DNA of 64,000 nt from Nodularia sp. NIES-3585 (GTDB taxonomy: Bacteria > Cyanobacteriota > Cyanobacteriia > Cyanobacteriales > Nostocaceae). Position 1 is the first letter of the stretch, and each line of letters starts with the position of its first letter. The translations under genes and the position numbers were made by a program. Shown here piece after piece: positions 1 to 64,000 of this stretch. A model generated the notes under the pieces. The model was not told where the DNA came from. It made no database searches and worked only from the letters and a program-made list of their open reading frames with translations. The stretch is from the NCBI RefSeq assembly GCF_002218065.1, contig NZ_BDUB01000001.1, positions 2,947,270-3,011,269 on the forward strand, given 5' to 3'.

Positions 1-719
1 AGGGGCAATTCTGGGATAAAATCTGGAACTCGCAGCCTCAACATTTGTCCTTTGCGAGGACGCACAGCTAATGGTAATAATTCATTAGACCAAGCGCCTG
101 TAGCTAAAACGTAATGGTTAGCACGAATGATTCCTGTGTTGGTTTGTACACCAACTACTTCTCCCTGCTGCTGTAAAAATGCTTCTACTTTAATGCTGTC
201 TTTAAATTCAACACCAAGGGATTGAGCCGCTGTCCACAGAACATTCACTAAGGCACGATTATCAACTTGTGCATCCTCTGGATACCACCAGCCACCAACT
301 ACTTCTGAACCTAATCCTGGCTGATATTGATGAATTGCTGTTTGATTTAGCCAGTCTGAGGATTGGGACGTGGGGGTTAGCGGAAAGTCTGCCTGAGCAG
401 AAGAATCTAGTTTTGTTCCTGTCGATTGATAAACTGGGGCTAATATTCCACAAGGCCAGTAACCAGTATTTAAACCAGTTAAATCTTCGAGTTTTTGCGT
501 CCAGTCTGGATATAAGGAACGCGATCGCCTACACAATGACAACATTGCTGGATTGGGGATGTTTTCCGCATCTGGTGCTAACATCCCGGCGGCGGCGTGG
601 GTAGCAGCAACCTGAAAATCACGGCACAGCACGGTTACCTTAGCTCCGCGCAATTTTAACTCCACGGCGATCGCCAAGCCAATAACACCGCCACCAATAA
701 TTAAAACGTCACTAGTCAT
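1..719 (-). CDS. thiO: Glycine oxidase ThiO, N-terminal part (runs off window)
   Basis: The reverse strand is open from an ATG at 719 to the window edge. The product begins MTSDVLIIGGGVIGLAIAVE, an FAD-binding Rossmann motif (GGGVIG, residues 9-14). It continues with a DAO-type pattern: THAAAGMLAP at about residues 45-54 and later a GGWWYPEDAQVDNRALV stretch. This is characteristic of ThiO, which oxidises glycine to the imine used in thiazole synthesis for thiamine. In many cyanobacteria ThiO is fused to ThiG; the C-terminus lies outside the window, so that cannot be judged. An in-frame stop lies just upstream (723-725), fixing the start. The start codon sits inside a short TTAGTCA heptamer run (about 714-735). 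thiC lies 6 kb away on the other strand. Confidence 0.9.
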   Translation of the reverse strand, partial: MTSDVLIIGGGVIGLAIAVELKLRGAKVTVLCRDFQVAATHAAAGMLAPDAENIPNPAMLSLCRRSRSLYPDWTQKLEDLTGLNTGYWPCGILAPVYQSTGTKLDSSAQADFPLTPTSQSSDWLNQTAIHQYQPGLGSEVVGGWWYPEDAQVDNRALVNVLWTAAQSLGVEFKDSIKVEAFLQQQGEVVGVQTNTGIIRANHYVLATGAWSNELLPLAVRPRKGQMLRLRVPDFIPELP

Positions 720-810
720 TAGTCATTAGTCATTTATCATTAGCTATTTACTATTAGTACATAAACTAATAACCCATAACTAATAACTTGTAACTCAGGA
801 CTATCCAGGT

Positions 811-1269
811 TTACCACAAAGCCCGAATTGCTCTTCTCTCCTGACTACTGCTGCTGGCTGTGCTGCTTGATGTCGTGGTCGTACCTGACTGAAAGCCTGT
901 ACTTCTTGTACCTGTTGTAGTCCCACCGCTTGAGGAAGAATCATTACTCTGAGCAACGCTGGTTGTGTTGTTAGGAGTAGAAAAGCTCTCCTGAGCGACG
1001 CTACCGCTGTTCCCACTACTTTCAGAAGTAGAAAAGCTCTCCTGGGCAACGCCACCTCTGTTTTCAGGGCTTGTCTCGTTACTTGTACTCTGGCTAGGAG
1101 CAGAGCTATTAACATTAATATTAGCTGGGAGTACTTTTGATGTTTTGCCGTCAGCAGCATCATTACTGGCGGTTTGTTGTCCACCCATCGGAAAATTGAT
1201 GCCTAATAACGTACCAAGTAAAATTGCCAAGCCTCCGGCCATGAGAATTAGTGGAGTCCATCTACCCAT
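811..1269 (-). CDS. Small membrane-anchored Ser/Thr-rich hypothetical protein
   Basis: A 152-residue protein with one hydrophobic segment at residues 6-24, followed by a low-complexity tail rich in Ser, Thr, Gly and Asn. The tail has an internal repeat: the block VAQESFST occurs twice, about 20 residues apart. A GGAG ribosome-binding site precedes the ATG by a few bases. It lies 24 bp downstream of the ferredoxin gene on the same strand, so the two are probably co-transcribed. No family is recognised and the function is unknown. It is likely a single-pass membrane protein with an unstructured exported or cytosolic tail. The overlapping frame at 801-1184 lacks these protein-like features. Confidence 0.75.
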   Translation of the reverse strand: MGRWTPLILMAGGLAILLGTLLGINFPMGGQQTASNDAADGKTSKVLPANINVNSSAPSQSTSNETSPENRGGVAQESFSTSESSGNSGSVAQESFSTPNNTTSVAQSNDSSSSGGTTTGTRSTGFQSGTTTTSSSTASSSSQERRAIRALW

Positions 1270-1293
1270 CTTAATATTTTCTCCTTTTTTAAC

Positions 1294-1632
1294 CTAACCT
1301 TCTGGTGTCCATACTATTTGGGAACCTTGTCCCCAAAACCCATCGAATTTTGTGACTTTGACATCCCCTAGTACCTCGGTTTGACAAGCTAAACGTAGTT
1401 GTCTTGTAGGAGAATGAGGAGGAAGGGAACGTCTGGCTTGATCTCGCCAATTTGCGGCAGATACTTCACCTTCTACCTTGACTGCACAAGTACCACAACT
1501 GCCAATGCCTCGACAGTTGATGATTTTAGCACCGCCATTGTAGAGGTCAATACCATTTTGCTGCAAAGTTCTACCTAAATTAGCTCTCGTGTAGCACTCA
1601 ATTGTCTTACCTTGAGCTAGTACCTTGGGCAT
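1294..1632 (-). CDS. 2Fe-2S ferredoxin-like protein
   Basis: A 112-residue protein with the plant-type 2Fe-2S ligand pattern: C40-x5-C46-x2-C49 (the segment CRGIGSCGTC) and a distal C83 in LACQ. This is a soluble electron carrier with the beta-grasp ferredoxin fold. It carries a longer C-terminus (KFDGFWGQGSQIVW) than photosynthetic PetF and is less acidic, so it is a specialised ferredoxin rather than PetF. Its redox partner cannot be told from sequence. It is transcribed divergently from cimA, with only 75 bp between the two start codons, and is followed closely by the small membrane protein gene. Confidence 0.85.
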   Translation of the reverse strand: MPKVLAQGKTIECYTRANLGRTLQQNGIDLYNGGAKIINCRGIGSCGTCAVKVEGEVSAANWRDQARRSLPPHSPTRQLRLACQTEVLGDVKVTKFDGFWGQGSQIVWTPEG

Positions 1633-1707
1633 ATTTTAATTACCAAACTGGCTTTTTGTTGTATATTGGCACATCGCCTTACTCGTTGTCTCGCAAGTCT
1701 CAGTTTT

Positions 1708-3381
1708 ATGACCACATACCCCTCACCTCAACTTTGGCTCTATGACACCACGCTACGGGATGGCACTCAGTGCGAAGGACTATCAGTTTCAATAGAAGAT
1801 AAGTTACGCATTGCCCGCAGACTAGACCAACTGGGAGTTCCTTTCATCGAAGGTGGTTGGCCAGGTGCCAATCCCAAGGATGTTCAATTCTTCTGGCAAT
1901 TACAAGAGTATCCGCTTAAACAAGCAGAAATTGTAGCTTTTTGTTCTACACGCCGCCCTAACACTACTGCTGATACGGAACCAATGCTGCAAGCAATTCT
2001 GAATGCGGGTACTCGTTGGGTGACAGTTTTTGGCAAATCTTGGGATTTACACGTTACAGCCGGACTCAAGACGACTTTAGCAGAAAATCTAGCCATGATT
2101 CGAGATACTATCGAGTATCTTTGTTCTCAAGGGCGACGCGTGATTTATGATGCTGAACATTGGTTTGATGGCTACAAGCACAATCGAGACTATGCTTTAC
2201 AGTCATTAGAAGTGGCGATCGCCGCAGGGGCTGAATGGCTAGTCCTCTGTGATACAAATGGTGGTACTCTACCCCACGAAGTGAGTCAAATCGTGGAATC
2301 AGTTATTAGTCATGTGTCATTAGTCATTAGTCAAGAACCAATCCCCCAAATTGGCATTCACACTCATAATGATTCGGGTACAGCCGTGGCCAATGCCTTA
2401 GCTGCCGTTATGGCAGGGGCAACAATGGTACAAGGTACAATTAACGGCTACGGTGAACGTTGTGGTAATGCTAACCTTTGTTCATTAATTCCCAATCTAC
2501 AACTGAAGCTGGGTTATGGCTGTATTGCAGAACACCAGCTAAATCAACTTACAGAAGCTAGTCGCTTTGTCAGTGAAGTGGTAAACCTCGCCCCTGATGA
2601 ACACGCGCCCTTTGTGGGACGTTCGGCTTTTGCCCATAAAGGTGGTATCCATGTCTCAGCAGTAGAACGAAATCCCCTCACTTACGAACACATTCAACCA
2701 GAACAAGTCGGTAACCGTCGCCGCATAGTAATTTCCGAACAATCTGGACTCAGTAATGTTTTAGCTAAAGCCCGTAGTTTTGGGATTGAACTAGATAAAG
2801 ACAAACCAGCCGCCCGACAAATTCTACAACGCCTCAAAGAATTAGAAAGTGAAGGATATCAATTTGAAGCAGCAGAGGCCAGTTTTGCACTGTTGATGTA
2901 CGAAGCTTTGGGTGGTCGTCAAGAATTCTTTGAAGTCAAAGGTTTCCAAGTACATTGTGATTTAGTTGAAGGTAAAGAAACTAACAATGCCCTTGCCACA
3001 GTAAAAATAGGAGTCAATGGCAAAAATATTCTGGAAGCAGCAGAAGGAAATGGACCAGTTGCCGCTTTAGATGCCGCTCTACGCAAAGCTTTGGTGAATT
3101 TTTACCCCCAAATTGCCACCTTTGAGTTGACAGATTATAAAGTGCGAATTCTCAATGGACATACAGGTACAGCAGCTAAAACTCGTGTGTTAGTTGAATC
3201 AGGTACTGGTTCTGAACGCTGGACAACTGTAGGAGTTTCGCCCAACATTTTGGCAGCTTCCTATCAAGCCGTGGTAGAGGGATTGGAATATGGTTTGTTG
3301 TTACATTCCCAAGCAGAAGAGGCAGGGAGTGGGGAGTGGGGAGTGGGGAGTGGGGAGTGGGCAGTAGGGAGTGGGCAGTAG
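1708..3381 (+). CDS. cimA: Citramalate synthase
   Basis: A 557-residue member of the CimA branch (TIGR00977) of the HMGL-like/LeuA family. It condenses pyruvate and acetyl-CoA to (R)-citramalate, the threonine-independent entry to isoleucine. The N-terminus carries LYDTTLRDGTQ (about residues 11-21), the metal site HTHNDSG lies near residue 220, and a C-terminal LeuA dimer/regulatory-like domain follows. The ATG at 1708 is preferred; an upstream in-frame TTG at 1666 would add 14 unlikely residues. Two oddities are linked to heptamer repeats. A 28-bp TTAGTCA-type run (2306-2333) is translated inside the barrel domain just before the metal site. The last 18-19 codons are made entirely of the GGGAGTG-type repeat, which also supplies the stop. 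Confidence 0.93.
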   Translation: MTTYPSPQLWLYDTTLRDGTQCEGLSVSIEDKLRIARRLDQLGVPFIEGGWPGANPKDVQFFWQLQEYPLKQAEIVAFCSTRRPNTTADTEPMLQAILNAGTRWVTVFGKSWDLHVTAGLKTTLAENLAMIRDTIEYLCSQGRRVIYDAEHWFDGYKHNRDYALQSLEVAIAAGAEWLVLCDTNGGTLPHEVSQIVESVISHVSLVISQEPIPQIGIHTHNDSGTAVANALAAVMAGATMVQGTINGYGERCGNANLCSLIPNLQLKLGYGCIAEHQLNQLTEASRFVSEVVNLAPDEHAPFVGRSAFAHKGGIHVSAVERNPLTYEHIQPEQVGNRRRIVISEQSGLSNVLAKARSFGIELDKDKPAARQILQRLKELESEGYQFEAAEASFALLMYEALGGRQEFFEVKGFQVHCDLVEGKETNNALATVKIGVNGKNILEAAEGNGPVAALDAALRKALVNFYPQIATFELTDYKVRILNGHTGTAAKTRVLVESGTGSERWTTVGVSPNILAASYQAVVEGLEYGLLLHSQAEEAGSGEWGVGSGEWAVGSGQ

Positions 3382-3435
3382 GGAGTGGGCAGTAGGGAGT
3401 GGGCAGTAGGGAGTAGGGAGTGGGGAGTGGGGAGT
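3324..3435. repeat. STRR heptamer array, [A/G]GG[G/C]AGT x16
   Basis: Sixteen uninterrupted heptamers: GGGGAGT with variants AGGGAGT and GGGCAGT. On the other strand this is the ACTCCCC type. It begins inside the cimA coding frame and runs past the cimA stop. Confidence 0.95.
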
Positions 3436-3479
3436 GAAGAGGCCGGGGTGCAGGGTGCATGGGGGAAAAGACGGTAATC

Positions 3480-3627
3480 CAATAACCAATGACTAATGAC
3501 CAATGACTAATAACCAAGAACTAATGACCAATGACTAATAACCAAGAACTAATGACCAATGACTAATAACCAAGAACTAATGACCAATGACTAATGACTA
3601 ATGACTAATGACCAATGACCAATGACT
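3480..3627. repeat. STRR heptamer array, CTAATGA/CCAATGA type
   Basis: About 21 degenerate heptamers (CTAATGA, CCAATGA, CTAATAA, CCAAGAA). Four of them form a 28-bp higher-order unit that recurs about three times. Read on the opposite strand this is TTGGTCA/TTAGTCA/TTGGTTA. The array lies between cimA and a convergent small gene and ends 2 bp from that gene's stop. Confidence 0.95.
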
Positions 3628-3628
3628 C

Positions 3629-3862
3629 TCAAGAGAACTGTTCCCAGGATTGGCTAACTAATTTACTTAGCCAACGGCGTTGTTGCTGATTTAACATGGG
3701 GTCATCAGCTAGTAGTTGAGCGGTTAATTCCTCTAATGATTGTCCCTCAGAACTAACAAGTTTGATGACTCCAGCAATGGCTGAGGCTACTAGTTCTTCA
3801 TCTATCGGCTGTTGTCGCAGGGCAAAAATTTCCTGGGGACTGTCTGGGATGGGATAATTCAT
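3629..3862 (-). CDS. Small conserved-looking hypothetical protein (77 aa)
   Basis: From the ATG at 3862 the product starts MNYPIPDSPQEIFALRQQPI and is 77 residues, predicted largely helical, hydrophilic and without membrane segments. A longer frame from 3907 would add a hydrophobic 15-residue leader, but the internal methionine gives a more natural soluble N-terminus. There is no recognisable domain. The stop codon abuts a heptamer repeat array. Function unknown. Confidence 0.6.
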   Translation of the reverse strand: MNYPIPDSPQEIFALRQQPIDEELVASAIAGVIKLVSSEGQSLEELTAQLLADDPMLNQQQRRWLSKLVSQSWEQFS

Positions 3863-4023
3863 GACGTAGGGTAAAAAAAATACAAAATGAACAATAAACT
3901 TTGACAAACTATTAAAATTTCTTTACTCAATCTTTATTGAACCAATAGGGCGGAGTCTAGCGTAATTTCCACCTTTAAAAAATCTGTCTGAGTGAATAGA
4001 TTCATCGGAGATGTCAGCAAAAA

Positions 4024-6168
4024 ATGATGAAAGAAATACTTTATTTAGAAGTTCCCACACCGGATGTTGCAACTGTACTTGCTTGGTTGCAAATAGATTT
4101 TGAACCAGGAATCGGGGAAAAATTACTCCGACCTGATGGCTTTCGCCTGAAAATACACAGAGAAGCTACAAATCCTCAGGCGGCGATTACCGAAAAATTA
4201 CCGCCCGAACTTTCTGTATTTGTCTGGTCAGTGCAGCGAACTACTTATCTAAAAGTGTTTCGTTGGGCAGATCAGCCCGTTGCTGGAGAATCACAAATCC
4301 TGCAACGTCTGAGTCAGGAAATCAGAAAGAAATTTCCCCATGAATATCCTGAACCTCCCGCCATTGATTCCCAAAAGTCGATTTTCGAGGAGCTAGCAAC
4401 CTCTTATCCCCTGACAGTGAAATATTTTCAGCAAATGCCTAATGGGGAATATGACCTGAATCGTGCCTACTGGTGGGAACAAAGGTGGCGTGAAGGAGTA
4501 CGTAATCCTCGGCAGCCCCGTCAAGTCATTTTTTCCACCGGCGGCGAATTTGGGGGAGTGCAGGAACAGGTTGGTAAAACATCCTCCTCATCTCCTATCT
4601 ATGACCTAATCTACATTGGCGGTGCATTAGGGGTAATTCATGCCGCTGTCATGGCCAGATTGGGATACAAGGTGCTACTAGTGGAACGTTTGCCCTTTGG
4701 ACGGATGAATCGAGAATGGAATATTTCTCGTGATGAACTTCAAAGCTTAATTAATCTGGGTTTGTTAACATCTGCTGAGTTAGAATCTGTAATTGTTCGG
4801 GAATACAAAGACGGATTCAATAAATTTTTTGATGGCAACAATTCCGTCAAATTGCGATCGCCTATTCTACACACCCCCACTGTCTTAAATATTGCCTTGG
4901 ACTCGGAGAAATGGCTGCGGATGTGCGGACAAAAACTTCAAGATGCCGGCGGTGAAATCTGGGATGAAACAGAGTTCATGCGTGCCGATATTGACGAATC
5001 ACAAGTGGCGATTACAGTCAAGCATTTACCCAGTAAAAATCAGCAGCGCGTCACAGGGAGACTATTAATTGATGCCATGGGAACAGCTTCTCCTGTGGCT
5101 TGGCAATTAAATGGTGGTCGTGCTTTTGACAGTGTATGCCCCACTGTGGGAGCAGTAATTGAGAGGGGATTTGAACCAGGAGTTTGGGATTCCCAGTATG
5201 GAGATGTGCTTTACAGTCACGGTGATATTTCCAGAGGAAGGCAGTTGATTTGGGAATTATTTCCGGGATTTGGCGAAGAACTGACAGTTTATTTATTTCA
5301 TTACCACGAAGTCAATGCCGAAAATCCTGGTTCCTTGCTGGAAATGTACGAGGACTTTTTCGCGATTTTGCCAGAGTATCGACGCTGTGATCTAGATAAA
5401 TTGGTCTGGAAAAAGCCGACATTTGGCTATATACCAGGACATTTTAGTGTAGGCAGTAGCGATCGCACCATTGCCTTTGACAGATTAATTGCCATTGGTG
5501 ATGCTGCATCTCTCCAGTCTCCTCTAGTTTTCACGGGTTTTGGTTCCCTAATTCGCAATTTAGAGCGTTTAACAACACTTTTAGATACAGCCCTCAAGCA
5601 TGACTTGCTCAGTTTCCGCAATTTAAACCGGATTCGCGCCTACCAAAGCAACGTTTCTGTCACGTGGCTATTTTCTAAGGGAATGATGGTTCCAACTGGG
5701 AAGTTTTTACCCCCTCAACGGATTAACTCGATGCTGAATACCTTCTTTGGGTTGCTAGCAGATGAACCACCACACGTAGCAGATAACTTCATTAAAGATA
5801 GGTGTGATTGGTTGACGTTTAACCGTCTAGCCTTGAAAGCAGCGCGCAAAAATCCTGCCTTGCTGTTATGGATTTGGCAACTAGCTGGATATAGGGATCT
5901 AGTCCGGTGGCTGGGTAATTATTTTAGTTTCGGTCTTCATTCCCTCGTGAGTGCTTTACTAAAAGGATGGTTCCCGCGTTTGTTAGTGCGGATTCAACCT
6001 TGGCTGGAACCCCGCTATCCGGCGTTGTGGTTGCGGCTGTTGGTGATTAAATACGCGATCGCTGCTGGTAAACTGGGAACTGACTTGTCAGTGCGATCGC
6101 CAAATCATTCAGCACCAGTCAATCCAGATGCCAATATCCCCAAATCAGAAGCGAAAATTCTGAATTAG
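4024..6168 (+). CDS. cruA: CruA/CruP-type lycopene cyclase family flavoprotein
   Basis: A 714-residue protein with an N-terminal extension of about 190 residues, then a flavin-binding Rossmann start (YIGGALGVIHAA, near residue 197) and the family signature NREWNISRDEL near residue 229. Further conserved blocks are LLIDAMGTASP, IAIGDAASLQSPL and FTGFGSLIRNLERL. These belong to the CruA/CruP lycopene cyclases, which cyclise lycopene to gamma- or beta-carotene at the membrane. The long N-terminal extension and overall length favour CruA over the shorter CruP, but the two were not separated by alignment. Two adjacent ATGs (4024, 4027) are possible starts. It is monocistronic by spacing. Confidence 0.65.
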   Translation: MMKEILYLEVPTPDVATVLAWLQIDFEPGIGEKLLRPDGFRLKIHREATNPQAAITEKLPPELSVFVWSVQRTTYLKVFRWADQPVAGESQILQRLSQEIRKKFPHEYPEPPAIDSQKSIFEELATSYPLTVKYFQQMPNGEYDLNRAYWWEQRWREGVRNPRQPRQVIFSTGGEFGGVQEQVGKTSSSSPIYDLIYIGGALGVIHAAVMARLGYKVLLVERLPFGRMNREWNISRDELQSLINLGLLTSAELESVIVREYKDGFNKFFDGNNSVKLRSPILHTPTVLNIALDSEKWLRMCGQKLQDAGGEIWDETEFMRADIDESQVAITVKHLPSKNQQRVTGRLLIDAMGTASPVAWQLNGGRAFDSVCPTVGAVIERGFEPGVWDSQYGDVLYSHGDISRGRQLIWELFPGFGEELTVYLFHYHEVNAENPGSLLEMYEDFFAILPEYRRCDLDKLVWKKPTFGYIPGHFSVGSSDRTIAFDRLIAIGDAASLQSPLVFTGFGSLIRNLERLTTLLDTALKHDLLSFRNLNRIRAYQSNVSVTWLFSKGMMVPTGKFLPPQRINSMLNTFFGLLADEPPHVADNFIKDRCDWLTFNRLALKAARKNPALLLWIWQLAGYRDLVRWLGNYFSFGLHSLVSALLKGWFPRLLVRIQPWLEPRYPALWLRLLVIKYAIAAGKLGTDLSVRSPNHSAPVNPDANIPKSEAKILN

Positions 6169-6196
6169 GGACTTCCAACGAATAAAATCCCAATTC

Positions 6197-6242
6197 GTAG
6201 GGTGGGTTAGGACGATAGTCCGTAACCCACCAATATCCCTAC
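6197..6242. repeat. Palindromic intergenic repeat (GTAGGGTGGGTTA type)
   Basis: An imperfect inverted repeat: GTAGGGTGGGTTA at the left and GTAACCCACC plus CCCTAC at the right, around a short GGACGATAGTCC core. The same GTGGGTTACG/CCCACCCTAC theme recurs at 49218-49274. This is a dispersed hairpin repeat common in cyanobacterial intergenic regions. Confidence 0.7.
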
Positions 6243-6414
6243 AATTTTCGGGGAATTAATTTTTTGGTGTTCCCTTAGTTGAGGAATTTCCCAAAAAGAA
6301 ATTGCCTACCTTTCTTCATCCAAATTGAACTTTCCTAACCTTCTGACTTAGTTTCAACTCAAAAATTATCAACAGCCCAAAGCGTATTCATAGCGAAGAT
6401 GGTACAATTTCAAT

Positions 6415-7888
<1,474 letters not shown>

Positions 7889-7907
7889 GTTAATTCTCGT
7901 TAAATGT

Positions 7908-7932
7908 CGTTACTGGGGTTAACCTGGTAACG
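7908..7932 (+). terminator. Possible hairpin after thiC
   Basis: CGTTAC and GTAACG flank a 13-nt centre that itself contains GGTTAACC. There is no clear T-run, so terminator function is uncertain. Confidence 0.35.
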
Positions 7933-7999
7933 ATGTTTATGTTGAGGTTAAATTTGGAACAATCGAAATATTTATATTGAAATTAAAGCCTAAAAATCA

Positions 8000-8167
8000 A
8001 TGAGTGAATCAATTAAATGGACTGCTGACGCTGAAGCTAAACTCAAGGAAATCCCTTTTTTTGTCCGTCCTTTTGCCCGTAAAAAGATTGAAACCTATGC
8101 TGAGGAGAATAATATTTCTCTAATCACTCTCGAAATTTATGAGCAGGTAAAACAACAATTTAATTAG
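8000..8167 (+). CDS. Small PCP-reductase-like (PCP_red) protein, 55 aa
   Basis: A 55-codon ORF from ATG 8000 to TAG 8167. It encodes MSESIKWTADAEAKLKEIPF and then FVRPFARKKIETYAEENN. The pattern W-t-x-eA-x-xLxxIPfFVRpfaRkkiE-x-yA is that of the PCP_red domain, found at the C-terminus of the light-independent protochlorophyllide reductase B subunit and as stand-alone small proteins in cyanobacteria. In BchB/ChlB the domain is a small C-terminal module; the role of the free form is not established. It lies 111 bp after thiC in the same direction. There is no cysteine, so it is not itself an iron-sulfur protein. Confidence 0.8.
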   Translation: MSESIKWTADAEAKLKEIPFFVRPFARKKIETYAEENNISLITLEIYEQVKQQFN

Positions 8168-8199
8168 AAAAAATGATTAATATATCGATCTAAATCTTA

Positions 8200-8459
8200 A
8201 TGACTTGCTAATCTCGTGATCAATTTGCTAAAGAATATCTGGAAGAATTATTAATACCTCTAGGAATAATGGAAAAAACAAAAAGGTTAAAATTGAAAAA
8301 ATTGATGTTTTTTTTGAAGCATTTAATTTGATAACTTCTTTTATAGAAGGGCATTTTGGTAGTTTACGACAGTATATTTTTTGTTAGTTTGATGAAATTT
8401 ACCCAACTGCTAGTTCTGTTTCTGACAAAAACGAAGGTTGGCACTATGGAGACAATGAA
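8200..8459 (+). pseudogene. Decayed ORF upstream of the DUF262 gene
   Basis: Frame-shifted coding-like DNA. From 8215 it reads RDQFAKEYLEELLIPLG, which resembles the start of a nuclease-like ORF family common in cyanobacteria. After a frame change it reads VKIEKIDVFFEAFNLITSF, then meets a TAG near 8385. It then continues FDEIYPTASSVSDKNEG in frame with the DUF262 start at 8460. At least one frameshift and one stop break any continuous protein. The A/T-rich composition matches the gene downstream, suggesting they arrived together. Confidence 0.5.
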
Positions 8460-10253
8460 ATGAGTTACGAAAAAATGACCATTAAGCAAGTTGTTGAAAA
8501 AATTGGTAATAACGAAATTTATCTACCTGCAATACAAAGAAGATTTGTTTGGAAGCAAGACCAGATAGAAAAATTATTTGACTCCATTCAACAGGGTTAT
8601 CCTATTGGGACATTTCTTTTTTGGTTTTTAAATAAACCTCACATTGATGAATATGTTTTTTATAAATTTCTTCAAAAATACCATGAGAGAGATAAATATC
8701 TTAATGATAAAACCCCCTATCCAGAATTAAAAGATCAAATCATTGGAGTTTTAGATGGACAACAGCGATTGAGTTCAATTTATTTGGCTTTGCAAGGGAC
8801 ATATTCTGTCAGAAAACCATATTCTAAAGGCAATCTAGATAGTCATTTTCCTGAGAAAAGGCTATTTATAAATCTTTTAAGTGAGGTGCATACTGATGAA
8901 GATAATGAGTTGAATTATTCTTTTAATTTTATTACCCAAGATGAAGCAATTGAGCGTAATAAAGACAAACTTTGGTTTAATGTTAGAGAGGTTCTCACAT
9001 GGCCAAAAGACAGTCCTCCAATTGATGAACACTATGATGAACTTCTTGCGAATAACAATTCGGACGTAGACATCATATCTAAGCTAAGAGAAACTTCGAC
9101 TAGAAATAGAGTTAAGAGAACACTCAGAGACCTTCATTCAAGAATTGTCCGGGATGAATTAATAAACTATTTTAAAATAGAAGAACAAGATTTAAACGAT
9201 ATATTAAAAATATTTGTTCGTGTTAATAGTGGTGGAACTGTTTTATCAAAAACTGATCTTTTATTCTCTACAATTGTTGCTAATTGGGAACATGGTCGAG
9301 ATGAAATAGAAAATTTTCTTAGCAGCATTAATAAAAAGGGCGATAGATTTAATTTCAATAATGACTTTGTAATGAGAAGTTGCTTAATGTTAACAGATTG
9401 CTCTGTTCTGTTTCAAGTTGGTAGTTTTAAAAATGATAATGTTATAAAAATCCAAACTGAGTGGGATAAAATCAAAGAAGCTATATCTAAAACAATTGAT
9501 TTGCTTGTTGAGTATGGCTTAAGTGGTTCTACCCTTGCGTCCCAAAATGCAATAATACCAATTGCATATTACATCAAGAAGAATGGAGTCTTAAATTGGC
9601 AAACTAAGCAAGAGCTTAAAAAATTCTTGTTTCATTCTTTACTTAAAAATATTTTTGGTGGTCAAGGAGATACTGTATTAACAAATTTCAGAAATTCATT
9701 AGCACAAAAAGATGAATCAACAAATGAATATATCCTGAAAAATAATGAATTTTCATTCGTAGAAATTTCATCAACAAAGCTTCCATCAAATAGAACATTA
9801 AAAGTGACTGATGAAGATATAGAGGAATTTCTGGATTATAAAAAAGGTAATTATGCGTTTCTCGTTTTATCTTTTTTATATCCAAATCTTAGATTTTCGA
9901 CCGTAAAGTTTCATCAAGATCACATACACCCAGCATCGCAATTTACGGATGCTAAACTAAAAGCAAATAAAATTGAAGTCCCTCAACATAAAATATTTCA
10001 GGAACTTAAAGATAAATTACCAAACCTGCAACTTATGGAAGGTTTAGAAAATCAGAGAAAAAACGCTACCCCTTTTAAAGATTGGCTTTCAGGTCAAGAT
10101 GAAAATGGCAACCCGATAGTACCAGATAAAAATAAGTTTTTATCTGATAACTATATAGACATAAATCAAAGCTTTGAATTTACAGATTTTGAAGATTTTT
10201 TCATAAATAGAAGAAATAAATTAAAATCTGCATTACAAAATCTCTTGAAATAG
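8460..10253 (+). CDS. DUF262/DUF1524 (GmrSD-like) HNH nuclease-family protein
   Basis: A 597-residue protein. The N-terminal DUF262 domain shows LPAIQRRFVW (residues 22-31), QGYPIGTFLFW and the signature DGQQR near residue 99, followed by FVRVNSGGTVLSKTDLL. The C-terminal region has an HNH-type block DHIHPASQF near residue 485 and NLQLMEGLENQRKN near residue 521, as in DUF1524. This is the single-chain layout of GmrSD-type modification-dependent restriction proteins; related DUF262 proteins restrict phages with modified DNA. The gene is visibly more A/T rich than its neighbours and sits in an accessory patch with decayed ORFs, a toxin-antitoxin pair and a methyltransferase, suggesting lateral gain. 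The substrate is unknown. Confidence 0.88.
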   Translation: MSYEKMTIKQVVEKIGNNEIYLPAIQRRFVWKQDQIEKLFDSIQQGYPIGTFLFWFLNKPHIDEYVFYKFLQKYHERDKYLNDKTPYPELKDQIIGVLDGQQRLSSIYLALQGTYSVRKPYSKGNLDSHFPEKRLFINLLSEVHTDEDNELNYSFNFITQDEAIERNKDKLWFNVREVLTWPKDSPPIDEHYDELLANNNSDVDIISKLRETSTRNRVKRTLRDLHSRIVRDELINYFKIEEQDLNDILKIFVRVNSGGTVLSKTDLLFSTIVANWEHGRDEIENFLSSINKKGDRFNFNNDFVMRSCLMLTDCSVLFQVGSFKNDNVIKIQTEWDKIKEAISKTIDLLVEYGLSGSTLASQNAIIPIAYYIKKNGVLNWQTKQELKKFLFHSLLKNIFGGQGDTVLTNFRNSLAQKDESTNEYILKNNEFSFVEISSTKLPSNRTLKVTDEDIEEFLDYKKGNYAFLVLSFLYPNLRFSTVKFHQDHIHPASQFTDAKLKANKIEVPQHKIFQELKDKLPNLQLMEGLENQRKNATPFKDWLSGQDENGNPIVPDKNKFLSDNYIDINQSFEFTDFEDFFINRRNKLKSALQNLLK

Positions 10254-10322
10254 CAATGAAAAAATTTTATAGTGCGATCGCCTGTGCTAAAGGGTGCGAT
10301 CGCTTTGAGATAAAATAATTAT

Positions 10323-10668
10323 TTACCGACGATTGCTGATTTCCACAATCATTTCTGCTTGGCGCAATTGTTTAAGCGCAGCAGGTAATGTCAAATTCAG
10401 GAGTTGATGCAAATTACGATTAGTAACATTTCCACAAGTCAGCCAAAGAATTTGAGGGGGTATCCCTAGCCGACAAACCAAATCCACAAAATCAATCACT
10501 GTCTTTAGTCATAATGATGACATTGGCGATTCTTGCAGCTTCAAAAATTTCGATATCTTTAGCGTCGCGGAGTCCAATATCTCTTAATGAAAAGGCTTCT
10601 ATAGCAAAAGTATTTGTTATCCAACTTGCCAATGTTGGCGGTAACTGAGCATCAATCCAAATCTTCAT
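10323..10668 (-). pseudogene. DUF5615 PIN-like toxin gene, frameshifted
   Basis: From ATG 10668 (reverse strand) it reads MKIWIDAQLPPTLASWITN and continues to VIIMTKDSD, a DUF5615 PIN-like ribonuclease toxin with early and central acidic residues. It then stops prematurely. The rest, FVDLVCRLGIPPQILWLTCG to EISNRR, lies in the next frame. The break is a tandem ATCA ATCA (10491-10498); removing one copy restores a 113-residue protein ending at 10323. The ATG overlaps the antitoxin stop (ATGA), the normal arrangement of this operon. It is probably an inactivated toxin, unless the shift is a sequencing error. Confidence 0.8.
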
Positions 10669-10889
10669 GCTGTCAACCGGACAAAATCAGTGCGACGTGC
10701 AGCAAACAAAAGACAAGCTTGAATATCTTCTGGTTCTAAATCAGGAAAGTCATCTAGAATTTCGCTAACGCTGACATTTTCCGCTAACATCTCTAAAATG
10801 TCACTGACTCTAATTCTCATACCTCGAATGCAAGGACGACCCCCACATTGACCCGGAATTTGCGTGATACGAGTCAATAATTCACTCAT
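10665..10889 (-). CDS. DUF433 antitoxin
   Basis: A 74-residue DUF433 protein with the family core GQCGGRPCIRGMRIRVSDIL and the downstream FPDLEPEDIQACLLFAA, a VapB-like DNA-binding fold. DUF433 proteins pair with DUF5615 PIN-like toxins. Here the stop overlaps the toxin start by 4 bp. The antitoxin frame is intact while the toxin is broken, so it may persist as an autoregulator or a protective remnant. Confidence 0.88.
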   Translation of the reverse strand: MSELLTRITQIPGQCGGRPCIRGMRIRVSDILEMLAENVSVSEILDDFPDLEPEDIQACLLFAARRTDFVRLTA

Positions 10890-11112
10890 TGAATTAATCG
10901 TTTATTTGGCTATAAAATTATATTTTACCATAATTACGACATTATAAATTGGCTATACGCTTTTTTCGACATTTTCAATATTTACTAAGAGCGATCGCCT
11001 ATCATGAAACTAGCAAGCTGACAAAGTGCTTGTCCTTGGCGTTCTTTGCGTCTTGGCGGTTCGTTTTCTCATTCTTCTGTAAGCCAAAATCCCATAAATC
11101 AATAAAAAAAAA

Positions 11113-11994
11113 TTGCAACCTTTAACACAGGGATATCAACTGCAATACACACATCCTCACGGAAAACTTTATCAAGGTAATTCCATAGATTGGCTGACAT
11201 CACTTGAATCTGAAAGCGTTGATTTAGTCTTTGCTGACCCACCTTATAACATTAAAAAAGCTGAGTGGGACAACTTTGAGAACCAAGAGAAATATATCGA
11301 GTGGTCTATCCAATGGATTAGCCAAGCTTCACGTATTCTTAAGCCCACTGGCTCACTTTATATTTGTGGTTTTTCCGAAATATTAGCTGATTTAAAACAT
11401 CCAGCATCAAAATATTTTAAAAGTTGCCGTTGGTTAATCTGGCATTATAAAAACAAAGCTAACTTAGGTAATGATTGGGGACGTTCCCATGAAAGTATCA
11501 TTCATTTTCGTAAATCTGATTCCGTTAAACTCAACATTGACGATGTGCGAATTCCTTATGGCGCACACACATTAAAATATCCCTCTCACCCGCAAGCCGA
11601 AACCAGCGCCTACGGAAAAGGAACAAAAAAGAAACATCATAACTGGACACCTAACCCAAAAGGTGCAAAGCCTAAAGATGTTATAGAAATTCCTACTACT
11701 TGTAATGGAATGGATGAGAAAACACCCCACCCAACTCAAAAACCAGAAGAATTAATCAGAAAATTTGTATTAGCATCTTCTCAAGAAGGAGATTTGATTA
11801 TTGATCCATTTTCAGGTTCAGGAACAACTGTTGTAGTTGCAGAACAACTTAATCGTTACTGGATGGGATGTGATCTAAATCTTGAGTATAACTATTGGGC
11901 TACTAAACGAATAGAAAATGTCCGTCGCCTGACCAAAGAAGAATGGCTAGCCTTTGATCGTAAAAATGCCGAAAGAAGAGTATCTATCAGATGA
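11113..11994 (+). CDS. Site-specific DNA methyltransferase, beta-class (N6-A or N4-C)
   Basis: About 293 residues. The catalytic motif DPPYN occurs early (residues 42-46) and the SAM-binding DPFSGSGTT late (about residue 231), which is the motif order of beta-class amino-methyltransferases. The target site cannot be read from sequence. No in-frame ATG exists near the N-terminus and an in-frame stop lies at 11095, so translation probably starts at TTG 11113 or a close non-standard codon. No cognate restriction gene is adjacent, so it is an orphan enzyme or a partner of something elsewhere. Lysine-rich and A/T-rich, it shares the character of the accessory patch. Confidence 0.85.
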   Translation: MQPLTQGYQLQYTHPHGKLYQGNSIDWLTSLESESVDLVFADPPYNIKKAEWDNFENQEKYIEWSIQWISQASRILKPTGSLYICGFSEILADLKHPASKYFKSCRWLIWHYKNKANLGNDWGRSHESIIHFRKSDSVKLNIDDVRIPYGAHTLKYPSHPQAETSAYGKGTKKKHHNWTPNPKGAKPKDVIEIPTTCNGMDEKTPHPTQKPEELIRKFVLASSQEGDLIIDPFSGSGTTVVVAEQLNRYWMGCDLNLEYNYWATKRIENVRRLTKEEWLAFDRKNAERRVSIR

Positions 11995-12043
11995 AGAGAG
12001 AAGGTATGCTAAATTATTATGCACTAAAAAAAGAGAGAGCGCA

Positions 12044-12886
12044 TTACAAAATCTCTCGCAAATCTTCAACTGTATTAGCAGTTTTAATTGCCTGTTGAAA
12101 TGATTTCAATCGCTCCAAATCATTCACTTGAGAGATTATCGGCATCAATTCTAAACCTTCGTTGCCAAACTTCATTTCTAGTAACATCTCAATACCTTGC
12201 AATGCCAACTCAGTACCTTCTTGTCGTCCGCGTTCTAAGATTTCTTTATACCAAGGCGATTCGCGTAATACAGCCATATCCCACCTCATGATTTCCTGAA
12301 CTAAGGCGCTATCTAATACAAAAGTAGCAAAAAATGCTAACACCGTCTCAAGTTGATTTAATTTTTCATCAGCCCGGAGTATTTGTAGAGCTTCTCGAAT
12401 TGTAGACTCATTTTCACCACCTTTGAGAATTGGCACAAATGGAAGCAAAGATGGTAGGGGTTGTTCAAAAGCAATACTTACATCAACTTCCCACAAATTA
12501 ATCACGCGATAATCTTGAATTGCCCGCAAACCAGCAATATTTGATTCATAAGTTGTAGATATTTCTGCATTCGTAGTTTTGAGAATGTTGATTAACACAG
12601 GATACGTCAGCAACTTATATTTTTCTTCTGCAAGTGCTGCATAAGCACGCATTCTCCGAGGCATATCCAATGTGGGACGCAGTTGTAATTCATTGAGAAC
12701 AAGAAAATTGCCGTACTGGGGACTTTTAGCACGAATTAAAACATCACTTTCTCGACTTATCCACTGAAATTCTGAGTTGAGTATTTCCTGTGCTGTAATA
12801 TCGGGAATTTGCGTTACCCATTTTACCCAGTTATCAGGTGCGAGGCTAATCAAACGTTTTGTGCTGACATCTGCGGATTTTGTCAT
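12044..12886 (-). CDS. Rpn/DUF4351-type PD-(D/E)XK nuclease-family protein
   Basis: A 280-residue protein of a family heavily expanded in filamentous cyanobacteria. The N-terminal half resembles a PD-(D/E)XK fold: SDVLIRA about residue 48, then NELQLRPTLDMPRRMRAY as the E-x-Q strand. The C-terminal ALQGIEMLLEMKFGNEGLEL to NTVEDLREIL is a DUF4351-like helical tail. Relatives are called Rpn recombination-promoting nuclease/putative transposase. The start is ATG 12886. Its cellular role is unproven. It is convergent with the methyltransferase gene, with about 50 bp between their stops. Confidence 0.75.
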   Translation of the reverse strand: MTKSADVSTKRLISLAPDNWVKWVTQIPDITAQEILNSEFQWISRESDVLIRAKSPQYGNFLVLNELQLRPTLDMPRRMRAYAALAEEKYKLLTYPVLINILKTTNAEISTTYESNIAGLRAIQDYRVINLWEVDVSIAFEQPLPSLLPFVPILKGGENESTIREALQILRADEKLNQLETVLAFFATFVLDSALVQEIMRWDMAVLRESPWYKEILERGRQEGTELALQGIEMLLEMKFGNEGLELMPIISQVNDLERLKSFQQAIKTANTVEDLREIL

Positions 12887-12927
12887 GGTGTTGTAAGTAA
12901 GTCGGCGTAAATAATTAAAGGGTTGTA

Positions 12928-12982
12928 GTCAGGACTTTAGTCCTGAATTAAGGGCTTAAGCCCTTACTAAGAGCTAAATCAC
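12928..12982. repeat. Two small hairpins between accessory patch and pyrE
   Basis: CAGGACTTTAGTCCTG followed by the palindrome AAGGGCTTAAGCCCTT. These are dispersed cyanobacterial hairpin repeats; a related phrase, aagggctgtagccct, occurs near 19811. Confidence 0.6.
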
Positions 12983-13071
12983 CAGAATTTTACTTAGATG
13001 CTTCTACAAGTATTAGATAAAAATATTCAAAATTGTGTTGGGAGAGTCGCAGCGCGACTCTAATTCCCTGA

Positions 13072-13689
13072 CTAATTAGCTAATTCTTGATACCGTTTTT
13101 GAAGGTCAGCAATTGTGAATACCGTCTGAAAGTTCAACCCCACGGACTGATAAAACTCTGCGCCACCTTGTAGTCGGTCTACAAGTGTAATTACGGTATC
13201 AACCGTATAACCAGCTTCCCGAAGTCGCTCAACGGCTTTCATGGCTGATTTCCCCGTAGTGACCACATCTTCCAAAACGATGACTTTTGCACCTTCTGGC
13301 AAATTTGGCCCTTCAATATAAGCCCTTGTTCCATGACCTTTGGCTTCTTTGCGAATAATCAGGGCTGGTATGGGGCGATTTTCATAAGCAGAAACCACAC
13401 TCACGGCTGAGACAATAGGATCAGCACCCAATGTTAACCCGGCTACAGCTTGTGTATCTGTGGGTAACAGGGATAAAAGAATACGACCAATGGCTAAAGC
13501 GCCTTGGGGATGAAGTGTTACCTGCTTACCATTAATGTAGTAAGAACTGCTTTGTCCTGAAGATAGGACAAAATCACCCTCTTGATAAGCGAGTTGGCAA
13601 AATAAATTTAGTAGTTTGTCGTGCAGGGTTGTCAGGTCACTAGTAGCTGCACTATCTGATTGGGTAAAGGTTTCAGTAGTATACGTCAT
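13072..13689 (-). CDS. pyrE: Orotate phosphoribosyltransferase
   Basis: A 205-residue type I phosphoribosyltransferase that makes orotidine 5'-phosphate from orotate and PRPP in pyrimidine synthesis. The PRPP-binding loop VIVLEDVVTTGKSAM is at residues 136-150. Other blocks are FVLSSGQSSSYYINGK and GLTLGADPI. The first 20 residues are an unstructured Thr/Ser-rich leader. The length is normal and the gene stands alone. Confidence 0.95.
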   Translation of the reverse strand: MTYTTETFTQSDSAATSDLTTLHDKLLNLFCQLAYQEGDFVLSSGQSSSYYINGKQVTLHPQGALAIGRILLSLLPTDTQAVAGLTLGADPIVSAVSVVSAYENRPIPALIIRKEAKGHGTRAYIEGPNLPEGAKVIVLEDVVTTGKSAMKAVERLREAGYTVDTVITLVDRLQGGAEFYQSVGLNFQTVFTIADLQKRYQELAN

Positions 13690-13789
13690 TACAAAACAGG
13701 CAAAATTATGTTACACCAAAGGTTGAACTAATCAGAGTTCTGAAGTTAAGCATAAGTTACGATTGCCCAAAAGTTGAGGAGTAAAGAAT

Positions 13790-14224
13790 ATGGGTATAAA
13801 TGTTAAAACCTTTGGTGGATTATTAGCGTTGCTAGTTTCTGGTGTGGCTTTTCCTTCTGTTGTAGTTGCTCAAACAGAAACACCCAATTATGAAAGCACA
13901 AATGATACATTTGAGCGCGCTTTTTTTCAAAACGATCGCAACTTCTACGAGAATAACAGCCCTGAGCGTCAGCTAGACTCATTTGTGGGCTTTGGTTCTC
14001 CTTCGCGTAATTCTTTCCCAGAAAATGAAATCGCCCGTGATGCTGAGTTGGTTAATATTCTATATCGTGATGTTTTCCAACAGCAGGTAGGCAATGATCC
14101 CTATATTCGCACACCAGATTTACCAAATCCTTATGACACATCAATGCTCATGTCTCCTCGCTTTAATGCTAACAAGCTCAGAGTTGGGACTGAGTTTCGA
14201 TTTGAAAATATAACAAAACGCTGA
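13790..14224 (+). CDS. Secreted or periplasmic hypothetical protein
   Basis: A 144-residue protein with a signal peptide (hydrophobic core about residues 9-27, cleavage likely after VVVAQ). The mature part is rich in Asn, Phe and acidic residues and has no cysteine or recognisable domain. It has its own leader with a GAGG-like site about 12 bp before the ATG. Function unknown. Confidence 0.75.
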   Translation: MGINVKTFGGLLALLVSGVAFPSVVVAQTETPNYESTNDTFERAFFQNDRNFYENNSPERQLDSFVGFGSPSRNSFPENEIARDAELVNILYRDVFQQQVGNDPYIRTPDLPNPYDTSMLMSPRFNANKLRVGTEFRFENITKR

Positions 14225-14283
14225 AATTGCTAAGTTTCATATGGGGGCTGGGAAACTAACTGTTCAGCACTTAGCAAATTTCT

Positions 14284-14310
14284 CTAGAGACGCGATTAAT
14301 CACGTCTCTA
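14284..14310. repeat. Inverted repeat AGAGACG...CGTCTCT
   Basis: AGAGACG and CGTCTCT flank a GATTAATC core. It may serve as a bidirectional terminator between the secreted protein gene and the tRNA. Confidence 0.55.
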
Positions 14311-14326
14311 CTCAGCGCTTAAAAAA

Positions 14327-14399
14327 TCCAGGGTGCAGGAGTTGAACCTGCCTTGGGCAAATTATGAGTTTGCTGCCTCAACCGCTCGGCCAACCCTGG
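14327..14399 (-). tRNA. tRNA with CAU anticodon (tRNA-Ile2 likely, or elongator tRNA-Met)
   Basis: A 73-nt class I cloverleaf on the reverse strand. The acceptor is CCAGGGT/ACCCTGG with discriminator A. The anticodon stem is GCAAA/TTTGC with loop CTCATAA. The T stem is GCAGG/CCTGC with loop TTCAACT. CCA is not encoded. The D-arm (GCCGAGCGGTTGAGGC) resembles plastid trnI-CAU rather than Met tRNAs, so it is probably the lysidine-modified isoleucine tRNA that reads AUA. Elongator methionine remains possible; initiator features are absent. Confidence 0.85.
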
Positions 14400-14474
14400 T
14401 CGAATTCCTATTGTAGCCTAATTTTATCTGCTTGTGTAGACTCAACAATAGTATATCCAATATTAATAGTACAT

Positions 14475-14624
14475 ATAGGACTCATATTTGATTTATGAAC
14501 ACACGTAGTGGCGTGTGTTCACGAAGTGTAAAGCACCAAGACCCAGAAGACGGTGCGTTAGGCTAAAGCCATAACACACCCTACATATACTTAGATTTTT
14601 TGAATAATCAAATCGGATTCCTAT
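14475..14624. mobile_element. MITE-like element A, copy 1
   Basis: About 150 bp bounded by imperfect terminal inverted repeats: left ATAGGACTCATATTTGATT, right AATCAAATCGGATTCCTAT. TA dinucleotides lie at the borders. It has no ORF. A second copy in opposite orientation lies at 55350-55503 with the same interior (GCACCAAGACCCAGAAGA, TTAGGCTAAAGCCATAACA). This is a non-autonomous element, possibly of an IS630/Tc1-like family because of the TA borders. Confidence 0.75.
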
Positions 14625-14897
14625 ATTTCCTCGAAAATAGTGAAGGGTGGAATTAATTAAATTTTGTTAAGAATTGAGCTACACTCTATCAATATTTTCA
14701 ATAGCAAAAAATCAACAGACTGATGTATATACGTCATCACCCGCTTAAAATCGCCAATCTATCGGTACAGTGAGGGTAGGAAGTTCCGGGTTACGTTAAA
14801 GTATTTTGAGGTGGGATTTTGTCCAGGTTGCACGCACACACTTTTTATTTAATACCCTTAAAATAGAGCAGGATTTTTCCGCAATAGCTTGTCAGCG

Positions 14898-15599
14898 ATG
14901 AAAATAAATTCCACTGTATTTTTAACTTTAACGTTGTTAATTCTGATGCTGGGTGCAGGTTCTGTGAGTGCGTTTTTGGGTTTTGAGATGGGGAGTTCAG
15001 CGCTCAAAGGTGTGACAACTCCAGATGGTCGCCCTACTAGCAAATTTCCTAAGAGTAAGACCAATAACTCTCAACAGTTAGGGGTTGTACTTTTAAAAGA
15101 AGATGAAATCCTGAAAATTGTGAAGGCTCGAATTGAAGGCAAATCCAAGGCGGCTAAATCAGAAAAGCTAGAGGAAAATGAGGAAGAAACCAGAAGCATT
15201 AGGCAAAAGCCCAAGGAACAACCCTCGGCAGTGGTTCCAGAAAAACTTGAACCAGGATTTCCAGTTAGTGCCGAGAGTGAGGGTGTAACTTTTGCTGTGC
15301 AATCTGTTCGCTATTCTGGCGGTGATTTACTCATGAGAGTGAATATGCAAAATAAAGGTTCTGATTCTGTGCGCTTTTTGTATAGTTTTTTGGATGTTAG
15401 TGACGAAAAAGGACGAACACTAAGTGCTAGCACAGAGGGTTTACCAGCAGAATTACCTCCCGATAGCCCAGCCGTTTCAGGTACGGTGATTATTCCTACG
15501 GCTTTATTGGATGATGTGAATAAGATATCTTTGTCTCTAACAGACTATCCTGCTCAAAAACTGAAGTTAGAGGTGTTAAATGTTCCTGTAGAAAGGTAA
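14898..15599 (+). CDS. Exported or membrane-anchored hypothetical protein
   Basis: A 233-residue protein from ATG 14898 (the TTG at 14889 is less likely). It has an N-terminal hydrophobic segment (about residues 7-25), a charged Lys/Glu-rich linker (about residues 75-120) and a C-terminal beta-rich domain, GVTFAVQSVRYSGGDLLMRV to LKLEVLNVP, that looks like an immunoglobulin-like fold. It is probably anchored at the inner membrane with its domain in the periplasm. The stop falls directly before a heptamer array. Function unknown. Confidence 0.7.
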   Translation: MKINSTVFLTLTLLILMLGAGSVSAFLGFEMGSSALKGVTTPDGRPTSKFPKSKTNNSQQLGVVLLKEDEILKIVKARIEGKSKAAKSEKLEENEEETRSIRQKPKEQPSAVVPEKLEPGFPVSAESEGVTFAVQSVRYSGGDLLMRVNMQNKGSDSVRFLYSFLDVSDEKGRTLSASTEGLPAELPPDSPAVSGTVIIPTALLDDVNKISLSLTDYPAQKLKLEVLNVPVER

Positions 15600-15601
15600 A
15601 T

Positions 15602-15650
15602 GGGGAGTGGGGAGTGGGGAGTGGGGAGTGGGGAGTGGGGAGTGGGGAGT
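15602..15650. repeat. STRR heptamer array, GGGGAGT x7 (perfect)
   Basis: Seven perfect GGGGAGT copies sit between the stop at 15599 and the CNNM-family start at 15670. An in-frame reading from 15607 into the next gene exists but is an artefact of the repeat. Confidence 0.95.
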
Positions 15651-15669
15651 AGGATTCCAAAATGGGGGC

Positions 15670-17043
15670 ATGATTTTTACACGAGCTTTGGCGGTGAGTG
15701 GTTTTTCTAGCTTATTTTGGACGGATGTGGGGCTGAGATTGTTATCAGTGCTATTGCTGATTGCGATCAATGCTTTTTTTGTGACGGCAGAGTTTTCCAT
15801 GGTGACAGTTAGGCGATCGCGTATCCATCAGCTGGTTGAGGCTGGTGATATTCCGGCGATCGCAGTTCAAGGACTACAACGTAGTATTGAGAGATTATTA
15901 TCTACAACTCAGTTAGGCATTACCCTTTCTAGTTTGGCGCTGGGATGGATTGGCGAAAGTTCGATTGTGGTACTGGTGAAGTCATGGTTAAAATCCTGGC
16001 CTTTACCCTTAGAGATGAGTAATGTGATCGCTCATTCCCTATCAATTCCCATCGCCTTCTTTTTAATCGCCTATTTGCAAATTGTTTTAGGTGAATTATG
16101 TCCTAAATCAGTAGCTATGTTGTACTCGGAAGAACTGGCGAGATTTTTGGGGACTTCCATCAAAGCCATCGTCCGGTTTTTTAACCCCTTCATCTGGATT
16201 CTCAACCAATCAACTCGGTTTTTGTTGCGACTTTTTGGCATTGAATATACTGGACAAAGTTGGCGATCGCCTGTAACTTCAGAGGAATTGCAACTGATCA
16301 TCTCCACAGAACGAGAATCTACTGGTTTAGAGCTTTCAGAACGAGAATTGCTGAATAATGTCTTTGAGTTTGGGGATGTCATCGCCCAAGAAGTGATGAC
16401 TCCCCGGACTAGCATTGCAGCCTTGTCAAAAGCTGCCACTTTCCAGAACTTACTTCAGGAAATGATCTCTACTGGTCATTCGCGCTATCCCATCATTGGA
16501 GAGTCTTTAGATGACATTCTGGGCATAGTGTACTTTAAAGATTTGGCACAACCCCTAGCAGTAGGCAAATTGACCCCAGAAGCAAATATCCAACCTTGGA
16601 TGCGTCACGCCCGGTTTGTACCAGAACAAACACCCTTAAGTGAACTATTACCTATGATGCAGCAAGAGAAGCCCGCGATGGTGATAGTAGTCAATGAATT
16701 TGGCGGTACTGTGGGGTTACTGACCATCCAAGATGTAATTGCTGAAATTATTGGTAACGCAGGCGAATCTGACAATATTGACGAATTGTTGGTGGAAATG
16801 TTAGATAACCAGACATTTTTAGTCCAAGCCCAGATTAACCTCGAAGACCTCAACGAAGCTTTAGACCTCAACTTACCTCTCACAAAGGAATACCAGACCC
16901 TGGCGGGTTTTGTGCTGTATCAACTACAAAAAATTCCCGCCAAAGATGAAGTACTCTACTATGAAAATCTGGAATTTACCGTAGTATCAGCCGTTGGTCC
17001 ACGCCTGCATCAAATTCAAGTGCGACGCTTAGAAGCAAAATAA
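15670..17043 (+). CDS. CNNM/CorC (HlyC/CorC) family membrane protein with CBS pair
   Basis: About 457 residues from ATG 15670. The N-terminal DUF21/CNNM transmembrane domain (to about residue 200) contains NAFFVTAEFSMVTVRRSR and GELCPKSVA. It is followed by a CBS pair (VMTPRTSIAAL to VNEFGGTVGLLTIQDVIAEI) and a C-terminal CorC_HlyC domain (LDLNLPLTKEYQTLAGFVLY). Relatives act in magnesium/cobalt efflux or metal homeostasis; the hemolysin name is historical. The CBS pair suggests adenine-nucleotide sensing. Confidence 0.92.
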   Translation: MIFTRALAVSGFSSLFWTDVGLRLLSVLLLIAINAFFVTAEFSMVTVRRSRIHQLVEAGDIPAIAVQGLQRSIERLLSTTQLGITLSSLALGWIGESSIVVLVKSWLKSWPLPLEMSNVIAHSLSIPIAFFLIAYLQIVLGELCPKSVAMLYSEELARFLGTSIKAIVRFFNPFIWILNQSTRFLLRLFGIEYTGQSWRSPVTSEELQLIISTERESTGLELSERELLNNVFEFGDVIAQEVMTPRTSIAALSKAATFQNLLQEMISTGHSRYPIIGESLDDILGIVYFKDLAQPLAVGKLTPEANIQPWMRHARFVPEQTPLSELLPMMQQEKPAMVIVVNEFGGTVGLLTIQDVIAEIIGNAGESDNIDELLVEMLDNQTFLVQAQINLEDLNEALDLNLPLTKEYQTLAGFVLYQLQKIPAKDEVLYYENLEFTVVSAVGPRLHQIQVRRLEAK

Positions 17044-17145
17044 TGGTCATTAGTCATTGGTCATTGGTCATTAGTCATTGGTTATTGGTTATTGGAAGTT
17101 ACCGTCTTTTCCCCCCTACTCCCCACTCCCCACTCCCTACTCCCT
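17041..17145. repeat. STRR arrays, TTGGTCA/TTAGTCA then CCCCACT/TCCCTAC
   Basis: A run of TTAGTCA/TTGGTCA heptamers (about 17044-17096) is followed by about four ACTCCCC-type heptamers. The two types occur in the same order at 51754-51950. The left end overlaps the CNNM stop and the right end forms the queC 3' end. Confidence 0.92.
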
Positions 17146-17814
17146 ATATGGCAATGGGTCTTTCAATCCCAATTCAGCAAAAGCTGCTAGCCTTAAACGA
17201 CAAGAATCACAGACACCGCAAGCGACATCGTTACCTGCATAGCAAGACCAAGTTAGATCCCAAGGAACTCCTAATTGGTTACCTAGTTGGATGATTTCTG
17301 TCTTTTTCAAATCAATTAGGGGTGCAACAATGTTGATCGGGTCGCCCTCACGTCCTTGTTTGGTTCCTAGCTGGAAAACTTTCTGCATCGCTTGGATATA
17401 GTCGGGACGACAATCAGGATATCCAGAATAATCTAGGGCGTTAACACCAATGTAAACCCTTTGCGCTGCGATCGCTTCCGCATAGCCTAGGGCAAAACTT
17501 AAAAAGATCGTATTCCGTGCTGGTACGTATGTGACTGGAATATTTTGAGACATTTGTTCGAGCGATCGCTCTTGGGGTAAATTAATTGTGTCGTCTGTCA
17601 GTGCCGAACCGCCCCATTGTCGTAGATCAAAGTTGATCACCTGATGTTTAACTACTCCAGCTTTTTTCGCGACGAGGAAAGCTGAGTGCAATTCTCGCCG
17701 ATGTCGCTGCTGGTAATCGAAAGAAATTGGATAACATTCATAACCATCAGCTTTGGCTTGATACAAAACTGTGGCAGAGTCTAATCCTCCAGACAATAGA
17801 ATTACAGCTTTCAT
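17137..17814 (-). CDS. queC: 7-cyano-7-deazaguanine synthase QueC
   Basis: A 225-residue ATP-dependent enzyme converting 7-carboxy-7-deazaguanine to preQ0 for queuosine. The PP-loop is SGGLDSAT (residues 8-15). The zinc site is C191, C199, C202, C205 (CYAGNDVACGVCDSC). The final codons and the TAG stop are supplied by the ACTCCCTA heptamer array, so the natural C-terminus may have been trimmed or extended slightly. No preQ1-type riboswitch was recognised upstream. Confidence 0.95.
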   Translation of the reverse strand: MKAVILLSGGLDSATVLYQAKADGYECYPISFDYQQRHRRELHSAFLVAKKAGVVKHQVINFDLRQWGGSALTDDTINLPQERSLEQMSQNIPVTYVPARNTIFLSFALGYAEAIAAQRVYIGVNALDYSGYPDCRPDYIQAMQKVFQLGTKQGREGDPINIVAPLIDLKKTEIIQLGNQLGVPWDLTWSCYAGNDVACGVCDSCRLRLAAFAELGLKDPLPYRE

Positions 17815-18613
17815 AGAAATCCCCAGTACCGCCGTGAAGTCAAAAAGTTTATTCTATAGGCTTTTCATTGATTTTAAATGGTTGTCCTATTTACGCCGAC
17901 CTTTACGAAGCCTGCTGAGAGGGAAGCTACACAAACAGTTTTAACCGCAGTGATATTAGTCCTGTGCAGCGTCGAATTAAGCTCAGTTTCAACTTCTCGA
18001 TTTCCCATCACCAAATCACACTTCAACAAAATGCCAGAAACAATGTTACAGTCCTCCTAAACCTATTTTGGTTATGGCGGTTTTTACTGTGTTGACCATA
18101 GCCAAACAAAACTGCCTATACCAGCGTCTAGAAAAAGGTGGATGGCTCAATATGTAAAATTTACAGCTAATTATGCAAAAATTGTTTGGGTGTTTTAGCG
18201 GTGGCAATCCCGTGAAACATACCATAAAACCATCACCATGGAGAGTTTTCAAATTTCTGTATTGTTGATAACAAAACAACATTATTTTTGAATGTTGCCA
18301 AATTAAATATTGATCCCGGTCATTAATTGCCCAACAGGGTTTTTATGAGTTATTACTTACGTTCCCCTTAGTTGATAAAGTCAAAAAAAAGACATATCGT
18401 ATTTTATGTAAAGAACAAAATATGGATCAATTTACAACTGAATATCCAAAAACAAGCCAAATTTGGGGAACTGATTACAAACTTTGAAATTCTTCATAAA
18501 TGTAACCTCTATGTTACCATCTGGATGGTTTTCGACAGAGCATAACTGGCTTTCAAGTATAAATACCAACGGCCGTAGCGTCTCTAAATTTGGTGGTTGA
18601 GGAGAGAATAATA
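17815..18613. other. Long intergenic region queC to oxidoreductase
   Basis: About 800 bp between divergent genes. Two small frames (17878-18060 forward, 18046-18282 reverse) have no protein-like features. An operator-like inverted repeat (18502-18517) and a TATAAAT box (about 18558) lie near the right end. Otherwise nothing recognisable. Confidence 0.6.
18502..18517. promoter_or_regulatory. Operator-like inverted repeat GTAAC-N6-GTTAC
   Basis: A symmetrical GTAAC CTCTAT GTTAC about 100 bp upstream of the oxidoreductase start and about 40 bp before a TATAAAT hexamer. The spacing is not the GTA-N8-TAC of NtcA. It could bind another dimeric regulator; no direct evidence. Confidence 0.3.
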
Positions 18614-19696
18614 GTGCAAAATAGCATGTCAGTGGCAGAACCAAATTCATATACACAGCGCAATCAACCAAAACCAATTCGCATAGGCGTAATTGGGGTA
18701 GGTAACATGGGACAACATCACGCTCGTATACTGAGTTCAATGAAAGATGTTGAACTGGTAGGTGTGTCGGATATTAATGTTGAACGAGGCTTAGAAACAG
18801 CAAGCAAATACAAGGGACATTTTTTTGAAGATTACTGCGACTTGCTACCCCATGTGGAAGCAGTTTGTGTTGCTGTCCCCACCCGCTTGCATTACGCAGT
18901 TGGCATCAACTGTCTATTGGCTGGAATTCATGTTTTGATTGAAAAACCCATTGCAGCCAGCATTTCTGAAGCGGAATCACTCGTAAATGCTGCGGCTGAT
19001 TCTCAGTGCATTCTGCAAGTGGGACATATTGAGCGTTTCAATCCAGCATTTAAAGAACTGAGTAAAGTTCTGAAAACAGAAGAGTTGCTAGCCCTAGAAG
19101 CTCATCGCATGAGTCCTTACTCAGACCGAGCGAATGATGTTTCGGTGGTCTTAGATTTAATGATTCACGACATTGACTTGCTATTGGAACTAGCTGCTTC
19201 TCCAGTAGTCAAGTTAACGGCTAGCGGGACTCGTTCTTTGGATTCTGGTTATTTGGATTACGTGACAGCTACCCTGGGCTTTGCCAATGGTATTGTTGCT
19301 ACTTTAACTGCAAGCAAAGTCACTCACCGAAAAATCCGCCGCATCGTGGCTCATTGCAAAAACTCATTTACAGAAGCAGATTTTCTCAAAAATGAAATTT
19401 TAATTCACCGACAAACAAATAACAATACTCTCAACGACCATCGACAAGTACTTTATAGGCAAGATGGTTTGATAGAGAAAGTTTACACCACTAATATCCA
19501 ACCCTTAAGTGCAGAATTGGAGCATTTTGTCAATTGTGTACACGGTGGTAATCAACCTTCGGTAGGTGGTGAACAAGCTCTGAAAGCTCTGAGATTGGCA
19601 AGTTTAATTGAGCAAATGGCTTTGGAAGATCGCGTGTTGAATCCATTAGACTGGCAATCTGAACTGAGAGTGCAGTCATTAACCCCAATCGTCTAA
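18614..19696 (+). CDS. Gfo/Idh/MocA family NAD(P)-dependent oxidoreductase
   Basis: About 360 residues. The N-terminal Rossmann fold is IGVIGVGNMGQHHARIL. The EKP signature, VLIEKPIAAS, is about residue 105. Then come GHIERFNPAF and a C-terminal beta-sheet domain with SPYSDRANDVSVVLDLMIHD. The family oxidises or reduces sugars, inositols and related substrates; the substrate is not predictable here. The GTG at 18614 is preferred because a GAGGAGAG site lies about 9 bp upstream; the ATG at 18626 is the alternative. Confidence 0.88.
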   Translation: MQNSMSVAEPNSYTQRNQPKPIRIGVIGVGNMGQHHARILSSMKDVELVGVSDINVERGLETASKYKGHFFEDYCDLLPHVEAVCVAVPTRLHYAVGINCLLAGIHVLIEKPIAASISEAESLVNAAADSQCILQVGHIERFNPAFKELSKVLKTEELLALEAHRMSPYSDRANDVSVVLDLMIHDIDLLLELAASPVVKLTASGTRSLDSGYLDYVTATLGFANGIVATLTASKVTHRKIRRIVAHCKNSFTEADFLKNEILIHRQTNNNTLNDHRQVLYRQDGLIEKVYTTNIQPLSAELEHFVNCVHGGNQPSVGGEQALKALRLASLIEQMALEDRVLNPLDWQSELRVQSLTPIV

Positions 19697-20338
19697 AACA
19701 GGAATGGGGCATTAGGCATTGGAAATCAAATTCTTCTGTTGTTTGTTTGCCCCTATTCCTTTTCTGCTCCGAATTGTAGGTAAATCCCTGACGGGCAGAG
19801 CTTGACAAATAAGGGCTGTAGCCCTGACTAGGAAATGAATTTCAATTATTTTACATTGCAAAACACATAGTTGAATTTATTCGGTGCTTACTTACTTTTT
19901 ATAGCAACCGCCAAGGTGGTTAGGATACAAACGGATGATAAAACCATTGTAATTAAAGAGTTTCAAGGCTTCTCCCTGCTCCCTGCTATATATGCCGGAC
20001 TTTTGGTTTCTGTGGGTCGGTTTTGTCCAGAGCAGTTTTAATTGGTCGTCTCATAGCGAGAGTTTTTTGGCTGGTTACTCAAACCACCACACAAAAGTAC
20101 TAGAAGCTGAAATATGCTGCTTTTAGTGGAAATTGGGGGTTACATATGGTCAAAATTCGCCTACACTATCCCCAATCATGCTGAATTGACCATCGCACCA
20201 AAAGCGATCGCGTCAACTAAACATTTGGCGTATTTCTAGCTACACTTGACGGAGCCTAGAATTTTTAGTGTCTCGAATGTTTGTCAGATGGGCATGATAA
20301 ATTTTTAAAGTTAAGTTAAGTAAGGATTAGGAGCTTTC
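19697..20338. other. Intergenic region upstream of parM-like gene
   Basis: About 640 bp. It contains a CTCCCTGCTCCCTGCT repeat (about 19973) and a HIP1 site (about 20206). An AGGAG ribosome-binding site lies before the next ATG. No iterated centromere-like repeats were recognised by eye. The mobile heptamers seen elsewhere are absent. Confidence 0.5.
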
Positions 20339-21490
20339 ATGACAGACCAACCTTCCGCAGCTACCCCAATGAATGCCGCTGCTATACCTCTCAATAGGGT
20401 TTCAGCGTCTACCCCGATGAATGCTAATCCTGCCACCAATAGACCAAATATTGGAGGCGGTAAAACCATTCTCAGTGTTGATTTAGGCAGAACTTCTACT
20501 AAAACTTGTATCAGCCGCGAAGCAACAGGTGTAGTGTTCGTACCTGCCAACGTTAAGAAAATGTCCATAGAACAAGTTAGGGGCGGCGTTTTTGAAGCCA
20601 GAGCCACTGACCCTCTCATGGATTTATGGCTGGAGTATCAAGGCAATGGATATGCTGCTGGTCAGCTAGCAGCAGACTTTGGGGCGAATTTGGGAGTAGG
20701 CCAATCTAAAGTAGAGGATGCACTGATCAAAGTTTTGGCAAGTGCCGGCTACTTCAAACTTAAAGACGAAATCTCAGTTATCTTGGGTCTTCCTTTCCTT
20801 TCTTTAGAACAATTTGAAAAGGAAAAAGCTCAGTTGACCAGCCAGGTAACTGGGCCTCATGTCTTGAACTTCCGAGGCGAATCTCTTTCGCTGAACATTA
20901 CCAAAGTTTGGGTGATGCCAGAAGGTTATGGCAGCCTTCTCTGGTCAGAAGCTCAACCTAAGACAGGTGGTAGAGTTCCCGATTTCACCAAAATATCGGT
21001 GGCAGTCGTTGATATCGGACATCAAACTATCGACCTTTTGATGGTAGATAACTTCCGTTTTGCCCGCGGTGCTTCTCAAAGTGAAGATTTTGGGATGAAC
21101 AAGTTCTATGAAATGGTAGCAGCCGAAATAGACGGGGCTGATAGTCAATCCTTAGCGCTGATTTCTGCTGTCAACAAACCCAAGGGTGAACGTTTCTATC
21201 GTCCTAAAGGTGCAAGCAAGCCCACTAATCTGGATGATTTTCTCCCTAACCTCATAGAAATGTTTTCTCGAGACATTTGTAGTCGTGTGTTAGCTTGGTT
21301 GCCAGAACGGGTTACCGATGTAATTATCACTGGCGGCGGTGGTGAATTTTTCTGGGAAGACGTTCAACGTCTACTCAAAGAAGCCCAAATTAATGCCCAT
21401 TTATCTGCACCTTCCCGCCAAGCTAACGCCTTGGGGCAGTATATTTATGGAGAGGCGCAATTGTCCGCCGTTCGAGCTGCTAGGGCTTAA
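20339..21490 (+). CDS. ParM/StbA-like actin-family ATPase
   Basis: A 383-residue actin-fold protein. Phosphate 1 is ILSVDLGRTSTKTCIS (residues 44-59), phosphate 2 is VAVVDIGHQTIDLLMV (about 221-236), and the adenosine motif is DVIITGGGGEFF (about 327-338). The first 40 residues are a disordered leader with TPMNA twice. Such proteins form filaments that segregate plasmids or organise other cargo. It sits in ordinary chromosomal surroundings, directly before a small ParR-like gene (5-bp gap), forming a two-gene operon with a strong terminator at 22015. Confidence 0.85.
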   Translation: MTDQPSAATPMNAAAIPLNRVSASTPMNANPATNRPNIGGGKTILSVDLGRTSTKTCISREATGVVFVPANVKKMSIEQVRGGVFEARATDPLMDLWLEYQGNGYAAGQLAADFGANLGVGQSKVEDALIKVLASAGYFKLKDEISVILGLPFLSLEQFEKEKAQLTSQVTGPHVLNFRGESLSLNITKVWVMPEGYGSLLWSEAQPKTGGRVPDFTKISVAVVDIGHQTIDLLMVDNFRFARGASQSEDFGMNKFYEMVAAEIDGADSQSLALISAVNKPKGERFYRPKGASKPTNLDDFLPNLIEMFSRDICSRVLAWLPERVTDVIITGGGGEFFWEDVQRLLKEAQINAHLSAPSRQANALGQYIYGEAQLSAVRAARA

Positions 21491-21495
21491 AACTG

Positions 21496-21975
21496 ATGTT
21501 CCAATGGTCAAAAAAGGTAGTTAAATCGGTCACGTTCAACCCAGAAGTTGCTGATGAAAGTTTGTTGGAAGTTGTGGAAAATTATTTGGAGCGACTACCT
21601 GACAAAACTTTTAGCGACATCTGTAAAGAAGCCCTATGGCAATCTTTATGTGTACCAAAAACTGTAAAACCTAGTCCAAAAACAGCAGCAACAGATTCGG
21701 TTGACAAAAAAATCGATGAGTTGCAACGTCAAGTGGCTGACCTAGAGGAACGTTTGTTTGCTAAGGAATCTCATCGTTTGGAGTCGATAGAAGGCCATCT
21801 TGTGCAACTTACGCAACAAATAGCGAATTTGGCAATTATGGTTACTGAGCGTCCAGTTGTTCAGTCTTCAATTCCAACAGTATCAGAAGTAGCCAATACT
21901 ACTTATGCTGATGACCCTCCTGAAGAGGTTGATCCCGTCATCAGCCGCTTAAGTCAGTTTCTTGATGATTTCTAA
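21496..21975 (+). CDS. ParR-like adaptor (partner of the actin-like protein)
   Basis: A 159-residue protein. The N-terminus KSVTFNPEVADESLLEVVEN to TFSDICKEALWQSL resembles a ribbon-helix-helix DNA-binding domain. A coiled coil (about residues 74-110) follows, then an acidic tail ending DPVISRLSQFLDDF that could contact the filament, as ParR tails do. Position, size and layout suggest a ParR-type adaptor; sequence identity with known ParR proteins was not testable. It starts 5 bp after the parM-like stop. Confidence 0.6.
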   Translation: MFQWSKKVVKSVTFNPEVADESLLEVVENYLERLPDKTFSDICKEALWQSLCVPKTVKPSPKTAATDSVDKKIDELQRQVADLEERLFAKESHRLESIEGHLVQLTQQIANLAIMVTERPVVQSSIPTVSEVANTTYADDPPEEVDPVISRLSQFLDDF

Positions 21976-22014
21976 GAATGAATTAGGTTTGTGAGCATTT
22001 TAGCTCCTGTAAGC

Positions 22015-22044
22015 AATCCTTAATAGTTTTTACTATTAAGGATT
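22015..22044 (+). terminator. Strong hairpin terminator of the parM-like operon
   Basis: AATCCTTAATAGT and ACTATTAAGGATT form a perfect 13-bp stem with a TTTT loop, 40 bp after the ParR-like stop. Confidence 0.75.
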
Positions 22045-22159
22045 ATTAATATTTTACCAACCTTAAATTAAGTGAATATGCTGTACTGACAGTATAGCAA
22101 AGTTACAATGATTTGCAACATATGAGAAAGTTTTTTCTATTGCAACCATCAACTAAGTT

Positions 22160-22345
22160 GATATAGGACTCTGAGGTGGGAACCCACAATTAAATTGCCA
22201 AGTTCCATCTCTCAAACTCTGACTCAGCAACCCCTGATTGTGGTTGGCGTAGACTGTGCTATGGGCTGAAAACTCAGTACAACTCAAAAAGGCTTTTTCT
22301 ACTCCCCGCCTACGCAAGTAAGTATGGGTAAGCCACACAAGCTAT
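22160..22345 (-). ncRNA. Candidate structured RNA (6S-like length), unproven
   Basis: Within an 820-bp gene-free stretch, about 185 nt can fold end to end. GTGTGGCTTACCC near 22345 pairs with GGGTTCCCACC near 22180. Inside, TTGCGTAG (about 22315) pairs with CTACGCCAA (about 22245). The size resembles 6S RNA, but the identity and even the strand are uncertain. A perfect ATCAAC/GTTGAT hairpin (about 22148-22162) follows on the reverse strand. The 61-codon frame over this region (22153-22338) lacks protein-like character. Confidence 0.3.
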
Positions 22346-22798
22346 CAACAATCAAAGCAGATTGCTCCATAAGTCTTTTTTTCTCTTTCCGGGTAGGGCA
22401 GAAAGTCGCCCAAAGTGCTGTATATACTTTTTGTTAAGAAGTGTTAAGAAATTCTTATTAAAGAATATTGCAATACCTTGATTTAATTGTTAGCGTGTGT
22501 ATTGTTGATCATGCTGGTGAACGCTCTGAATTTAGGAGAGACAAAACCTATGAGCTATGTCCATTCAGCCAATTGTGTGAAGTGTTGACTTTTTATCTGG
22601 AAAATCAGGCAGAAATGTCTTGAATAAACAATGCAGATTAGTTCAGGAATATTTCGTTGCCAAAGGCTTATTTACTTTTTGAGTTCAATAACGACTGATT
22701 AATTGTTTTACCTTGTGCAAGCAGGCGAGTAGCTTTGATTGTGTCTGTCGGCAATCACTAAGAGTAAGGTAAGACACCAATTTTGGAGGTTAAAACCG
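22346..22798. other. Gene-free stretch before the SDR gene
   Basis: A/T-rich sequence with no convincing ORF. It ends with a good ribosome-binding site (GGAGGT at about 22785) for the SDR gene. Confidence 0.5.
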
Positions 22799-23650
22799 AT
22801 GAATATTCAAGGCAAAGTGGCTCTGATTACTGGGGCTTCTCGTGGTATTGGTAAAGCGATCGCACTTGCATTAGCGCAACGAGGGATCAAGCGGTTGATT
22901 TTGGTAGCACGCGATCGCCAAAAGTTAACCGCAGTAGCTAACCAAATCGAGGCTATGGGAGTCGAAACCACAATCTTGTCCATCGATTTGACTCAGACAA
23001 TTGAAGTCAATATTGCCGTAGCCCAATTGTGGCGCAATTATGGCCCAATTCATCTGCTAGTTAATTGTGCCGGCGTAGCCTATCAAACTTCGTTCTTGCA
23101 GACCAAACTACCCCAAGTTCAAGAAGAACTCTCGGTGAATTTATTGGGAATGTACAACCTCACCAGCCTCATAGCACGACGCATGGTGAGCCAAAAGGAA
23201 GGGACAATCGTCAATGTCTCCAGTTTGATGGGGAAAGTAGCTGCACCGACAATGGCGACTTACTCCGCTACCAAGTTTGCCATCATCGGGTTTACCCAAG
23301 CCTTGCGTCGCGAACTCGCAGAACACAACATCCGGGTAATTGCCTTGTTACCCACTCTCACAGACACAGATATGGCGCGTAACTTAAAACTATTTCGCTG
23401 GGTGATCCCCATGAATCCCGAAGAAGTAGCGCAAGTACTCGTTTCTGGATTGCAAAAAGATGCACCAGAGATTTTAGTGGGTTGGCAAAGTCATTTAGCA
23501 GTATGGTGTCAGCGTTTAGCACCTTGGCTGCTAGAGATGATTTTACAAATCGCCACTCCGCCAACCTTGAAAAAACCACAGCGTCCCGCCAAACGCAGTT
23601 TTATGAGAAGAATTTACCGCTTTAGCGATTTATTATGGTCAAGAACCTAA
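22799..23650 (+). CDS. Short-chain dehydrogenase/reductase (SDR)
   Basis: A 283-residue classical SDR. The cofactor motif TGASRGIG (about residues 11-18) and VNCAG (about 89) lead to the catalytic Ser in IVNVSSLMG and the YSATK motif (about 158). The acidic/basic pattern after strand beta-2 (VARDRQ) favours NADP. The GGAGGT site 10 bp upstream fixes the ATG at 22799; the in-frame ATG at 22739 is rejected. A basic C-terminus (PQRPAKRSFMRR) follows a hydrophobic stretch and may associate with membrane. Substrate unknown. Confidence 0.9.
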   Translation: MNIQGKVALITGASRGIGKAIALALAQRGIKRLILVARDRQKLTAVANQIEAMGVETTILSIDLTQTIEVNIAVAQLWRNYGPIHLLVNCAGVAYQTSFLQTKLPQVQEELSVNLLGMYNLTSLIARRMVSQKEGTIVNVSSLMGKVAAPTMATYSATKFAIIGFTQALRRELAEHNIRVIALLPTLTDTDMARNLKLFRWVIPMNPEEVAQVLVSGLQKDAPEILVGWQSHLAVWCQRLAPWLLEMILQIATPPTLKKPQRPAKRSFMRRIYRFSDLLWSRT

Positions 23651-23664
23651 ATTTTCTATGTTTC

Positions 23665-23780
23665 AGGACTTATGCAAGAACTCTGGTGAAACCCTCTTGA
23701 CTTTGTGTCCTTTGTGTCCTTTGCGGTATGCGCTTCGCGCACGCTTCGCGAACGTTTTTCATAATTTCGCGTAAGTCCTA
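23665..23780. mobile_element. MITE-like element B, copy 1
   Basis: About 115 bp bounded by AGGACTTATGCAAGAA at the left and TTTCGCGTAAGTCCTA at the right (inverted repeats). It contains CCCTCTTGACTTTGTGTCC. A shorter copy in the same orientation lies at 56322-56413. This copy carries an extra GCTTCGCG-type insertion (about 23730-23753). Confidence 0.7.
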
Positions 23781-23981
23781 TTTCTAAAATTCGATCATTT
23801 CATCCTGCGGTCAATGACTTTAACTTTTCAGATAAAAACGGTAATAACCCACCAGGTAGAACACATTGACCGCAATTAGCATTCCTTTACCCCCCCCATA
23901 ATGATTGCGATCCCAATCAGAAACGGGATTGGTAATCGGTGCAAGTTAGAATGGATTGAACGTATTTCGGAGCAAGCATAA

Positions 23982-25478
23982 ATGCTGACATTGCCTACCA
24001 CGCTTCCTACTTTGCCCGAAATCATCGATGACTTACCAAATATTTCAGGTTGGGAAACAGAAGTGCTTTCTGTCGTTAACCATGATGCACCTGTATTTTT
24101 ACCCTCAACCAATATTCGCTTCGAGGATGTAAAAGCTGTATTTGCGATCGCCTTACATATGCACCAGCCCACAATCCCGGCTGGACATGATGGCGGCTTC
24201 ATCAACAATCTGCAATATATGTTTGAACATACCCACGAAGGAGATAACCATAACGCTGCACCTTTCGCCCATTGTTACAGTCGGATGGGAGACTTGATCC
24301 CCGAACTCGTCAATCAAGGCTGCAACCCTCGTGTGATGTTGGATTACTCTGGTAATCTGCTGTGGGGACTCAGACAAATGGGACGCAACGATATTTTAGA
24401 TAATCTCAAACGCATCACCTGCGATCCCAGCTATCAACCTTATGTAGAGTGGCTAGGGACAATGTGGGGTCATGCGGTTGTGCCTTCCACACCCATATCC
24501 GATATTAAATTGCATATCGTGGCATGGCAACATCATTTTGCCGCCATTTTTGGTTGGTCAGCATTGGCGAGAGTCAAAGGATTTTCTCCCCCAGAAATGC
24601 ACCTCCCCAATCATCCTGATACTTTATTTGCATTTATTAAAGCCCTGAAAGAATGCGGCTATCGCTGGTTACTTGTACAAGAACATTCCGTAGAAACAAT
24701 TAGCGGTCAATCTCTAACTCACAAACACTTACCACATCGTTTAATTGCTCGTAATTCTCAAGGCGAAACAATTAGTATTACAGCCCTAATTAAAACCCAA
24801 GGTTCTGATACTAAATTAGTCGCTCAGATGCAGCCATACTATGAAGCTAAAACTTTATCTAAACAACAATTAGGTAGTGCCTTGATCCCACCTATTGTTA
24901 GTCAAATTGGTGATGGTGAAAATGGTGGAGTCATGATGAATGAATTTCCCAGTGCTTTCAAACAGGCTTGGGGAGATATGGTAAATCAAGGAGGAGGTAA
25001 ATCTGGGGTTGTTGGGGTGTGTGGTACAGAATATTTAGAATTAATTACAGCCGCAGGTTGCCAACCAGAAGACTATCCCACCTGTCAGCCAGTAGGACAA
25101 CATCAAATCTGGCAGAGAGTTTCACCTGAAAACTGCCAACCAGAAGCTGTAGAAAGTACCATTCAAGAATTAAAGCAAATCAACCCTAACTTTCATATGG
25201 ATGGAGCCTCATGGACAAATCATATTAGTTGGGTAAAAGGATATGAAAATGTCATCTCCCCCATGTATGAATTAAGTAGTTTATTTCATCAACAGGTTGA
25301 TCACATATTGCCCACTAATTCATCTGAATACCGGAATCTTCTATTACATAACCTTTTGCTGCAAACTAGCTGTTTTCGTTATTGGGGACAAGGTTCCTGG
25401 ACTGACCATGCGCGGCATATTCATCAAAGAGGCGAAAACTTGCTAAAAACCATATTCAACTCTCAGCAAAAACTGTAA
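23982..25478 (+). CDS. Glycoside hydrolase family 57 protein
   Basis: A 498-residue GH57-type (beta/alpha)7-barrel protein. Region 1 is LHMHQPTIPAG (about residues 58-68). Further blocks are YSGNLLWGL, EMHLPNHPDT, WLLVQEHS and GDGENGG. Family members act on alpha-1,4-glucans (amylases, 4-alpha-glucanotransferases, branching enzymes). The exact activity is not clear, though polysaccharide or glycogen metabolism is likely. A run of eight C residues (about 23891) lies shortly upstream. Confidence 0.85.
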   Translation: MLTLPTTLPTLPEIIDDLPNISGWETEVLSVVNHDAPVFLPSTNIRFEDVKAVFAIALHMHQPTIPAGHDGGFINNLQYMFEHTHEGDNHNAAPFAHCYSRMGDLIPELVNQGCNPRVMLDYSGNLLWGLRQMGRNDILDNLKRITCDPSYQPYVEWLGTMWGHAVVPSTPISDIKLHIVAWQHHFAAIFGWSALARVKGFSPPEMHLPNHPDTLFAFIKALKECGYRWLLVQEHSVETISGQSLTHKHLPHRLIARNSQGETISITALIKTQGSDTKLVAQMQPYYEAKTLSKQQLGSALIPPIVSQIGDGENGGVMMNEFPSAFKQAWGDMVNQGGGKSGVVGVCGTEYLELITAAGCQPEDYPTCQPVGQHQIWQRVSPENCQPEAVESTIQELKQINPNFHMDGASWTNHISWVKGYENVISPMYELSSLFHQQVDHILPTNSSEYRNLLLHNLLLQTSCFRYWGQGSWTDHARHIHQRGENLLKTIFNSQQKL

Positions 25479-25691
25479 ATTAGCGAATTTATAGCCATTT
25501 TAAAACTTTAATTAGTTTGTGTCTGTAGCTACAACTAAAAATTACAATTTACTCAACTACAGACAGACTATATAGTTTAATATTTCTGCCTTCGGAACGG
25601 TTAAGCCTTAATCTCTAATCGCTAAATTGGACTTAGATAAAAATACACATCAAGATTGACTTAATCGTTCTGATCTCAGGAGAATATTAAT

Positions 25692-26474
25692 ATGGTTGAG
25701 AGTAAGCAAGCTACAAATAATCAGAGTGAAAATATTAACCGCACCACCACAGACCAATCTTGTGTAGGTACTACAAAGGCGGATATGGAAACTGGGATAT
25801 CAAGTACAGAAGAGGCTAACCGCCCAACCACAGGCGAATCTAGTTCTAGTGCCGAAAAAACTCGATCTCAATCTGAAAGTCGAACAAAAAACGGAAGCAT
25901 AAATCCGGCATTAAGTAGAGCTTTGATAGGTGGACTTATTGGTGGAACTTTGGGATCATTAGCTGGCGCTTTGGCTGGGAGAAGAATTGGTGAAGGATTC
26001 AACCACACAATGAAAGGTGTTGGAGACGCAGCCAAAACCATAGGTGAAGGCCTTGGTCATACTGCACGAGGTGTGGGAGACGTAGCCAAAAGTTTCGCTG
26101 AAGGCGCTAGCCATGCAGTTGTTGGTGGTACGGTAGACACAGCCCAAGGTGCGGCTGAGGGAGTTAAGCAAACCGCAGTTAATACATTGGATGCAGTACA
26201 GAAGACAGCGCAGAATGTTAACCAAGCTGTACAAGACACTACTGAATGGACAAAGCAAGCAGCAGAAAATTCTCAACTGTCTGCAAATGCGGGTAAGCAA
26301 GATAGCCAGCTAAAGGGTCAGCGAGAAACTAGTACCCAGTCTATCTACATTTCCACTCCAGAATATACAGAAGGATATGTTGGTGAATCGACAACTTTTA
26401 TAAATGAAGAAATTTCCGTAGAGTCTTTTGAAGATAGCTCACTTGAACAAGAAATTAATCGGATTGATAGTTAA
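25692..26474 (+). CDS. LEA-like glycine-zipper repeat protein, paralogue 1
   Basis: A 260-residue protein with a Ser/Thr-rich disordered head (1-75). A glycine-zipper hydrophobic segment follows (IGGLIGGTLGSLAGALAG, about 81-98). Then comes an amphipathic repeat region with HTMKGVGDAAKTIGEGLG, HTARGVGDVAKSFAEGAS and further 11- to 22-residue units (to about 200), and an acidic tail. Such 11-mer repeats occur in LEA-type desiccation proteins and apolipoprotein-like helices. It is a paralogue of the gene at 26732. An AGGAG site precedes the ATG. Confidence 0.75.
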   Translation: MVESKQATNNQSENINRTTTDQSCVGTTKADMETGISSTEEANRPTTGESSSSAEKTRSQSESRTKNGSINPALSRALIGGLIGGTLGSLAGALAGRRIGEGFNHTMKGVGDAAKTIGEGLGHTARGVGDVAKSFAEGASHAVVGGTVDTAQGAAEGVKQTAVNTLDAVQKTAQNVNQAVQDTTEWTKQAAENSQLSANAGKQDSQLKGQRETSTQSIYISTPEYTEGYVGESTTFINEEISVESFEDSSLEQEINRIDS

Positions 26475-26592
26475 GCAGAATTTTGCGGTCAATAGATGCT
26501 AATTTGTGTTTTCTCTCATGAATCAATCAGGGGGATTAAAATAAATATCCTGCTTATTTTGTCTTTTTGATAATTTATCTGGAATTATTGAC

Positions 26593-26641
26593 ATCTTGCA
26601 CCAGCTGACTGGAAAGTAAACGCCAGGGCTAGGTGCAAGAT
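26593..26641. repeat. Inverted repeat ATCTTGCACC...GGTGCAAGAT
   Basis: A perfect 10-bp outer stem and an inner CTGG/CCAG stem around a 10-nt loop, located between the two LEA-like paralogues. No T-run. It may act as a terminator, attenuator or mobile hairpin. Confidence 0.5.
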
Positions 26642-26731
26642 ATAAACAAGCTAGGGGGCGATTACACGCCCACAAAAAATTGAGATTTAAAACCTCAAAT
26701 CCTGACCCTGAAAATAAATCAAGAGGTATTG

Positions 26732-27313
26732 ATGATGAATGGAAATCAGCAGTTTTCGGATACCTTTGAAGATCATCAAGATGTGCAGACAAATCAGGCT
26801 TCAAGTAACGAGTTCTCTAAAATAGTCTTTGGAACCTTTATGGGTGCTACTTTAGGCGCATTAGCTGGGGCTTTAGCTATGAAAGGTTCAGATCAAAGAG
26901 TTAACGAAACTATTAGAAATGTGGGTAACTTAGTTAAGGGTACGACAAATAATTTTAGTCAAACTGTAAAAGCGGTAGGAGATGCAATCAAGTCCGTAGC
27001 TGAGGGTGTTAATGATACTGTAAAAGATGTGAGTGAAACTGTTAAGGGTACAGCCGTGGATGTTAACGATAGCGTAAAAAATACTGCGGTAAGTGTCAAA
27101 GGTGCCGCAGTGGATGTTAACGATACAGTAAAAAATAGTGCGGAGATTATTAAAGGCGCAGATCAAGGTATTAGCGAGACTCTTAAAGGAACAGTAAATA
27201 TAGCTAAAAATGTTGTTCAAGATGTAAAACCATCTGATAGTCAGAACGTTAATCAACCTAATAATCAGACGGCATATATTTTGGTTCCTGTGGACAAGCA
27301 AAAATCAGTTTAG
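26732..27313 (+). CDS. LEA-like glycine-zipper repeat protein, paralogue 2
   Basis: About 193 residues. A short polar head is followed by a hydrophobic Gly/Ala zipper (FGTFMGATLGALAGALAM). A long amphipathic repeat follows, with recurring units such as VNDTVKDVSETVKGTAVD, VNDSVKNTAVSVKGAAVD and VNDTVKNSAEIIKGA, about 18-22 residues each. An AGAGG site lies just upstream; starts at 26732 or 26735 are equally plausible. The architecture matches paralogue 1, 250 bp upstream, so this is a tandem duplication that has diverged. A membrane-protecting or stress role is inferred only from repeat type. Confidence 0.72.
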   Translation: MMNGNQQFSDTFEDHQDVQTNQASSNEFSKIVFGTFMGATLGALAGALAMKGSDQRVNETIRNVGNLVKGTTNNFSQTVKAVGDAIKSVAEGVNDTVKDVSETVKGTAVDVNDSVKNTAVSVKGAAVDVNDTVKNSAEIIKGADQGISETLKGTVNIAKNVVQDVKPSDSQNVNQPNNQTAYILVPVDKQKSV

Positions 27314-27567
27314 AAAATACCCGAAAATAAATAAAGTAATACCATTTTTATATAAAGATGAATAAAAAGAACCCCACCCTAACCCTCCGATGCAAGCGCC
27401 TACGGTGTACACACAAATGATTAAATTACTCTAAATTTTTTTTAGGGTGTGTTGTCGCGTAGCGCAACGCACCGTCAACAATTAGAGGTACATTAGCCTG
27501 CATGATTTTAAGCTGGCCACGCCACTACGGATAATTTACATTTTATCATGTACCTGAAAATTGTCAC

Positions 27568-28929
27568 CTATTTATCTAAAGGTAATAATATTTCAAATTC
27601 AGTACCTATACCCAGTTGGGAACTAAAGTTTAATTTACCACCATGTCTGGCTGTAATAATTCGGTAACTCATTCCCAAACTCGTTTCTTGATCAGCCCAT
27701 TTTTCTGAAGAAAAAGACTCTCTCATTTTTTGTTGCGATTCTTGCGACATACCGGGACTATTATCAGCAATGCAGACTGAAAGCCAACGAGAATCTGCTT
27801 CATCTGCTTGGGTAGCTGCTAAAGAAATGATTTCTGTAGTAATTTTAATTCGTGGCTTAGGAGCAGAATTTGTATATTCTTGATGGAAATTTTGCCGCAC
27901 TGATTGATTCAGTAAAGCATCTACAGCTTGGCTAAAAATGTTCATCAATACTTGGTTAAACTGTCCTTGAAAACAATAAATTGGTGGCAGCTTACCGTAG
28001 TTTTTAATTATGTCAATTTCTCCTTTTAATTGACTCTTAATAAGCAAGATAATACTATCTATACAGGCGTGTAGGTCTACGGGTTTGGGATGAACTTCAT
28101 CGATATAGCAAAAGTTTTGTAAACCAGTGACAAGTTTTTTTAATCTTTCTGCCCCAGTGCGAATACTCCTCAGGGCTTTTGATAAATCTTTTTCTAAAAA
28201 ATCAAATTCAATTTCTTCTTTAAAGTTGTTTATTTTATCAGGAATTTGTGGTAATTCCTGGTCATACTCAGCTATCAGCTTGAGTAAATCTTGACTATAG
28301 TTAGAAATATAAGTTAAATTACCCCAGATAAAACTCAGGGGGTCTAGAATCTCGTGAACTACTCCATCGACTAAACGCCCTAGACGAACCATTTTGTCAT
28401 TTTGAATCATTTGGGCTTGGCTGCGTTCATAGCGCACTTGAGTTTCTATTCCCTGAATTTGCCAAGCAGCAATGTTTAAGTCATGTATATCTAATAATTT
28501 GTAGGTGTTAGCTGCTGTTTGCACTACTATTGGTTCTGCTAAAAGTTCAGGCGATCGCCTGAGAGTATGTTGTAGCCCTGTTAAAATCGATGTTGTCCCC
28601 GGTAGCAGCAAAATAGCTGTGCGCGCATAACTATAAATAACACCCAATGTTTCTTGGGTAAATAATTCTTTTCCATGAGGACGAATCAAAATTTCCAGTA
28701 GTCGTCGCCGCGAAATCATCCCCAAAAATTGTCCCTGTTCTAGCAAAATTGCTCCCGGTAGTAGTGGGTATTTGTCTAAAAAATCAGCAACTTCAGCACC
28801 ACTACAACTAATTTCTACCTGAAAGTTGTATATTGGCAATTCTTGGAGGACTGACTCTAAATCGAGATCGCGATCGCTACCACGCGAAAAAACTGGCGGC
28901 GAGATCAGGGAATGAAATTTTTGTGGCAC
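27568..28929 (-). CDS. Sensor histidine kinase with N-terminal CBS-like region
   Basis: A 453-residue soluble kinase. Residues 1-150 look like a CBS-type sensor region (AILLEQGQFLGMISRRRLLE). The phosphoacceptor helix GRLVDGVVHEILDPLSFIWG follows with His about residue 192. In the ATPase domain the N-box is NQVLMNIFSQAVDALL and the G1 box ADNSPGM. The G2 box is SLGMSYRI instead of the usual GLGLSI, a divergent lid. No transmembrane segment and no adjacent response regulator, so it is an orphan kinase. Its partner is unknown. Confidence 0.85.
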   Translation of the reverse strand: MPQKFHSLISPPVFSRGSDRDLDLESVLQELPIYNFQVEISCSGAEVADFLDKYPLLPGAILLEQGQFLGMISRRRLLEILIRPHGKELFTQETLGVIYSYARTAILLLPGTTSILTGLQHTLRRSPELLAEPIVVQTAANTYKLLDIHDLNIAAWQIQGIETQVRYERSQAQMIQNDKMVRLGRLVDGVVHEILDPLSFIWGNLTYISNYSQDLLKLIAEYDQELPQIPDKINNFKEEIEFDFLEKDLSKALRSIRTGAERLKKLVTGLQNFCYIDEVHPKPVDLHACIDSIILLIKSQLKGEIDIIKNYGKLPPIYCFQGQFNQVLMNIFSQAVDALLNQSVRQNFHQEYTNSAPKPRIKITTEIISLAATQADEADSRWLSVCIADNSPGMSQESQQKMRESFSSEKWADQETSLGMSYRIITARHGGKLNFSSQLGIGTEFEILLPLDK

Positions 28930-29575
28930 TGTTGACTCTAATATGTATAAAATATGGTAGGTAATTAGCTAATGTTTTAGTCCTTGCTAATTTTTAACTC
29001 AGTAGACGAGGAAATATTATATGCAATTTTAGGGTGTATCTCAGTCCTTGGGAAGTCTTTACGTAAAAATACTCTTTTTTATTTACCCATTTCTTGCATC
29101 TTGCGCTTGCAGTTTTGCAGTTTTTATAGTAAAAAATCAACCATCGCTGCTTTGGAATTTTGCCAAAAAGCGCCCAAATTACAAAAGTTAGCAATTAATA
29201 GCGATCCCCGAATGTTTAAACACTATGAACACTTTATGAAATTTCGTCGAAGATAACATCCTGACGTACTAGTTTACAGTAAGTATAAACATTAAGTAAT
29301 CAAAGGTCATGTAGTTAGATGCTTATTGCCCAAAACTAGGAACAATTTCGGAAATGAGAGCATCTTCAAATCAGTCAACTTCAGTAAATGCACACAATTA
29401 AACATAACTATCTACAACTGGCTAGTAGTGGTCAGCGCTTAAGCGTAACTAGAAACAGAACACTAGCTTCGGGTTCAAATCAGCTTCACTTACCCATAGA
29501 TGCTTTTGATCCCCATTCCGATAGAATGGCTAAACAGAACCTAAACACTTTCAACCGCTTTTGACTGCGACACCC
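28930..29575. other. Intergenic region, histidine kinase to permease
   Basis: About 650 bp between divergent genes. A 90-codon forward frame (28984-29256) and an overlapping reverse frame were judged spurious. No riboswitch or repeat array was recognised. Confidence 0.5.
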
Positions 29576-30631
29576 ATGAATCAACTGAACAATGGTTTCA
29601 CTATATTTCTGAGTTTGCTAGTCGAGGCGATGCCGTTTTTGCTATTTGGAGTTTTATTCTCCAGTGTGTTGCTGATTTTTATCGATGAGCGACAATTAGT
29701 AGCCAGAATGCCCAGAAATCCGGTATTAGGTGCTTTAGCAGGCAGTCTCATTGGCTTTATGTTCCCGGTGTGTGAGTGCGGTAATGTCCCGGTAGCGCGG
29801 CGGTTGCTGATGCAGGGAGTACCCACACCCGTAGCCATTGGATTTTTGCTAGCAGCACCAACGATTAATCCCATTGTAATTTGGGCAACTTGGCTAGCCT
29901 TTCGAGATCAGCCAGAAATAGTAGTTTTACGAGTGGTATTTTCGCTCTTAATTGCGGTAATTATTGGCATTGTTTTCAGTTTTCAGAAAGATGTAACTCC
30001 GCTTGTGCAACCAGCGATCGCTCGTTATCTCAAATTCAACCCACCAGCACAGCCGGAAGCTAAAGGCCGTGGCCAAGGTTACGCAGGACAATCACAGGCA
30101 AAAGTACCCAGTGTGTTGAAATCGGGGACTTATATTTTAGGAGGAAAACCAGGACTGACTCAGCGCTTAGATCCTAATTTATTACAGACGACGACCCCAA
30201 CCGCCAGCCCCAGTAAATCTGTTGTGGATAAACTCCGCCTAGTTTTGGATAACGTCATGCAAGAATTGCGAGAACTCGGCGGCGTGATGGTTTTAGGTAG
30301 TGCGATCGCAGCTTCTGTACAAGTATTTGCTCCCCGTGACTTAATTCTCAGTTTGGGTGCGGGACACATTACTTCAATTGTGGTCATGCTGATCTTAGCC
30401 ACAGTTGTATCAGTTTGTTCCACAGTCGATTCATTCTTTGCCCTATCATTTGCCTCAGCTTTTAGTAGTGGTTCCTTGTTAGCATTTTTAGTATTTGGCC
30501 CTATGGTTGACATCAAAAGTATCGGATTAATGTTAACCGTTTTTAATCCCAAGACGATATTTTACTTATTTGCTTTAGCTGCACAATTGACCTTTTTATT
30601 CACGCTGTTCATTAACTTGTATGTGCTGTAA
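29576..30631 (+). CDS. Predicted permease (DUF318/UPF0718 family)
   Basis: About 351 residues from ATG 29576, with roughly eight membrane segments in two halves. The characteristic first-half motif is FPVCECGNVPVARRLL and a matching second-half signature is VVSVCSTVDSFFALSF; the Cys residues are family hallmarks. Between the halves is a hydrophilic loop (about 140-220). Members include YcgR of Bacillus subtilis and ArsP-like permeases. It is followed 108 bp later by the TIGR03943 gene; the same pair (ycgR-ycgQ) is zinc-regulated in Bacillus, so metal handling is inferred. Confidence 0.85.
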   Translation: MNQLNNGFTIFLSLLVEAMPFLLFGVLFSSVLLIFIDERQLVARMPRNPVLGALAGSLIGFMFPVCECGNVPVARRLLMQGVPTPVAIGFLLAAPTINPIVIWATWLAFRDQPEIVVLRVVFSLLIAVIIGIVFSFQKDVTPLVQPAIARYLKFNPPAQPEAKGRGQGYAGQSQAKVPSVLKSGTYILGGKPGLTQRLDPNLLQTTTPTASPSKSVVDKLRLVLDNVMQELRELGGVMVLGSAIAASVQVFAPRDLILSLGAGHITSIVVMLILATVVSVCSTVDSFFALSFASAFSSGSLLAFLVFGPMVDIKSIGLMLTVFNPKTIFYLFALAAQLTFLFTLFINLYVL

Positions 30632-30739
30632 CTCAATCATCAGAAATAATGTGTCCTTGTTTCACAAGTAAATAAATTTTATGTATGGAATATTCTCCCC
30701 TGCACCCTGCACCCTGCCCCCTTTCCTCTTTTTTCACTG

Positions 30740-31507
30740 ATGACTAGAAAGACCAAAATTCCCCTGCAAAATATTTTACTTCCCTGGATTGATGCCTTAG
30801 CCGTCACAACCTGGGGCATTTTGATGCTGCAATACTGGCTATCCGGCAAATTATATTTGTTAATTCACCCCAATTTCTTTGGGTTAGTGATTGGATGTGG
30901 CATCGCCTTACTCATAATTGGTTTGTTGAAGATGCGAGAACTTTGGCGGCAACGTCGCCGGGCGAATACATCTAACCTTCAGCACATTAATTTATTTCCC
31001 CCTGGCTGGGGTAGTGCCTTGTTATTAACTGCCGCAATTTTGGGTTTAATGATTACACCCCGCGTTTTTGCTAGTGACACTGCCATGCAATTGGGTGTAA
31101 CTGATTTACTATCCACCGGACGGGTTCAACCCCAATCCTTTCGTCCTTCTATTCGTCCAGAAGACCGCTCACTGGTGGACTGGGCGCGGACAATAAACGT
31201 CTACCCAGAACCAGACTCATATACAGGTCAAGATGCCAAAGTTCAGGGATTTGTAATTCACCCACCAGACCTAGAACAAAACTATATTTTCTTAGCGCGA
31301 TTTGTGCTGACTTGTTGTGCCGCAGATGCTTATCCTGTAGGATTACCAGTCAAACTACCAGAAAATCAAGAACGTTATCCTCCTGACACTTGGCTGGAAA
31401 TAGAAGGAAAAATGATCACAGAAACTCTAGCAGGTAAACGCAACCTGACCATTGCTGCTACCTCCGTTAAAAAAATTCCCCAACCCCGAAATCCTTATAG
31501 TTATTAA
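30740..31507 (+). CDS. TIGR03943/DUF1980 family membrane protein (YcgQ-like)
   Basis: A 255-residue protein with two N-terminal membrane segments, a hydrophobic segment near residue 95-115, and an extracytoplasmic domain containing VQGFVIHPPDLEQNYIFLAR and FVLTCCAADAYPVGLPV. The CC pair is typical of the family. It is the standard partner of the DUF318 permease upstream. Its exact function is unknown; a zinc- or GTPase-linked metal role is proposed for relatives. Confidence 0.85.
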   Translation: MTRKTKIPLQNILLPWIDALAVTTWGILMLQYWLSGKLYLLIHPNFFGLVIGCGIALLIIGLLKMRELWRQRRRANTSNLQHINLFPPGWGSALLLTAAILGLMITPRVFASDTAMQLGVTDLLSTGRVQPQSFRPSIRPEDRSLVDWARTINVYPEPDSYTGQDAKVQGFVIHPPDLEQNYIFLARFVLTCCAADAYPVGLPVKLPENQERYPPDTWLEIEGKMITETLAGKRNLTIAATSVKKIPQPRNPYSY

Positions 31508-31509
31508 TA

Positions 31510-31551
31510 ACTAATCACTGACAACTGAAAACTAATCACTGATAACTGAAA
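31510..31551. repeat. 21-bp direct repeat forming the leader of the next gene
   Basis: Two near-identical 21-bp units (ACTAATCACTGA...), each three heptamers, fill the whole space between the TIGR03943 stop and the next ATG (31553). No Shine-Dalgarno sequence remains. Confidence 0.85.
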
Positions 31552-31552
31552 A

Positions 31553-33052
31553 ATGGCTACATCCAAGACATTTATCCAACCACTAGATCGCGTGGCGATC
31601 GCACTGATGCTGCTACTGAGTCTGCTGATTGGATTCATGATATTTCAAGGTGATGTGGTAGCAGTTCGTGTCCGGGAATTTACTTGGCAAAATCAACAAA
31701 TTGGCGCAGAAGATATTTCCTTCACGCTCAACTTTAGTCGCCCCATGGACATTAAAAGCGTCGAGGAAAACTTGAGAATCGAGCCGCCGCTAGCAGGTAA
31801 AATCAGTTGGGCTGGGCGACGGATGGTTTATACACTGCTGACACCAGCACCCTATGGCACGAATTATGAAGTGCGGTTGCAAGACGCGAAAGATAGGTTT
31901 TCTGACCTAGCCCCAGAAGGAAAAAATCGAGTCATACAGCCATTTACAGGTAACTTTAGATCACGCGATCGCGTGATTATGTACATAGGAGCCGATCCGG
32001 AAAATCAAGGTCAGTTAGTTCTCTACAACTTAACCGAAGAGAAAAAAAATATAGTTACCCCCAAAGACCTGATTGTGATGGACTTTAAACCATTTCCAGA
32101 TGGGGAAAAGATTTTATTTTCGGCTCGTACTTCCAATAATCAAGACTTACTATCAGCTCAGTTATATACAGTCACAACAGGAATTTCCGCACAGCCTGAA
32201 ACCCCAGCAGAACCAGCAGGTAGAGTTGACCTAGTTTTAGACAATAAGCAATATCAAAACCTGAAATTTGACTTATCACCAGATGGCAAAACAATTGTTG
32301 TGCAGCGAGGGAACAGAAACAATCCCAGCGATTTTGGCCTATGGTTTATGCCCACCACTAGCAATACCAGAGAAAGACCCACTCCCCAGCGCCTCAAAAG
32401 CCAACCAGGGGGAGATTTTATGATTACCCCCGATAGTAGAGCCGTAGCAGTCGCCCAAGGTCAAGGAGCCGCGATTCTACCACTACAAACTGATGCCAGT
32501 AAACCTCTTGATTTTCTGCCACAATTTGGGTTAGTGCAGTCTTTCTCCAAAGACGGCTCCCAAGCAGCAATGGTAAAATTTAATACTGATTATACAAGGG
32601 ATTTGTTTTTGGTAACCAACCAAGGCATCCAGAAACCGCTGTTAAAAACGACAGGTTCTATTATCAACTGCCAATTTGATCCGGCTTCACCTACCCTCTA
32701 CTGTTTGCTGACCCAGCTAATATCTGCTGAAGAATATATAGAACAGCCTTATTTAGTCGCAATTGACCTGAAAACTGGAGAACAAAAACCACTGTTGTTA
32801 CTACCTATCGAACAGCGGAATGTGCAAATGAGTTTAGCACCGGATGGTTTAGGCTTGCTCTTTGACCAAGTGATGCCACAGATAGAGCCTGTACCTTTAA
32901 ATGCCAACGTACTGAAGACCGAAGATGGAGAAGCGATCGCTACTAGTAGCCTGTGGTTAATGCCTTTGTTACCCATTGACGATGCGGCAAACACCACAAT
33001 CGGACCAGAAAAACTACCTTTAGTCGGATTTCATCCCCGTTGGTTGCCGTGA
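31553..33052 (+). CDS. Membrane-anchored Ig-like/beta-propeller hypothetical protein
   Basis: A 499-residue protein. A single N-terminal membrane segment (about 12-32) is followed by an SbsA-type Ig-like domain (SFTLNFSRPMDIKSVEENLR to APYGTNYEVRL, about 55-120). Then comes a WD40/TolB-like propeller with repeated blocks such as FKPFPDGEKILFSAR, DLSPDGKTIVVQRG, MITPDSRAVAVAQG and SLAPDGLGLLFDQ. It is probably periplasmic. Function unknown. The leader is made only of heptamer repeats, so translation may rely on coupling with the gene upstream. Confidence 0.8.
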   Translation: MATSKTFIQPLDRVAIALMLLLSLLIGFMIFQGDVVAVRVREFTWQNQQIGAEDISFTLNFSRPMDIKSVEENLRIEPPLAGKISWAGRRMVYTLLTPAPYGTNYEVRLQDAKDRFSDLAPEGKNRVIQPFTGNFRSRDRVIMYIGADPENQGQLVLYNLTEEKKNIVTPKDLIVMDFKPFPDGEKILFSARTSNNQDLLSAQLYTVTTGISAQPETPAEPAGRVDLVLDNKQYQNLKFDLSPDGKTIVVQRGNRNNPSDFGLWFMPTTSNTRERPTPQRLKSQPGGDFMITPDSRAVAVAQGQGAAILPLQTDASKPLDFLPQFGLVQSFSKDGSQAAMVKFNTDYTRDLFLVTNQGIQKPLLKTTGSIINCQFDPASPTLYCLLTQLISAEEYIEQPYLVAIDLKTGEQKPLLLLPIEQRNVQMSLAPDGLGLLFDQVMPQIEPVPLNANVLKTEDGEAIATSSLWLMPLLPIDDAANTTIGPEKLPLVGFHPRWLP

Positions 33053-33662
33053 CCAGAAGAAGCAGGGGAGCAGGAAGCACCGGAGCAAGGGAGAAGGATT
33101 TTTAATTCACCTACCAAAAGGGATACAAGCCCCTGCATTTATGTATGCCAAACATCAAAATATTTATTATGCCTACGGCACGCTGCGCGAACGAGCCGCG
33201 CCAGTGCGAGAAATAATGTGTCCTTTTCCCAAGCCCCTGTATTTAGGCATGGGGTTCTCCCCCCTGCACCCTGCCGCCTGCCCCTTGTCCTCTTACCTGA
33301 CCAGGATACCCAGACGCGATAAATTGCGTCTGTACAAGAGATTTCTGAGTATCAGTATAGCTCTGATAAATATCAATCATAAATATGAGTAAAAGTCAAG
33401 CAGGTTGAGACCCTTTTTCAATGTCTGCAATAAAGCCTGTATATTGGTAGTATTTGCACTAAAGTCCGCCTTAATTCCGAAGGTTGACGGGGGACAAGCC
33501 CTTAATGTTATAACGGCATCAGGTCTAAATAAAAAAACGGCAATATTGATTTATGACTAATTACTCATTATTGGGAGCCATCTAATTTAGCTTCTAGAAT
33601 AAACCCTGATCTGACGTAATGGGTCAGCAATGTTAAACCTAGCAATACTAAACATTTTTTAA
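33053..33662. other. Repeat-rich intergenic region
   Basis: About 600 bp. It has CCCTGCACCCTG-type runs (about 33260-33285), two related AAGCCCCTG-ATTTA-G-ATG phrases (about 33128 and 33231), and an AGACGC/GCGTCT hairpin at 33312-33331. The frame 33141-33392 is repeat-derived and not supported. Confidence 0.6.
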
Positions 33663-35234
33663 GTGAGTGGGTCAAGAGTGATAGATAAACCTGACACCTC
33701 AAACAACAGGGCCCGAATGGAATCCCTAAATTCTGATAATTCGCTACACCCTGAGCAGCCTAGCTGTCCATTTTACTCAATTGTGCCTCCTAACAACATG
33801 GGCAATAAACAATTACCGCTCCTCAAACCTGCCGCCGAGCCAGACTCAGAAGTACAGACTCCTGACTCCCCTCAAGATAAAACTCAGTCAGACTGGGTTG
33901 TAGAACCCAATAGCGAACAACAAACACTTGTTGATACTGAATTTAAAAAGCTACTGCTATTGAACGAAGAATTGCGTGCAGCAAACAACCACTTATATGA
34001 AGAAGTAGAGCATCTCAAAGATGACCTAGCTGAATCAGAAAAGGCTTTGCAGTGGCAAAAAAGGCGTTCTAGTGTCGCCGAATCAATGCTGAACCAACAA
34101 ACCAAGGAACTAGCCGCAGCCCAAGAACAAATTAAATCTCTCTTTCAAGAGTTAGAATCAGCTGTACAAACAGTTCAACGCCAAGCAAACTGTATTGAAA
34201 CTTATAAAGCACAACTACAAATTAGTCAACAGCGTCTGGCTCAATTAGAGCGAGAATGTGCGCTGCTACAAGCTAACTATAATGAACAGTCTCAACAGGC
34301 ATCACAATCAGAAAATACCTGTCGAGAGCTACGTAGTAGGCTAATGCGTCAACAGCGCCAAACCCTACAATTCAAAGCAGCTCTGGAAAAATGTCTGGAA
34401 TCACCCGGACTTAATGATTCCTCTGACGATACAGCCAACCACCAAACCAGATTTTCGAGAAAAGCTCGGTCTTTGTTTCCTAACGTGGAACCTATTAGAC
34501 CTTGGTCAGCAGAATCAGAAGCCAATGGTGATCAATTCGACTCTCCTTGGAATCAATCTATGGCTCCGCCACACCAGCCATCAACATCACCGCCATGCAG
34601 CAGTCATGATTCTGAGCCTGTGCCATCATCCCCTGAAACCTTGCCAGTTAAGGAAGATACCCCCCTGTCCTCACCATCAGCAACCTCAGAAATCGAAGAT
34701 TCCCCAACAACATCAGAAACTATTTCATCTCTGGGGTCATCAAAGTTAGATGATCAATTGGATAGTCTGATCCAAATGTTTTTTACCACTGACTATGCAT
34801 CTGCATCGCCACCCCCGGCGGAAATTAATGTAGACAGCAATCAAAGGGAAACACCTGTGTGGGAAACTTGGGCGACAAGCCGGGAAAATGACCAGCAATC
34901 AGAAACTTTACCAGAACAGCAATTAGAAATAATTACAGGAGAAGAAGATTCTCCAGCTTCATCTGTAAATAATTCACCAGGGTCTTTCACTTTGCCTTTG
35001 AGCGAGACGACTGTTCAGAGGTCATCTACCGAAGCATTGGAGAATTATTGGTTAGAAAACTCAAAATTGCATCAAGCTGATTTTATTTCAGATGATTCTA
35101 GTGATTACCCCAACGATAATCAATCTCCCTCACCAGTGGTTTATCCTCAGCGTCCCCCTAAAGGACGTAAGTCTTTGTCATCAGTAGAGCTACCAAATTT
35201 CGGCACAAATAATCAATATAATCATCCTCATTGA
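33663..35234 (+). CDS. Coiled-coil protein with long disordered tail
   Basis: Up to 523 residues. After a polar leader, a continuous coiled coil spans about residues 90-245 (heptads rich in Leu, Glu, Gln and Lys). The remaining 270 residues are Ser/Pro/Glu-rich and predicted disordered, ending in a basic patch (PQRPPKGRKSLSS). No catalytic domain or membrane segment. It could be a structural or scaffolding protein. The GTG at 33663 is weakly supported; the ATG at 33717 is an alternative. Confidence 0.7.
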   Translation: MSGSRVIDKPDTSNNRARMESLNSDNSLHPEQPSCPFYSIVPPNNMGNKQLPLLKPAAEPDSEVQTPDSPQDKTQSDWVVEPNSEQQTLVDTEFKKLLLLNEELRAANNHLYEEVEHLKDDLAESEKALQWQKRRSSVAESMLNQQTKELAAAQEQIKSLFQELESAVQTVQRQANCIETYKAQLQISQQRLAQLERECALLQANYNEQSQQASQSENTCRELRSRLMRQQRQTLQFKAALEKCLESPGLNDSSDDTANHQTRFSRKARSLFPNVEPIRPWSAESEANGDQFDSPWNQSMAPPHQPSTSPPCSSHDSEPVPSSPETLPVKEDTPLSSPSATSEIEDSPTTSETISSLGSSKLDDQLDSLIQMFFTTDYASASPPPAEINVDSNQRETPVWETWATSRENDQQSETLPEQQLEIITGEEDSPASSVNNSPGSFTLPLSETTVQRSSTEALENYWLENSKLHQADFISDDSSDYPNDNQSPSPVVYPQRPPKGRKSLSSVELPNFGTNNQYNHPH

Positions 35235-35443
35235 CACTCTCAGGTCTAAAGACGCGCTTGTTTCCCGCATCCCCTACACTCCTATGATTGATCATGGAAA
35301 ATTTGCTCAATGACTAATAAGCTAATCGGCATTTAACTTGCATAACATGGGCGAGCAAGACTTGTATTGAGCTTGTCGAAGCCCACCTCATAAGAGTTTA
35401 ATGTAATTAAAATATGCAAACTAGATGTTTTTCAGCTTAACTA

Positions 35444-36073
35444 ATGGCTAACCATTACAGATATATTATTTTTAACAAACCCTATGGAGTCCTCAGTCAA
35501 TTTACGCAAGAAACACCGAAACATAGAACCTTGAAGGACTATATCCAGGTTCCCGATGTTTATCCTGTCGGGCGTTTGGACTGGGACAGCGAAGGTTTAT
35601 TACTATTGACGAATGATGGACAATTACAACATCGCCTCGCTCATCCTCGCTTCGGACATCAACGCACTTACTGGGTGCAGGTAGAGCGCATTCCTGATGC
35701 CGATGCTATCAATAAGTTACAAGCAGGTGTGGAAATTCAGGGTTACCGCACTCAACCAGCCCAAGTACGACTCTTTTCAGAAGCAACCCATCTACCTGAA
35801 CGCAACCCGCCAATTAGATTTCGCCAGAATATCCCAACATCTTGGTTGGAAATGACATTGACTGAGGGCAAAAATCGCCAAGTGCGGCGCATGACTGCGG
35901 CTGTAGGTTTTCCAACTTTGCGACTAGTCAGGGTAAGTATAGCCCATCTGAATCTGGATGGTTTACATCTGGGTGAGTGGCGCGACCTTATGCCATCAGA
36001 ATTAGAATTTTTGCATAATTTGCCTAAAAACTACAAAAATGTTTCGAGGACTATAACTGCAAGGCGAAACTAA
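35444..36073 (+). CDS. 23S rRNA pseudouridine synthase (RluE-like, RsuA family)
   Basis: A 209-residue protein with the RsuA/RluB/E/F catalytic block [19 protein letters not shown], whose first Asp after GRL is catalytic. Further blocks are [11 protein letters not shown] and [10 protein letters not shown]. There is no N-terminal S4 domain, as in RluE. It isomerises a uridine in rRNA; the exact position is not determinable here. It has its own promoter region upstream, and its basic C-terminus ends in TITARRN. Confidence 0.9.
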
Positions 36074-36209
36074 AACTAGTCACAGTTAATACAGCCCCCA
36101 CAGTTTACCGAGAAAACCAATTTATATCCAGCAGTTAGCTGAAAATTCTGGTGAAACAATAAGGTAGAATATTTTTATCTTTATAAGGAAAAAGGCTAAA
36201 AATCCTTGA

Positions 36210-36244
36210 GGTTAAGTTTTTCCGCCACGCTCCAAAACTTAACC
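36210..36244. repeat. Perfect hairpin GGTTAAGTTTT/AAAACTTAACC
   Basis: An 11-bp perfect stem with a 13-nt loop, followed by GTCCTTTAGG and an AGGCGTTTACGCCT hairpin. This could be the left-end structure of the IS200/IS605-like relic whose right end lies at 36541-36643. Confidence 0.5.
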
Positions 36245-36465
36245 GTCCTTTAGGCAAGGGATGAAAGCCAGGTAAGGCGTTTACGCCTGAGCAACAAATG
36301 ATATAGTTATCCTAACAGGAACGGTAATCAACCTGTATAAAAACCTAACTGCCTAACGGCAATCTGTACCTTGACAACTAAATCTATGGGGTTCTACTTC
36401 GTAGTTCTAGTATCACCTGGAAGTAGGTAAAAGATTTACAGGTACTAGACGACACAGAATTGTAC

Positions 36466-36485
36466 GGGCGTATTGCAATACGCCC
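36466..36485. repeat. Perfect 20-bp palindrome GGGCGTATTGCAATACGCCC
   Basis: An uninterrupted self-complementary 20-mer, of a type commonly dispersed in cyanobacterial genomes, here inside the presumed IS relic. Confidence 0.7.
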
Positions 36486-36540
36486 CTAGCAAACAAAATT
36501 TGCAGCGATGCAACTACCTCCGGGCAGGGGGAAAGTTAAC

Positions 36541-36643
36541 GCTTGAGGAGAGAACCACCTCTGGGTGAGATACCGCAAGGGGTCTCATCTAAGTGGACTC
36601 GTTGAACCAAGAATCTCCGTGGCTTGAGCCAGGAGAGTGTCAA
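36541..36643 (+). mobile_element. IS200/IS605-type right end, omegaRNA-like relic
   Basis: The segment carries GGAGAGAACCACCTCTGGG and GAACCAAGAATCTCCG, then an imperfect hairpin (TCTCC..GGCT/AGCC.GGAGA), and ends in GTGTCAA. This is the usual right end of IS200/IS605 elements, transcribed as the TnpB guide RNA. No tnpA or tnpB gene is present in the 840-bp gap. It is either a decayed copy or a non-autonomous derivative running from about 36190. Confidence 0.6.
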
Positions 36644-36914
36644 AAGTATAAAATTTAAAAGACCTACCCTCAGACTGGGAAAAGTATATCGCTGAAACAA
36701 CTTCAGGAGATATATTTATACTCTATGAGCAAAGGTTGTACAGCCAAATAACCCTAGCAACAGGGATATTCAGACTGAAAAGCCTTAATAATCTCTATGG
36801 CTTTAGCGTCAAGAGTGTCAATGTACTTCTACTCTAGGCAGGGTCAGCCAATTTTGGCACTTTGGATATTAGTGAAGACAAGCAGCTTGGAACCGGAATG
36901 AAGGAACTTCTACT

Positions 36915-38906
36915 ATGCTGATTTGCCCTCAGTGTACATTTGAAAACCCCAACACTAACAAATTCTGTCAAAGCTGTGGTGCATCCCTGACCCACAAAAT
37001 TTGTCCTGAGTGCAGCGCGGAAGTACCCGTGAATGCACCAACTTGTCATAACTGTGGTGCAGAATGCGGACTAGTTTGGCAGGCAATTATTGCTAAGGAA
37101 GGGAGTGAAGACTGGCTGTTGGGTACTGGGGAAGAAAGAGAAGACACGACTGTAGAAGCAGATGAGGTAGAAAACTTTCCCACTCCCGCCATTTCTCTAT
37201 TACAACTCACAGCAGGTTCTTATTTAGACCAAGAACAACGTTATCAATTGTTAGAACCGCTATCAGCCGCCAAGGAAAATATGTCCAAGGCGGAAATATA
37301 CGTGAAAGTGTTGGATTGCCTGCCATATCAAATTTCGCCGATTGAGGCCATACTAGCCAATCAGCAACAGGGACTGGTGGTGTCACCAGTTGAAATCAGT
37401 GAAATTTCTCGCCTTGCTCAAGCTTATATTGTCTTGCAATCCCAAATTCACCCAGGCATACCAGCAATTCATGATGCTTGGCAACAGTCTGATATTCAGG
37501 TGTTATTAATCGAAGACCGTTCAAATTGGCAGTCTTTACTGGACTTATGGCAAGCTGAAGAAACTTCTACGTTACAAATTCTACACTGCCTTTATCAGAT
37601 GACCCAACTCTGGACTGTATTAGAAACAGTGAATTGTCGTCAAAGTTTGTTGGATGTGTCGAATCTCTGCTTAGACGAAGACCAAACACTGGCGCTACAG
37701 AGGTTGTATGTAGAATCACTAGATGAACAGCCGACGATCGCATCTCCTAATTTGGGAGATGTAGAAACATTTACAATCCCACGCCCACCTTTAACTATCC
37801 AAGCTTTGGGGCAAGTTTGGCAGTCATTATTTAGACAGTCCCAACGCACTCAATTTGGTTCTGTAGTGCAGATTTTAGAAGATTTGGAACTCGGCACAAT
37901 TCAAACTGTTGACCAGTTGCGATCGCGTTTAGAGGAAATTGCCACTGAACTAGAAACACCCATGACGGCAAATATTGATTCTATGGAAGAAAAAGAGACT
38001 GCCTCACCCACTATTTTGCAATTAGATGATTTAAAAGATTTCTCTGCCAAAGCTGATGATTTGCCCACTGTCCTGCTGTCAATGCAATTGAATAGTTTGG
38101 AAGATGCAGGACGCACTGATGTCGGTCGTCAACGTCATCACAATGAGGACTGCTTTGGGATTCAAACCAAAATTCACAAGTTGGAGTTGCCCAGAAACCG
38201 AGTTTTACAAGCCCGTGGTTTGTATATCCTCTGTGATGGTATGGGTGGACACGCAGGGGGTGAGGTAGCCAGTGAGTTGGCAGTTAATACTCTCAAGAAA
38301 TATTGTGATGAACATTGGATTGCTAACCAAATACCCACGGAAAATATGCTTCGTGAGGCTGTATATTTAGCTAATCAAGCAATTTATGAAGTAAATCAAC
38401 AAGAAGTTCGTTCTGGCATCAAGCGGATGGGTACTACCTTGGTTATGCTCTTAATTGAAGGTACTCAAGCCGCAGTAGCCCACGTGGGAGATAGTCGCCT
38501 TTACCGCCTGACACGCAAGCGAGGACTGGAACAAATCACGGTAGACCACGAAGTAGGTCAACGAGAAATTTCTAGAGGAGTAGAAGCGAGTATAGCCTAT
38601 GCCCGTGCAGATGCTTACCAGCTAACTCAAGCCTTGGGACCTCGTGATCAAAACTCAATTAATCCCGATGTAGAGTTTTTTGAGATTACTGAAGATAGCC
38701 TCTTCATCCTCGTATCGGATGGCTTATCAGATAATGATGTCCTAGAAACTTATGGTCAGAATCAGCTACTTCCCCTGCTGAGTACTGGCGCTAACTTGGA
38801 ACAGGGAGTCACAGAATTAATTGATTTGGCAAACCAATACAATGGTCATGACAACATTACTGCTATACTGATCCGGGCTAAAGTGCGCCCAAATATGGAC
38901 AGTTAA
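36915..38906 (+). CDS. Zinc-ribbon/pseudokinase/PP2C Ser-Thr phosphatase
   Basis: A 663-residue protein. Two N-terminal zinc ribbons use C4, C7, C18, C21 and C30, C33, C44, C47. Residues about 105-350 resemble a protein-kinase fold without its HRD and DFG motifs (YQLLEPLSAAKE, then HPGIPAIHDAW and VLLIEDRSNW). A full PP2C domain follows: DVGRQRHHNEDCFG about 399, DGMGG about 440, VGDSRLYRL about 525, SDGLSDND about 601, GHDNIT about 643. The metal-binding aspartates are present, so phosphatase activity is expected. It is followed 84 bp later by an FHA-kinase, an obvious functional partner. Confidence 0.88.
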   Translation: MLICPQCTFENPNTNKFCQSCGASLTHKICPECSAEVPVNAPTCHNCGAECGLVWQAIIAKEGSEDWLLGTGEEREDTTVEADEVENFPTPAISLLQLTAGSYLDQEQRYQLLEPLSAAKENMSKAEIYVKVLDCLPYQISPIEAILANQQQGLVVSPVEISEISRLAQAYIVLQSQIHPGIPAIHDAWQQSDIQVLLIEDRSNWQSLLDLWQAEETSTLQILHCLYQMTQLWTVLETVNCRQSLLDVSNLCLDEDQTLALQRLYVESLDEQPTIASPNLGDVETFTIPRPPLTIQALGQVWQSLFRQSQRTQFGSVVQILEDLELGTIQTVDQLRSRLEEIATELETPMTANIDSMEEKETASPTILQLDDLKDFSAKADDLPTVLLSMQLNSLEDAGRTDVGRQRHHNEDCFGIQTKIHKLELPRNRVLQARGLYILCDGMGGHAGGEVASELAVNTLKKYCDEHWIANQIPTENMLREAVYLANQAIYEVNQQEVRSGIKRMGTTLVMLLIEGTQAAVAHVGDSRLYRLTRKRGLEQITVDHEVGQREISRGVEASIAYARADAYQLTQALGPRDQNSINPDVEFFEITEDSLFILVSDGLSDNDVLETYGQNQLLPLLSTGANLEQGVTELIDLANQYNGHDNITAILIRAKVRPNMDS

Positions 38907-38990
38907 AAATACAGCAAAAGTGGGAAGTAGCAAATATTTTCCCATCCCTAATGCCTAATCCCTAATTTTTAAGCTTATGCAGGTCGTATT

Positions 38991-40268
38991 GTGGTTATTC
39001 TGACCCTGTTAGAACCGCAACAAAAAACGTCACTCAAGCAGTGGTGCTTTGAAAATTCCTCCGTAATTCGCATTGGTCGAGCGGGGGATAATGATGTGGT
39101 TTTATCTGATAGTTTGGTTTCGCGGCACCATTTGGAATTGAGACAGGTTAATTCTGCCCAAAATAAACATAGTGCTTCTTGGCAAGTGTTTAGTAAAGGC
39201 ACTAATGGCACTTTTTTGGATGGTAAGCTTGTGCTTCAGTGTCCTTTGCCGGATAATTCCTTGCTGCAATTAGCACAGGGGGGGCCAATATTACAATTCC
39301 AATTGCAGAAGTTACCAGATACTTTGCTGGGATTCCAAGGCAGCGCTTCGCTATCGGCTGAAAATGACGAAACTGGAGAGGATAGCCTAGCAAATGTATC
39401 TTCCACTTGCAAGCACGAAGGTAATTCGCCTCATAATCTATTTTGTGTTCATTGTGGTCAACCTCTTTCTGTTCAACAGAAAATTCGTCAATATCAGGTG
39501 TTGCGAGTTATCGGACAGGGAGGTATGGGTACTACTTATCTAGCTTGGGATGGAGCAGGTCTGTTGGCAGACAAACCACAATTGTTGGTTTTAAAGCAAA
39601 TGAATGCTGACATGGCTAAAATTGCCAAAGCCCAAGAGTTATTTGAACGGGAAGCCCATACTCTCAAATCCCTTGACAATGAGGGGATTCCCAAGTATTA
39701 CGATTTTTTTGTGGCCGCTGGCAAAAAATACTTGGCTATGGAGTTAGTTCATGGACAGGATTTGGAAAAAAGAGTCTATGCCACTGGGCCAGTTACCCCC
39801 AGCCAAGCGATCTCTTGGATGATTCAAACCTGTGAGATATTAGATTATCTCCACGGCCAAAATCCACCACTAATACACCGTGATATCAAACCCGCTAACC
39901 TGATGGTGCGAAATGCCAATAATCAAATAGTAGTGTTGGATTTTGGGGCGGTGAAGGAGATTGGTACGACCCCTGGCACTCGTATTGGTGCGGAAGGTTA
40001 CTGCGCCCCTGAACAGGAACGAGGACAACCCTTAACTCAATCCGATTTGTATGCCATTGGACCAACGCTAATTTTTCTGCTCACAGGCGAGAATCCTTTC
40101 AAGTTTTATCGTCACCGAGGACAAAGTTCCCGGTTTGATCTGGTCAAGGTTCCCACAATTAGCCCTCAACTTAGAGAAATTATTGAACGCGTTACGCAGC
40201 AGTTGCCACGCGATCGCTACCAAAGTGCTAAAGAACTGGCTGTAGCATTAGCTGCTTGCCAAGTATAG
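38991..40268 (+). CDS. FHA-domain serine/threonine protein kinase
   Basis: About 425 residues. The N-terminal FHA domain (IRIGRAGDNDVVLSDSLVSR, then HHLEL and NGTFLDG, about 25-100) binds phosphothreonine. A partial zinc ribbon (CVHCG, about 150) links to a Hanks-type kinase: IGQGGMGTTY (about 169), LVLKQM, HRDIKPANL (about 297), LDFGAVKEIG (about 315) and CAPEQERG. All catalytic residues appear intact. There is no transmembrane segment. The start is GTG 38991; the ATG at 38977 is out of frame and closed. With the upstream PP2C gene it forms a reversible phosphorylation pair. Confidence 0.92.
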   Translation: MVILTLLEPQQKTSLKQWCFENSSVIRIGRAGDNDVVLSDSLVSRHHLELRQVNSAQNKHSASWQVFSKGTNGTFLDGKLVLQCPLPDNSLLQLAQGGPILQFQLQKLPDTLLGFQGSASLSAENDETGEDSLANVSSTCKHEGNSPHNLFCVHCGQPLSVQQKIRQYQVLRVIGQGGMGTTYLAWDGAGLLADKPQLLVLKQMNADMAKIAKAQELFEREAHTLKSLDNEGIPKYYDFFVAAGKKYLAMELVHGQDLEKRVYATGPVTPSQAISWMIQTCEILDYLHGQNPPLIHRDIKPANLMVRNANNQIVVLDFGAVKEIGTTPGTRIGAEGYCAPEQERGQPLTQSDLYAIGPTLIFLLTGENPFKFYRHRGQSSRFDLVKVPTISPQLREIIERVTQQLPRDRYQSAKELAVALAACQV

Positions 40269-40311
40269 AGAGTGGGAGGATAAAAAATACTTACTCCCAA
40301 TGCACTTTTTC

Positions 40312-40530
40312 CTACTCTTCGTCCCAAGCTTCTACTGATAACAAGTCGCCAATTGGATCTTGCATACTAAAGCCAAAGTCTTGCAGTTCCTGTTTCCAGT
40401 GTTGCCAGTCGTTGCCATAGAGTAATGCAATTTTCCAAATGCTATCAGTTGGTTTGATAATATTGGATTCGATGAGTGATTGCACGTTACGCTGCAATTT
40501 CACCATTGGGTGAATCACTTGCTGAGTCAT
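40312..40530 (-). CDS. DUF4327 family small protein
   Basis: A 72-residue cyanobacterial protein with the DUF4327 pattern HPMVKLQRNVQSLIESN and SIWKIALLYGNDW, ending acidic (VEAWDEE). Soluble, function unknown. It is convergent with the FHA-kinase gene. Confidence 0.8.
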   Translation of the reverse strand: MTQQVIHPMVKLQRNVQSLIESNIIKPTDSIWKIALLYGNDWQHWKQELQDFGFSMQDPIGDLLSVEAWDEE

Positions 40531-41042
40531 AGCCTCGATTCAATTCAGATTATGTTTGGTAAATGCTTAATCAAAACTGCTTTCCGTTTTGCAATTGTCA
40601 TCGATGCGTGGAGTATTGTAGTTGGCAAAGCTAGTCTTAACTATCTTACTATACCATAACAAACTCTAGCGGTTGGCGGTAAAATTCGGTTTTGTACGGT
40701 AATCACCACTACATAACTGAAATACCGCCGCGCAGTCATCGTGGATGCTATGCGGATCAGCTGGCCTTCCAAAAATTACATAGATAGATTGCTGGGGAAG
40801 GCAGGTAAATTTTTTTGTTTTATAGTCACCAGAATCTTTGTGATTGTTAAAAGACCATAGAACCTAGGGTTTTTGATGATTTTTGCGTAACATTGCCATA
40901 AAATTGATTACGCATATTTAACCCTCATATAGACTATCGCAAACATCTGGAATTAAACAAACTTCTCAGAAATCTTTATATAAATTTAATATTAGCCTCA
41001 AAAATTTCACCTTGCGAATCTGGATTTTTGGACAAAATGCTG
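40531..41042. other. Intergenic region, nothing recognised
   Basis: About 510 bp between the DUF4327 gene and dtd. No ORF, tandem repeat or RNA motif was recognised. Confidence 0.5.
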
Positions 41043-41495
41043 CTATGCAGCTTCTTTCTCCAGCAACAAGGTAACAGGTCCGTCATTTTCGATGGCAACT
41101 TGCATCATTGCACCAAATTGACCGGTAGCCACCTGTAAACCACTGGTTTGTAACTTAGTCACAAAACGGTCATACAATTCTTGGGCTAATTGGGGTTTAG
41201 CCGATTTCTCAAAAGAGGGGCGGCGACCTTGGCGACAGTCACCATAAAGAGTGAATTGACTGACTACCAACAACTCACCGCCAATTTCTTGCACAGATTT
41301 TTGCCATTTGTCGCTGTCTTCTGTCCCAGGGAATAGCCGCAGTTCTAAACACTTACGCACCATCCAGTCGAGTTCAGCATCAGTATCGGTATCGGCAATT
41401 CCCGCAAATAAATTTAATCCCCGCCCAATTTTGCCAATAATTTCACCGTTAACGATAACTTGAGATGATTTAACTCGCTGGATCAGAACACGCAT
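41043..41495 (-). CDS. dtd: D-aminoacyl-tRNA deacylase
   Basis: A 150-residue DTD. The motifs SQFTLYGD (residues about 80-87) and [10 protein letters not shown] (near the C-terminus) form the active site across the dimer. It removes D-amino acids and achiral glycine mischarged on tRNA. It begins 9 bp after the sppA stop, so it is the second gene of a two-gene operon. Confidence 0.95.
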
Positions 41496-41504
41496 ACAAA
41501 AAAC

Positions 41505-43340
41505 CTACTCAAGCCGAAAATTAAAGGGTAAACGAGTGTAAATTCCGTAAGGGTCGTTCATCTTTTGGAGAATGAGCATTTCCTGTTGGAGTTTCTCAAA
41601 CTGCATCATCAGAGGATTAGAGGGTTGAACTGACACTCCCGCCATCTCTAAAATAGTGGTGATTTCTTGAATCGCCCGTCCAAAGAAACGTTCTTCTAAG
41701 GTACTGACTCTGGGATACTCTTGCAATTGCCAATCGTTGTCTAGTTTAGCTTCCTGGGCAGCATATTTAACAGCAGCATTCAGACCACCTATTTCATCTA
41801 CCAAACCGATTTCTTTGGCCGTTATCCCTGACCAAACTCTTCCTTGGGCAATTTCTGCCACTTTTTGGGCTGGTAATTTGCGACCTTGAACAACTTTATC
41901 AAGGAATAGCTCATAAATGCGGTTGACACTGCGCTGATAAATTTCTAACTCTTGGGGTGATTTCGGACGCGCTACGGTTTGAAGGTCGGCATAAGTTCCA
42001 GTTGTTACCGTATCCCAGGTAATACCGTTATCATTGGCTAGTTTTTGCCCATTAAACAGCACGCCAAACACGCCAATAGAGCCTGTAATTGTGGTTGGTT
42101 CGGCAAAAATGCGGTTGGAATCGCTAGCAATCCAGTAACCACCAGAAGCGGCGACATCACCCATTGATACCACCACAGGTTTGACTTGGCGAGTCAATTC
42201 TACTTCTCGCTGTATGACCTCGGATGCGGTAGCGCTACCTCCGGGAGTATTCATCCGCAAGACTACCGCCTTGACATCATTATCTTGGCGTATTTGGTTC
42301 AAGATTTTGGCAAAGCGATCGCCTCCTATTTGCCCATCTTCTCCTCTACCATCGACAATATCACCCTCAGCATAAACTACAGCAATTTTATTTTGAGAGG
42401 TGCGTTCTACACCCAGAGATTTGCCGGAAACTTGAGCGTAGTTTCTCAGATTAATTTGCCGGAAGGAGCGATCTGTTTCGTCGCTAGCTGTCAATTTCTT
42501 GAGGTCGGCGACTACCTCATCCATATATCCCACTTGCTCGACCAAACCACGGGCTTGAGCTTCGCTGGCTGTCAATATTCCCTGAGTATCTGCGATCGCT
42601 TGCAACTGTTGCGGGGTAATTTTACGATTAGAACCAACAGTAGTCCGCCAATCTGCCCAAACATCATCCAACAATTTTTGAATTTGTTCGCGGTTTTCTG
42701 GACTCAATTCATTCAGGATAAAAGGTTCGATTCCGCCTTTAAATTTGCCCACCCGCACTACCTGAACACCAAGGCCAAACTTTTCTAAAGCCCCCGCCAG
42801 AAACATCGGTTGGCTACTCAAACCCTTAACTTCCATCAAGCCTATGGGATTCAGGACGATTGTATCAGCAACCGAACTCAGGTAATAGTCCTTTTGACTT
42901 AAACCTACTCCATAGGCGACAACCTTTTTTCCTGACTCGCGGAACTTCTCCAACTCTTGGCGAATTTCTGTCAGAGAAGCAAAGCCCATGCTATCAGATG
43001 CACTTGTAGTTCTTGCATCTAAATAAATACCAACAATTCGCGGATCAAGTCTGGCTTTTTCCAAGGTATCAAGAACACTACGGAGTGTCATCCTTGGGGC
43101 TTCTGCTCCTGATAAGGCTCGTTGCAGCAATTCGCTAGAACCGGGTGCGCTATCAGTAATGTTCATTGACAAGTCAAAAACCACGACTGACTGATCTTTG
43201 ACTTCGGGAGTAGTATCTCTAGAAGCGGTAACGGCAAATAACAGTAATAATATTCCTGTTGTGCTGATACCGAAGAAAATCATCAGTCCTAGTACAGTAC
43301 CCAGTAAACTGGCAAAAGTTTGTTTGAAAAAATTACGCAT
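41505..43340 (-). CDS. sppA: Signal peptide peptidase SppA (67K type)
   Basis: A 611-residue membrane serine protease with duplicated Clp-like folds. It has an N-terminal membrane anchor (about 8-40). The catalytic Lys is in SQKDYYLSSVAD (about residue 150). The nucleophile Ser is in DVAASGGYWIAS (about residue 399). The double-length form is like E. coli SppA. It degrades cleaved signal peptides; cyanobacterial SppA has also been linked to light acclimation. It precedes dtd in the operon. Confidence 0.93.
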   Translation of the reverse strand: MRNFFKQTFASLLGTVLGLMIFFGISTTGILLLLFAVTASRDTTPEVKDQSVVVFDLSMNITDSAPGSSELLQRALSGAEAPRMTLRSVLDTLEKARLDPRIVGIYLDARTTSASDSMGFASLTEIRQELEKFRESGKKVVAYGVGLSQKDYYLSSVADTIVLNPIGLMEVKGLSSQPMFLAGALEKFGLGVQVVRVGKFKGGIEPFILNELSPENREQIQKLLDDVWADWRTTVGSNRKITPQQLQAIADTQGILTASEAQARGLVEQVGYMDEVVADLKKLTASDETDRSFRQINLRNYAQVSGKSLGVERTSQNKIAVVYAEGDIVDGRGEDGQIGGDRFAKILNQIRQDNDVKAVVLRMNTPGGSATASEVIQREVELTRQVKPVVVSMGDVAASGGYWIASDSNRIFAEPTTITGSIGVFGVLFNGQKLANDNGITWDTVTTGTYADLQTVARPKSPQELEIYQRSVNRIYELFLDKVVQGRKLPAQKVAEIAQGRVWSGITAKEIGLVDEIGGLNAAVKYAAQEAKLDNDWQLQEYPRVSTLEERFFGRAIQEITTILEMAGVSVQPSNPLMMQFEKLQQEMLILQKMNDPYGIYTRLPFNFRLE

Positions 43341-43731
43341 TTTAGTTGTTTAGCATAATCGGCGAGAAGCCCCATGTCTCAACCGATAGGGGAATGTGGG
43401 ATGAATCGCGGGGCGATTTATTGTAAGCTGTTGTGCAACTTTGTGAATTCTGCTAGTTATTTAATGTAGTGTTGTCAGTAAAAAATCATCCTCTAACAAC
43501 TTCCGCAAGTAACACCTTAACTAAATCATACAATGCTGCTTCTAATTGCACTGCGGCTTGTAGGAAGTCCTGAGAACAAGTTAGCGTAAATAGGAGAACC
43601 ATTTAAAATCAATGGAAAGCCTATAAAAATGAGTTAATTTCCGGGATTTCCAGAAAATAAATTGCCCCATTTCATCAGACCATATTTGTTCTTTATCCCC
43701 CCTGCTCCCTGCTAAGAGATCCCCTGCCTCT
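43341..43731. other. Intergenic region with CCCTGCTCCC repeat
   Basis: About 390 bp, no ORF. A CCCCCTGCTCCCTGCT run and a second CCCCCCTGC lie close to the AI-2E gene stop. Confidence 0.5.
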
Positions 43732-44766
43732 TTATCCCCCCTGCATTTCCTCAACTTTAAACATACTAATTAATACTCCCGCAATGGGAATTGATAGAAA
43801 AATTCCTACTAAACCAGCTACTTTTGCACCTACTAACAAAGCAAAGAACATGAAGACTGGATTCATATTTATTGAGCCTTGCATAATCCGCGGCATTAAT
43901 AAATTTTCTTCTACTTGCTGAAGCACAACACAACCGATTAATACTTGCAGACTCAGCCAAATTCCTTGAGGTAATACAATTAAAGCAACTAGGGTAATTC
44001 CAATTGTAGCGCCAATACCAGGAATTAAATCAAATCCCCCGGCGATCGCGGCTAAAAATAAGGCATAAGGTAGTTGGAGAAAAATAAATACTACAAATAT
44101 CGAAACGCCAAAAAATAAAGACAATAATAAACGACCCCAAAAGAAGCCCAAAAAATTTTGTTGGATAGCTAAAGTAAACTTATGACGAACATTCCGGGGT
44201 AAAATCTTGATCACAAAATTCCAAACTCTTTTGCCATCTAGTAACATAAAAAAAGCTACAACTACAATCAAAATCAAATCAACTAAATTAGTTAATAAGC
44301 TTTGAAACGCTGACCAGCCAGTACCAATTCCTGCTAAAATTTGATTGCGTAATTCCTCTTCAACTACTTGAAAATCAACATTAAAATTGAATCTAGTGAG
44401 TAACTTTTGTAATGTATCTAATAGAGAAATCACATAATCAATAAATTGAGGTGCTTGTTCCAGTATTTGTTGAAATTGAGAGAGGATAGCAAAACCTAGA
44501 GTTGCTATCAAACCACCCAAAATAACCAGACTCAGTAAAAAAACTATAATCACCGCAATGCCATGTGGTAAAAAACGTTCAGACCACTTGACTGGATAAC
44601 TCAGCAAAAATGCCAAAATTCCAGCAAATATAAAAATGACAACCACTGTAGAAAAATAAGCCAAAACCTGAACAATTGCCCAAGCAATAACTAACAGTAA
44701 CACATAGCGAATCAGCTTGGTATTATTTAGTTGCTCCCATAACCTTTTGATGCTTGGCTCATTCAT
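43732..44766 (-). CDS. AI-2E family transporter
   Basis: A 344-residue protein with about seven to eight membrane segments typical of the AI-2E (PF01594) family. It has an N-terminal pair of hydrophobic hairpins, a central amphipathic region (FQQILEQAPQFIDYVISLL), and the late block GGFDLIPGIGATIGITLVAL. Members export small molecules or work as Na+/H+ antiporters; the autoinducer name is not evidence of quorum sensing. First of three consecutive same-strand membrane-protein genes if read by position, but spacing allows separate promoters. Confidence 0.9.
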   Translation of the reverse strand: MNEPSIKRLWEQLNNTKLIRYVLLLVIAWAIVQVLAYFSTVVVIFIFAGILAFLLSYPVKWSERFLPHGIAVIIVFLLSLVILGGLIATLGFAILSQFQQILEQAPQFIDYVISLLDTLQKLLTRFNFNVDFQVVEEELRNQILAGIGTGWSAFQSLLTNLVDLILIVVVAFFMLLDGKRVWNFVIKILPRNVRHKFTLAIQQNFLGFFWGRLLLSLFFGVSIFVVFIFLQLPYALFLAAIAGGFDLIPGIGATIGITLVALIVLPQGIWLSLQVLIGCVVLQQVEENLLMPRIMQGSINMNPVFMFFALLVGAKVAGLVGIFLSIPIAGVLISMFKVEEMQGG

Positions 44767-44845
44767 ATTTTATCTGATATTAATGTGTAATAATCGCTCA
44801 TACCCTTTGAGAACAATCTTATTAAGAAATTAGAAAAAAGTTCAC

Positions 44846-45778
44846 CTATCTAGGACGACGTTTTTTCGGTTTAAAGGACTGGTTATGCTGTTCTTCTGCA
44901 AACAGGTGTACAGCATCTTTAGAGGGAACAATTGCAGCGCCGCGCTGTTTAGCGTAAACCTTGGTGAATTCCGCCCCTAAAAACAGAATATGAGCAGCGT
45001 AAAAAATCCAAGTGATGACAATCATAAATGAGCCAGCCACGCCATAAGCAGAACCAAAATCAGTTCGACTGAGGAACTGTCCAAAGAAATACTGTCCTAC
45101 TAAAAATAAGAGTGAGGTGATTAACGCCCCAACGATAGTATCACGCCAGGCAATTTTGGCATCTGGTAGTATACTATACATCATAATCAATATTAATGTT
45201 GTTCCGCCAAAAGTAATAAATAAGCTAATGAATTGCCACAGATAACCTGAACCGGGAACCAATTCATTTAAGAAAATCACTAATCTTGCCAAAATTGTGT
45301 TTACTACAAAAAACAAAATTAACAGAAAGGCAATTACCAATACCATCAAAAAACCCAATAAACGTTTACGAACTAAATTTAAAATACCGTGTCTTGGCGC
45401 TGGCTTTACTTCCCAAATTCTGTCTAGTGCTGTTTGAATTTGGGTAAATATTCCAGTCGCACCAAATAGTAAAAAAGCAATATTGAAAACTATTTGAAAC
45501 GTTTGTTCTTCTGGATTAACTCTCAGATTTACAATAGCGGTAGAAATTAATTGCGCTCCCTCCTCGCCAAACAATTGACTTAACTGAGAAATCAACTCGT
45601 CTTGAACCATAGCTTCTCCAAAAATTGTCCCCACAATCATAATTACCAGTACCATTAATGGCGCTAGGGAAAACACTGTATAATATGCTAGTGATGAAGC
45701 TAGTAGGGAGACTTCGTTAACTTTCCACTCCGAAACAATTTCTCTAAATAATCGCCGAATCTTCCGCAAAGTTACCAT
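44846..45778 (-). CDS. YihY/BrkB family inner-membrane protein
   Basis: About 310 residues from ATG 45778 (a TTG at 45799 would add seven). It has six membrane segments with the family patterns SLLASSLAYYTVFSLAPL and DFGSAYGVAGSFMIVITWIF. The C-terminal cytosolic tail is basic, ending FKPKKRRPR. Function uncertain; YihY was once misnamed RNase BN. Confidence 0.88.
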   Translation of the reverse strand: MVTLRKIRRLFREIVSEWKVNEVSLLASSLAYYTVFSLAPLMVLVIMIVGTIFGEAMVQDELISQLSQLFGEEGAQLISTAIVNLRVNPEEQTFQIVFNIAFLLFGATGIFTQIQTALDRIWEVKPAPRHGILNLVRKRLLGFLMVLVIAFLLILFFVVNTILARLVIFLNELVPGSGYLWQFISLFITFGGTTLILIMMYSILPDAKIAWRDTIVGALITSLLFLVGQYFFGQFLSRTDFGSAYGVAGSFMIVITWIFYAAHILFLGAEFTKVYAKQRGAAIVPSKDAVHLFAEEQHNQSFKPKKRRPR

Positions 45779-45829
45779 AGTGAATAATTTTTGAATCAAG
45801 ACATAGGCATAAAAGGCAATTTATGTTGG

Positions 45830-47203
45830 CTATTTTTGCTCTGAAACTGTTAAAACATCACTAAATTTCAAGGTGTAAATGTCTGTAGGCATATCAATTC
45901 CTGCTTCCTCTAATGCTTCTTTAATTGCTTGCGCCATTAATGAAGTCGTTTCTAAGAATGGTAATCGCCGCGAATTTACCCAACATCTCACTTCAATATT
46001 AACTGTACTAGCAGCTAATTCACGAACTAAAATATCTGGTTTGGGTTCTTTTTCAATTCCTGTGACTCCCAAAACAGCATCATTGATAATTTGTTTAGCC
46101 TTCGTAATATCTGCATTATAATTAATCCCAAAGGTAATAGAATTCCGGCGGATTGTTGTAGTTGTATTATTAATAATGATCGCACTAAAAACTTCTTGAT
46201 TGGGAATATAAACCACCCGCCCATCATAAGTTCTTAAAGTTGTAGCTCGCAGTTGAATTTGGGTAACAGTACCTTCAAATTCTTTAATAACTATCTGGTC
46301 TCCTAAATGAAATGAACGAGATACCAGCAAAACAACACCAGAAAAATAGTTACTTAAAATGTCTTTAAGACTAAAACCTATGGCTACACTGGTTAATCCT
46401 AAAGTTCCCAACAAGGTGGCAAAGTCTAATCCTAAAACTCCCAAAGCTACGATTGAACCTATTACCCAGATAAAACCATATACTAAACGACTAACTAATA
46501 TTTTGGAGTTGCGATCTACTTCCCAATGTTTCGCCCCGCGAAGGGTGAGATGGCGCATACTAGCTGCTATTATTCCAGTAGCAATTACTATCAATAGCAT
46601 TCCTAACACAGAGGGGAGGTTGTCGATAGTTTCTCGCTGAAACTTTATCAGGGTTGATAATAATCTTTGCCCCACATCAATTGCTAGTGGAGGTTGGTCA
46701 AATGCCTGATTTAACTGATTTGCCCACCATTGTCCTAATGCTTCCACATCTAGGTTAAAATCTTGGGCATCCTGTTGAGTTACAGTCATCAAAACCCGGT
46801 TATTCAGTTGTAATGTAGCGATACCACGCTGGGAATCTGTGACTACAGAAACTTTGCTGTCAGTTTGGGAACGGACTAAAACGCTAGCAATGCGGCGGTT
46901 AATAATCTGCGCCCGTTGTGTAGCACTGAGTTCTCCTAAGCTACCAATTTGAAACACAGGCCTTCCTCTAACGAGGATGTCAGCAAAAAATAGCCCAGTT
47001 GTGGGAGTTTCTTGAGTTGCAGAGGGTGGGGATGTTACAGGTATAGGGGAAACCTCCTGTGTTAGCCCTTTTTGTGTAGGTACAATTAGCACACTCAAGA
47101 GGAATATTACAGCAAGGAATTGACGGGAGTAATATTTGCTATTGGCTTTTGGAATGAAACTCACCATCATGTTTAAGAAAATAATTTTGTCACTAAAAGA
47201 CAT
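45830..47203 (-). CDS. MscS-family mechanosensitive ion channel
   Basis: A 457-residue small-conductance-type channel. It has a signal peptide or leader (residues about 13-50), a periplasmic domain to about 190, then three membrane helices. The MscS pore/beta signature is GFSLKDILSNYFSGVVLLVS and LGDQIVIKEFEGTVTQIQLR. It releases solutes on hypo-osmotic shock. The ATG at 47203 has a poorly placed ribosome-binding site; the MM at about 47170 is a possible start. Confidence 0.92.
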   Translation of the reverse strand: MSFSDKIIFLNMMVSFIPKANSKYYSRQFLAVIFLLSVLIVPTQKGLTQEVSPIPVTSPPSATQETPTTGLFFADILVRGRPVFQIGSLGELSATQRAQIINRRIASVLVRSQTDSKVSVVTDSQRGIATLQLNNRVLMTVTQQDAQDFNLDVEALGQWWANQLNQAFDQPPLAIDVGQRLLSTLIKFQRETIDNLPSVLGMLLIVIATGIIAASMRHLTLRGAKHWEVDRNSKILVSRLVYGFIWVIGSIVALGVLGLDFATLLGTLGLTSVAIGFSLKDILSNYFSGVVLLVSRSFHLGDQIVIKEFEGTVTQIQLRATTLRTYDGRVVYIPNQEVFSAIIINNTTTTIRRNSITFGINYNADITKAKQIINDAVLGVTGIEKEPKPDILVRELAASTVNIEVRCWVNSRRLPFLETTSLMAQAIKEALEEAGIDMPTDIYTLKFSDVLTVSEQK

Positions 47204-47400
47204 TCCCCACTTTTAAGAAGCATAACTGAGCGATCGCTATTTTAAATTTTTGCGATTATCAGTTGAATTTGTCTAATTTATATCATAATACCCAGTGCGA
47301 TCGCTTGACACTAAATATTGAATTATTGTAATTTATAAATATCTCTCTTAAGGATGAAATCAACTTACCACTATAGATATATATAGGACTCCTATTTAAT

Positions 47401-47622
47401 TCTGGAACAACTCAAGTGGTTGGCTATTCTCCGTTAGAACAAATGCAAGATGCGAAAGTCTATCCCGCCAGTGATTTATATAGGATTGGTGTAACTTGTT
47501 TTCATTTGTTAACAAAAGTCCACCGTTGGCAACTTTGGCAGGAAGATGGTTATGGATGGGTGAAACAATGGCGTAACCATTTACAGCAATCTCAATTTAA
47601 ACCTCCGCGTACCTTTGCGTAA
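47401..47622 (+). pseudogene. Ser/Thr kinase fragment (activation loop onward)
   Basis: In one frame it reads GTTQVVGYSPLEQMQDAKVY, then PASDLYRIGVTCFHLLTKVH, which is the GT-x-GY-x-PEQ activation-loop and APE/DxxxxG part of a cyanobacterial Hanks kinase. The whole N-lobe and catalytic loop are missing and the tail ends after about 70 codons. The left break is next to a MITE-like end (ATAGGACTCCTATTTAATT, about 47384), so the gene was probably truncated by element insertion or deletion. Confidence 0.7.
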
Positions 47623-47767
47623 ACCTTTGCGCCCCTTTGCGTTAAAGTATCTTAATCAATTTTGGTAAAATATAGCAATGGGCAGTTGAAGCGCATTTAT
47701 CAAAGTGTGGGCGAAACGAGAGAGTACAATACCAAGACAATAATCCTGTATTTTGAAAATAAACACT

Positions 47768-48211
47768 ATGACTAAATCACCAGTTCAAAATCTTTATCAA
47801 ACAGACTTTGTGCTGTGGGTTCAAAACACAGTCAGCAAATTAAAATCTCAAAATTATATTGATGTGGACTGGGAAAATTTAATTGAGGAGATAGAAGCGT
47901 TGGGGGGGAGAGATAGAAGAGAATTAGAAAGTCGCTTAACTACCTTATTTGAACATTTACTCAAACGTCGTTATGTAAACTTACCAGAATGTTATCGCGG
48001 TTGGGAAGTAACTATTAGTCGAACCCAACAGGAACTAAAACGGATTTTTCGAGATTCCCCTAGCTTGCGTAATTATTATTTAATTGTCAGCAATGAATGT
48101 TATCAAGATGCCGTTAAGAATATGACTAAAGAATATGATGCCCAATTCCCTAAAGATTGCCCTTTTCCGCCAGATATAGATAGCTTATTGACTGATAATC
48201 ATGGGGAATAG
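47768..48211 (+). CDS. DUF29 domain-containing protein
   Basis: About 147 residues from ATG 47768. It matches the DUF29 pattern: LYQTDFVLWVQNTVSKLKSQ, DWENLIEEIEALGGRDRREL, TLFEHLLKRRY and W--TI-RTQ-EL. This family is expanded in filamentous cyanobacteria; the function is unknown. Soluble and helical. The TTG at 47753 is less likely. Confidence 0.88.
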   Translation: MTKSPVQNLYQTDFVLWVQNTVSKLKSQNYIDVDWENLIEEIEALGGRDRRELESRLTTLFEHLLKRRYVNLPECYRGWEVTISRTQQELKRIFRDSPSLRNYYLIVSNECYQDAVKNMTKEYDAQFPKDCPFPPDIDSLLTDNHGE

Positions 48212-48580
48212 TAAAGGATATCTAGCAGGATAATAATGCCATCATTTTCTAGATTATCTAACTTTTACGCTACATATGCTTACCGCTTCTGTTTAGTATC
48301 GAAACTTAACTTATTAGCTAGACAATGAAACAGGAATTTTGTAGCGAAAAGTGCTAAATTTTTTTGAACCCATTTACAATTATTTAATAAATCTCTCTAA
48401 AGGCTGAGATTCACTTACTACTCTAGATAGTGGTGGAAGCAATTCACAATAGATAATCTAGATAAAGGGAAACCAGAATTCACCACATTAATTCTTGGCT
48501 GCGCGTACCGAGGATTGCTGAACTCAATCTGGATTTTCTCAAAATTACTAAGCAAATTAACAGATACTCGCACGATAAAT
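48212..48580. other. Intergenic region, nothing recognised
   Basis: About 370 bp of A/T-rich sequence. An in-frame TTG at 48515 could extend the pentapeptide protein by 22 residues but lacks a ribosome-binding site. Confidence 0.45.
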
Positions 48581-49102
48581 ATGAAAGTACACGAACTCCT
48601 GAAAAACTATAATGCAGGCGTTAGAGATTTTACTGGCGTTAATCTCAGTGAGGCGGATTTAAGAGAATCTGACCTCAGTGGGGCAATTTTAGATCGAGCT
48701 ATTTTAGATGGCGCTAAACTGAATCATGCCAATTTAGTCCAAACCAGTTTCATTGAAGCAGACCTGAACGGAGCCGATTTGAGTAATGCTAATCTGACTG
48801 AAAGCAAGTTAGTTGGTGCTATTCTAGATGGTGCTATTTTAGATGGTGCTATTCTAGATGGTGCTGATTTGAGTCAGGCTAATTTGGAAATTGCCAAGCT
48901 GATTGAAACTGATTTAAGTGAGGCTGAGTTGCATGAAGCAAATTTACAAGCAGCAAATTTAGATCGAGCAGACCTGAGTGGAGCAGATTTAAGTGTAGCT
49001 GATTTGACTCAGGCTAATCTATCTGAAGCTGATTTGCAAGCGGCTAATTTGAATGGTGCTAATTTGGATGGTGCGGATGTAAGCGGCACAATTCTTGATT
49101 AG
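48581..49102 (+). CDS. Pentapeptide repeat protein
   Basis: A 173-residue right-handed beta-helix protein. After a short head (KVHELLKNYNAGVRDF), almost all of the rest is A(D/N)Lxx pentapeptides: ADLRESDLSGAILDRAI and so on, about 28 units. Between 48800 and 48870 the DNA contains near-perfect 15-bp repeats (GGTGCTATTCTAGAT), showing recent tandem expansion. Roles of such proteins range from gyrase protection to scaffolding; none is predictable here. Confidence 0.9.
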   Translation: MKVHELLKNYNAGVRDFTGVNLSEADLRESDLSGAILDRAILDGAKLNHANLVQTSFIEADLNGADLSNANLTESKLVGAILDGAILDGAILDGADLSQANLEIAKLIETDLSEAELHEANLQAANLDRADLSGADLSVADLTQANLSEADLQAANLNGANLDGADVSGTILD

Positions 49103-49217
49103 GAATAGCGAAGAACCTCACCCCCCTGCCCCTATCCTTCTCCCAAAGGGAGACGCTACGCGAAGGTAAGGACAGGGGGGAATTTAACGCGACTCAAGGG
49201 CGGGTGTCTTAGGATGA

Positions 49218-49274
49218 TGGTGGGTTACGCTGTCGCTTTAGCGTAGCCATGCCCCCAGGGCTATACCCACCCTA
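49218..49274. repeat. Palindromic intergenic repeat (GGTGGGTTACGC type)
   Basis: GGTGGGT and ACCCACC flank an inner GCTGTCGCTTTAGCGTAGC. It is related to the element at 6197-6242. Confidence 0.65.
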
Positions 49275-49292
49275 CATTTTTATAGTTTTTCC

Positions 49293-50462
49293 ATGACTTC
49301 CAATTCAGCATTGTGTCAAGCGATCGCCTATCATATTTCTACCAGTCCTCAAGGGCGAATTACTTTCGCTGAATTTATGGATATGGCTCTATATCACCCT
49401 GAACACGGTTACTATTCTAGTCATGCTGTGAAAATTGGATTTCAGGGTAGTGATTTTTTTACTTCGCCTCATCTCGGTAGTGATTTTGGTGAGTTACTGG
49501 CGGAACAATTTTTGCAGATGTGGGAGATTTTAGCCCGTCCTGTACCTTTTTCTTTGGTGGAAATGGGAGCCGGTCAAGGTTTACTGGCTATGCATATCCT
49601 CAATTACTCTGAGCGACATCATCCAGATTTTTTCGCGGCGCTGGATTATGTAATTGTGGAGAAGTCGCCAGGATTTCAGCAAGAACAGCAGCAACGTTTG
49701 CAAGATTTTCCTGTTCGTTGGCGTAGTTTAGCAGATATTGCCCCTGACTCGATAACTGGCTGCTTTTTTTCTAATGAATTGGTGGATGCTTTGCCTGTGC
49801 ATCAGTTTATTTTAGAAGTTGGGGAAATGCACGAAGTTTATGTGACAAACGGGAAAGATGAGTCTAAGTTGTTTGTGGAAGTTACGGGAGAACTTTCTAC
49901 ACCGCAACTACAAAAATATTTGGATTTAGTAGAGATTGATTTAACTGCTCGTGATTATGAAGATGGCTATCGCAGCGAAATTAATTTGGCGGCTGGTGAC
50001 TGGTTGAGTATTGTAGCCGACCGCTTGCATCGGGGGTATGTGTTAACTATTGATTATGGCTACCCGGCTGATCGTTATTATAATCCCAGGCGATCGCAAG
50101 GAAGTTTAAAGTGCTACTATAACCATCGCCACCACGATAACCCTTATCTCAACGTCGGGATGCAAGATATTACCGCCCATGTTGATTTTACGGCTTTGGA
50201 ACGCTGGGGCGATCGCTTCAATTTACAAAAAATCGGCTTTATCCAGCAAGGTTTATTTTTAATGGCTTTGGGTTTAGGCGAGCGTATTTCTGCAATTTCT
50301 CACCAAGAATTACCCCTCTCACAACTTCTACAACGACGAGAAGCATTACACCAACTGATAGATCCTACAGAATTAGGTAACTTTGGAGTTTTAGTTCAAA
50401 GCAAAGGACTTCACCAGGCAGAAATAGCTCAACCGCTCAAAGGACTAACGATACCAAGCTAA
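49293..50462 (+). CDS. MidA/NDUFAF7-family SAM-dependent methyltransferase
   Basis: A 389-residue class I methyltransferase. The family N-terminus FAEFMDMALYHPEHGYYS and FFTSPHLGSDFGELLAEQF precede the SAM motif VEMGAGQGLLAMHIL (about residue 88). The family continues with FSNELVDALPVH and ITAHVDFTALERWG. Mitochondrial NDUFAF7 methylates an arginine of complex I subunit NDUFS2; a role in NDH-1 assembly is possible but not shown in cyanobacteria. Confidence 0.92.
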   Translation: MTSNSALCQAIAYHISTSPQGRITFAEFMDMALYHPEHGYYSSHAVKIGFQGSDFFTSPHLGSDFGELLAEQFLQMWEILARPVPFSLVEMGAGQGLLAMHILNYSERHHPDFFAALDYVIVEKSPGFQQEQQQRLQDFPVRWRSLADIAPDSITGCFFSNELVDALPVHQFILEVGEMHEVYVTNGKDESKLFVEVTGELSTPQLQKYLDLVEIDLTARDYEDGYRSEINLAAGDWLSIVADRLHRGYVLTIDYGYPADRYYNPRRSQGSLKCYYNHRHHDNPYLNVGMQDITAHVDFTALERWGDRFNLQKIGFIQQGLFLMALGLGERISAISHQELPLSQLLQRREALHQLIDPTELGNFGVLVQSKGLHQAEIAQPLKGLTIPS

Positions 50463-50555
50463 AATACGGAAAAGCGAAGAATGCTATCTGATGCCAATAT
50501 AGATTAGCATGACATTGAATACTGTGCAGATTCAGATAACAGGAAAGTATTAATT

Positions 50556-50651
50556 ATGACGGCGCATGAACTTTTTTTATTGATAACACTACTTAGTCCC
50601 GGCATCTTACTATCAGTGATTATTATGGTGACATTTGCCGCAGGTGGCTGA
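50556..50651 (+). CDS. 31-residue single-span membrane peptide
   Basis: ATG 50556 to TGA 50651 encodes MTAHELFLLITLLSPG, then ILLSVIIMVTFAAGG. It has a polar start and one hydrophobic helix (residues about 6-28), as in the tiny subunits of photosynthetic or NDH complexes. No match to the known Psa, Psb, Pet or Ndh peptides that I can name. An AGGA motif lies about 12 bp upstream. It occupies an otherwise gene-free 400-bp gap after the MidA gene. Confidence 0.55.
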   Translation: MTAHELFLLITLLSPGILLSVIIMVTFAAGG

Positions 50652-50870
50652 TTTTTAGTCAGTTATCAGTGAAGAGTGAACAGTTATCTCTGGACAAAGA
50701 TAATTGTTCACTAAGCGTACAATCAAACAATGGATATCTTCGACAAAGTAGAGAAGTTTCATGCAACGTCTCTACAAGGGTTCTAGAAGACACATATTTG
50801 AATTTGGTCGATGTCTAATTAAAACGGCATATCTACGACTGGCTACACCTGTATTAAAGGAACGTAAAAA

Positions 50871-51749
50871 ATGAAGGTGGCATTTCTGGGAACTGGACTC
50901 ATGGGATTACCGATGGCTCAACGGTTGTTAGCAGCCAATATAGAGCTAGTAGCCTACAATCGCACCCCAGAAAAATTAGCCCCACTACAGGCAGCTGGTG
51001 CAGAAATTGCCCTACATCCCCGTCAAGCAATTCGTGCGGCTGATTGCATTATTCTGATGCTGACTAATGCCCCAGCAATTTATCATGTTTTGCTTTCGGA
51101 TACTTCTTGGCGAACTCTAGAAGGGCGGACTGTGATTCAGATGGGGACGATTACTCCTACAGACAGCCAAGAAATTAGAGATGCCGTAATTGGTGGTGGT
51201 GGCGAGTATATAGAAGCTCCAGTATTAGGTAGTATTCCCGAAGCAAAGGCTGGCAAGCTGATTGTGATGGTAGGCGCTGAACCCGAACAATATCAACGCC
51301 ATTTAAAATTACTGCAAAATTTTGGTGCAGAACCTTTACTTGTGGGGCCAGTAGGAGCTGCGGCGGGGGTGAAGTTGGCACTAAATCAACTTATTGCTTC
51401 CCTGACAACTAGCTTTGCTCTGAGTCTAGCCTTTGTGGAGCGTCAAGGTATTGATGTGGATTTATTTATGCAAATCCTGCGCGAAAGTTCACTTTATGCC
51501 CCTACTTTTGACAAAAAATTGCAGCGGATGTTGGATGGAAATTATACCAATCCCAACTTCCCCACAAAACATTTGCTCAAAGACACAGATTTGTTTATCT
51601 CAGAAGCTAAATCACTGGGTTTGGATCTTGGCAGTATTGAAGCTGTGCGACAACTCGTGCAAACAGCCGTGAAAATGTCATTTGGTAATGATGACTACTC
51701 ATCAATATTTTCTGCCATTAATCAATGGGGAGAAGCGAGTGGGGAATGA
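50871..51749 (+). CDS. NAD(P)-dependent 3-hydroxyisobutyrate dehydrogenase-like oxidoreductase
   Basis: A 292-residue beta-hydroxyacid dehydrogenase. The Rossmann motif is VAFLGTGLMGLPMA (residues 3-16), with YNRTPEK favouring NADP. The substrate-binding block is APVLGSIPEAKAGKL and the catalytic Lys is in AAGVKLALNQL (about 168). It is like glyoxylate/succinic-semialdehyde reductases (GlyR type) or HIBADH. The gene runs into a heptamer array immediately after its stop (51749). Confidence 0.9.
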   Translation: MKVAFLGTGLMGLPMAQRLLAANIELVAYNRTPEKLAPLQAAGAEIALHPRQAIRAADCIILMLTNAPAIYHVLLSDTSWRTLEGRTVIQMGTITPTDSQEIRDAVIGGGGEYIEAPVLGSIPEAKAGKLIVMVGAEPEQYQRHLKLLQNFGAEPLLVGPVGAAAGVKLALNQLIASLTTSFALSLAFVERQGIDVDLFMQILRESSLYAPTFDKKLQRMLDGNYTNPNFPTKHLLKDTDLFISEAKSLGLDLGSIEAVRQLVQTAVKMSFGNDDYSSIFSAINQWGEASGE

Positions 51750-51753
51750 GTCA

Positions 51754-51816
51754 TTGGTCATTGGTCATTGGTCATTGGTCATTGGTCATTGGTCATTGGT
51801 CATTGGTCATTGGTCA
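51754..51816. repeat. STRR heptamer array, TTGGTCA x9 (perfect)
   Basis: Nine perfect TTGGTCA copies, starting 5 bp after the dehydrogenase stop. Confidence 0.97.
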
Positions 51817-51837
51817 TTAGGAAATTACAATTTTTCC

Positions 51838-51948
<111 letters not shown>

Positions 51949-51950
<2 letters not shown>

Positions 51951-54900
51951 AGACTAAAACTACAGCTAGCGCTCCTCCCAATGCCGCAAATACGGCAGAA
52001 ACAAAGGCTGTGGCAAATAACCACCAAGAAGCTGTAGCTGCGGCTTTGCGGGTTTCTTCTGCTTGCCGTTGGGCTTGAATCTTGACCTCTTCTAGGCGGC
52101 GTTGGGTTTCGTGCTGTAGGCGTTCGGCACGTTGCAATACTTTGTTGCGCGCTCCTTCAATTTGGTCAATAACTCGGTTGGCATCTGCTTCAGATATGTC
52201 CTCACGAGAACTCATAATCGCCACTAGGGTGTCGCGGTCGAAGTGTGACAGGCGATCGCGTAACGCTTCAAACCCAGCTTGTGGATCATCAAAGAACGTG
52301 CGAACATCACGCTTGATGCCATCATAGTTGAGTTCAGGACGCTCTAAGGAGTTGAGATAGTGACGAATCCGGTCAAAAATCCCATCTACGACATCTTGAA
52401 TCCGCCGTTGTATACCCCTGATTTGTGAGGTAAATTGATCGCGCACCGAGACGATATTATCGGCAATTCTGGCGGCTTCTTCATCGGTCATATCTTCCCG
52501 AATTTTCAGCAAAGCAATCACTGTGTCACGGTCGAAATGGGACAGGCGATCGCTCAAAGTTTCCATTCCCACTCGCGGATCATGCAACAATAATTGTAAG
52601 TCGCGTTTAATAGCTTCTGGGTTAAGTTCTTCTTTACCAGTTTGGCGCAAATACTCTTGTAAATAAGCTTGGAATGTTTCCACTCTTTGCTGTGTGCGGG
52701 TAGCTAAACGACGAGGCGCACGGACAATATTCCGAATCGAAGTTTGCACAGAATCAATCACTTCATTGACTTGTTCTTCACTCAAATCTCGCCGTTGACT
52801 GAGTAATTTCACTAAAGTGTCTCTATCTACCTGCGACAAGCGACGGCGCAGGGCGACTGCTCCCTCTCTCGGTTGTGCAAATAGTCTGGTAAAATCCCGT
52901 TGAATGCCTTCAGGATTCAATTCTTCTTGGCCAGTATTTCGTAAGTAATCCGCAATAGTAGCGGTTACAGAATCGTACTGTTCCTTCGCTTTGTGTGCTA
53001 AAGCTTGGGGTGTATGGCGGATATTATACCAGGAGTCTTCCACAGCATCGATAATTTGATTAACTTGCTGTTCACTTAAATCTTGGCGTTGACTCAATAA
53101 CTGTATCAAAGTATCACGGTCAAAGCGAGCTAATCGGGCGCGCATGGCGATCATTCCCGATTGGGGGTCTTCGATCAGCTGTTGCAGGTCGGCGCGAATC
53201 GCATCAGGGTTTAACTCGGCTTTGCCAGTATTCCGCAGATATGATTCTACATTCAACCATAGAGTTTCGGCTTGATATCTGGCTTGTTCTGCCAACCCTT
53301 GAGATTCTACCAAAACGCGATCGCGCTGGTTTTCTAACTCGTTGAGAATCGGGTCTACTTCTTCGACTTGAATATCATTGCGTTCTAGCAATATTTCCCG
53401 CATTCCCTGACGGTCAAATTGTGATAATCGCAGAGAGAGAGTTTCGTAATCCGCTTCGGAATCTTCTAGTAATGGTTTAAAATTCTGCTCAATTCCTTCT
53501 GGAGTCAATTCTGCCTTATCGGTTACAAGTAGATAACTGTCTACTCGGCGTTGTAAGTCTTGGGCAATTTCTCTGTGTTCAGTAGCACTGACTAAGATTA
53601 ATACTTCTTGGCGTACCGTTTCTAGCTGGTCAGCAATACCCTGGATTTGTTCTTGAGTTAATAGTCCTCGTTGTTGTAAAGTATTGGCGAAATCGTTACG
53701 CGAAAGTCGCTCTAGTTCCCTTTTAACTATCCCAGGATCTGCGGCTGGGTCATAGATGACATCACCAAACTCTTCAGCTATCCTTCCTGGATTCAATTGC
53801 CAAGCATAAGTATTGAGTAGATAGTTTTCCACATCAGCCCGAATGGGACTATAGGGTTCTGATGATCTGAGTAAACCAAGTTTATCACCTTGTTCGATAG
53901 CTTTATCTTTGGCAGTGGTAAGCGATCGCCAAATTTTCTCCACATCCATATCCGATAAATCTGCTCGTCCCAACACAATACCAGTCAGCGCCGTGATTCC
54001 CTGTTGTAAAGTCTGTTGCATCAGACCTGGTTTTTCTTCTGTTGGTGTTCCTGTCCCAGAAGTCCGCGTTTCTGCAATTAACCGATCCAATTTGGCGTTG
54101 AGTTCATCTGTCTTCGTTTGTCCTGGTGGGAGTGATTTGAGATAACTAACTAACTCACCTAAATGGTCTTGAGTGGGTTGTTGCTGACTTACCACCTGCT
54201 GCCAAACATTGTATAGTGTATCAGCAATCCGGTTAACGTCTCGTTTAGAAAGGTCAGTGCGACTGCTGACTAAATCGATAAACCTTTGGCGGTCAATATT
54301 CCGGAGGTCTGAACTCCCAGCAATCGATTGAAGTTGTGGATCTTTGAGTAAGCCTTCAAAATCCTGACGAATTTTGGATAAATCTAATTCTGGGGGACGT
54401 ACCTGTTCGAGGTAATCTTCGATATTTTCCCGAATACTAGCAGGGTCAACAGCATTCCCGAATTCTCGACGGACAGCAGAAGCCGCAGCTTCAGCAGTTG
54501 CTACCACCTGCTGATTCACCGCTTTAGCACCCAATGCAGCCGTAGCAGTCCCCATAATCGCCTGAAAACCGGAAGTTGCCGAATTGACCACCGAACCCAC
54601 TAAGGAACCCACAGTAGTCGAACTCACCCACACCAAGAGCAAAAAGTATGCACCCCAAATGACTAATCCCAGAATTGCGCCCAGTCTGGGATCTAAAACC
54701 AGTAGACTTAATTTTACCGAGAGAAAGCAAGCAATCAACAAAGCGATCGTCACAGTCACTAAAGTCCACAACCCCAGGGCTGTACCAATTTTGCGAATCG
54801 TACCCCTAAAACTTCCCACTTCCCCAACAACTGCATCTGAGTCAGATGGACGACCCAAGTAGGAAATACCAGCGGCGACGGAGAGATTAGTTAATACGAG

Positions 54901-55071
54901 TTGGAAAGCAAAAGCTAAAATCACACCGGAGATTAAAGCCACAAAAAACTGTGGCCCAGAATTGAGAACAGATGCTTGCGCTGGTGTAATCCCCGTGGGA
55001 ACTACTGGAGTCTGCGCCAACCATAATAGTGGGTTGTAGACTCCCAGCATATTTTTCGTACATTGAAACAT
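51949..55071 (-). CDS. Large membrane protein with seven helical repeats
   Basis: A 1040-residue protein. Three hydrophobic segments lie in the first 190 residues (for example FFVALISGVILAFAFQLVL). About seven repeats of 80-105 residues follow, each with the pattern YLRNTGKEELNPEGIKRDL, DPR-G--AL--RLSxFDRDT, and LSQRxDLSEEQVNxIIDxVE. The last 45 residues contain a final membrane segment (WWLFATAFVSAVFAALGGAL). The first two repeats are more diverged than units 4-7. It is probably anchored at both ends with a long helical cytosolic or periplasmic rod. No family is recognised. ATG 55071 is the longest start; the methionine at residue 8 is possible. Confidence 0.8.
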
Positions 55072-55349
55072 TATCTTTCCTTATTCTAAGTTTAAGTTTG
55101 GGGAGGATGAAGAATTTCATCAAAAGCAAGTAAACATCTATTTATTCTGTGTATCTATGGCAATACCCAAATCTTGATAACTTTCAGAATCCTGGAATTT
55201 GGCTATTTAATGCATCCCTCTAAAGTTTGAAAAGCATATCTAGCGCTAGATATAATTTTTGATATCTCACCGGATAAAAGCTCATATTTTCTGGAAGACC
55301 AAGTTTTATTTCCTAAGCACTTACAACAAGAATTCTTTTTGTTTAAATC
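55072..55349. other. Intergenic region between the large membrane protein and MITE A
   Basis: Upstream region of the 1040-aa gene. No ORF or motif recognised. The gene-free stretch continues after the element to 55706. Confidence 0.4.
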
Positions 55350-55503
55350 CTACAAGAATCCGATTTGATTATTGAAAAAATCTAAGTATATGTAGGGTGT
55401 GTTATGGCTTTAGCCTAACGCCCCATCTTCTGGGTCTTGGTGCCGTACTCTCCTCGATCACACACCCTACGTCTGTGTCATAAATCAAATATGAGTCTTA
55501 TAG
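55350..55503. mobile_element. MITE-like element A, copy 2 (inverted relative to copy 1)
   Basis: Bounded by CTACAAGAATCCGATTTGATT and AATCAAATATGAGTCTTATAG. The interior is the reverse complement of 14475-14624 (TCTTCTGGGTCTTGGTGC and TGTTATGGCTTTAGCCTAA). No ORF. Confidence 0.75.
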
Positions 55504-55706
55504 AAATATTCTCTTTGCTCAAATGTTAATTTACATTTATTTATAATTAGAATTTGCATCACCTCCTCAAGGTGGATTTGCCCATACTTATAAGTTTCTG
55601 AGAATCGTCCACAAGAAGTGTGTGTAGTTTGTACCTACAGATGGAAAGCAATTTACTGATGAATAGGTAAATTAAAGTTAAGCAATAAATGATTTAGGAC
55701 AAAACA

Positions 55707-55919
55707 ATGGAAACTCGAGAAACTCGCTCTTCCACTGACTTACCACCAGTTGCGTTGGAATACAATGGTAGAGATCGCAACGCGTTTTTGTTTGGATGGA
55801 CTCCTCAAGCCGAACTCTGGAACGGTCGGTTTGCAATGATTGGCTTCTTAGCCTATTTACTGTGGGATTTAGCTGGATATAGTGTTCTGCGGGACGTGCT
55901 ACATCTCATTGGTTATTAA
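55707..55919 (+). CDS. High-light-inducible protein (Hlip), copy 1
   Basis: A 70-residue one-helix chlorophyll-binding-family protein. The Hlip motif is ELWNGRFAMIGFLAYLLWD (residues 36-54), with conserved Glu, Asn and Arg ligands. It binds chlorophyll and carotenoid and protects photosystems or pigment synthesis under stress. It is tandem with a near-identical copy 42 bp downstream. Confidence 0.92.
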   Translation: METRETRSSTDLPPVALEYNGRDRNAFLFGWTPQAELWNGRFAMIGFLAYLLWDLAGYSVLRDVLHLIGY

Positions 55920-55961
55920 CGATTAAATAGTCAAGAATTAGTTTAATTTTGGAGTCAAAAA

Positions 55962-56174
55962 ATGGAAACTAAAGAAACTCGCCCTTCCACTGACTTACCA
56001 CCAGTTGCTAAAGCTTATAACGGTGTGGACCGCAACGCATTTCTGTTTGGTCTTAACCCTCAAGCCGAACTATGGAATGGTCGGCTAGCAATGATTGGCT
56101 TTCTGGCATATTTACTTTGGGACTTAGCGGGATATAGTGTCGTTAGAGACGTACTCCACCTCATTAGGTATTAG
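55962..56174 (+). CDS. High-light-inducible protein (Hlip), copy 2
   Basis: A 70-residue paralogue of the preceding gene, differing at about a dozen positions (for example LALE to AKAY, GRD to GVD, GWTP to GLNP). The Hlip motif ELWNGRLAMIGFLAYLLWD is intact. Tandem duplication, with a GGAG-like site before the ATG. A terminator-like hairpin follows at 56262. Confidence 0.92.
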   Translation: METKETRPSTDLPPVAKAYNGVDRNAFLFGLNPQAELWNGRLAMIGFLAYLLWDLAGYSVVRDVLHLIRY

Positions 56175-56261
56175 TCATAAACGTGGCATGAGAAGCTAAA
56201 GAAAACTGGTAATTCCCAACTATAAACTGACAGTTATTAGCTCCTCAATCATACAAATTTG

Positions 56262-56294
56262 AAAAGGCGGAACCGAAATTGGTGACCGCCTTTT
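56262..56294 (+). terminator. Terminator of the Hlip pair
   Basis: AAAAGGCGG and CCGCCTTTT with an inner ACC/GGT stem, about 90 bp after the second Hlip stop. Confidence 0.7.
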
Positions 56295-56321
56295 GAAGAA
56301 CTCTCCTTTTTTATATTCTTC

Positions 56322-56413
56322 AAGACTTACGCAAGAAATCTCTGAAACCCTCTTGACTTCGTGTCCTTTGTGTCCTTTGTGGTTCGTTTTTTCATAATTT
56401 TGCGTAAGTCCTA
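56322..56413. mobile_element. MITE-like element B, copy 2
   Basis: About 90 bp bounded by AAGACTTACGCAAGAAATC and TTTGCGTAAGTCCTA, with the CCCTCTTGACTTCGTGTCC interior shared with 23665-23780. It lies 3 bp from the permease stop codon. Confidence 0.7.
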
Positions 56414-56416
56414 TTC

Positions 56417-57754
56417 TTAAAAGAGAAAACGAATCATCACATACAATCCTAACGCCACAAGTTGCACAAGCATCACGGGAATACCATAACGAAGAAAAGT
56501 TTTAAAGGAAATGCGGCGACCGTGTTGCTCAGAAATACCTGCGGCTACGATATTAGAAGATGCTCCCACTAATGTGCCATTTCCTCCTAAAGTCGCACCA
56601 AACATCATGGCATAAAATAGTGGTAGCACTTCTGGAGGGAACTCGCCCAGAAAATCTGGTGCTAAAACTTCTGGAGGTGCTAATCCGACAGTAACGAGAT
56701 ATTGTTTAAGTAAAGGAACCATCCCGACTACTAATGGAATATTAGGTACTAGGCTTGATAGTATCCCCACAAAAAATAACAAAACTAAAGAACCCAGGAA
56801 AATATTTTTACCCAAAATTGTCGAAAATATTCCTGATAAAGCATTAATGACACCTGTTTTTTCCAACGCCCCAATTAGCACAAAAATACTCATAAAAAAT
56901 ATTAATGTACTCCAGTCTACATCTCGCAAAATATTCTTTACAGAATCAATTTTGCTATGGTGAGACAGTAGCAAAGCTAAAGCCGCACCTAATAAAGCCG
57001 CCGCCGCAGGTGAAATAGGTATGGGCAAAGATTCACCAATGACAAAAAAGATTAAAACTAAAGCTACAATCACTGCACCCACGGTGAGAACTTGTGGATG
57101 ATTGATTTGTATCTGTGGAAGTTCTGACAAAGTATCTAGTTTAGTATTCCAAATCTTTCGGAATAAAATGGGTAGTGATAATATCACCACGCCAACGGCA
57201 ATTACTCCCCCTAAACTTAAGTTCCATAAATAATCTATGAAGCTGATGTTAACTGCATCTCCCACAATAAAGGTAGCAGGATCACCAACTAATGTTAGCA
57301 GTCCAGCACTATTAGCAACTAAGACCATTAAAATTAATAAAGGGACAAAATTGATGCCTAATTCTTGAGCGATTGGTGGAATTAACGGTGCTAACAGCAT
57401 CACTGTTGTAGCATTGGGTAAAACTGCACAAATGGGAGTGACAATTCCCACAATACTAAGTAATAGACGCTTACCTTCGCCTTTAGCTAACAGAACTATT
57501 TGAGTAGCTAAGTAATCAAAAATTTTGGTAGACTCAAATGCCCGGACAAATACCATAACTCCGAAAAATAACCCCAGTGTCCCATGACTTTTACTGATGT
57601 AAGTAATGGCTTCTGGTAAAGTCATGACGTTAGCAAAAACTAATAATAATGCTCCTAGGAAGGCAGCAATAGTTAGATGCACCCATTCCGTTATGACCAA
57701 GAAAATTACACTGATAAAGATGAAAAAACTGAAAACTGCTTGCCAATTTTCCAC
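56417..57754 (-). CDS. ArsB/NhaD-type (SLC13/CitMHS-like) ion permease
   Basis: A 445-residue permease with about eleven membrane segments of the IT superfamily. It has the P-rich re-entrant motif PNATTVMLLAPLIPPIAQELG and the paired LVGDPATFIVGDAV and LVGASSNIVAAGISE elements. Relatives export arsenite, exchange Na+/H+ or import dicarboxylates. A terminator-like hairpin at 57794-57823 separates it from the USP gene, so joint transcription is uncertain. MITE-like element B abuts its stop. Confidence 0.87.
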   Translation of the reverse strand: MENWQAVFSFFIFISVIFLVITEWVHLTIAAFLGALLLVFANVMTLPEAITYISKSHGTLGLFFGVMVFVRAFESTKIFDYLATQIVLLAKGEGKRLLLSIVGIVTPICAVLPNATTVMLLAPLIPPIAQELGINFVPLLILMVLVANSAGLLTLVGDPATFIVGDAVNISFIDYLWNLSLGGVIAVGVVILSLPILFRKIWNTKLDTLSELPQIQINHPQVLTVGAVIVALVLIFFVIGESLPIPISPAAAALLGAALALLLSHHSKIDSVKNILRDVDWSTLIFFMSIFVLIGALEKTGVINALSGIFSTILGKNIFLGSLVLLFFVGILSSLVPNIPLVVGMVPLLKQYLVTVGLAPPEVLAPDFLGEFPPEVLPLFYAMMFGATLGGNGTLVGASSNIVAAGISEQHGRRISFKTFLRYGIPVMLVQLVALGLYVMIRFLF

Positions 57755-57793
57755 GCTATACCTCTTGAAGTTTAACGAAGTTGTATTTTAGAG

Positions 57794-57823
57794 AAAAAAG
57801 CCACCTATATATAGGTGACTTTT
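57794..57823 (-). terminator. Terminator after the USP gene
   Basis: On the reverse strand, AGTCACCTATATATAGGTGGCT ends in a run of six T. It lies between the USP stop (57871) and the permease start (57754). Confidence 0.75.
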
Positions 57824-57870
57824 CTGCATATTTTAATTAGACGAAAACTTACTAGAATCCAGCACAGTAA

Positions 57871-58506
57871 TTATTGATCAATACAATTGGGTATACCCAA
57901 AACTGCACAGGGAAAATTAGAACCTAGTCTTGGAATCATAGGATGATTAACAGATTTACATCCCAAAAACAAGATATCAGCAGCTTCCAATTCCACAACT
58001 TTTTTCAGTTCTTGAGCAATGGAGCCGAACCGCAGATGAGATTTAAATGAACCTTGCCATTCTTCAGCTAGGCTTCGTGCTTGCCAAATAATTCTGTCAG
58101 CTTCCTGGAGAGGAACAATGCATTTTTCTGGTAAACATTGTGTGATTCCTCTTAATTTTGATTGTGGTAATACGGGTATAGCAGATTCTGATACTGCACT
58201 TACCGCACATTCTAAAATCGGCAGAGATTTAGCAAAACTTGACAAATTTGGGTACTGATTTTGATGATTGTTGTCTACTACATAAACTGCTTGCACTCTC
58301 ACGTGTGCATTTGTAGCTAAACAGGTTTGATGGGCAATACAGAAGGCTAAATCTAGTGCAGTATGGCTATTAGGTGAAGCATCATAAGCAACGATGAAAT
58401 TGACAGCTTCAATTTCTGGAGCAAACGGTTTTTTTGGCTCTGGTAATAATACCATTTGCTCAATTAAGTCATCACGACCTATAGCGCTTTGCAGTCGCAC
58501 TAACAT
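57871..58506 (-). CDS. Universal stress protein (USP) family
   Basis: About 211 residues from ATG 58506. The USP-fold nucleotide-binding start is VNFIVAYDASPNSHTALDLA, followed by FKSHLRFGSIAQELKKVVEL and the C-terminal EAADILFLGCKSVNHPM to FPCAVLGIPNC. A GTG at 58521 with GGGGAG upstream is an alternative; the longer frame to 58629 runs towards the riboswitch and is rejected. It is preceded by a c-di-AMP riboswitch-like leader and followed by a terminator, so it is probably a single-gene transcript. USP folds bind ATP and, in some cases, c-di-AMP. Confidence 0.85.
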   Translation of the reverse strand: MLVRLQSAIGRDDLIEQMVLLPEPKKPFAPEIEAVNFIVAYDASPNSHTALDLAFCIAHQTCLATNAHVRVQAVYVVDNNHQNQYPNLSSFAKSLPILECAVSAVSESAIPVLPQSKLRGITQCLPEKCIVPLQEADRIIWQARSLAEEWQGSFKSHLRFGSIAQELKKVVELEAADILFLGCKSVNHPMIPRLGSNFPCAVLGIPNCIDQ

Positions 58507-58654
58507 TGGCTTTATTTTCACAATTTGGACTTCTCCCCAAAGAAACGAATGGTGAATGAGAAGTAGGTTAAAAACGGACATATCCCGGAGGATAAACAAG
58601 TTATATCCGCAAAGAAACCCCAATAACAACTGGTATTAAAGCCAAAGTTTTGGG

Positions 58655-58783
58655 AGTTCCTTCCATTGCCGACGGAGTTAGCTGACGGGCTAAGACTGGA
58701 AGGTGTCTCTCGTTAAGATTAGCCCCAAACATTGGTTCCTCCGTTCCAAATCCAGTTTTGATGAATTTGAATTAGGCTACCCA
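58655..58783 (-). promoter_or_regulatory. ydaO/yuaA-type (c-di-AMP) riboswitch
   Basis: Read on the reverse strand, the conserved segments of the ydaO class occur in order: AGCCTAATTC, then AACGGAGGAACCA, then GGGGCTAATC, then CACCTTCCAGTCTTAGCCCG, then CCGTCAGCTAACTCCGTCGGC. The near-invariant GTCAGCTAAC core is present. The 5' GCC and 3' GGC can close P1. The aptamer ends about 150 nt before the USP start codon, leaving room for an expression platform. In this class c-di-AMP binding usually turns genes off. Confidence 0.85.
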
Positions 58784-59231
58784 CTAAATAAATAGTAGTT
58801 TAATTTATCACTAATTAGGACTAGTTGTAAGAAAATTTATTATATATTTTAATCAGGAGTGTAGTAAAGTAGTATTGCTAATTTTTGACAACATTTCATA
58901 GTACATCTTAATTGTAAGCTGTTGAGCATTCAACTTGCACAAGTTAAACGGGTAAAATGCCCATCCCACGAGAGTTGTATTTAAATAAGTTGTGCAAAAT
59001 CAGCTTCTTTGAGCTTATTTAGTTGACTGGCTTCTAAGTAAAGATATATATTATACATCGCTTTTCTCAGTCAATCCAGGAAAAGAGTTTGTCTTGAATT
59101 TAAATCAAATCAGACCAGATATATTTTTTAGCCGTTGAACTTGCTCACTAATTATATTTATCTGTACTATACTCGCTAAAATAATTGTATATGTTAAGTT
59201 TACTCATCTACTCCAGACGCACTTTAAAACA
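58784..59231. other. Intergenic region, riboswitch to histidine kinase
   Basis: Divergent promoter region of about 450 bp. An inverted repeat (TTGCACAA, about 58935, and TTGTGCAA, about 58989) flanks GTAAAATGCCCATCCC. No ORF. Confidence 0.45.
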
Positions 59232-60419
59232 ATGGATTTTAGTCTGTTATTGGCTGAAAATACTGATGCCATTCTGAAAAAATGGGTTGCCGCAGTTCTT
59301 AAAGATAGGAAAATTGAAAGTGCCGAAGATTTACCTTATACAGCAATCCAAAATGATCTTCCTGATGTGTTAGACGCAATGGTAACCGTGCTATCAAAGT
59401 CTGAGGGTAATGATATTCAGTCGATAGTTACTGCCAGTTGGCATCATGGAATCCTGCGGGCTAAACAGGGCTTTGATCCAGGAGAAATTACTCATGAATA
59501 TCATCTACTCAGAATGGTAATATTTGATACGCTTCAAGCCGATTTATTGAAGGGAACACCTTCAGAAATTATCCGTTCTATGCGTTTGATTGATGCTGTC
59601 ATAGACGAAGCGATCGCTCAGTGTGTTAATAGTTATATTGAAGAACGCTTACAGGAATTCAAGCAGTTATATTCATCATTAGTGCTGCATAATCAGCAAC
59701 TCAATCGCTTGGTTGTTGCCAATCAAGATCATATTTCTCAACTCGCCCATGATCTGAAACATCCCTTAAGTTCGATTATTGGGTACTCAGATTTATTTTT
59801 ACGCCAACAGCGAAAAAAGCCGGAATTAAAAGACAACTACGCCAATATTGAACATATTGAGCGCGTATTACGCAATGGTAGACAATTACTTCGTTTGATT
59901 AACGACGTTCTGGAAATTTCGCGTTTTGATGCAGGTCAAATACAACTAAAACCAGCACTCATTAATGTACGTGAGTTAATCGACAATGTGTGTGAAATGT
60001 TGCAGCCTTTAGTGGATGAAAAAAAATTAACACTGGTAGTGGATTACGATAGTATTCCTCAAAAAGTAGTCACAGATGAATATCAACTACAACAGATTAT
60101 GACCAATCTGGTTAGTAATGCGATTCGATATACCGATTCGGGGACTATTAGTATACAATGTGAATTACTAGATAATAATCAGTGGTCAATCGCAGTTTCC
60201 GATACGGGAATTGGAATTACGCCAGAAAACCAAAACCAAATATTTAAACCCTATTTTCGCGCTAGTTCTGGTAGTCGGTCTTATCTTCCCGATAGTACTG
60301 GGTTGGGACTAGCTATAGTTTCTCGTTTAGTAAAATTATTGCAAGGTAAAATTGATTTAGTTTCTGAAGTAGAAGTTGGTTCTACTTTCACAGTAACTAT
60401 GCCTTTAGAACTGGAATAA
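59232..60419 (+). CDS. Histidine kinase with RsbRD-like N-terminal domain
   Basis: A 395-residue soluble kinase. Residues about 5-150 resemble the RsbRD/RsbT co-antagonist N-terminal domain (WVAAVLKDRKIESAEDLPY to ASWHHGILRAKQGFDPGEIT). A coiled link follows, then HisKA with LAHDLKHPLSSIIGYSDLF (His about 173). The ATPase domain has LQQIMTNLVSNAIRYTD, VSDTGIGI and GLGLAIV, all intact. No response regulator is adjacent. It has its own promoter region, divergent from the USP riboswitch leader. Confidence 0.9.
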   Translation: MDFSLLLAENTDAILKKWVAAVLKDRKIESAEDLPYTAIQNDLPDVLDAMVTVLSKSEGNDIQSIVTASWHHGILRAKQGFDPGEITHEYHLLRMVIFDTLQADLLKGTPSEIIRSMRLIDAVIDEAIAQCVNSYIEERLQEFKQLYSSLVLHNQQLNRLVVANQDHISQLAHDLKHPLSSIIGYSDLFLRQQRKKPELKDNYANIEHIERVLRNGRQLLRLINDVLEISRFDAGQIQLKPALINVRELIDNVCEMLQPLVDEKKLTLVVDYDSIPQKVVTDEYQLQQIMTNLVSNAIRYTDSGTISIQCELLDNNQWSIAVSDTGIGITPENQNQIFKPYFRASSGSRSYLPDSTGLGLAIVSRLVKLLQGKIDLVSEVEVGSTFTVTMPLELE

Positions 60420-60527
60420 ATAAAAATATCTATTACACGCGCTGATTTTCTCTTACTTGTTTCCTTATTTCACGAGGAAGTAATTCACCGAATAAAAACG
60501 GATTGCTATACCTCCAAGACTCATATC

Positions 60528-60839
60528 TTGGCAAAGCAGGTTGATAAATCTACCTATAGAAATATAGGTCTTTTTTTAGTAAAAATTTGTTATTTATACA
60601 CTAAAAAATCAGAGGAATTAATAGATTTCTTGATTCCAGTCACAAAAAAACAGCCGGAAAATATTATTTTTTATGTCGATAAATTAATTTTTTTATTACT
60701 AACAATAGTAATAAAGCTTATTATTGTTAATAAATGGTTAAGCAATGGTTATAAAAAACCTTTTTGGTCAGCTTTTTTGGCAACAAGCGTGTTCACTTGC
60801 TTGATCTACGGCTTGTTCAGACCCCCAATCAGCAACTAA
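60528..60839 (+). CDS. Doubtful small membrane protein
   Basis: A 103-codon A/T-rich frame starting at TTG 60528, with two hydrophobic segments (IIFYVDKLIFLLLTIVIKL and SAFLATSVFTCLIYGLF). It has a plausible Lys-rich character but no ribosome-binding site and no recognised family. It could be a real small membrane protein or chance. The remaining gap to chlD has no other ORF. Confidence 0.3.
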   Translation: MAKQVDKSTYRNIGLFLVKICYLYTKKSEELIDFLIPVTKKQPENIIFYVDKLIFLLLTIVIKLIIVNKWLSNGYKKPFWSAFLATSVFTCLIYGLFRPPISN

Positions 60840-60956
60840 TACAGATATTCTCCCCTCTTCCTCCGCGCCTCCGCGCCTGGTGCGTGAGAAATCCGGGCTA
60901 ACCCCATGTACCAAAAATTGCTATGCTAAAAACCAAGATCAGCTATTTTGCCAACC

Positions 60957-62999
60957 ATGCCCGCGCCCACTATTAACCCCACCATCACAGCCTTCCCCTT
61001 AACAGCTGTAGTCGGTCAAGAAGCCATAAAAATAGCCTTACTATTAGCAGCAGTCGATCCCGGATTGGGAGGAGTAGCGATCGCAGGTCGTCGCGGTACG
61101 GCAAAATCAGTAATGGCTCGTGCTATCCACGCCTTACTACCACCCATCGAAATTGTCAAAGACTCAATCAGTAACTGCGACCCCAACCACCCAGAAGACT
61201 GGGATGATTATCTGTTCGCCGAGTATGGAGACAAAGATATTCAAGATGTCCCCACCCAAATTATTCCTGCACCCTTTATCCAGATTCCTTTAGGAGTCAC
61301 AGAAGACAGACTCCTGGGTTCTGTGGATGTAGAAAAGTCAGTCCAACAAGGTGATACTATATTCCAGCCTGGGTTACTCGCTTCAGCTAACCGGGGTGTC
61401 CTGTATGTAGATGAACTGAACTTATTAGATGACCAAATCTCTAATCAACTACTAACAGTATTATCTGAAGGACGCAACCAGATTGAGCGCGAAGGAATTA
61501 GTTTTCAGCATCCTTGTAAATCCTTATTTATCGCCACCTACAACCCAGAAGAAGGCGCACTACGAGAGCATTTACTCGATAGAATTGCCATTTCTCTGTC
61601 TGCTGACGGTATCCTGGGCTTAGATCAAAGAGTATCAGCTGTAGAGCAAGCGATCGCCTATGCTAAATCTCCCCAAGCATTTCTCCAGCAATACGAAGAA
61701 GACTTAGACTCGCTAAAAACCCAAATTATCCTAGCGCGGGAATGGTTGAAAGAAGTCACCATCACCCAAGCACAAATTGCCTATTTAGTAGCTGAAGCGA
61801 TTCGCGGTGGAGTCCAAGGACATCGCGCCGAATTATTCGCCGTGCGTGTAGCTAAAGCTGCGGCGGCTTTAGAAGGACGAACAACAGTCAACGCCGAAGA
61901 TTTGCGCCGGGCTGTGGAACTGGTAATTGTACCACGTTCCACAATCGTCCAGACCCCACCACCAGACCAACCACCGCCACCGCCACCACCACCACCTCAG
62001 AATCAAGACGAAGAAGACCAGCAAGAACAAGAAGACGACGAAGAGGAAGATAAAGAAGAACAGGAACAAGACGAACAAGACGAACAACAACCCCCCGACA
62101 TCCCAGAGGAATTTGTGTTTGATCCTGAAGGGGTAATTCTGGATGAAAGTGTGCTTTATTTTGCCCAAATGGCGAAGCGACAAGGCAAATCGGGTAATCG
62201 TAGCATTATCTTTTCTGATGACCGGGGACGCTACATTAAGCCCATGTTACCCAAAGGAAAAGTGCGCCGCATTGCCGTAGATGCGACTCTGAGGGCGGCT
62301 GCACCCTATCAAAAAGCCAGAAGGGCAAGACAACCAGATAAAAAGGTGATTGTTGAACAAGGCGATATCCGTTCCAAGCGCTTGGTACGCAAAGCTGGAG
62401 CCTTGGTAGTATTTGTAGTGGATGCTTCTGGTTCAATGGCTCTAAATCGGATGCAGTCAGCCAAAGGTGCTGTCATGCAACTGTTGACAGAAGCTTATCA
62501 AAACCGTGACCAAGTAGCCTTGATTCCCTTCCGAGGAGAACAAGCAGAAGTTTTATTACCTCCCACACGTTCCATAGCCTTAGCCCGAAACCGCCTAGAA
62601 AGACTACCTTGTGGTGGTGGTTCGCCTCTAGCACATGGTTTAACTCAAGCAGTACGTGTGGGTGTAAATGCCCAAATGAGTGGTGATATTGGACAAGTGG
62701 TAATTGTGGCTATCACTGATGGGCGGGGTAATATTCCCTTAGCTCGTTCCTTAGGTGAACCGTTAGAACCAGGAGAAAAACCAGACATCAAAGCCGAATT
62801 GTTAGAAATTGCTGCCAGAATCAGAGCTTTGGGGATGCAACTGTTGGTGATTGATACCGAGAGTAAATTTGTGTCTACTGGTTTTGCTAAAGAGTTATCG
62901 CAAACAGCCGCAGGTAAGTATTATCATTTACCGAAAGCCAGTGATAAAACCATTGCGGCCATGACTAAAGGTGCGATCGCTGATTTAAAATCACGATAA
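60957..62999 (+). CDS. chlD: Magnesium chelatase subunit D
   Basis: A 680-residue subunit of Mg-protoporphyrin IX chelatase, the first committed step of chlorophyll synthesis. It has an AAA+ domain (GRRGTAKS P-loop about residues 43-50, [11 protein letters not shown]) and a proline run followed by a highly acidic linker (about 340-385). A C-terminal von Willebrand A domain follows with the MIDAS motif VVDASGSMA (about 490) and ITDGRGN. ATG 60957 is preferred. ChlD normally works with ChlI and ChlH; neither is in this window. Confidence 0.96.
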
Positions 63000-63000
63000 T

Positions 63001-63055
63001 TAGTCATTGGTCATGAGTCATGAGTCATTAGTCATTGGTCATGATTGGAATTGTT
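63001..63055. repeat. STRR heptamer run, TTAGTCA/TTGGTCA/TGAGTCA
   Basis: About seven degenerate heptamers start 2 bp after the chlD stop, followed by two TTGACTT units up to about 63073. Confidence 0.88.
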
Positions 63056-63089
63056 GACTTTTGACTTTTGACTCAGGATGTTGCAGTTT

Positions 63090-63875
63090 TTAATAACCTG
63101 TTGACACTGTTTGTGGCTGTAAATAGCAAATTAGATCCTGAATGCCTTTTTGCAAATATCGCGTAACCGTCATGGGACTAGTGCCAATGTTCTTCGCAGC
63201 ATCCTTGCGAGAAAGTTCTTTGAGAAAGACCATTTCCACTGCCATTCGGGGCTTCTCTTCTAACATATTTATTGCTCCTTGGAGTTGTTGCCGTTCTTCA
63301 TCTTGCTGTTGAAGGGCAAAAGAACGAGGACAAGGAAGCGCCTCACCTAGTGTGATTTGGCAATCAACATAATGGACTGCGGTAGCATCTAAACTTAAAG
63401 GCATCCGATTTTGAGATGCCAACTTGGTTTCTTGCCACTCTTGTACAGAGACTTGGAGTTGGTCAGCAATTTCTGTATCTCTGGGAGAGCGACCCAAAGA
63501 AACTGCTAATTCTTTGCGAACTTTTTGCCCTTCGTTGTACAGTTCTTGCCAACGACGGGGGATTTTTAATAGACTACTGCGATCGCGTAAAAAGTGCAGC
63601 ATCTCACCTCGAATGTATGGCACAGCAAAGGAACTAAACGCATATCCTTGGCTAGGATCGAAGCGTTCAATGGCTCTAATTAAGCCAAAATAACCAATTT
63701 GTTCTAAATCTTCATAAGGTTCATTACATTGATGACTGAATTTATGAGCTATCTTTCTGACTAAGCCAGTATGTACCTGTACGAGTTGATTACGAAGTTT
63801 AATAGAAGGAGTTTGGTGGTATGAGTGCAATAGCTCCATACCATCAATTCGCATAGAGGACTCACCTGTTGCCAT
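63090..63875 (-). CDS. sigF: RNA polymerase group 3 sigma factor SigF
   Basis: A 261-residue SigB/F/G-type sigma factor. Region 2 includes EDLEQIGYFGLIRAIERFDP and GYAFSSFAVPYIRGEMLHFL. Region 3 begins LKIPRRWQELYNEGQKVRKE. Region 4.2 is a helix-turn-helix: LKELSRKDAAKNIGTSPMTV. Cyanobacterial SigF controls type IV pili, motility and surface-related genes. No anti-sigma or anti-anti-sigma gene is adjacent in the window. It is convergent with chlD across a heptamer array. Confidence 0.93.
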   Translation of the reverse strand: MATGESSMRIDGMELLHSYHQTPSIKLRNQLVQVHTGLVRKIAHKFSHQCNEPYEDLEQIGYFGLIRAIERFDPSQGYAFSSFAVPYIRGEMLHFLRDRSSLLKIPRRWQELYNEGQKVRKELAVSLGRSPRDTEIADQLQVSVQEWQETKLASQNRMPLSLDATAVHYVDCQITLGEALPCPRSFALQQQDEERQQLQGAINMLEEKPRMAVEMVFLKELSRKDAAKNIGTSPMTVTRYLQKGIQDLICYLQPQTVSTGY

Positions 63876-64000
63876 ATAAAAATTCCTTTTTTATAACTCC
63901 TTTTTCTCAAAAAAATGGAGTTGCGTATATTGCCTTCAAATCTCTCATTATTTTCCTTAGTCAAGGCTGAATAAACCATAGTCGTTTTACTGAAATTAGA
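63876..64000. other. sigF upstream region to window end
   Basis: A/T-rich leader with a run of A and T just upstream of the sigF ATG. No further gene. Confidence 0.5.

What the first reader, a model, noticed from the sequence alone, without database searches (positions are those of the whole stretch)
57871..58783. c-di-AMP (ydaO/yuaA) riboswitch controlling a universal stress protein
The reverse-strand leader holds the ordered ydaO motifs, including GTCAGCTAAC, followed after about 150 nt by a USP gene with its own terminator. ydaO riboswitches are best known upstream of wall hydrolases and K+/osmolyte transporters. A USP target, with an ion permease next door, would tie c-di-AMP to a stress or nucleotide-binding protein in cyanobacteria, where this signal is linked to osmotic and night survival.
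Basis: partly seen in the sequence, partly recalled or inferred. Interest (0 to 1): 0.75.

Follow-up and report, generated by a model that had tools for sequence, protein, structure and literature searches.

The report
c-di-AMP riboswitch before stress protein gene
A cyanobacterium carries a well-formed RNA sensor of the known c-di-AMP family right before a gene for a divergent stress-type protein, and related genomes keep the two together, often beside transporter genes that carry the same sensor.

Summary
Rfam's c-di-AMP model (RF00379) matches window 58788-58655 (-) at 58.3 bits (cut-off 38), the only match in this genome. A 216-aa protein with a weak Usp domain starts 133 nt downstream.

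The pair is conserved. An aptamer core lies upstream on the same strand in 91 of 91 family relatives, directly in 70, and in 80 of 80 named Nostocales loci. The commonest order is aptamer, nitrate/bicarbonate-type ABC transporter, aptamer, USP, ArsB/DASS-type permease; the window keeps only the second half. So the USP looks like a partner in an ion/solute transport regulon. A review reports a putative chloride exporter as the Synechocystis target.

Most likely c-di-AMP controls this USP; ligand binding and direction are untested. The leader holds a candidate switch, a 5'-end helix (P0) competing with the SD hairpin; support is modest, its link to ligand unshown. The USP lacks the KdpD c-di-AMP motif. 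Structure prediction failed. I file it as a new member of a known riboswitch class.

The parts
58839..58868 (-). promoter-like site TTTACT-18-TATAAT
   Evidence: 10 of 12 consensus matches, but the scan found 4 such sites where shuffles gave a mean of 9.5, so no evidence by itself
58779..58785 (-). P0, 5' strand (AGUGGGU), directly before P1
   Evidence: 403 of 414 cells paired over six positions in 69 leaders; distinct combinations 179 of 186, reached by 42 of 2000 shuffles
58655..58788 (-). c-di-AMP (ydaO/yuaA) aptamer, RF00379
   Evidence: 58.3 bits, gathering score 38; P1, P1b and P6 covary in 69 distinct leaders
58697..58703 (-). pseudoknot, 5' strand (CCUUCCA)
   Evidence: nearly invariant among leaders before the USP; the aptamer before the ABC operon uses other letters that still pair
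58659..58665 (-). pseudoknot, 3' strand (UGGAAGG), shared with hairpin HP2
58611..58662 (-). hairpin HP2 after P1
   Evidence: conserved in sequence, does not covary: 0.871 paired against 0.868 in shuffles; -18.8 kcal/mol alone
58570..58609 (-). terminator-like hairpin with five T, in few relatives
   Evidence: terminator-like hits of any kind in 12 of 71 leaders, shuffles mean 3.1, max 6; this CGGATA type listed for window, L114, L126; -10.5 kcal/mol
58562..58568 (-). P0, 3' strand (ACCUACU)
   Evidence: folding with and without P0
58558..58564 (-). SD hairpin, 5' arm (ACUUCUC), overlaps P0 by three bases
   Evidence: CUUCUC exact in 63 of 71 leaders; pairing not above shuffles
58529..58538 (-). 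ribosome-binding site and SD hairpin 3' arm (GGGGAGAAGU)
   Evidence: GAGAAG exact in 68 of 71 leaders
57871..58521 (-). universal stress protein homologue, 216 aa, GTG start
   Evidence: Pfam Usp 28.8 bits, cut-off 24; 15 of 19 homologues match Usp at E 0.001; GTG in 69 of 71 leaders
57797..57823 (-). terminator between USP and permease
   Evidence: hairpin with T tract; one of this kind in 32 of 38 loci
56417..57754 (-). CitMHS/ArsB-type permease, 445 aa, regulon partner
   Evidence: Pfam CitMHS 209 bits, ArsB 65 bits; directly behind an aptamer in other genomes
59232..60419 (+). divergent RsbRD_N histidine kinase, frequent neighbour

Best explanation
This is a c-di-AMP riboswitch of the ydaO/yuaA class that sets the expression of a divergent universal stress protein, a regular partner of a c-di-AMP-controlled ion and solute transport regulon. 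Shown by computation: the aptamer with its helices and pseudoknot, its place on the gene's strand, its conservation with this gene, the transporter neighbours, and two DAC-domain (c-di-AMP synthase type) genes in the genome. Inferred: c-di-AMP folds the aptamer and its pseudoknot, which takes the UGGAAGG strand away from hairpin HP2. The change reaches the ribosome-binding site through P0, a helix between the leader's 5' end and the bases just before the SD hairpin: P0 loosens the hairpin, loss of P0 closes it. In the window's clade a terminator-like hairpin may add early termination. By precedent of the class (recalled, not from a call) high c-di-AMP lowers expression; I give OFF about 0.65 and ON 0.35. 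The USP would then be made when c-di-AMP is low and would help to adjust transport or protect the cell under ionic or osmotic change.
For: RF00379 above cut-off, once in the genome. Covarying P1, P1b, P6; pseudoknot kept with other letters in the sister aptamer. Aptamer core upstream in 91 of 91 family relatives, directly in 70, in 80 of 80 named loci. USP in 92 of 105 family genomes with RF00379 and 0 of 13 without (hand count). In hand-picked genomes of other families, of 23 USP genes 10 have a core directly upstream and 11 follow the ABC ATPase gene. ABC operon and permease carry the same riboswitch elsewhere. Two DAC genes in the genome. P0.
Against: No ligand binding or expression data. 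Most relatives were scored with a 12-base core pattern, not the full model. HP2 and the SD hairpin do not covary, and the SD stem is no longer than with shuffled 5' sides. Reserving the pseudoknot strands did not change pairing of the SD, so the link from ligand to SD is unshown. c-di-AMP rose threefold 15 minutes into darkness in S. elongatus (passage) and threefold under sorbitol in Synechocystis (passage): an OFF switch would then lower the USP in these conditions, which sits badly with a protective role there. The USP match is weak and 4 of 19 homologues miss Usp at E 0.001.
Confidence: 0.75

Rival explanations
1. The permease downstream is the main target and the USP is only the first gene of the unit; the riboswitch controls both by read-through past the terminator between them.
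For: The permease is directly behind an aptamer in other genomes. A review names a putative chloride exporter, slr0753, as the Synechocystis target (passage). Only 46 bases or fewer separate the terminator from the permease start in the window, little room for a promoter.
Against: A terminator lies between USP and permease in 32 of 38 loci. The aptamer-USP pair is often kept without the permease nearby: the permease is in 43 of 91 fetched stretches.
Confidence: 0.15
2. The leader is a decaying or altered aptamer left behind after loss of the ABC operon, no longer a working c-di-AMP sensor.
For: Lower score (58.3) than many relatives, the best of which reach 80 to 90 bits. The ABC binding protein was not found in the genome (a search without positive control).
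Against: Well above the gathering score, core helices and pseudoknot intact. The unusual GGGGCUAAUC is the second commonest form, 39 of 178 distinct pattern matches. Leader, USP and permease are kept in G444 of the same genus.
Confidence: 0.05
3. The riboswitch is an ON switch: ligand stabilises P1 and with it P0, which frees the ribosome-binding site.
For: P0 abuts P1, and forcing P0 lowers pairing of the SD bases from 0.77-0.99 to 0.37-0.65. c-di-AMP rises in darkness and under sorbitol in two cyanobacteria (passages), when a stress protein would be useful.
Against: Class precedent is OFF (recalled). P0 also forms in the free RNA model, pair probability 0.96, so ligand is not needed for it on paper.
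Confidence: 0.3

Closest known systems
ydaO/yuaA (c-di-AMP) riboswitches, Rfam RF00379; in cyanobacteria the leader of Synechocystis slr0753
   Same: Aptamer fold, core letters, place before a gene of ion/solute homeostasis
   Different: Target is a USP; P0 and the SD hairpin are not part of the Rfam consensus. slr0753 itself was not at hand for comparison
USP domain of the KdpD kinase, which binds c-di-AMP (PMC8214093, passages)
   Same: Usp family; c-di-AMP context
   Different: Stand-alone protein; motif [AGC]xSxSxxN[YF] in 0 of 92 sequences
NrtABCD/CmpABCD nitrate and bicarbonate ABC transporters (the operon beside the USP in relatives)
   Same: Permease ntrB 237.5 bits (cut-off 209.05), ATPase ntrCD 352 (cut-off 291.8), binding protein similar to NrtA 2g29 and CmpA 2i48
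   Different: Order permease, binding protein, ATPase; twin-arginine signal; substrate unknown; binding protein not found in the window's genome

Membership tests
c-di-AMP riboswitch (RF00379) | covariance-model score above gathering | tested here: met
   58.3 against 38 bits
c-di-AMP riboswitch (RF00379) | core helices and conserved GTCAGCTAAC | tested here: met
   alignment; pair counts
c-di-AMP riboswitch (RF00379) | pseudoknot between the P6 loop and the 3' tail (as I recall the class) | tested here: met
   481 of 483 cells paired; different but pairing letters in the sister aptamer
c-di-AMP riboswitch (RF00379) | lies in the 5' leader of a gene on the same strand | tested here: met
c-di-AMP riboswitch (RF00379) | organism has a diadenylate cyclase | tested here: met
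   two PF02457 matches, 128.1 and 50 bits
c-di-AMP riboswitch (RF00379) | expression platform coupled to ligand | tested here: inconclusive
   P0/SD exchange possible; pseudoknot reservation has no effect on SD pairing
c-di-AMP riboswitch (RF00379) | binds c-di-AMP | not testable with these tools
   needs in-line probing or ITC
Universal stress protein (PF00582) | Pfam score above gathering | tested here: met
   28.8 against 24 bits
Universal stress protein, ATP-binding type | G-x2-G-x9-G-(S/T) motif | tested here: not met
   second Gly is Ser190, invariant in 19 homologues
KdpD-type c-di-AMP-binding USP | [AGC]xSxSxxN[YF] | tested here: not met
   0 of 92; motif from PMC8214093
Universal stress protein (PF00582) | alpha/beta fold | not tested
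   structure job interrupted; no PDB sequence match for the profile

The most novel reading that the evidence does not exclude
The USP is a dedicated accessory of a c-di-AMP regulon that gates the neighbouring transporter by binding a nucleotide, so that the cell reads c-di-AMP at both the RNA and the protein level. Its leader would use a new expression platform in which the 5' end of the leader (P0) exchanges with the ribosome-binding-site hairpin, possibly as an ON switch.
Probability: 0.15. Interest if true: 0.7.

Novelty: new member of a known kind. Interest (0 to 1): 0.48.

Why it matters
It gives filamentous cyanobacteria a compact, testable c-di-AMP regulon: an ABC transporter of the nitrate/bicarbonate type, a permease of the ArsB/DASS type, and a USP. 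A USP that follows this transporter through several families is a good candidate for an unknown protein step in c-di-AMP control of transport. The leader could also serve as a reporter of c-di-AMP in cyanobacteria.

Tried and rejected
HP2 as a terminator whose T tract is freed by the pseudoknot: the inner stem plus UUUCUUU fits a few leaders, but terminator-like hits are in 12 of 71 leaders only (20 mononucleotide shuffles: mean 3.1, max 6), and many relatives read UUUCCUU (partly cut output).

Freed HP2 3' arm as an anti-SD strand: reserving the pseudoknot strands left SD pairing unchanged. Not supported.

SD hairpin: a permissive stem test found stems as long when the 5' side was shuffled, and pair counts equal shuffles; I rely only on strict conservation of CUUCUC and GAGAAG, which is not proof of pairing.

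Direct c-di-AMP binding by the USP through the KdpD motif: 0 of 92. The Walker-motif count in that call used a loose pattern and is not used; I read the motif from the alignment.

A conserved -10 box before P0: an alignment of 69 upstream stretches shows a frequent TTAGACTATCAT some 10 to 20 bases before AGTGGG, but no chance expectation was computed, so I make no claim of a start site.

Papers on a USP target of this riboswitch: (titles, abstract starts, counts) showed me none. Nelson et al. 2013, whose target list may hold it, is not in the library. Passages only were seen of PMC3766115, PMC5986932, PMC5897029, PMC10117731, PMC6488665, PMC4284465, PMC5386190, PMC8670252, PMC9896922, PMC8214093 and PMC6753628; all others were seen as search listings. 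Mantovani et al. 2022 and Kobayashi et al. 2006 are known to me only as cited in PMC10117731.

Full report
What is there. RF00379 matches window 58788-58655 on the minus strand with 58.3 bits, gathering score 38. It is the only match in the 5.77 Mb genome. A protein of 216 aa starts at GTG 58521. Pfam finds Usp at 28.8 bits, cut-off 24, and nothing else above its cut-off; in the genome it is the weakest of 18 Usp matches. NCBIfam lists nothing at E 0.01. Downstream are a terminator and a 445-aa permease of the CitMHS/ArsB type, below the NCBIfam cut-offs of the families it resembles, with PDB sequence matches to an arsenical pump and to NadC-family transporters such as VcINDY. Upstream and divergent is a histidine kinase with an RsbRD_N domain.

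Is it more than chance. RF00379 occurs in 258 of 388 genomes of the order and in 105 of 118 of the family. The USP has one match in each of 92 of 118 family genomes. By hand count, it is in 92 of the 105 with RF00379 and in 0 of the 13 without. I fetched the neighbourhoods of the 91 other than the window (which also took 9 aptamer loci without the USP). A 12-base core of the aptamer lies upstream on the same strand in 91 of 91 and within 450 nt of the USP in 70 of 91. The core is a pattern, not a model score, and I did not check each one against RF00379. In 80 named Nostocales loci (the best 80 of 142 relatives) a core lies directly upstream in 79 and somewhere upstream in 80; this set overlaps the first in part. 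In 48 genomes that I picked by hand from other families, 21 have the USP at E 1e-20. These gave 24 loci of 23 genes, one hit twice: 10 genes have a core directly upstream, 11 have none in the 1.5 kb held but follow the ABC ATPase gene, and 2 have neither; these 2 are second copies behind another USP.

What surrounds it. In the 91 loci the commonest order is kinase (divergent), aptamer, permease B, binding protein A, ATPase D, aptamer, USP, permease: 19 loci. The same without the last permease: 16. Aptamer and USP alone: 14. The other 42 are variants, and some stretches end at contig ends. B and D pass the cut-offs of nitrate ABC transporter models; A resembles NrtA and CmpA. The binding protein was not found in the window's genome (without a positive control). 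G278 of the same genus has aptamer-B-A-D and no USP match, while window and G444 have aptamer-USP-permease, without B-A-D in the stretch fetched. In a first-gene survey of 80 cores from loci L001-L060 and L193-L212, B came first in 49, the permease in 8, this USP in 5, and 18 were not classified. These loci are mostly the best-scoring hits, some overlap or share a gene, so the numbers are not a random sample. The 18 include what look to me like glycosyltransferases, a P-type ATPase and an antiporter, by recall of sequence starts only.

Known context. A review states that in Synechocystis the c-di-AMP riboswitch regulates slr0753, a putative chloride efflux transporter (passage of PMC10117731). 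A table lists an sRNA, Ncr1680, joined to slr0753 (passage of PMC5386190). I could not compare slr0753 itself. Earlier work ties cyanobacterial riboswitches of this class to osmoprotectants (passages of PMC5986932). The USP domain of S. aureus KdpD binds c-di-AMP (abstract and passages of PMC8214093), and S. elongatus KdpD was found to bind it (passage of PMC5897029). Against a simple OFF-and-protect reading, c-di-AMP rose threefold after onset of darkness in S. elongatus and was threefold higher under sorbitol in Synechocystis.

The leader. Of 71 leaders with a core directly before the USP (window included), 70 were aligned, L123 being dropped because no P1 start was found, and 69 distinct rows were counted. 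P1, P1b and P6 covary; P2 and P4 hardly vary; the pseudoknot is nearly invariant. The aptamer before the ABC operon uses other pseudoknot letters that still pair, for instance UCUCUCA with UGAGAGG against CCUUCCA with UGGAAGG. HP2 after P1 shares the UGGAAGG strand with the pseudoknot, so the two compete, but HP2 does not covary. P0 joins AGUGGG, just before P1, with CC[UC][GA]CU (commonest form) just before the SD arm: 403 of 414 cells are standard pairs (my sum over six positions, 69 leaders, L123 and L175 dropped), and distinct combinations pair 179 of 186 times, which 42 of 2000 shuffles reach. P0 and the SD hairpin share three bases. In the window RNA, with P0 forced the SD bases are 0.37-0.65 paired, with P0 forbidden 0.77-0.99; best energies are -75.0 and -71.5 kcal/mol, and -74.1 with the SD hairpin forced. 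Reserving the pseudoknot strands did not change SD pairing. So a balanced switch exists on paper and its link to the ligand is not shown. A terminator-like hairpin with five T lies in the window's leader and in few relatives.

The protein. In 19 homologues G187, C188 and S190 are invariant, so the second Gly of the ATP motif is Ser; 15 of the 19 match Usp at E 0.001. The residue at the end of the first strand is D in 46 and N in 43 of 92; the KdpD c-di-AMP motif is in none. No PDB sequence matches the profile at E 0.01. A structure prediction was accepted but interrupted, then not available. Nucleotide binding is open.

Verdict. A real, conserved c-di-AMP-class riboswitch on a USP gene. The class is known. 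The target fits an ion/solute regulon, and I did not find it described in the papers that I could search, while the key target list (Nelson et al. 2013) was not readable here.

Noticed in passing
window 6411-6507 (+): A TPP riboswitch, RF00059, 63.9 bits against a gathering score of 54.3.
   Followed up: no
window 55707-55919 and 55962-56174 (+): Two neighbouring 70-aa frames that are alike; the first just passes the chlorophyll a/b-binding cut-off, so a pair of high-light-inducible-type genes is likely.
   Followed up: no
G000:C2:107559-107879 (locus L192): A second, weaker DAC-domain match (50 bits) in a 592-aa frame on contig C2, besides the 128-bit one on C1: perhaps a second c-di-AMP synthase.
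   Followed up: no
L197 (G020), cores at 8775, 6713 and 2968 (-): Three aptamer cores in one stretch, one each before the permease, the ABC operon and the USP.
   Followed up: partly
L207 (G086), cores at 8311 and 8852 (+): Two aptamer cores about 540 bases apart before the same ABC operon: a tandem riboswitch.
   Followed up: no
L310/L324 (G147) and L313/L325 (G065): Two copies of the USP about 1 kb apart; only the first has an aptamer core directly upstream.
   Followed up: partly
L106 (G292), 2731-4201 in the USP's orientation: The ABC genes between the two aptamers look shrunken and fused, the start of the binding protein joined to the ATPase: decay or an assembly fault.
   Followed up: no
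L182 (G278) against window and G444, same genus: One genus member keeps the aptamer and ABC operon without the USP, two keep the aptamer and USP without the ABC operon in the stretch seen.
   Followed up: partly
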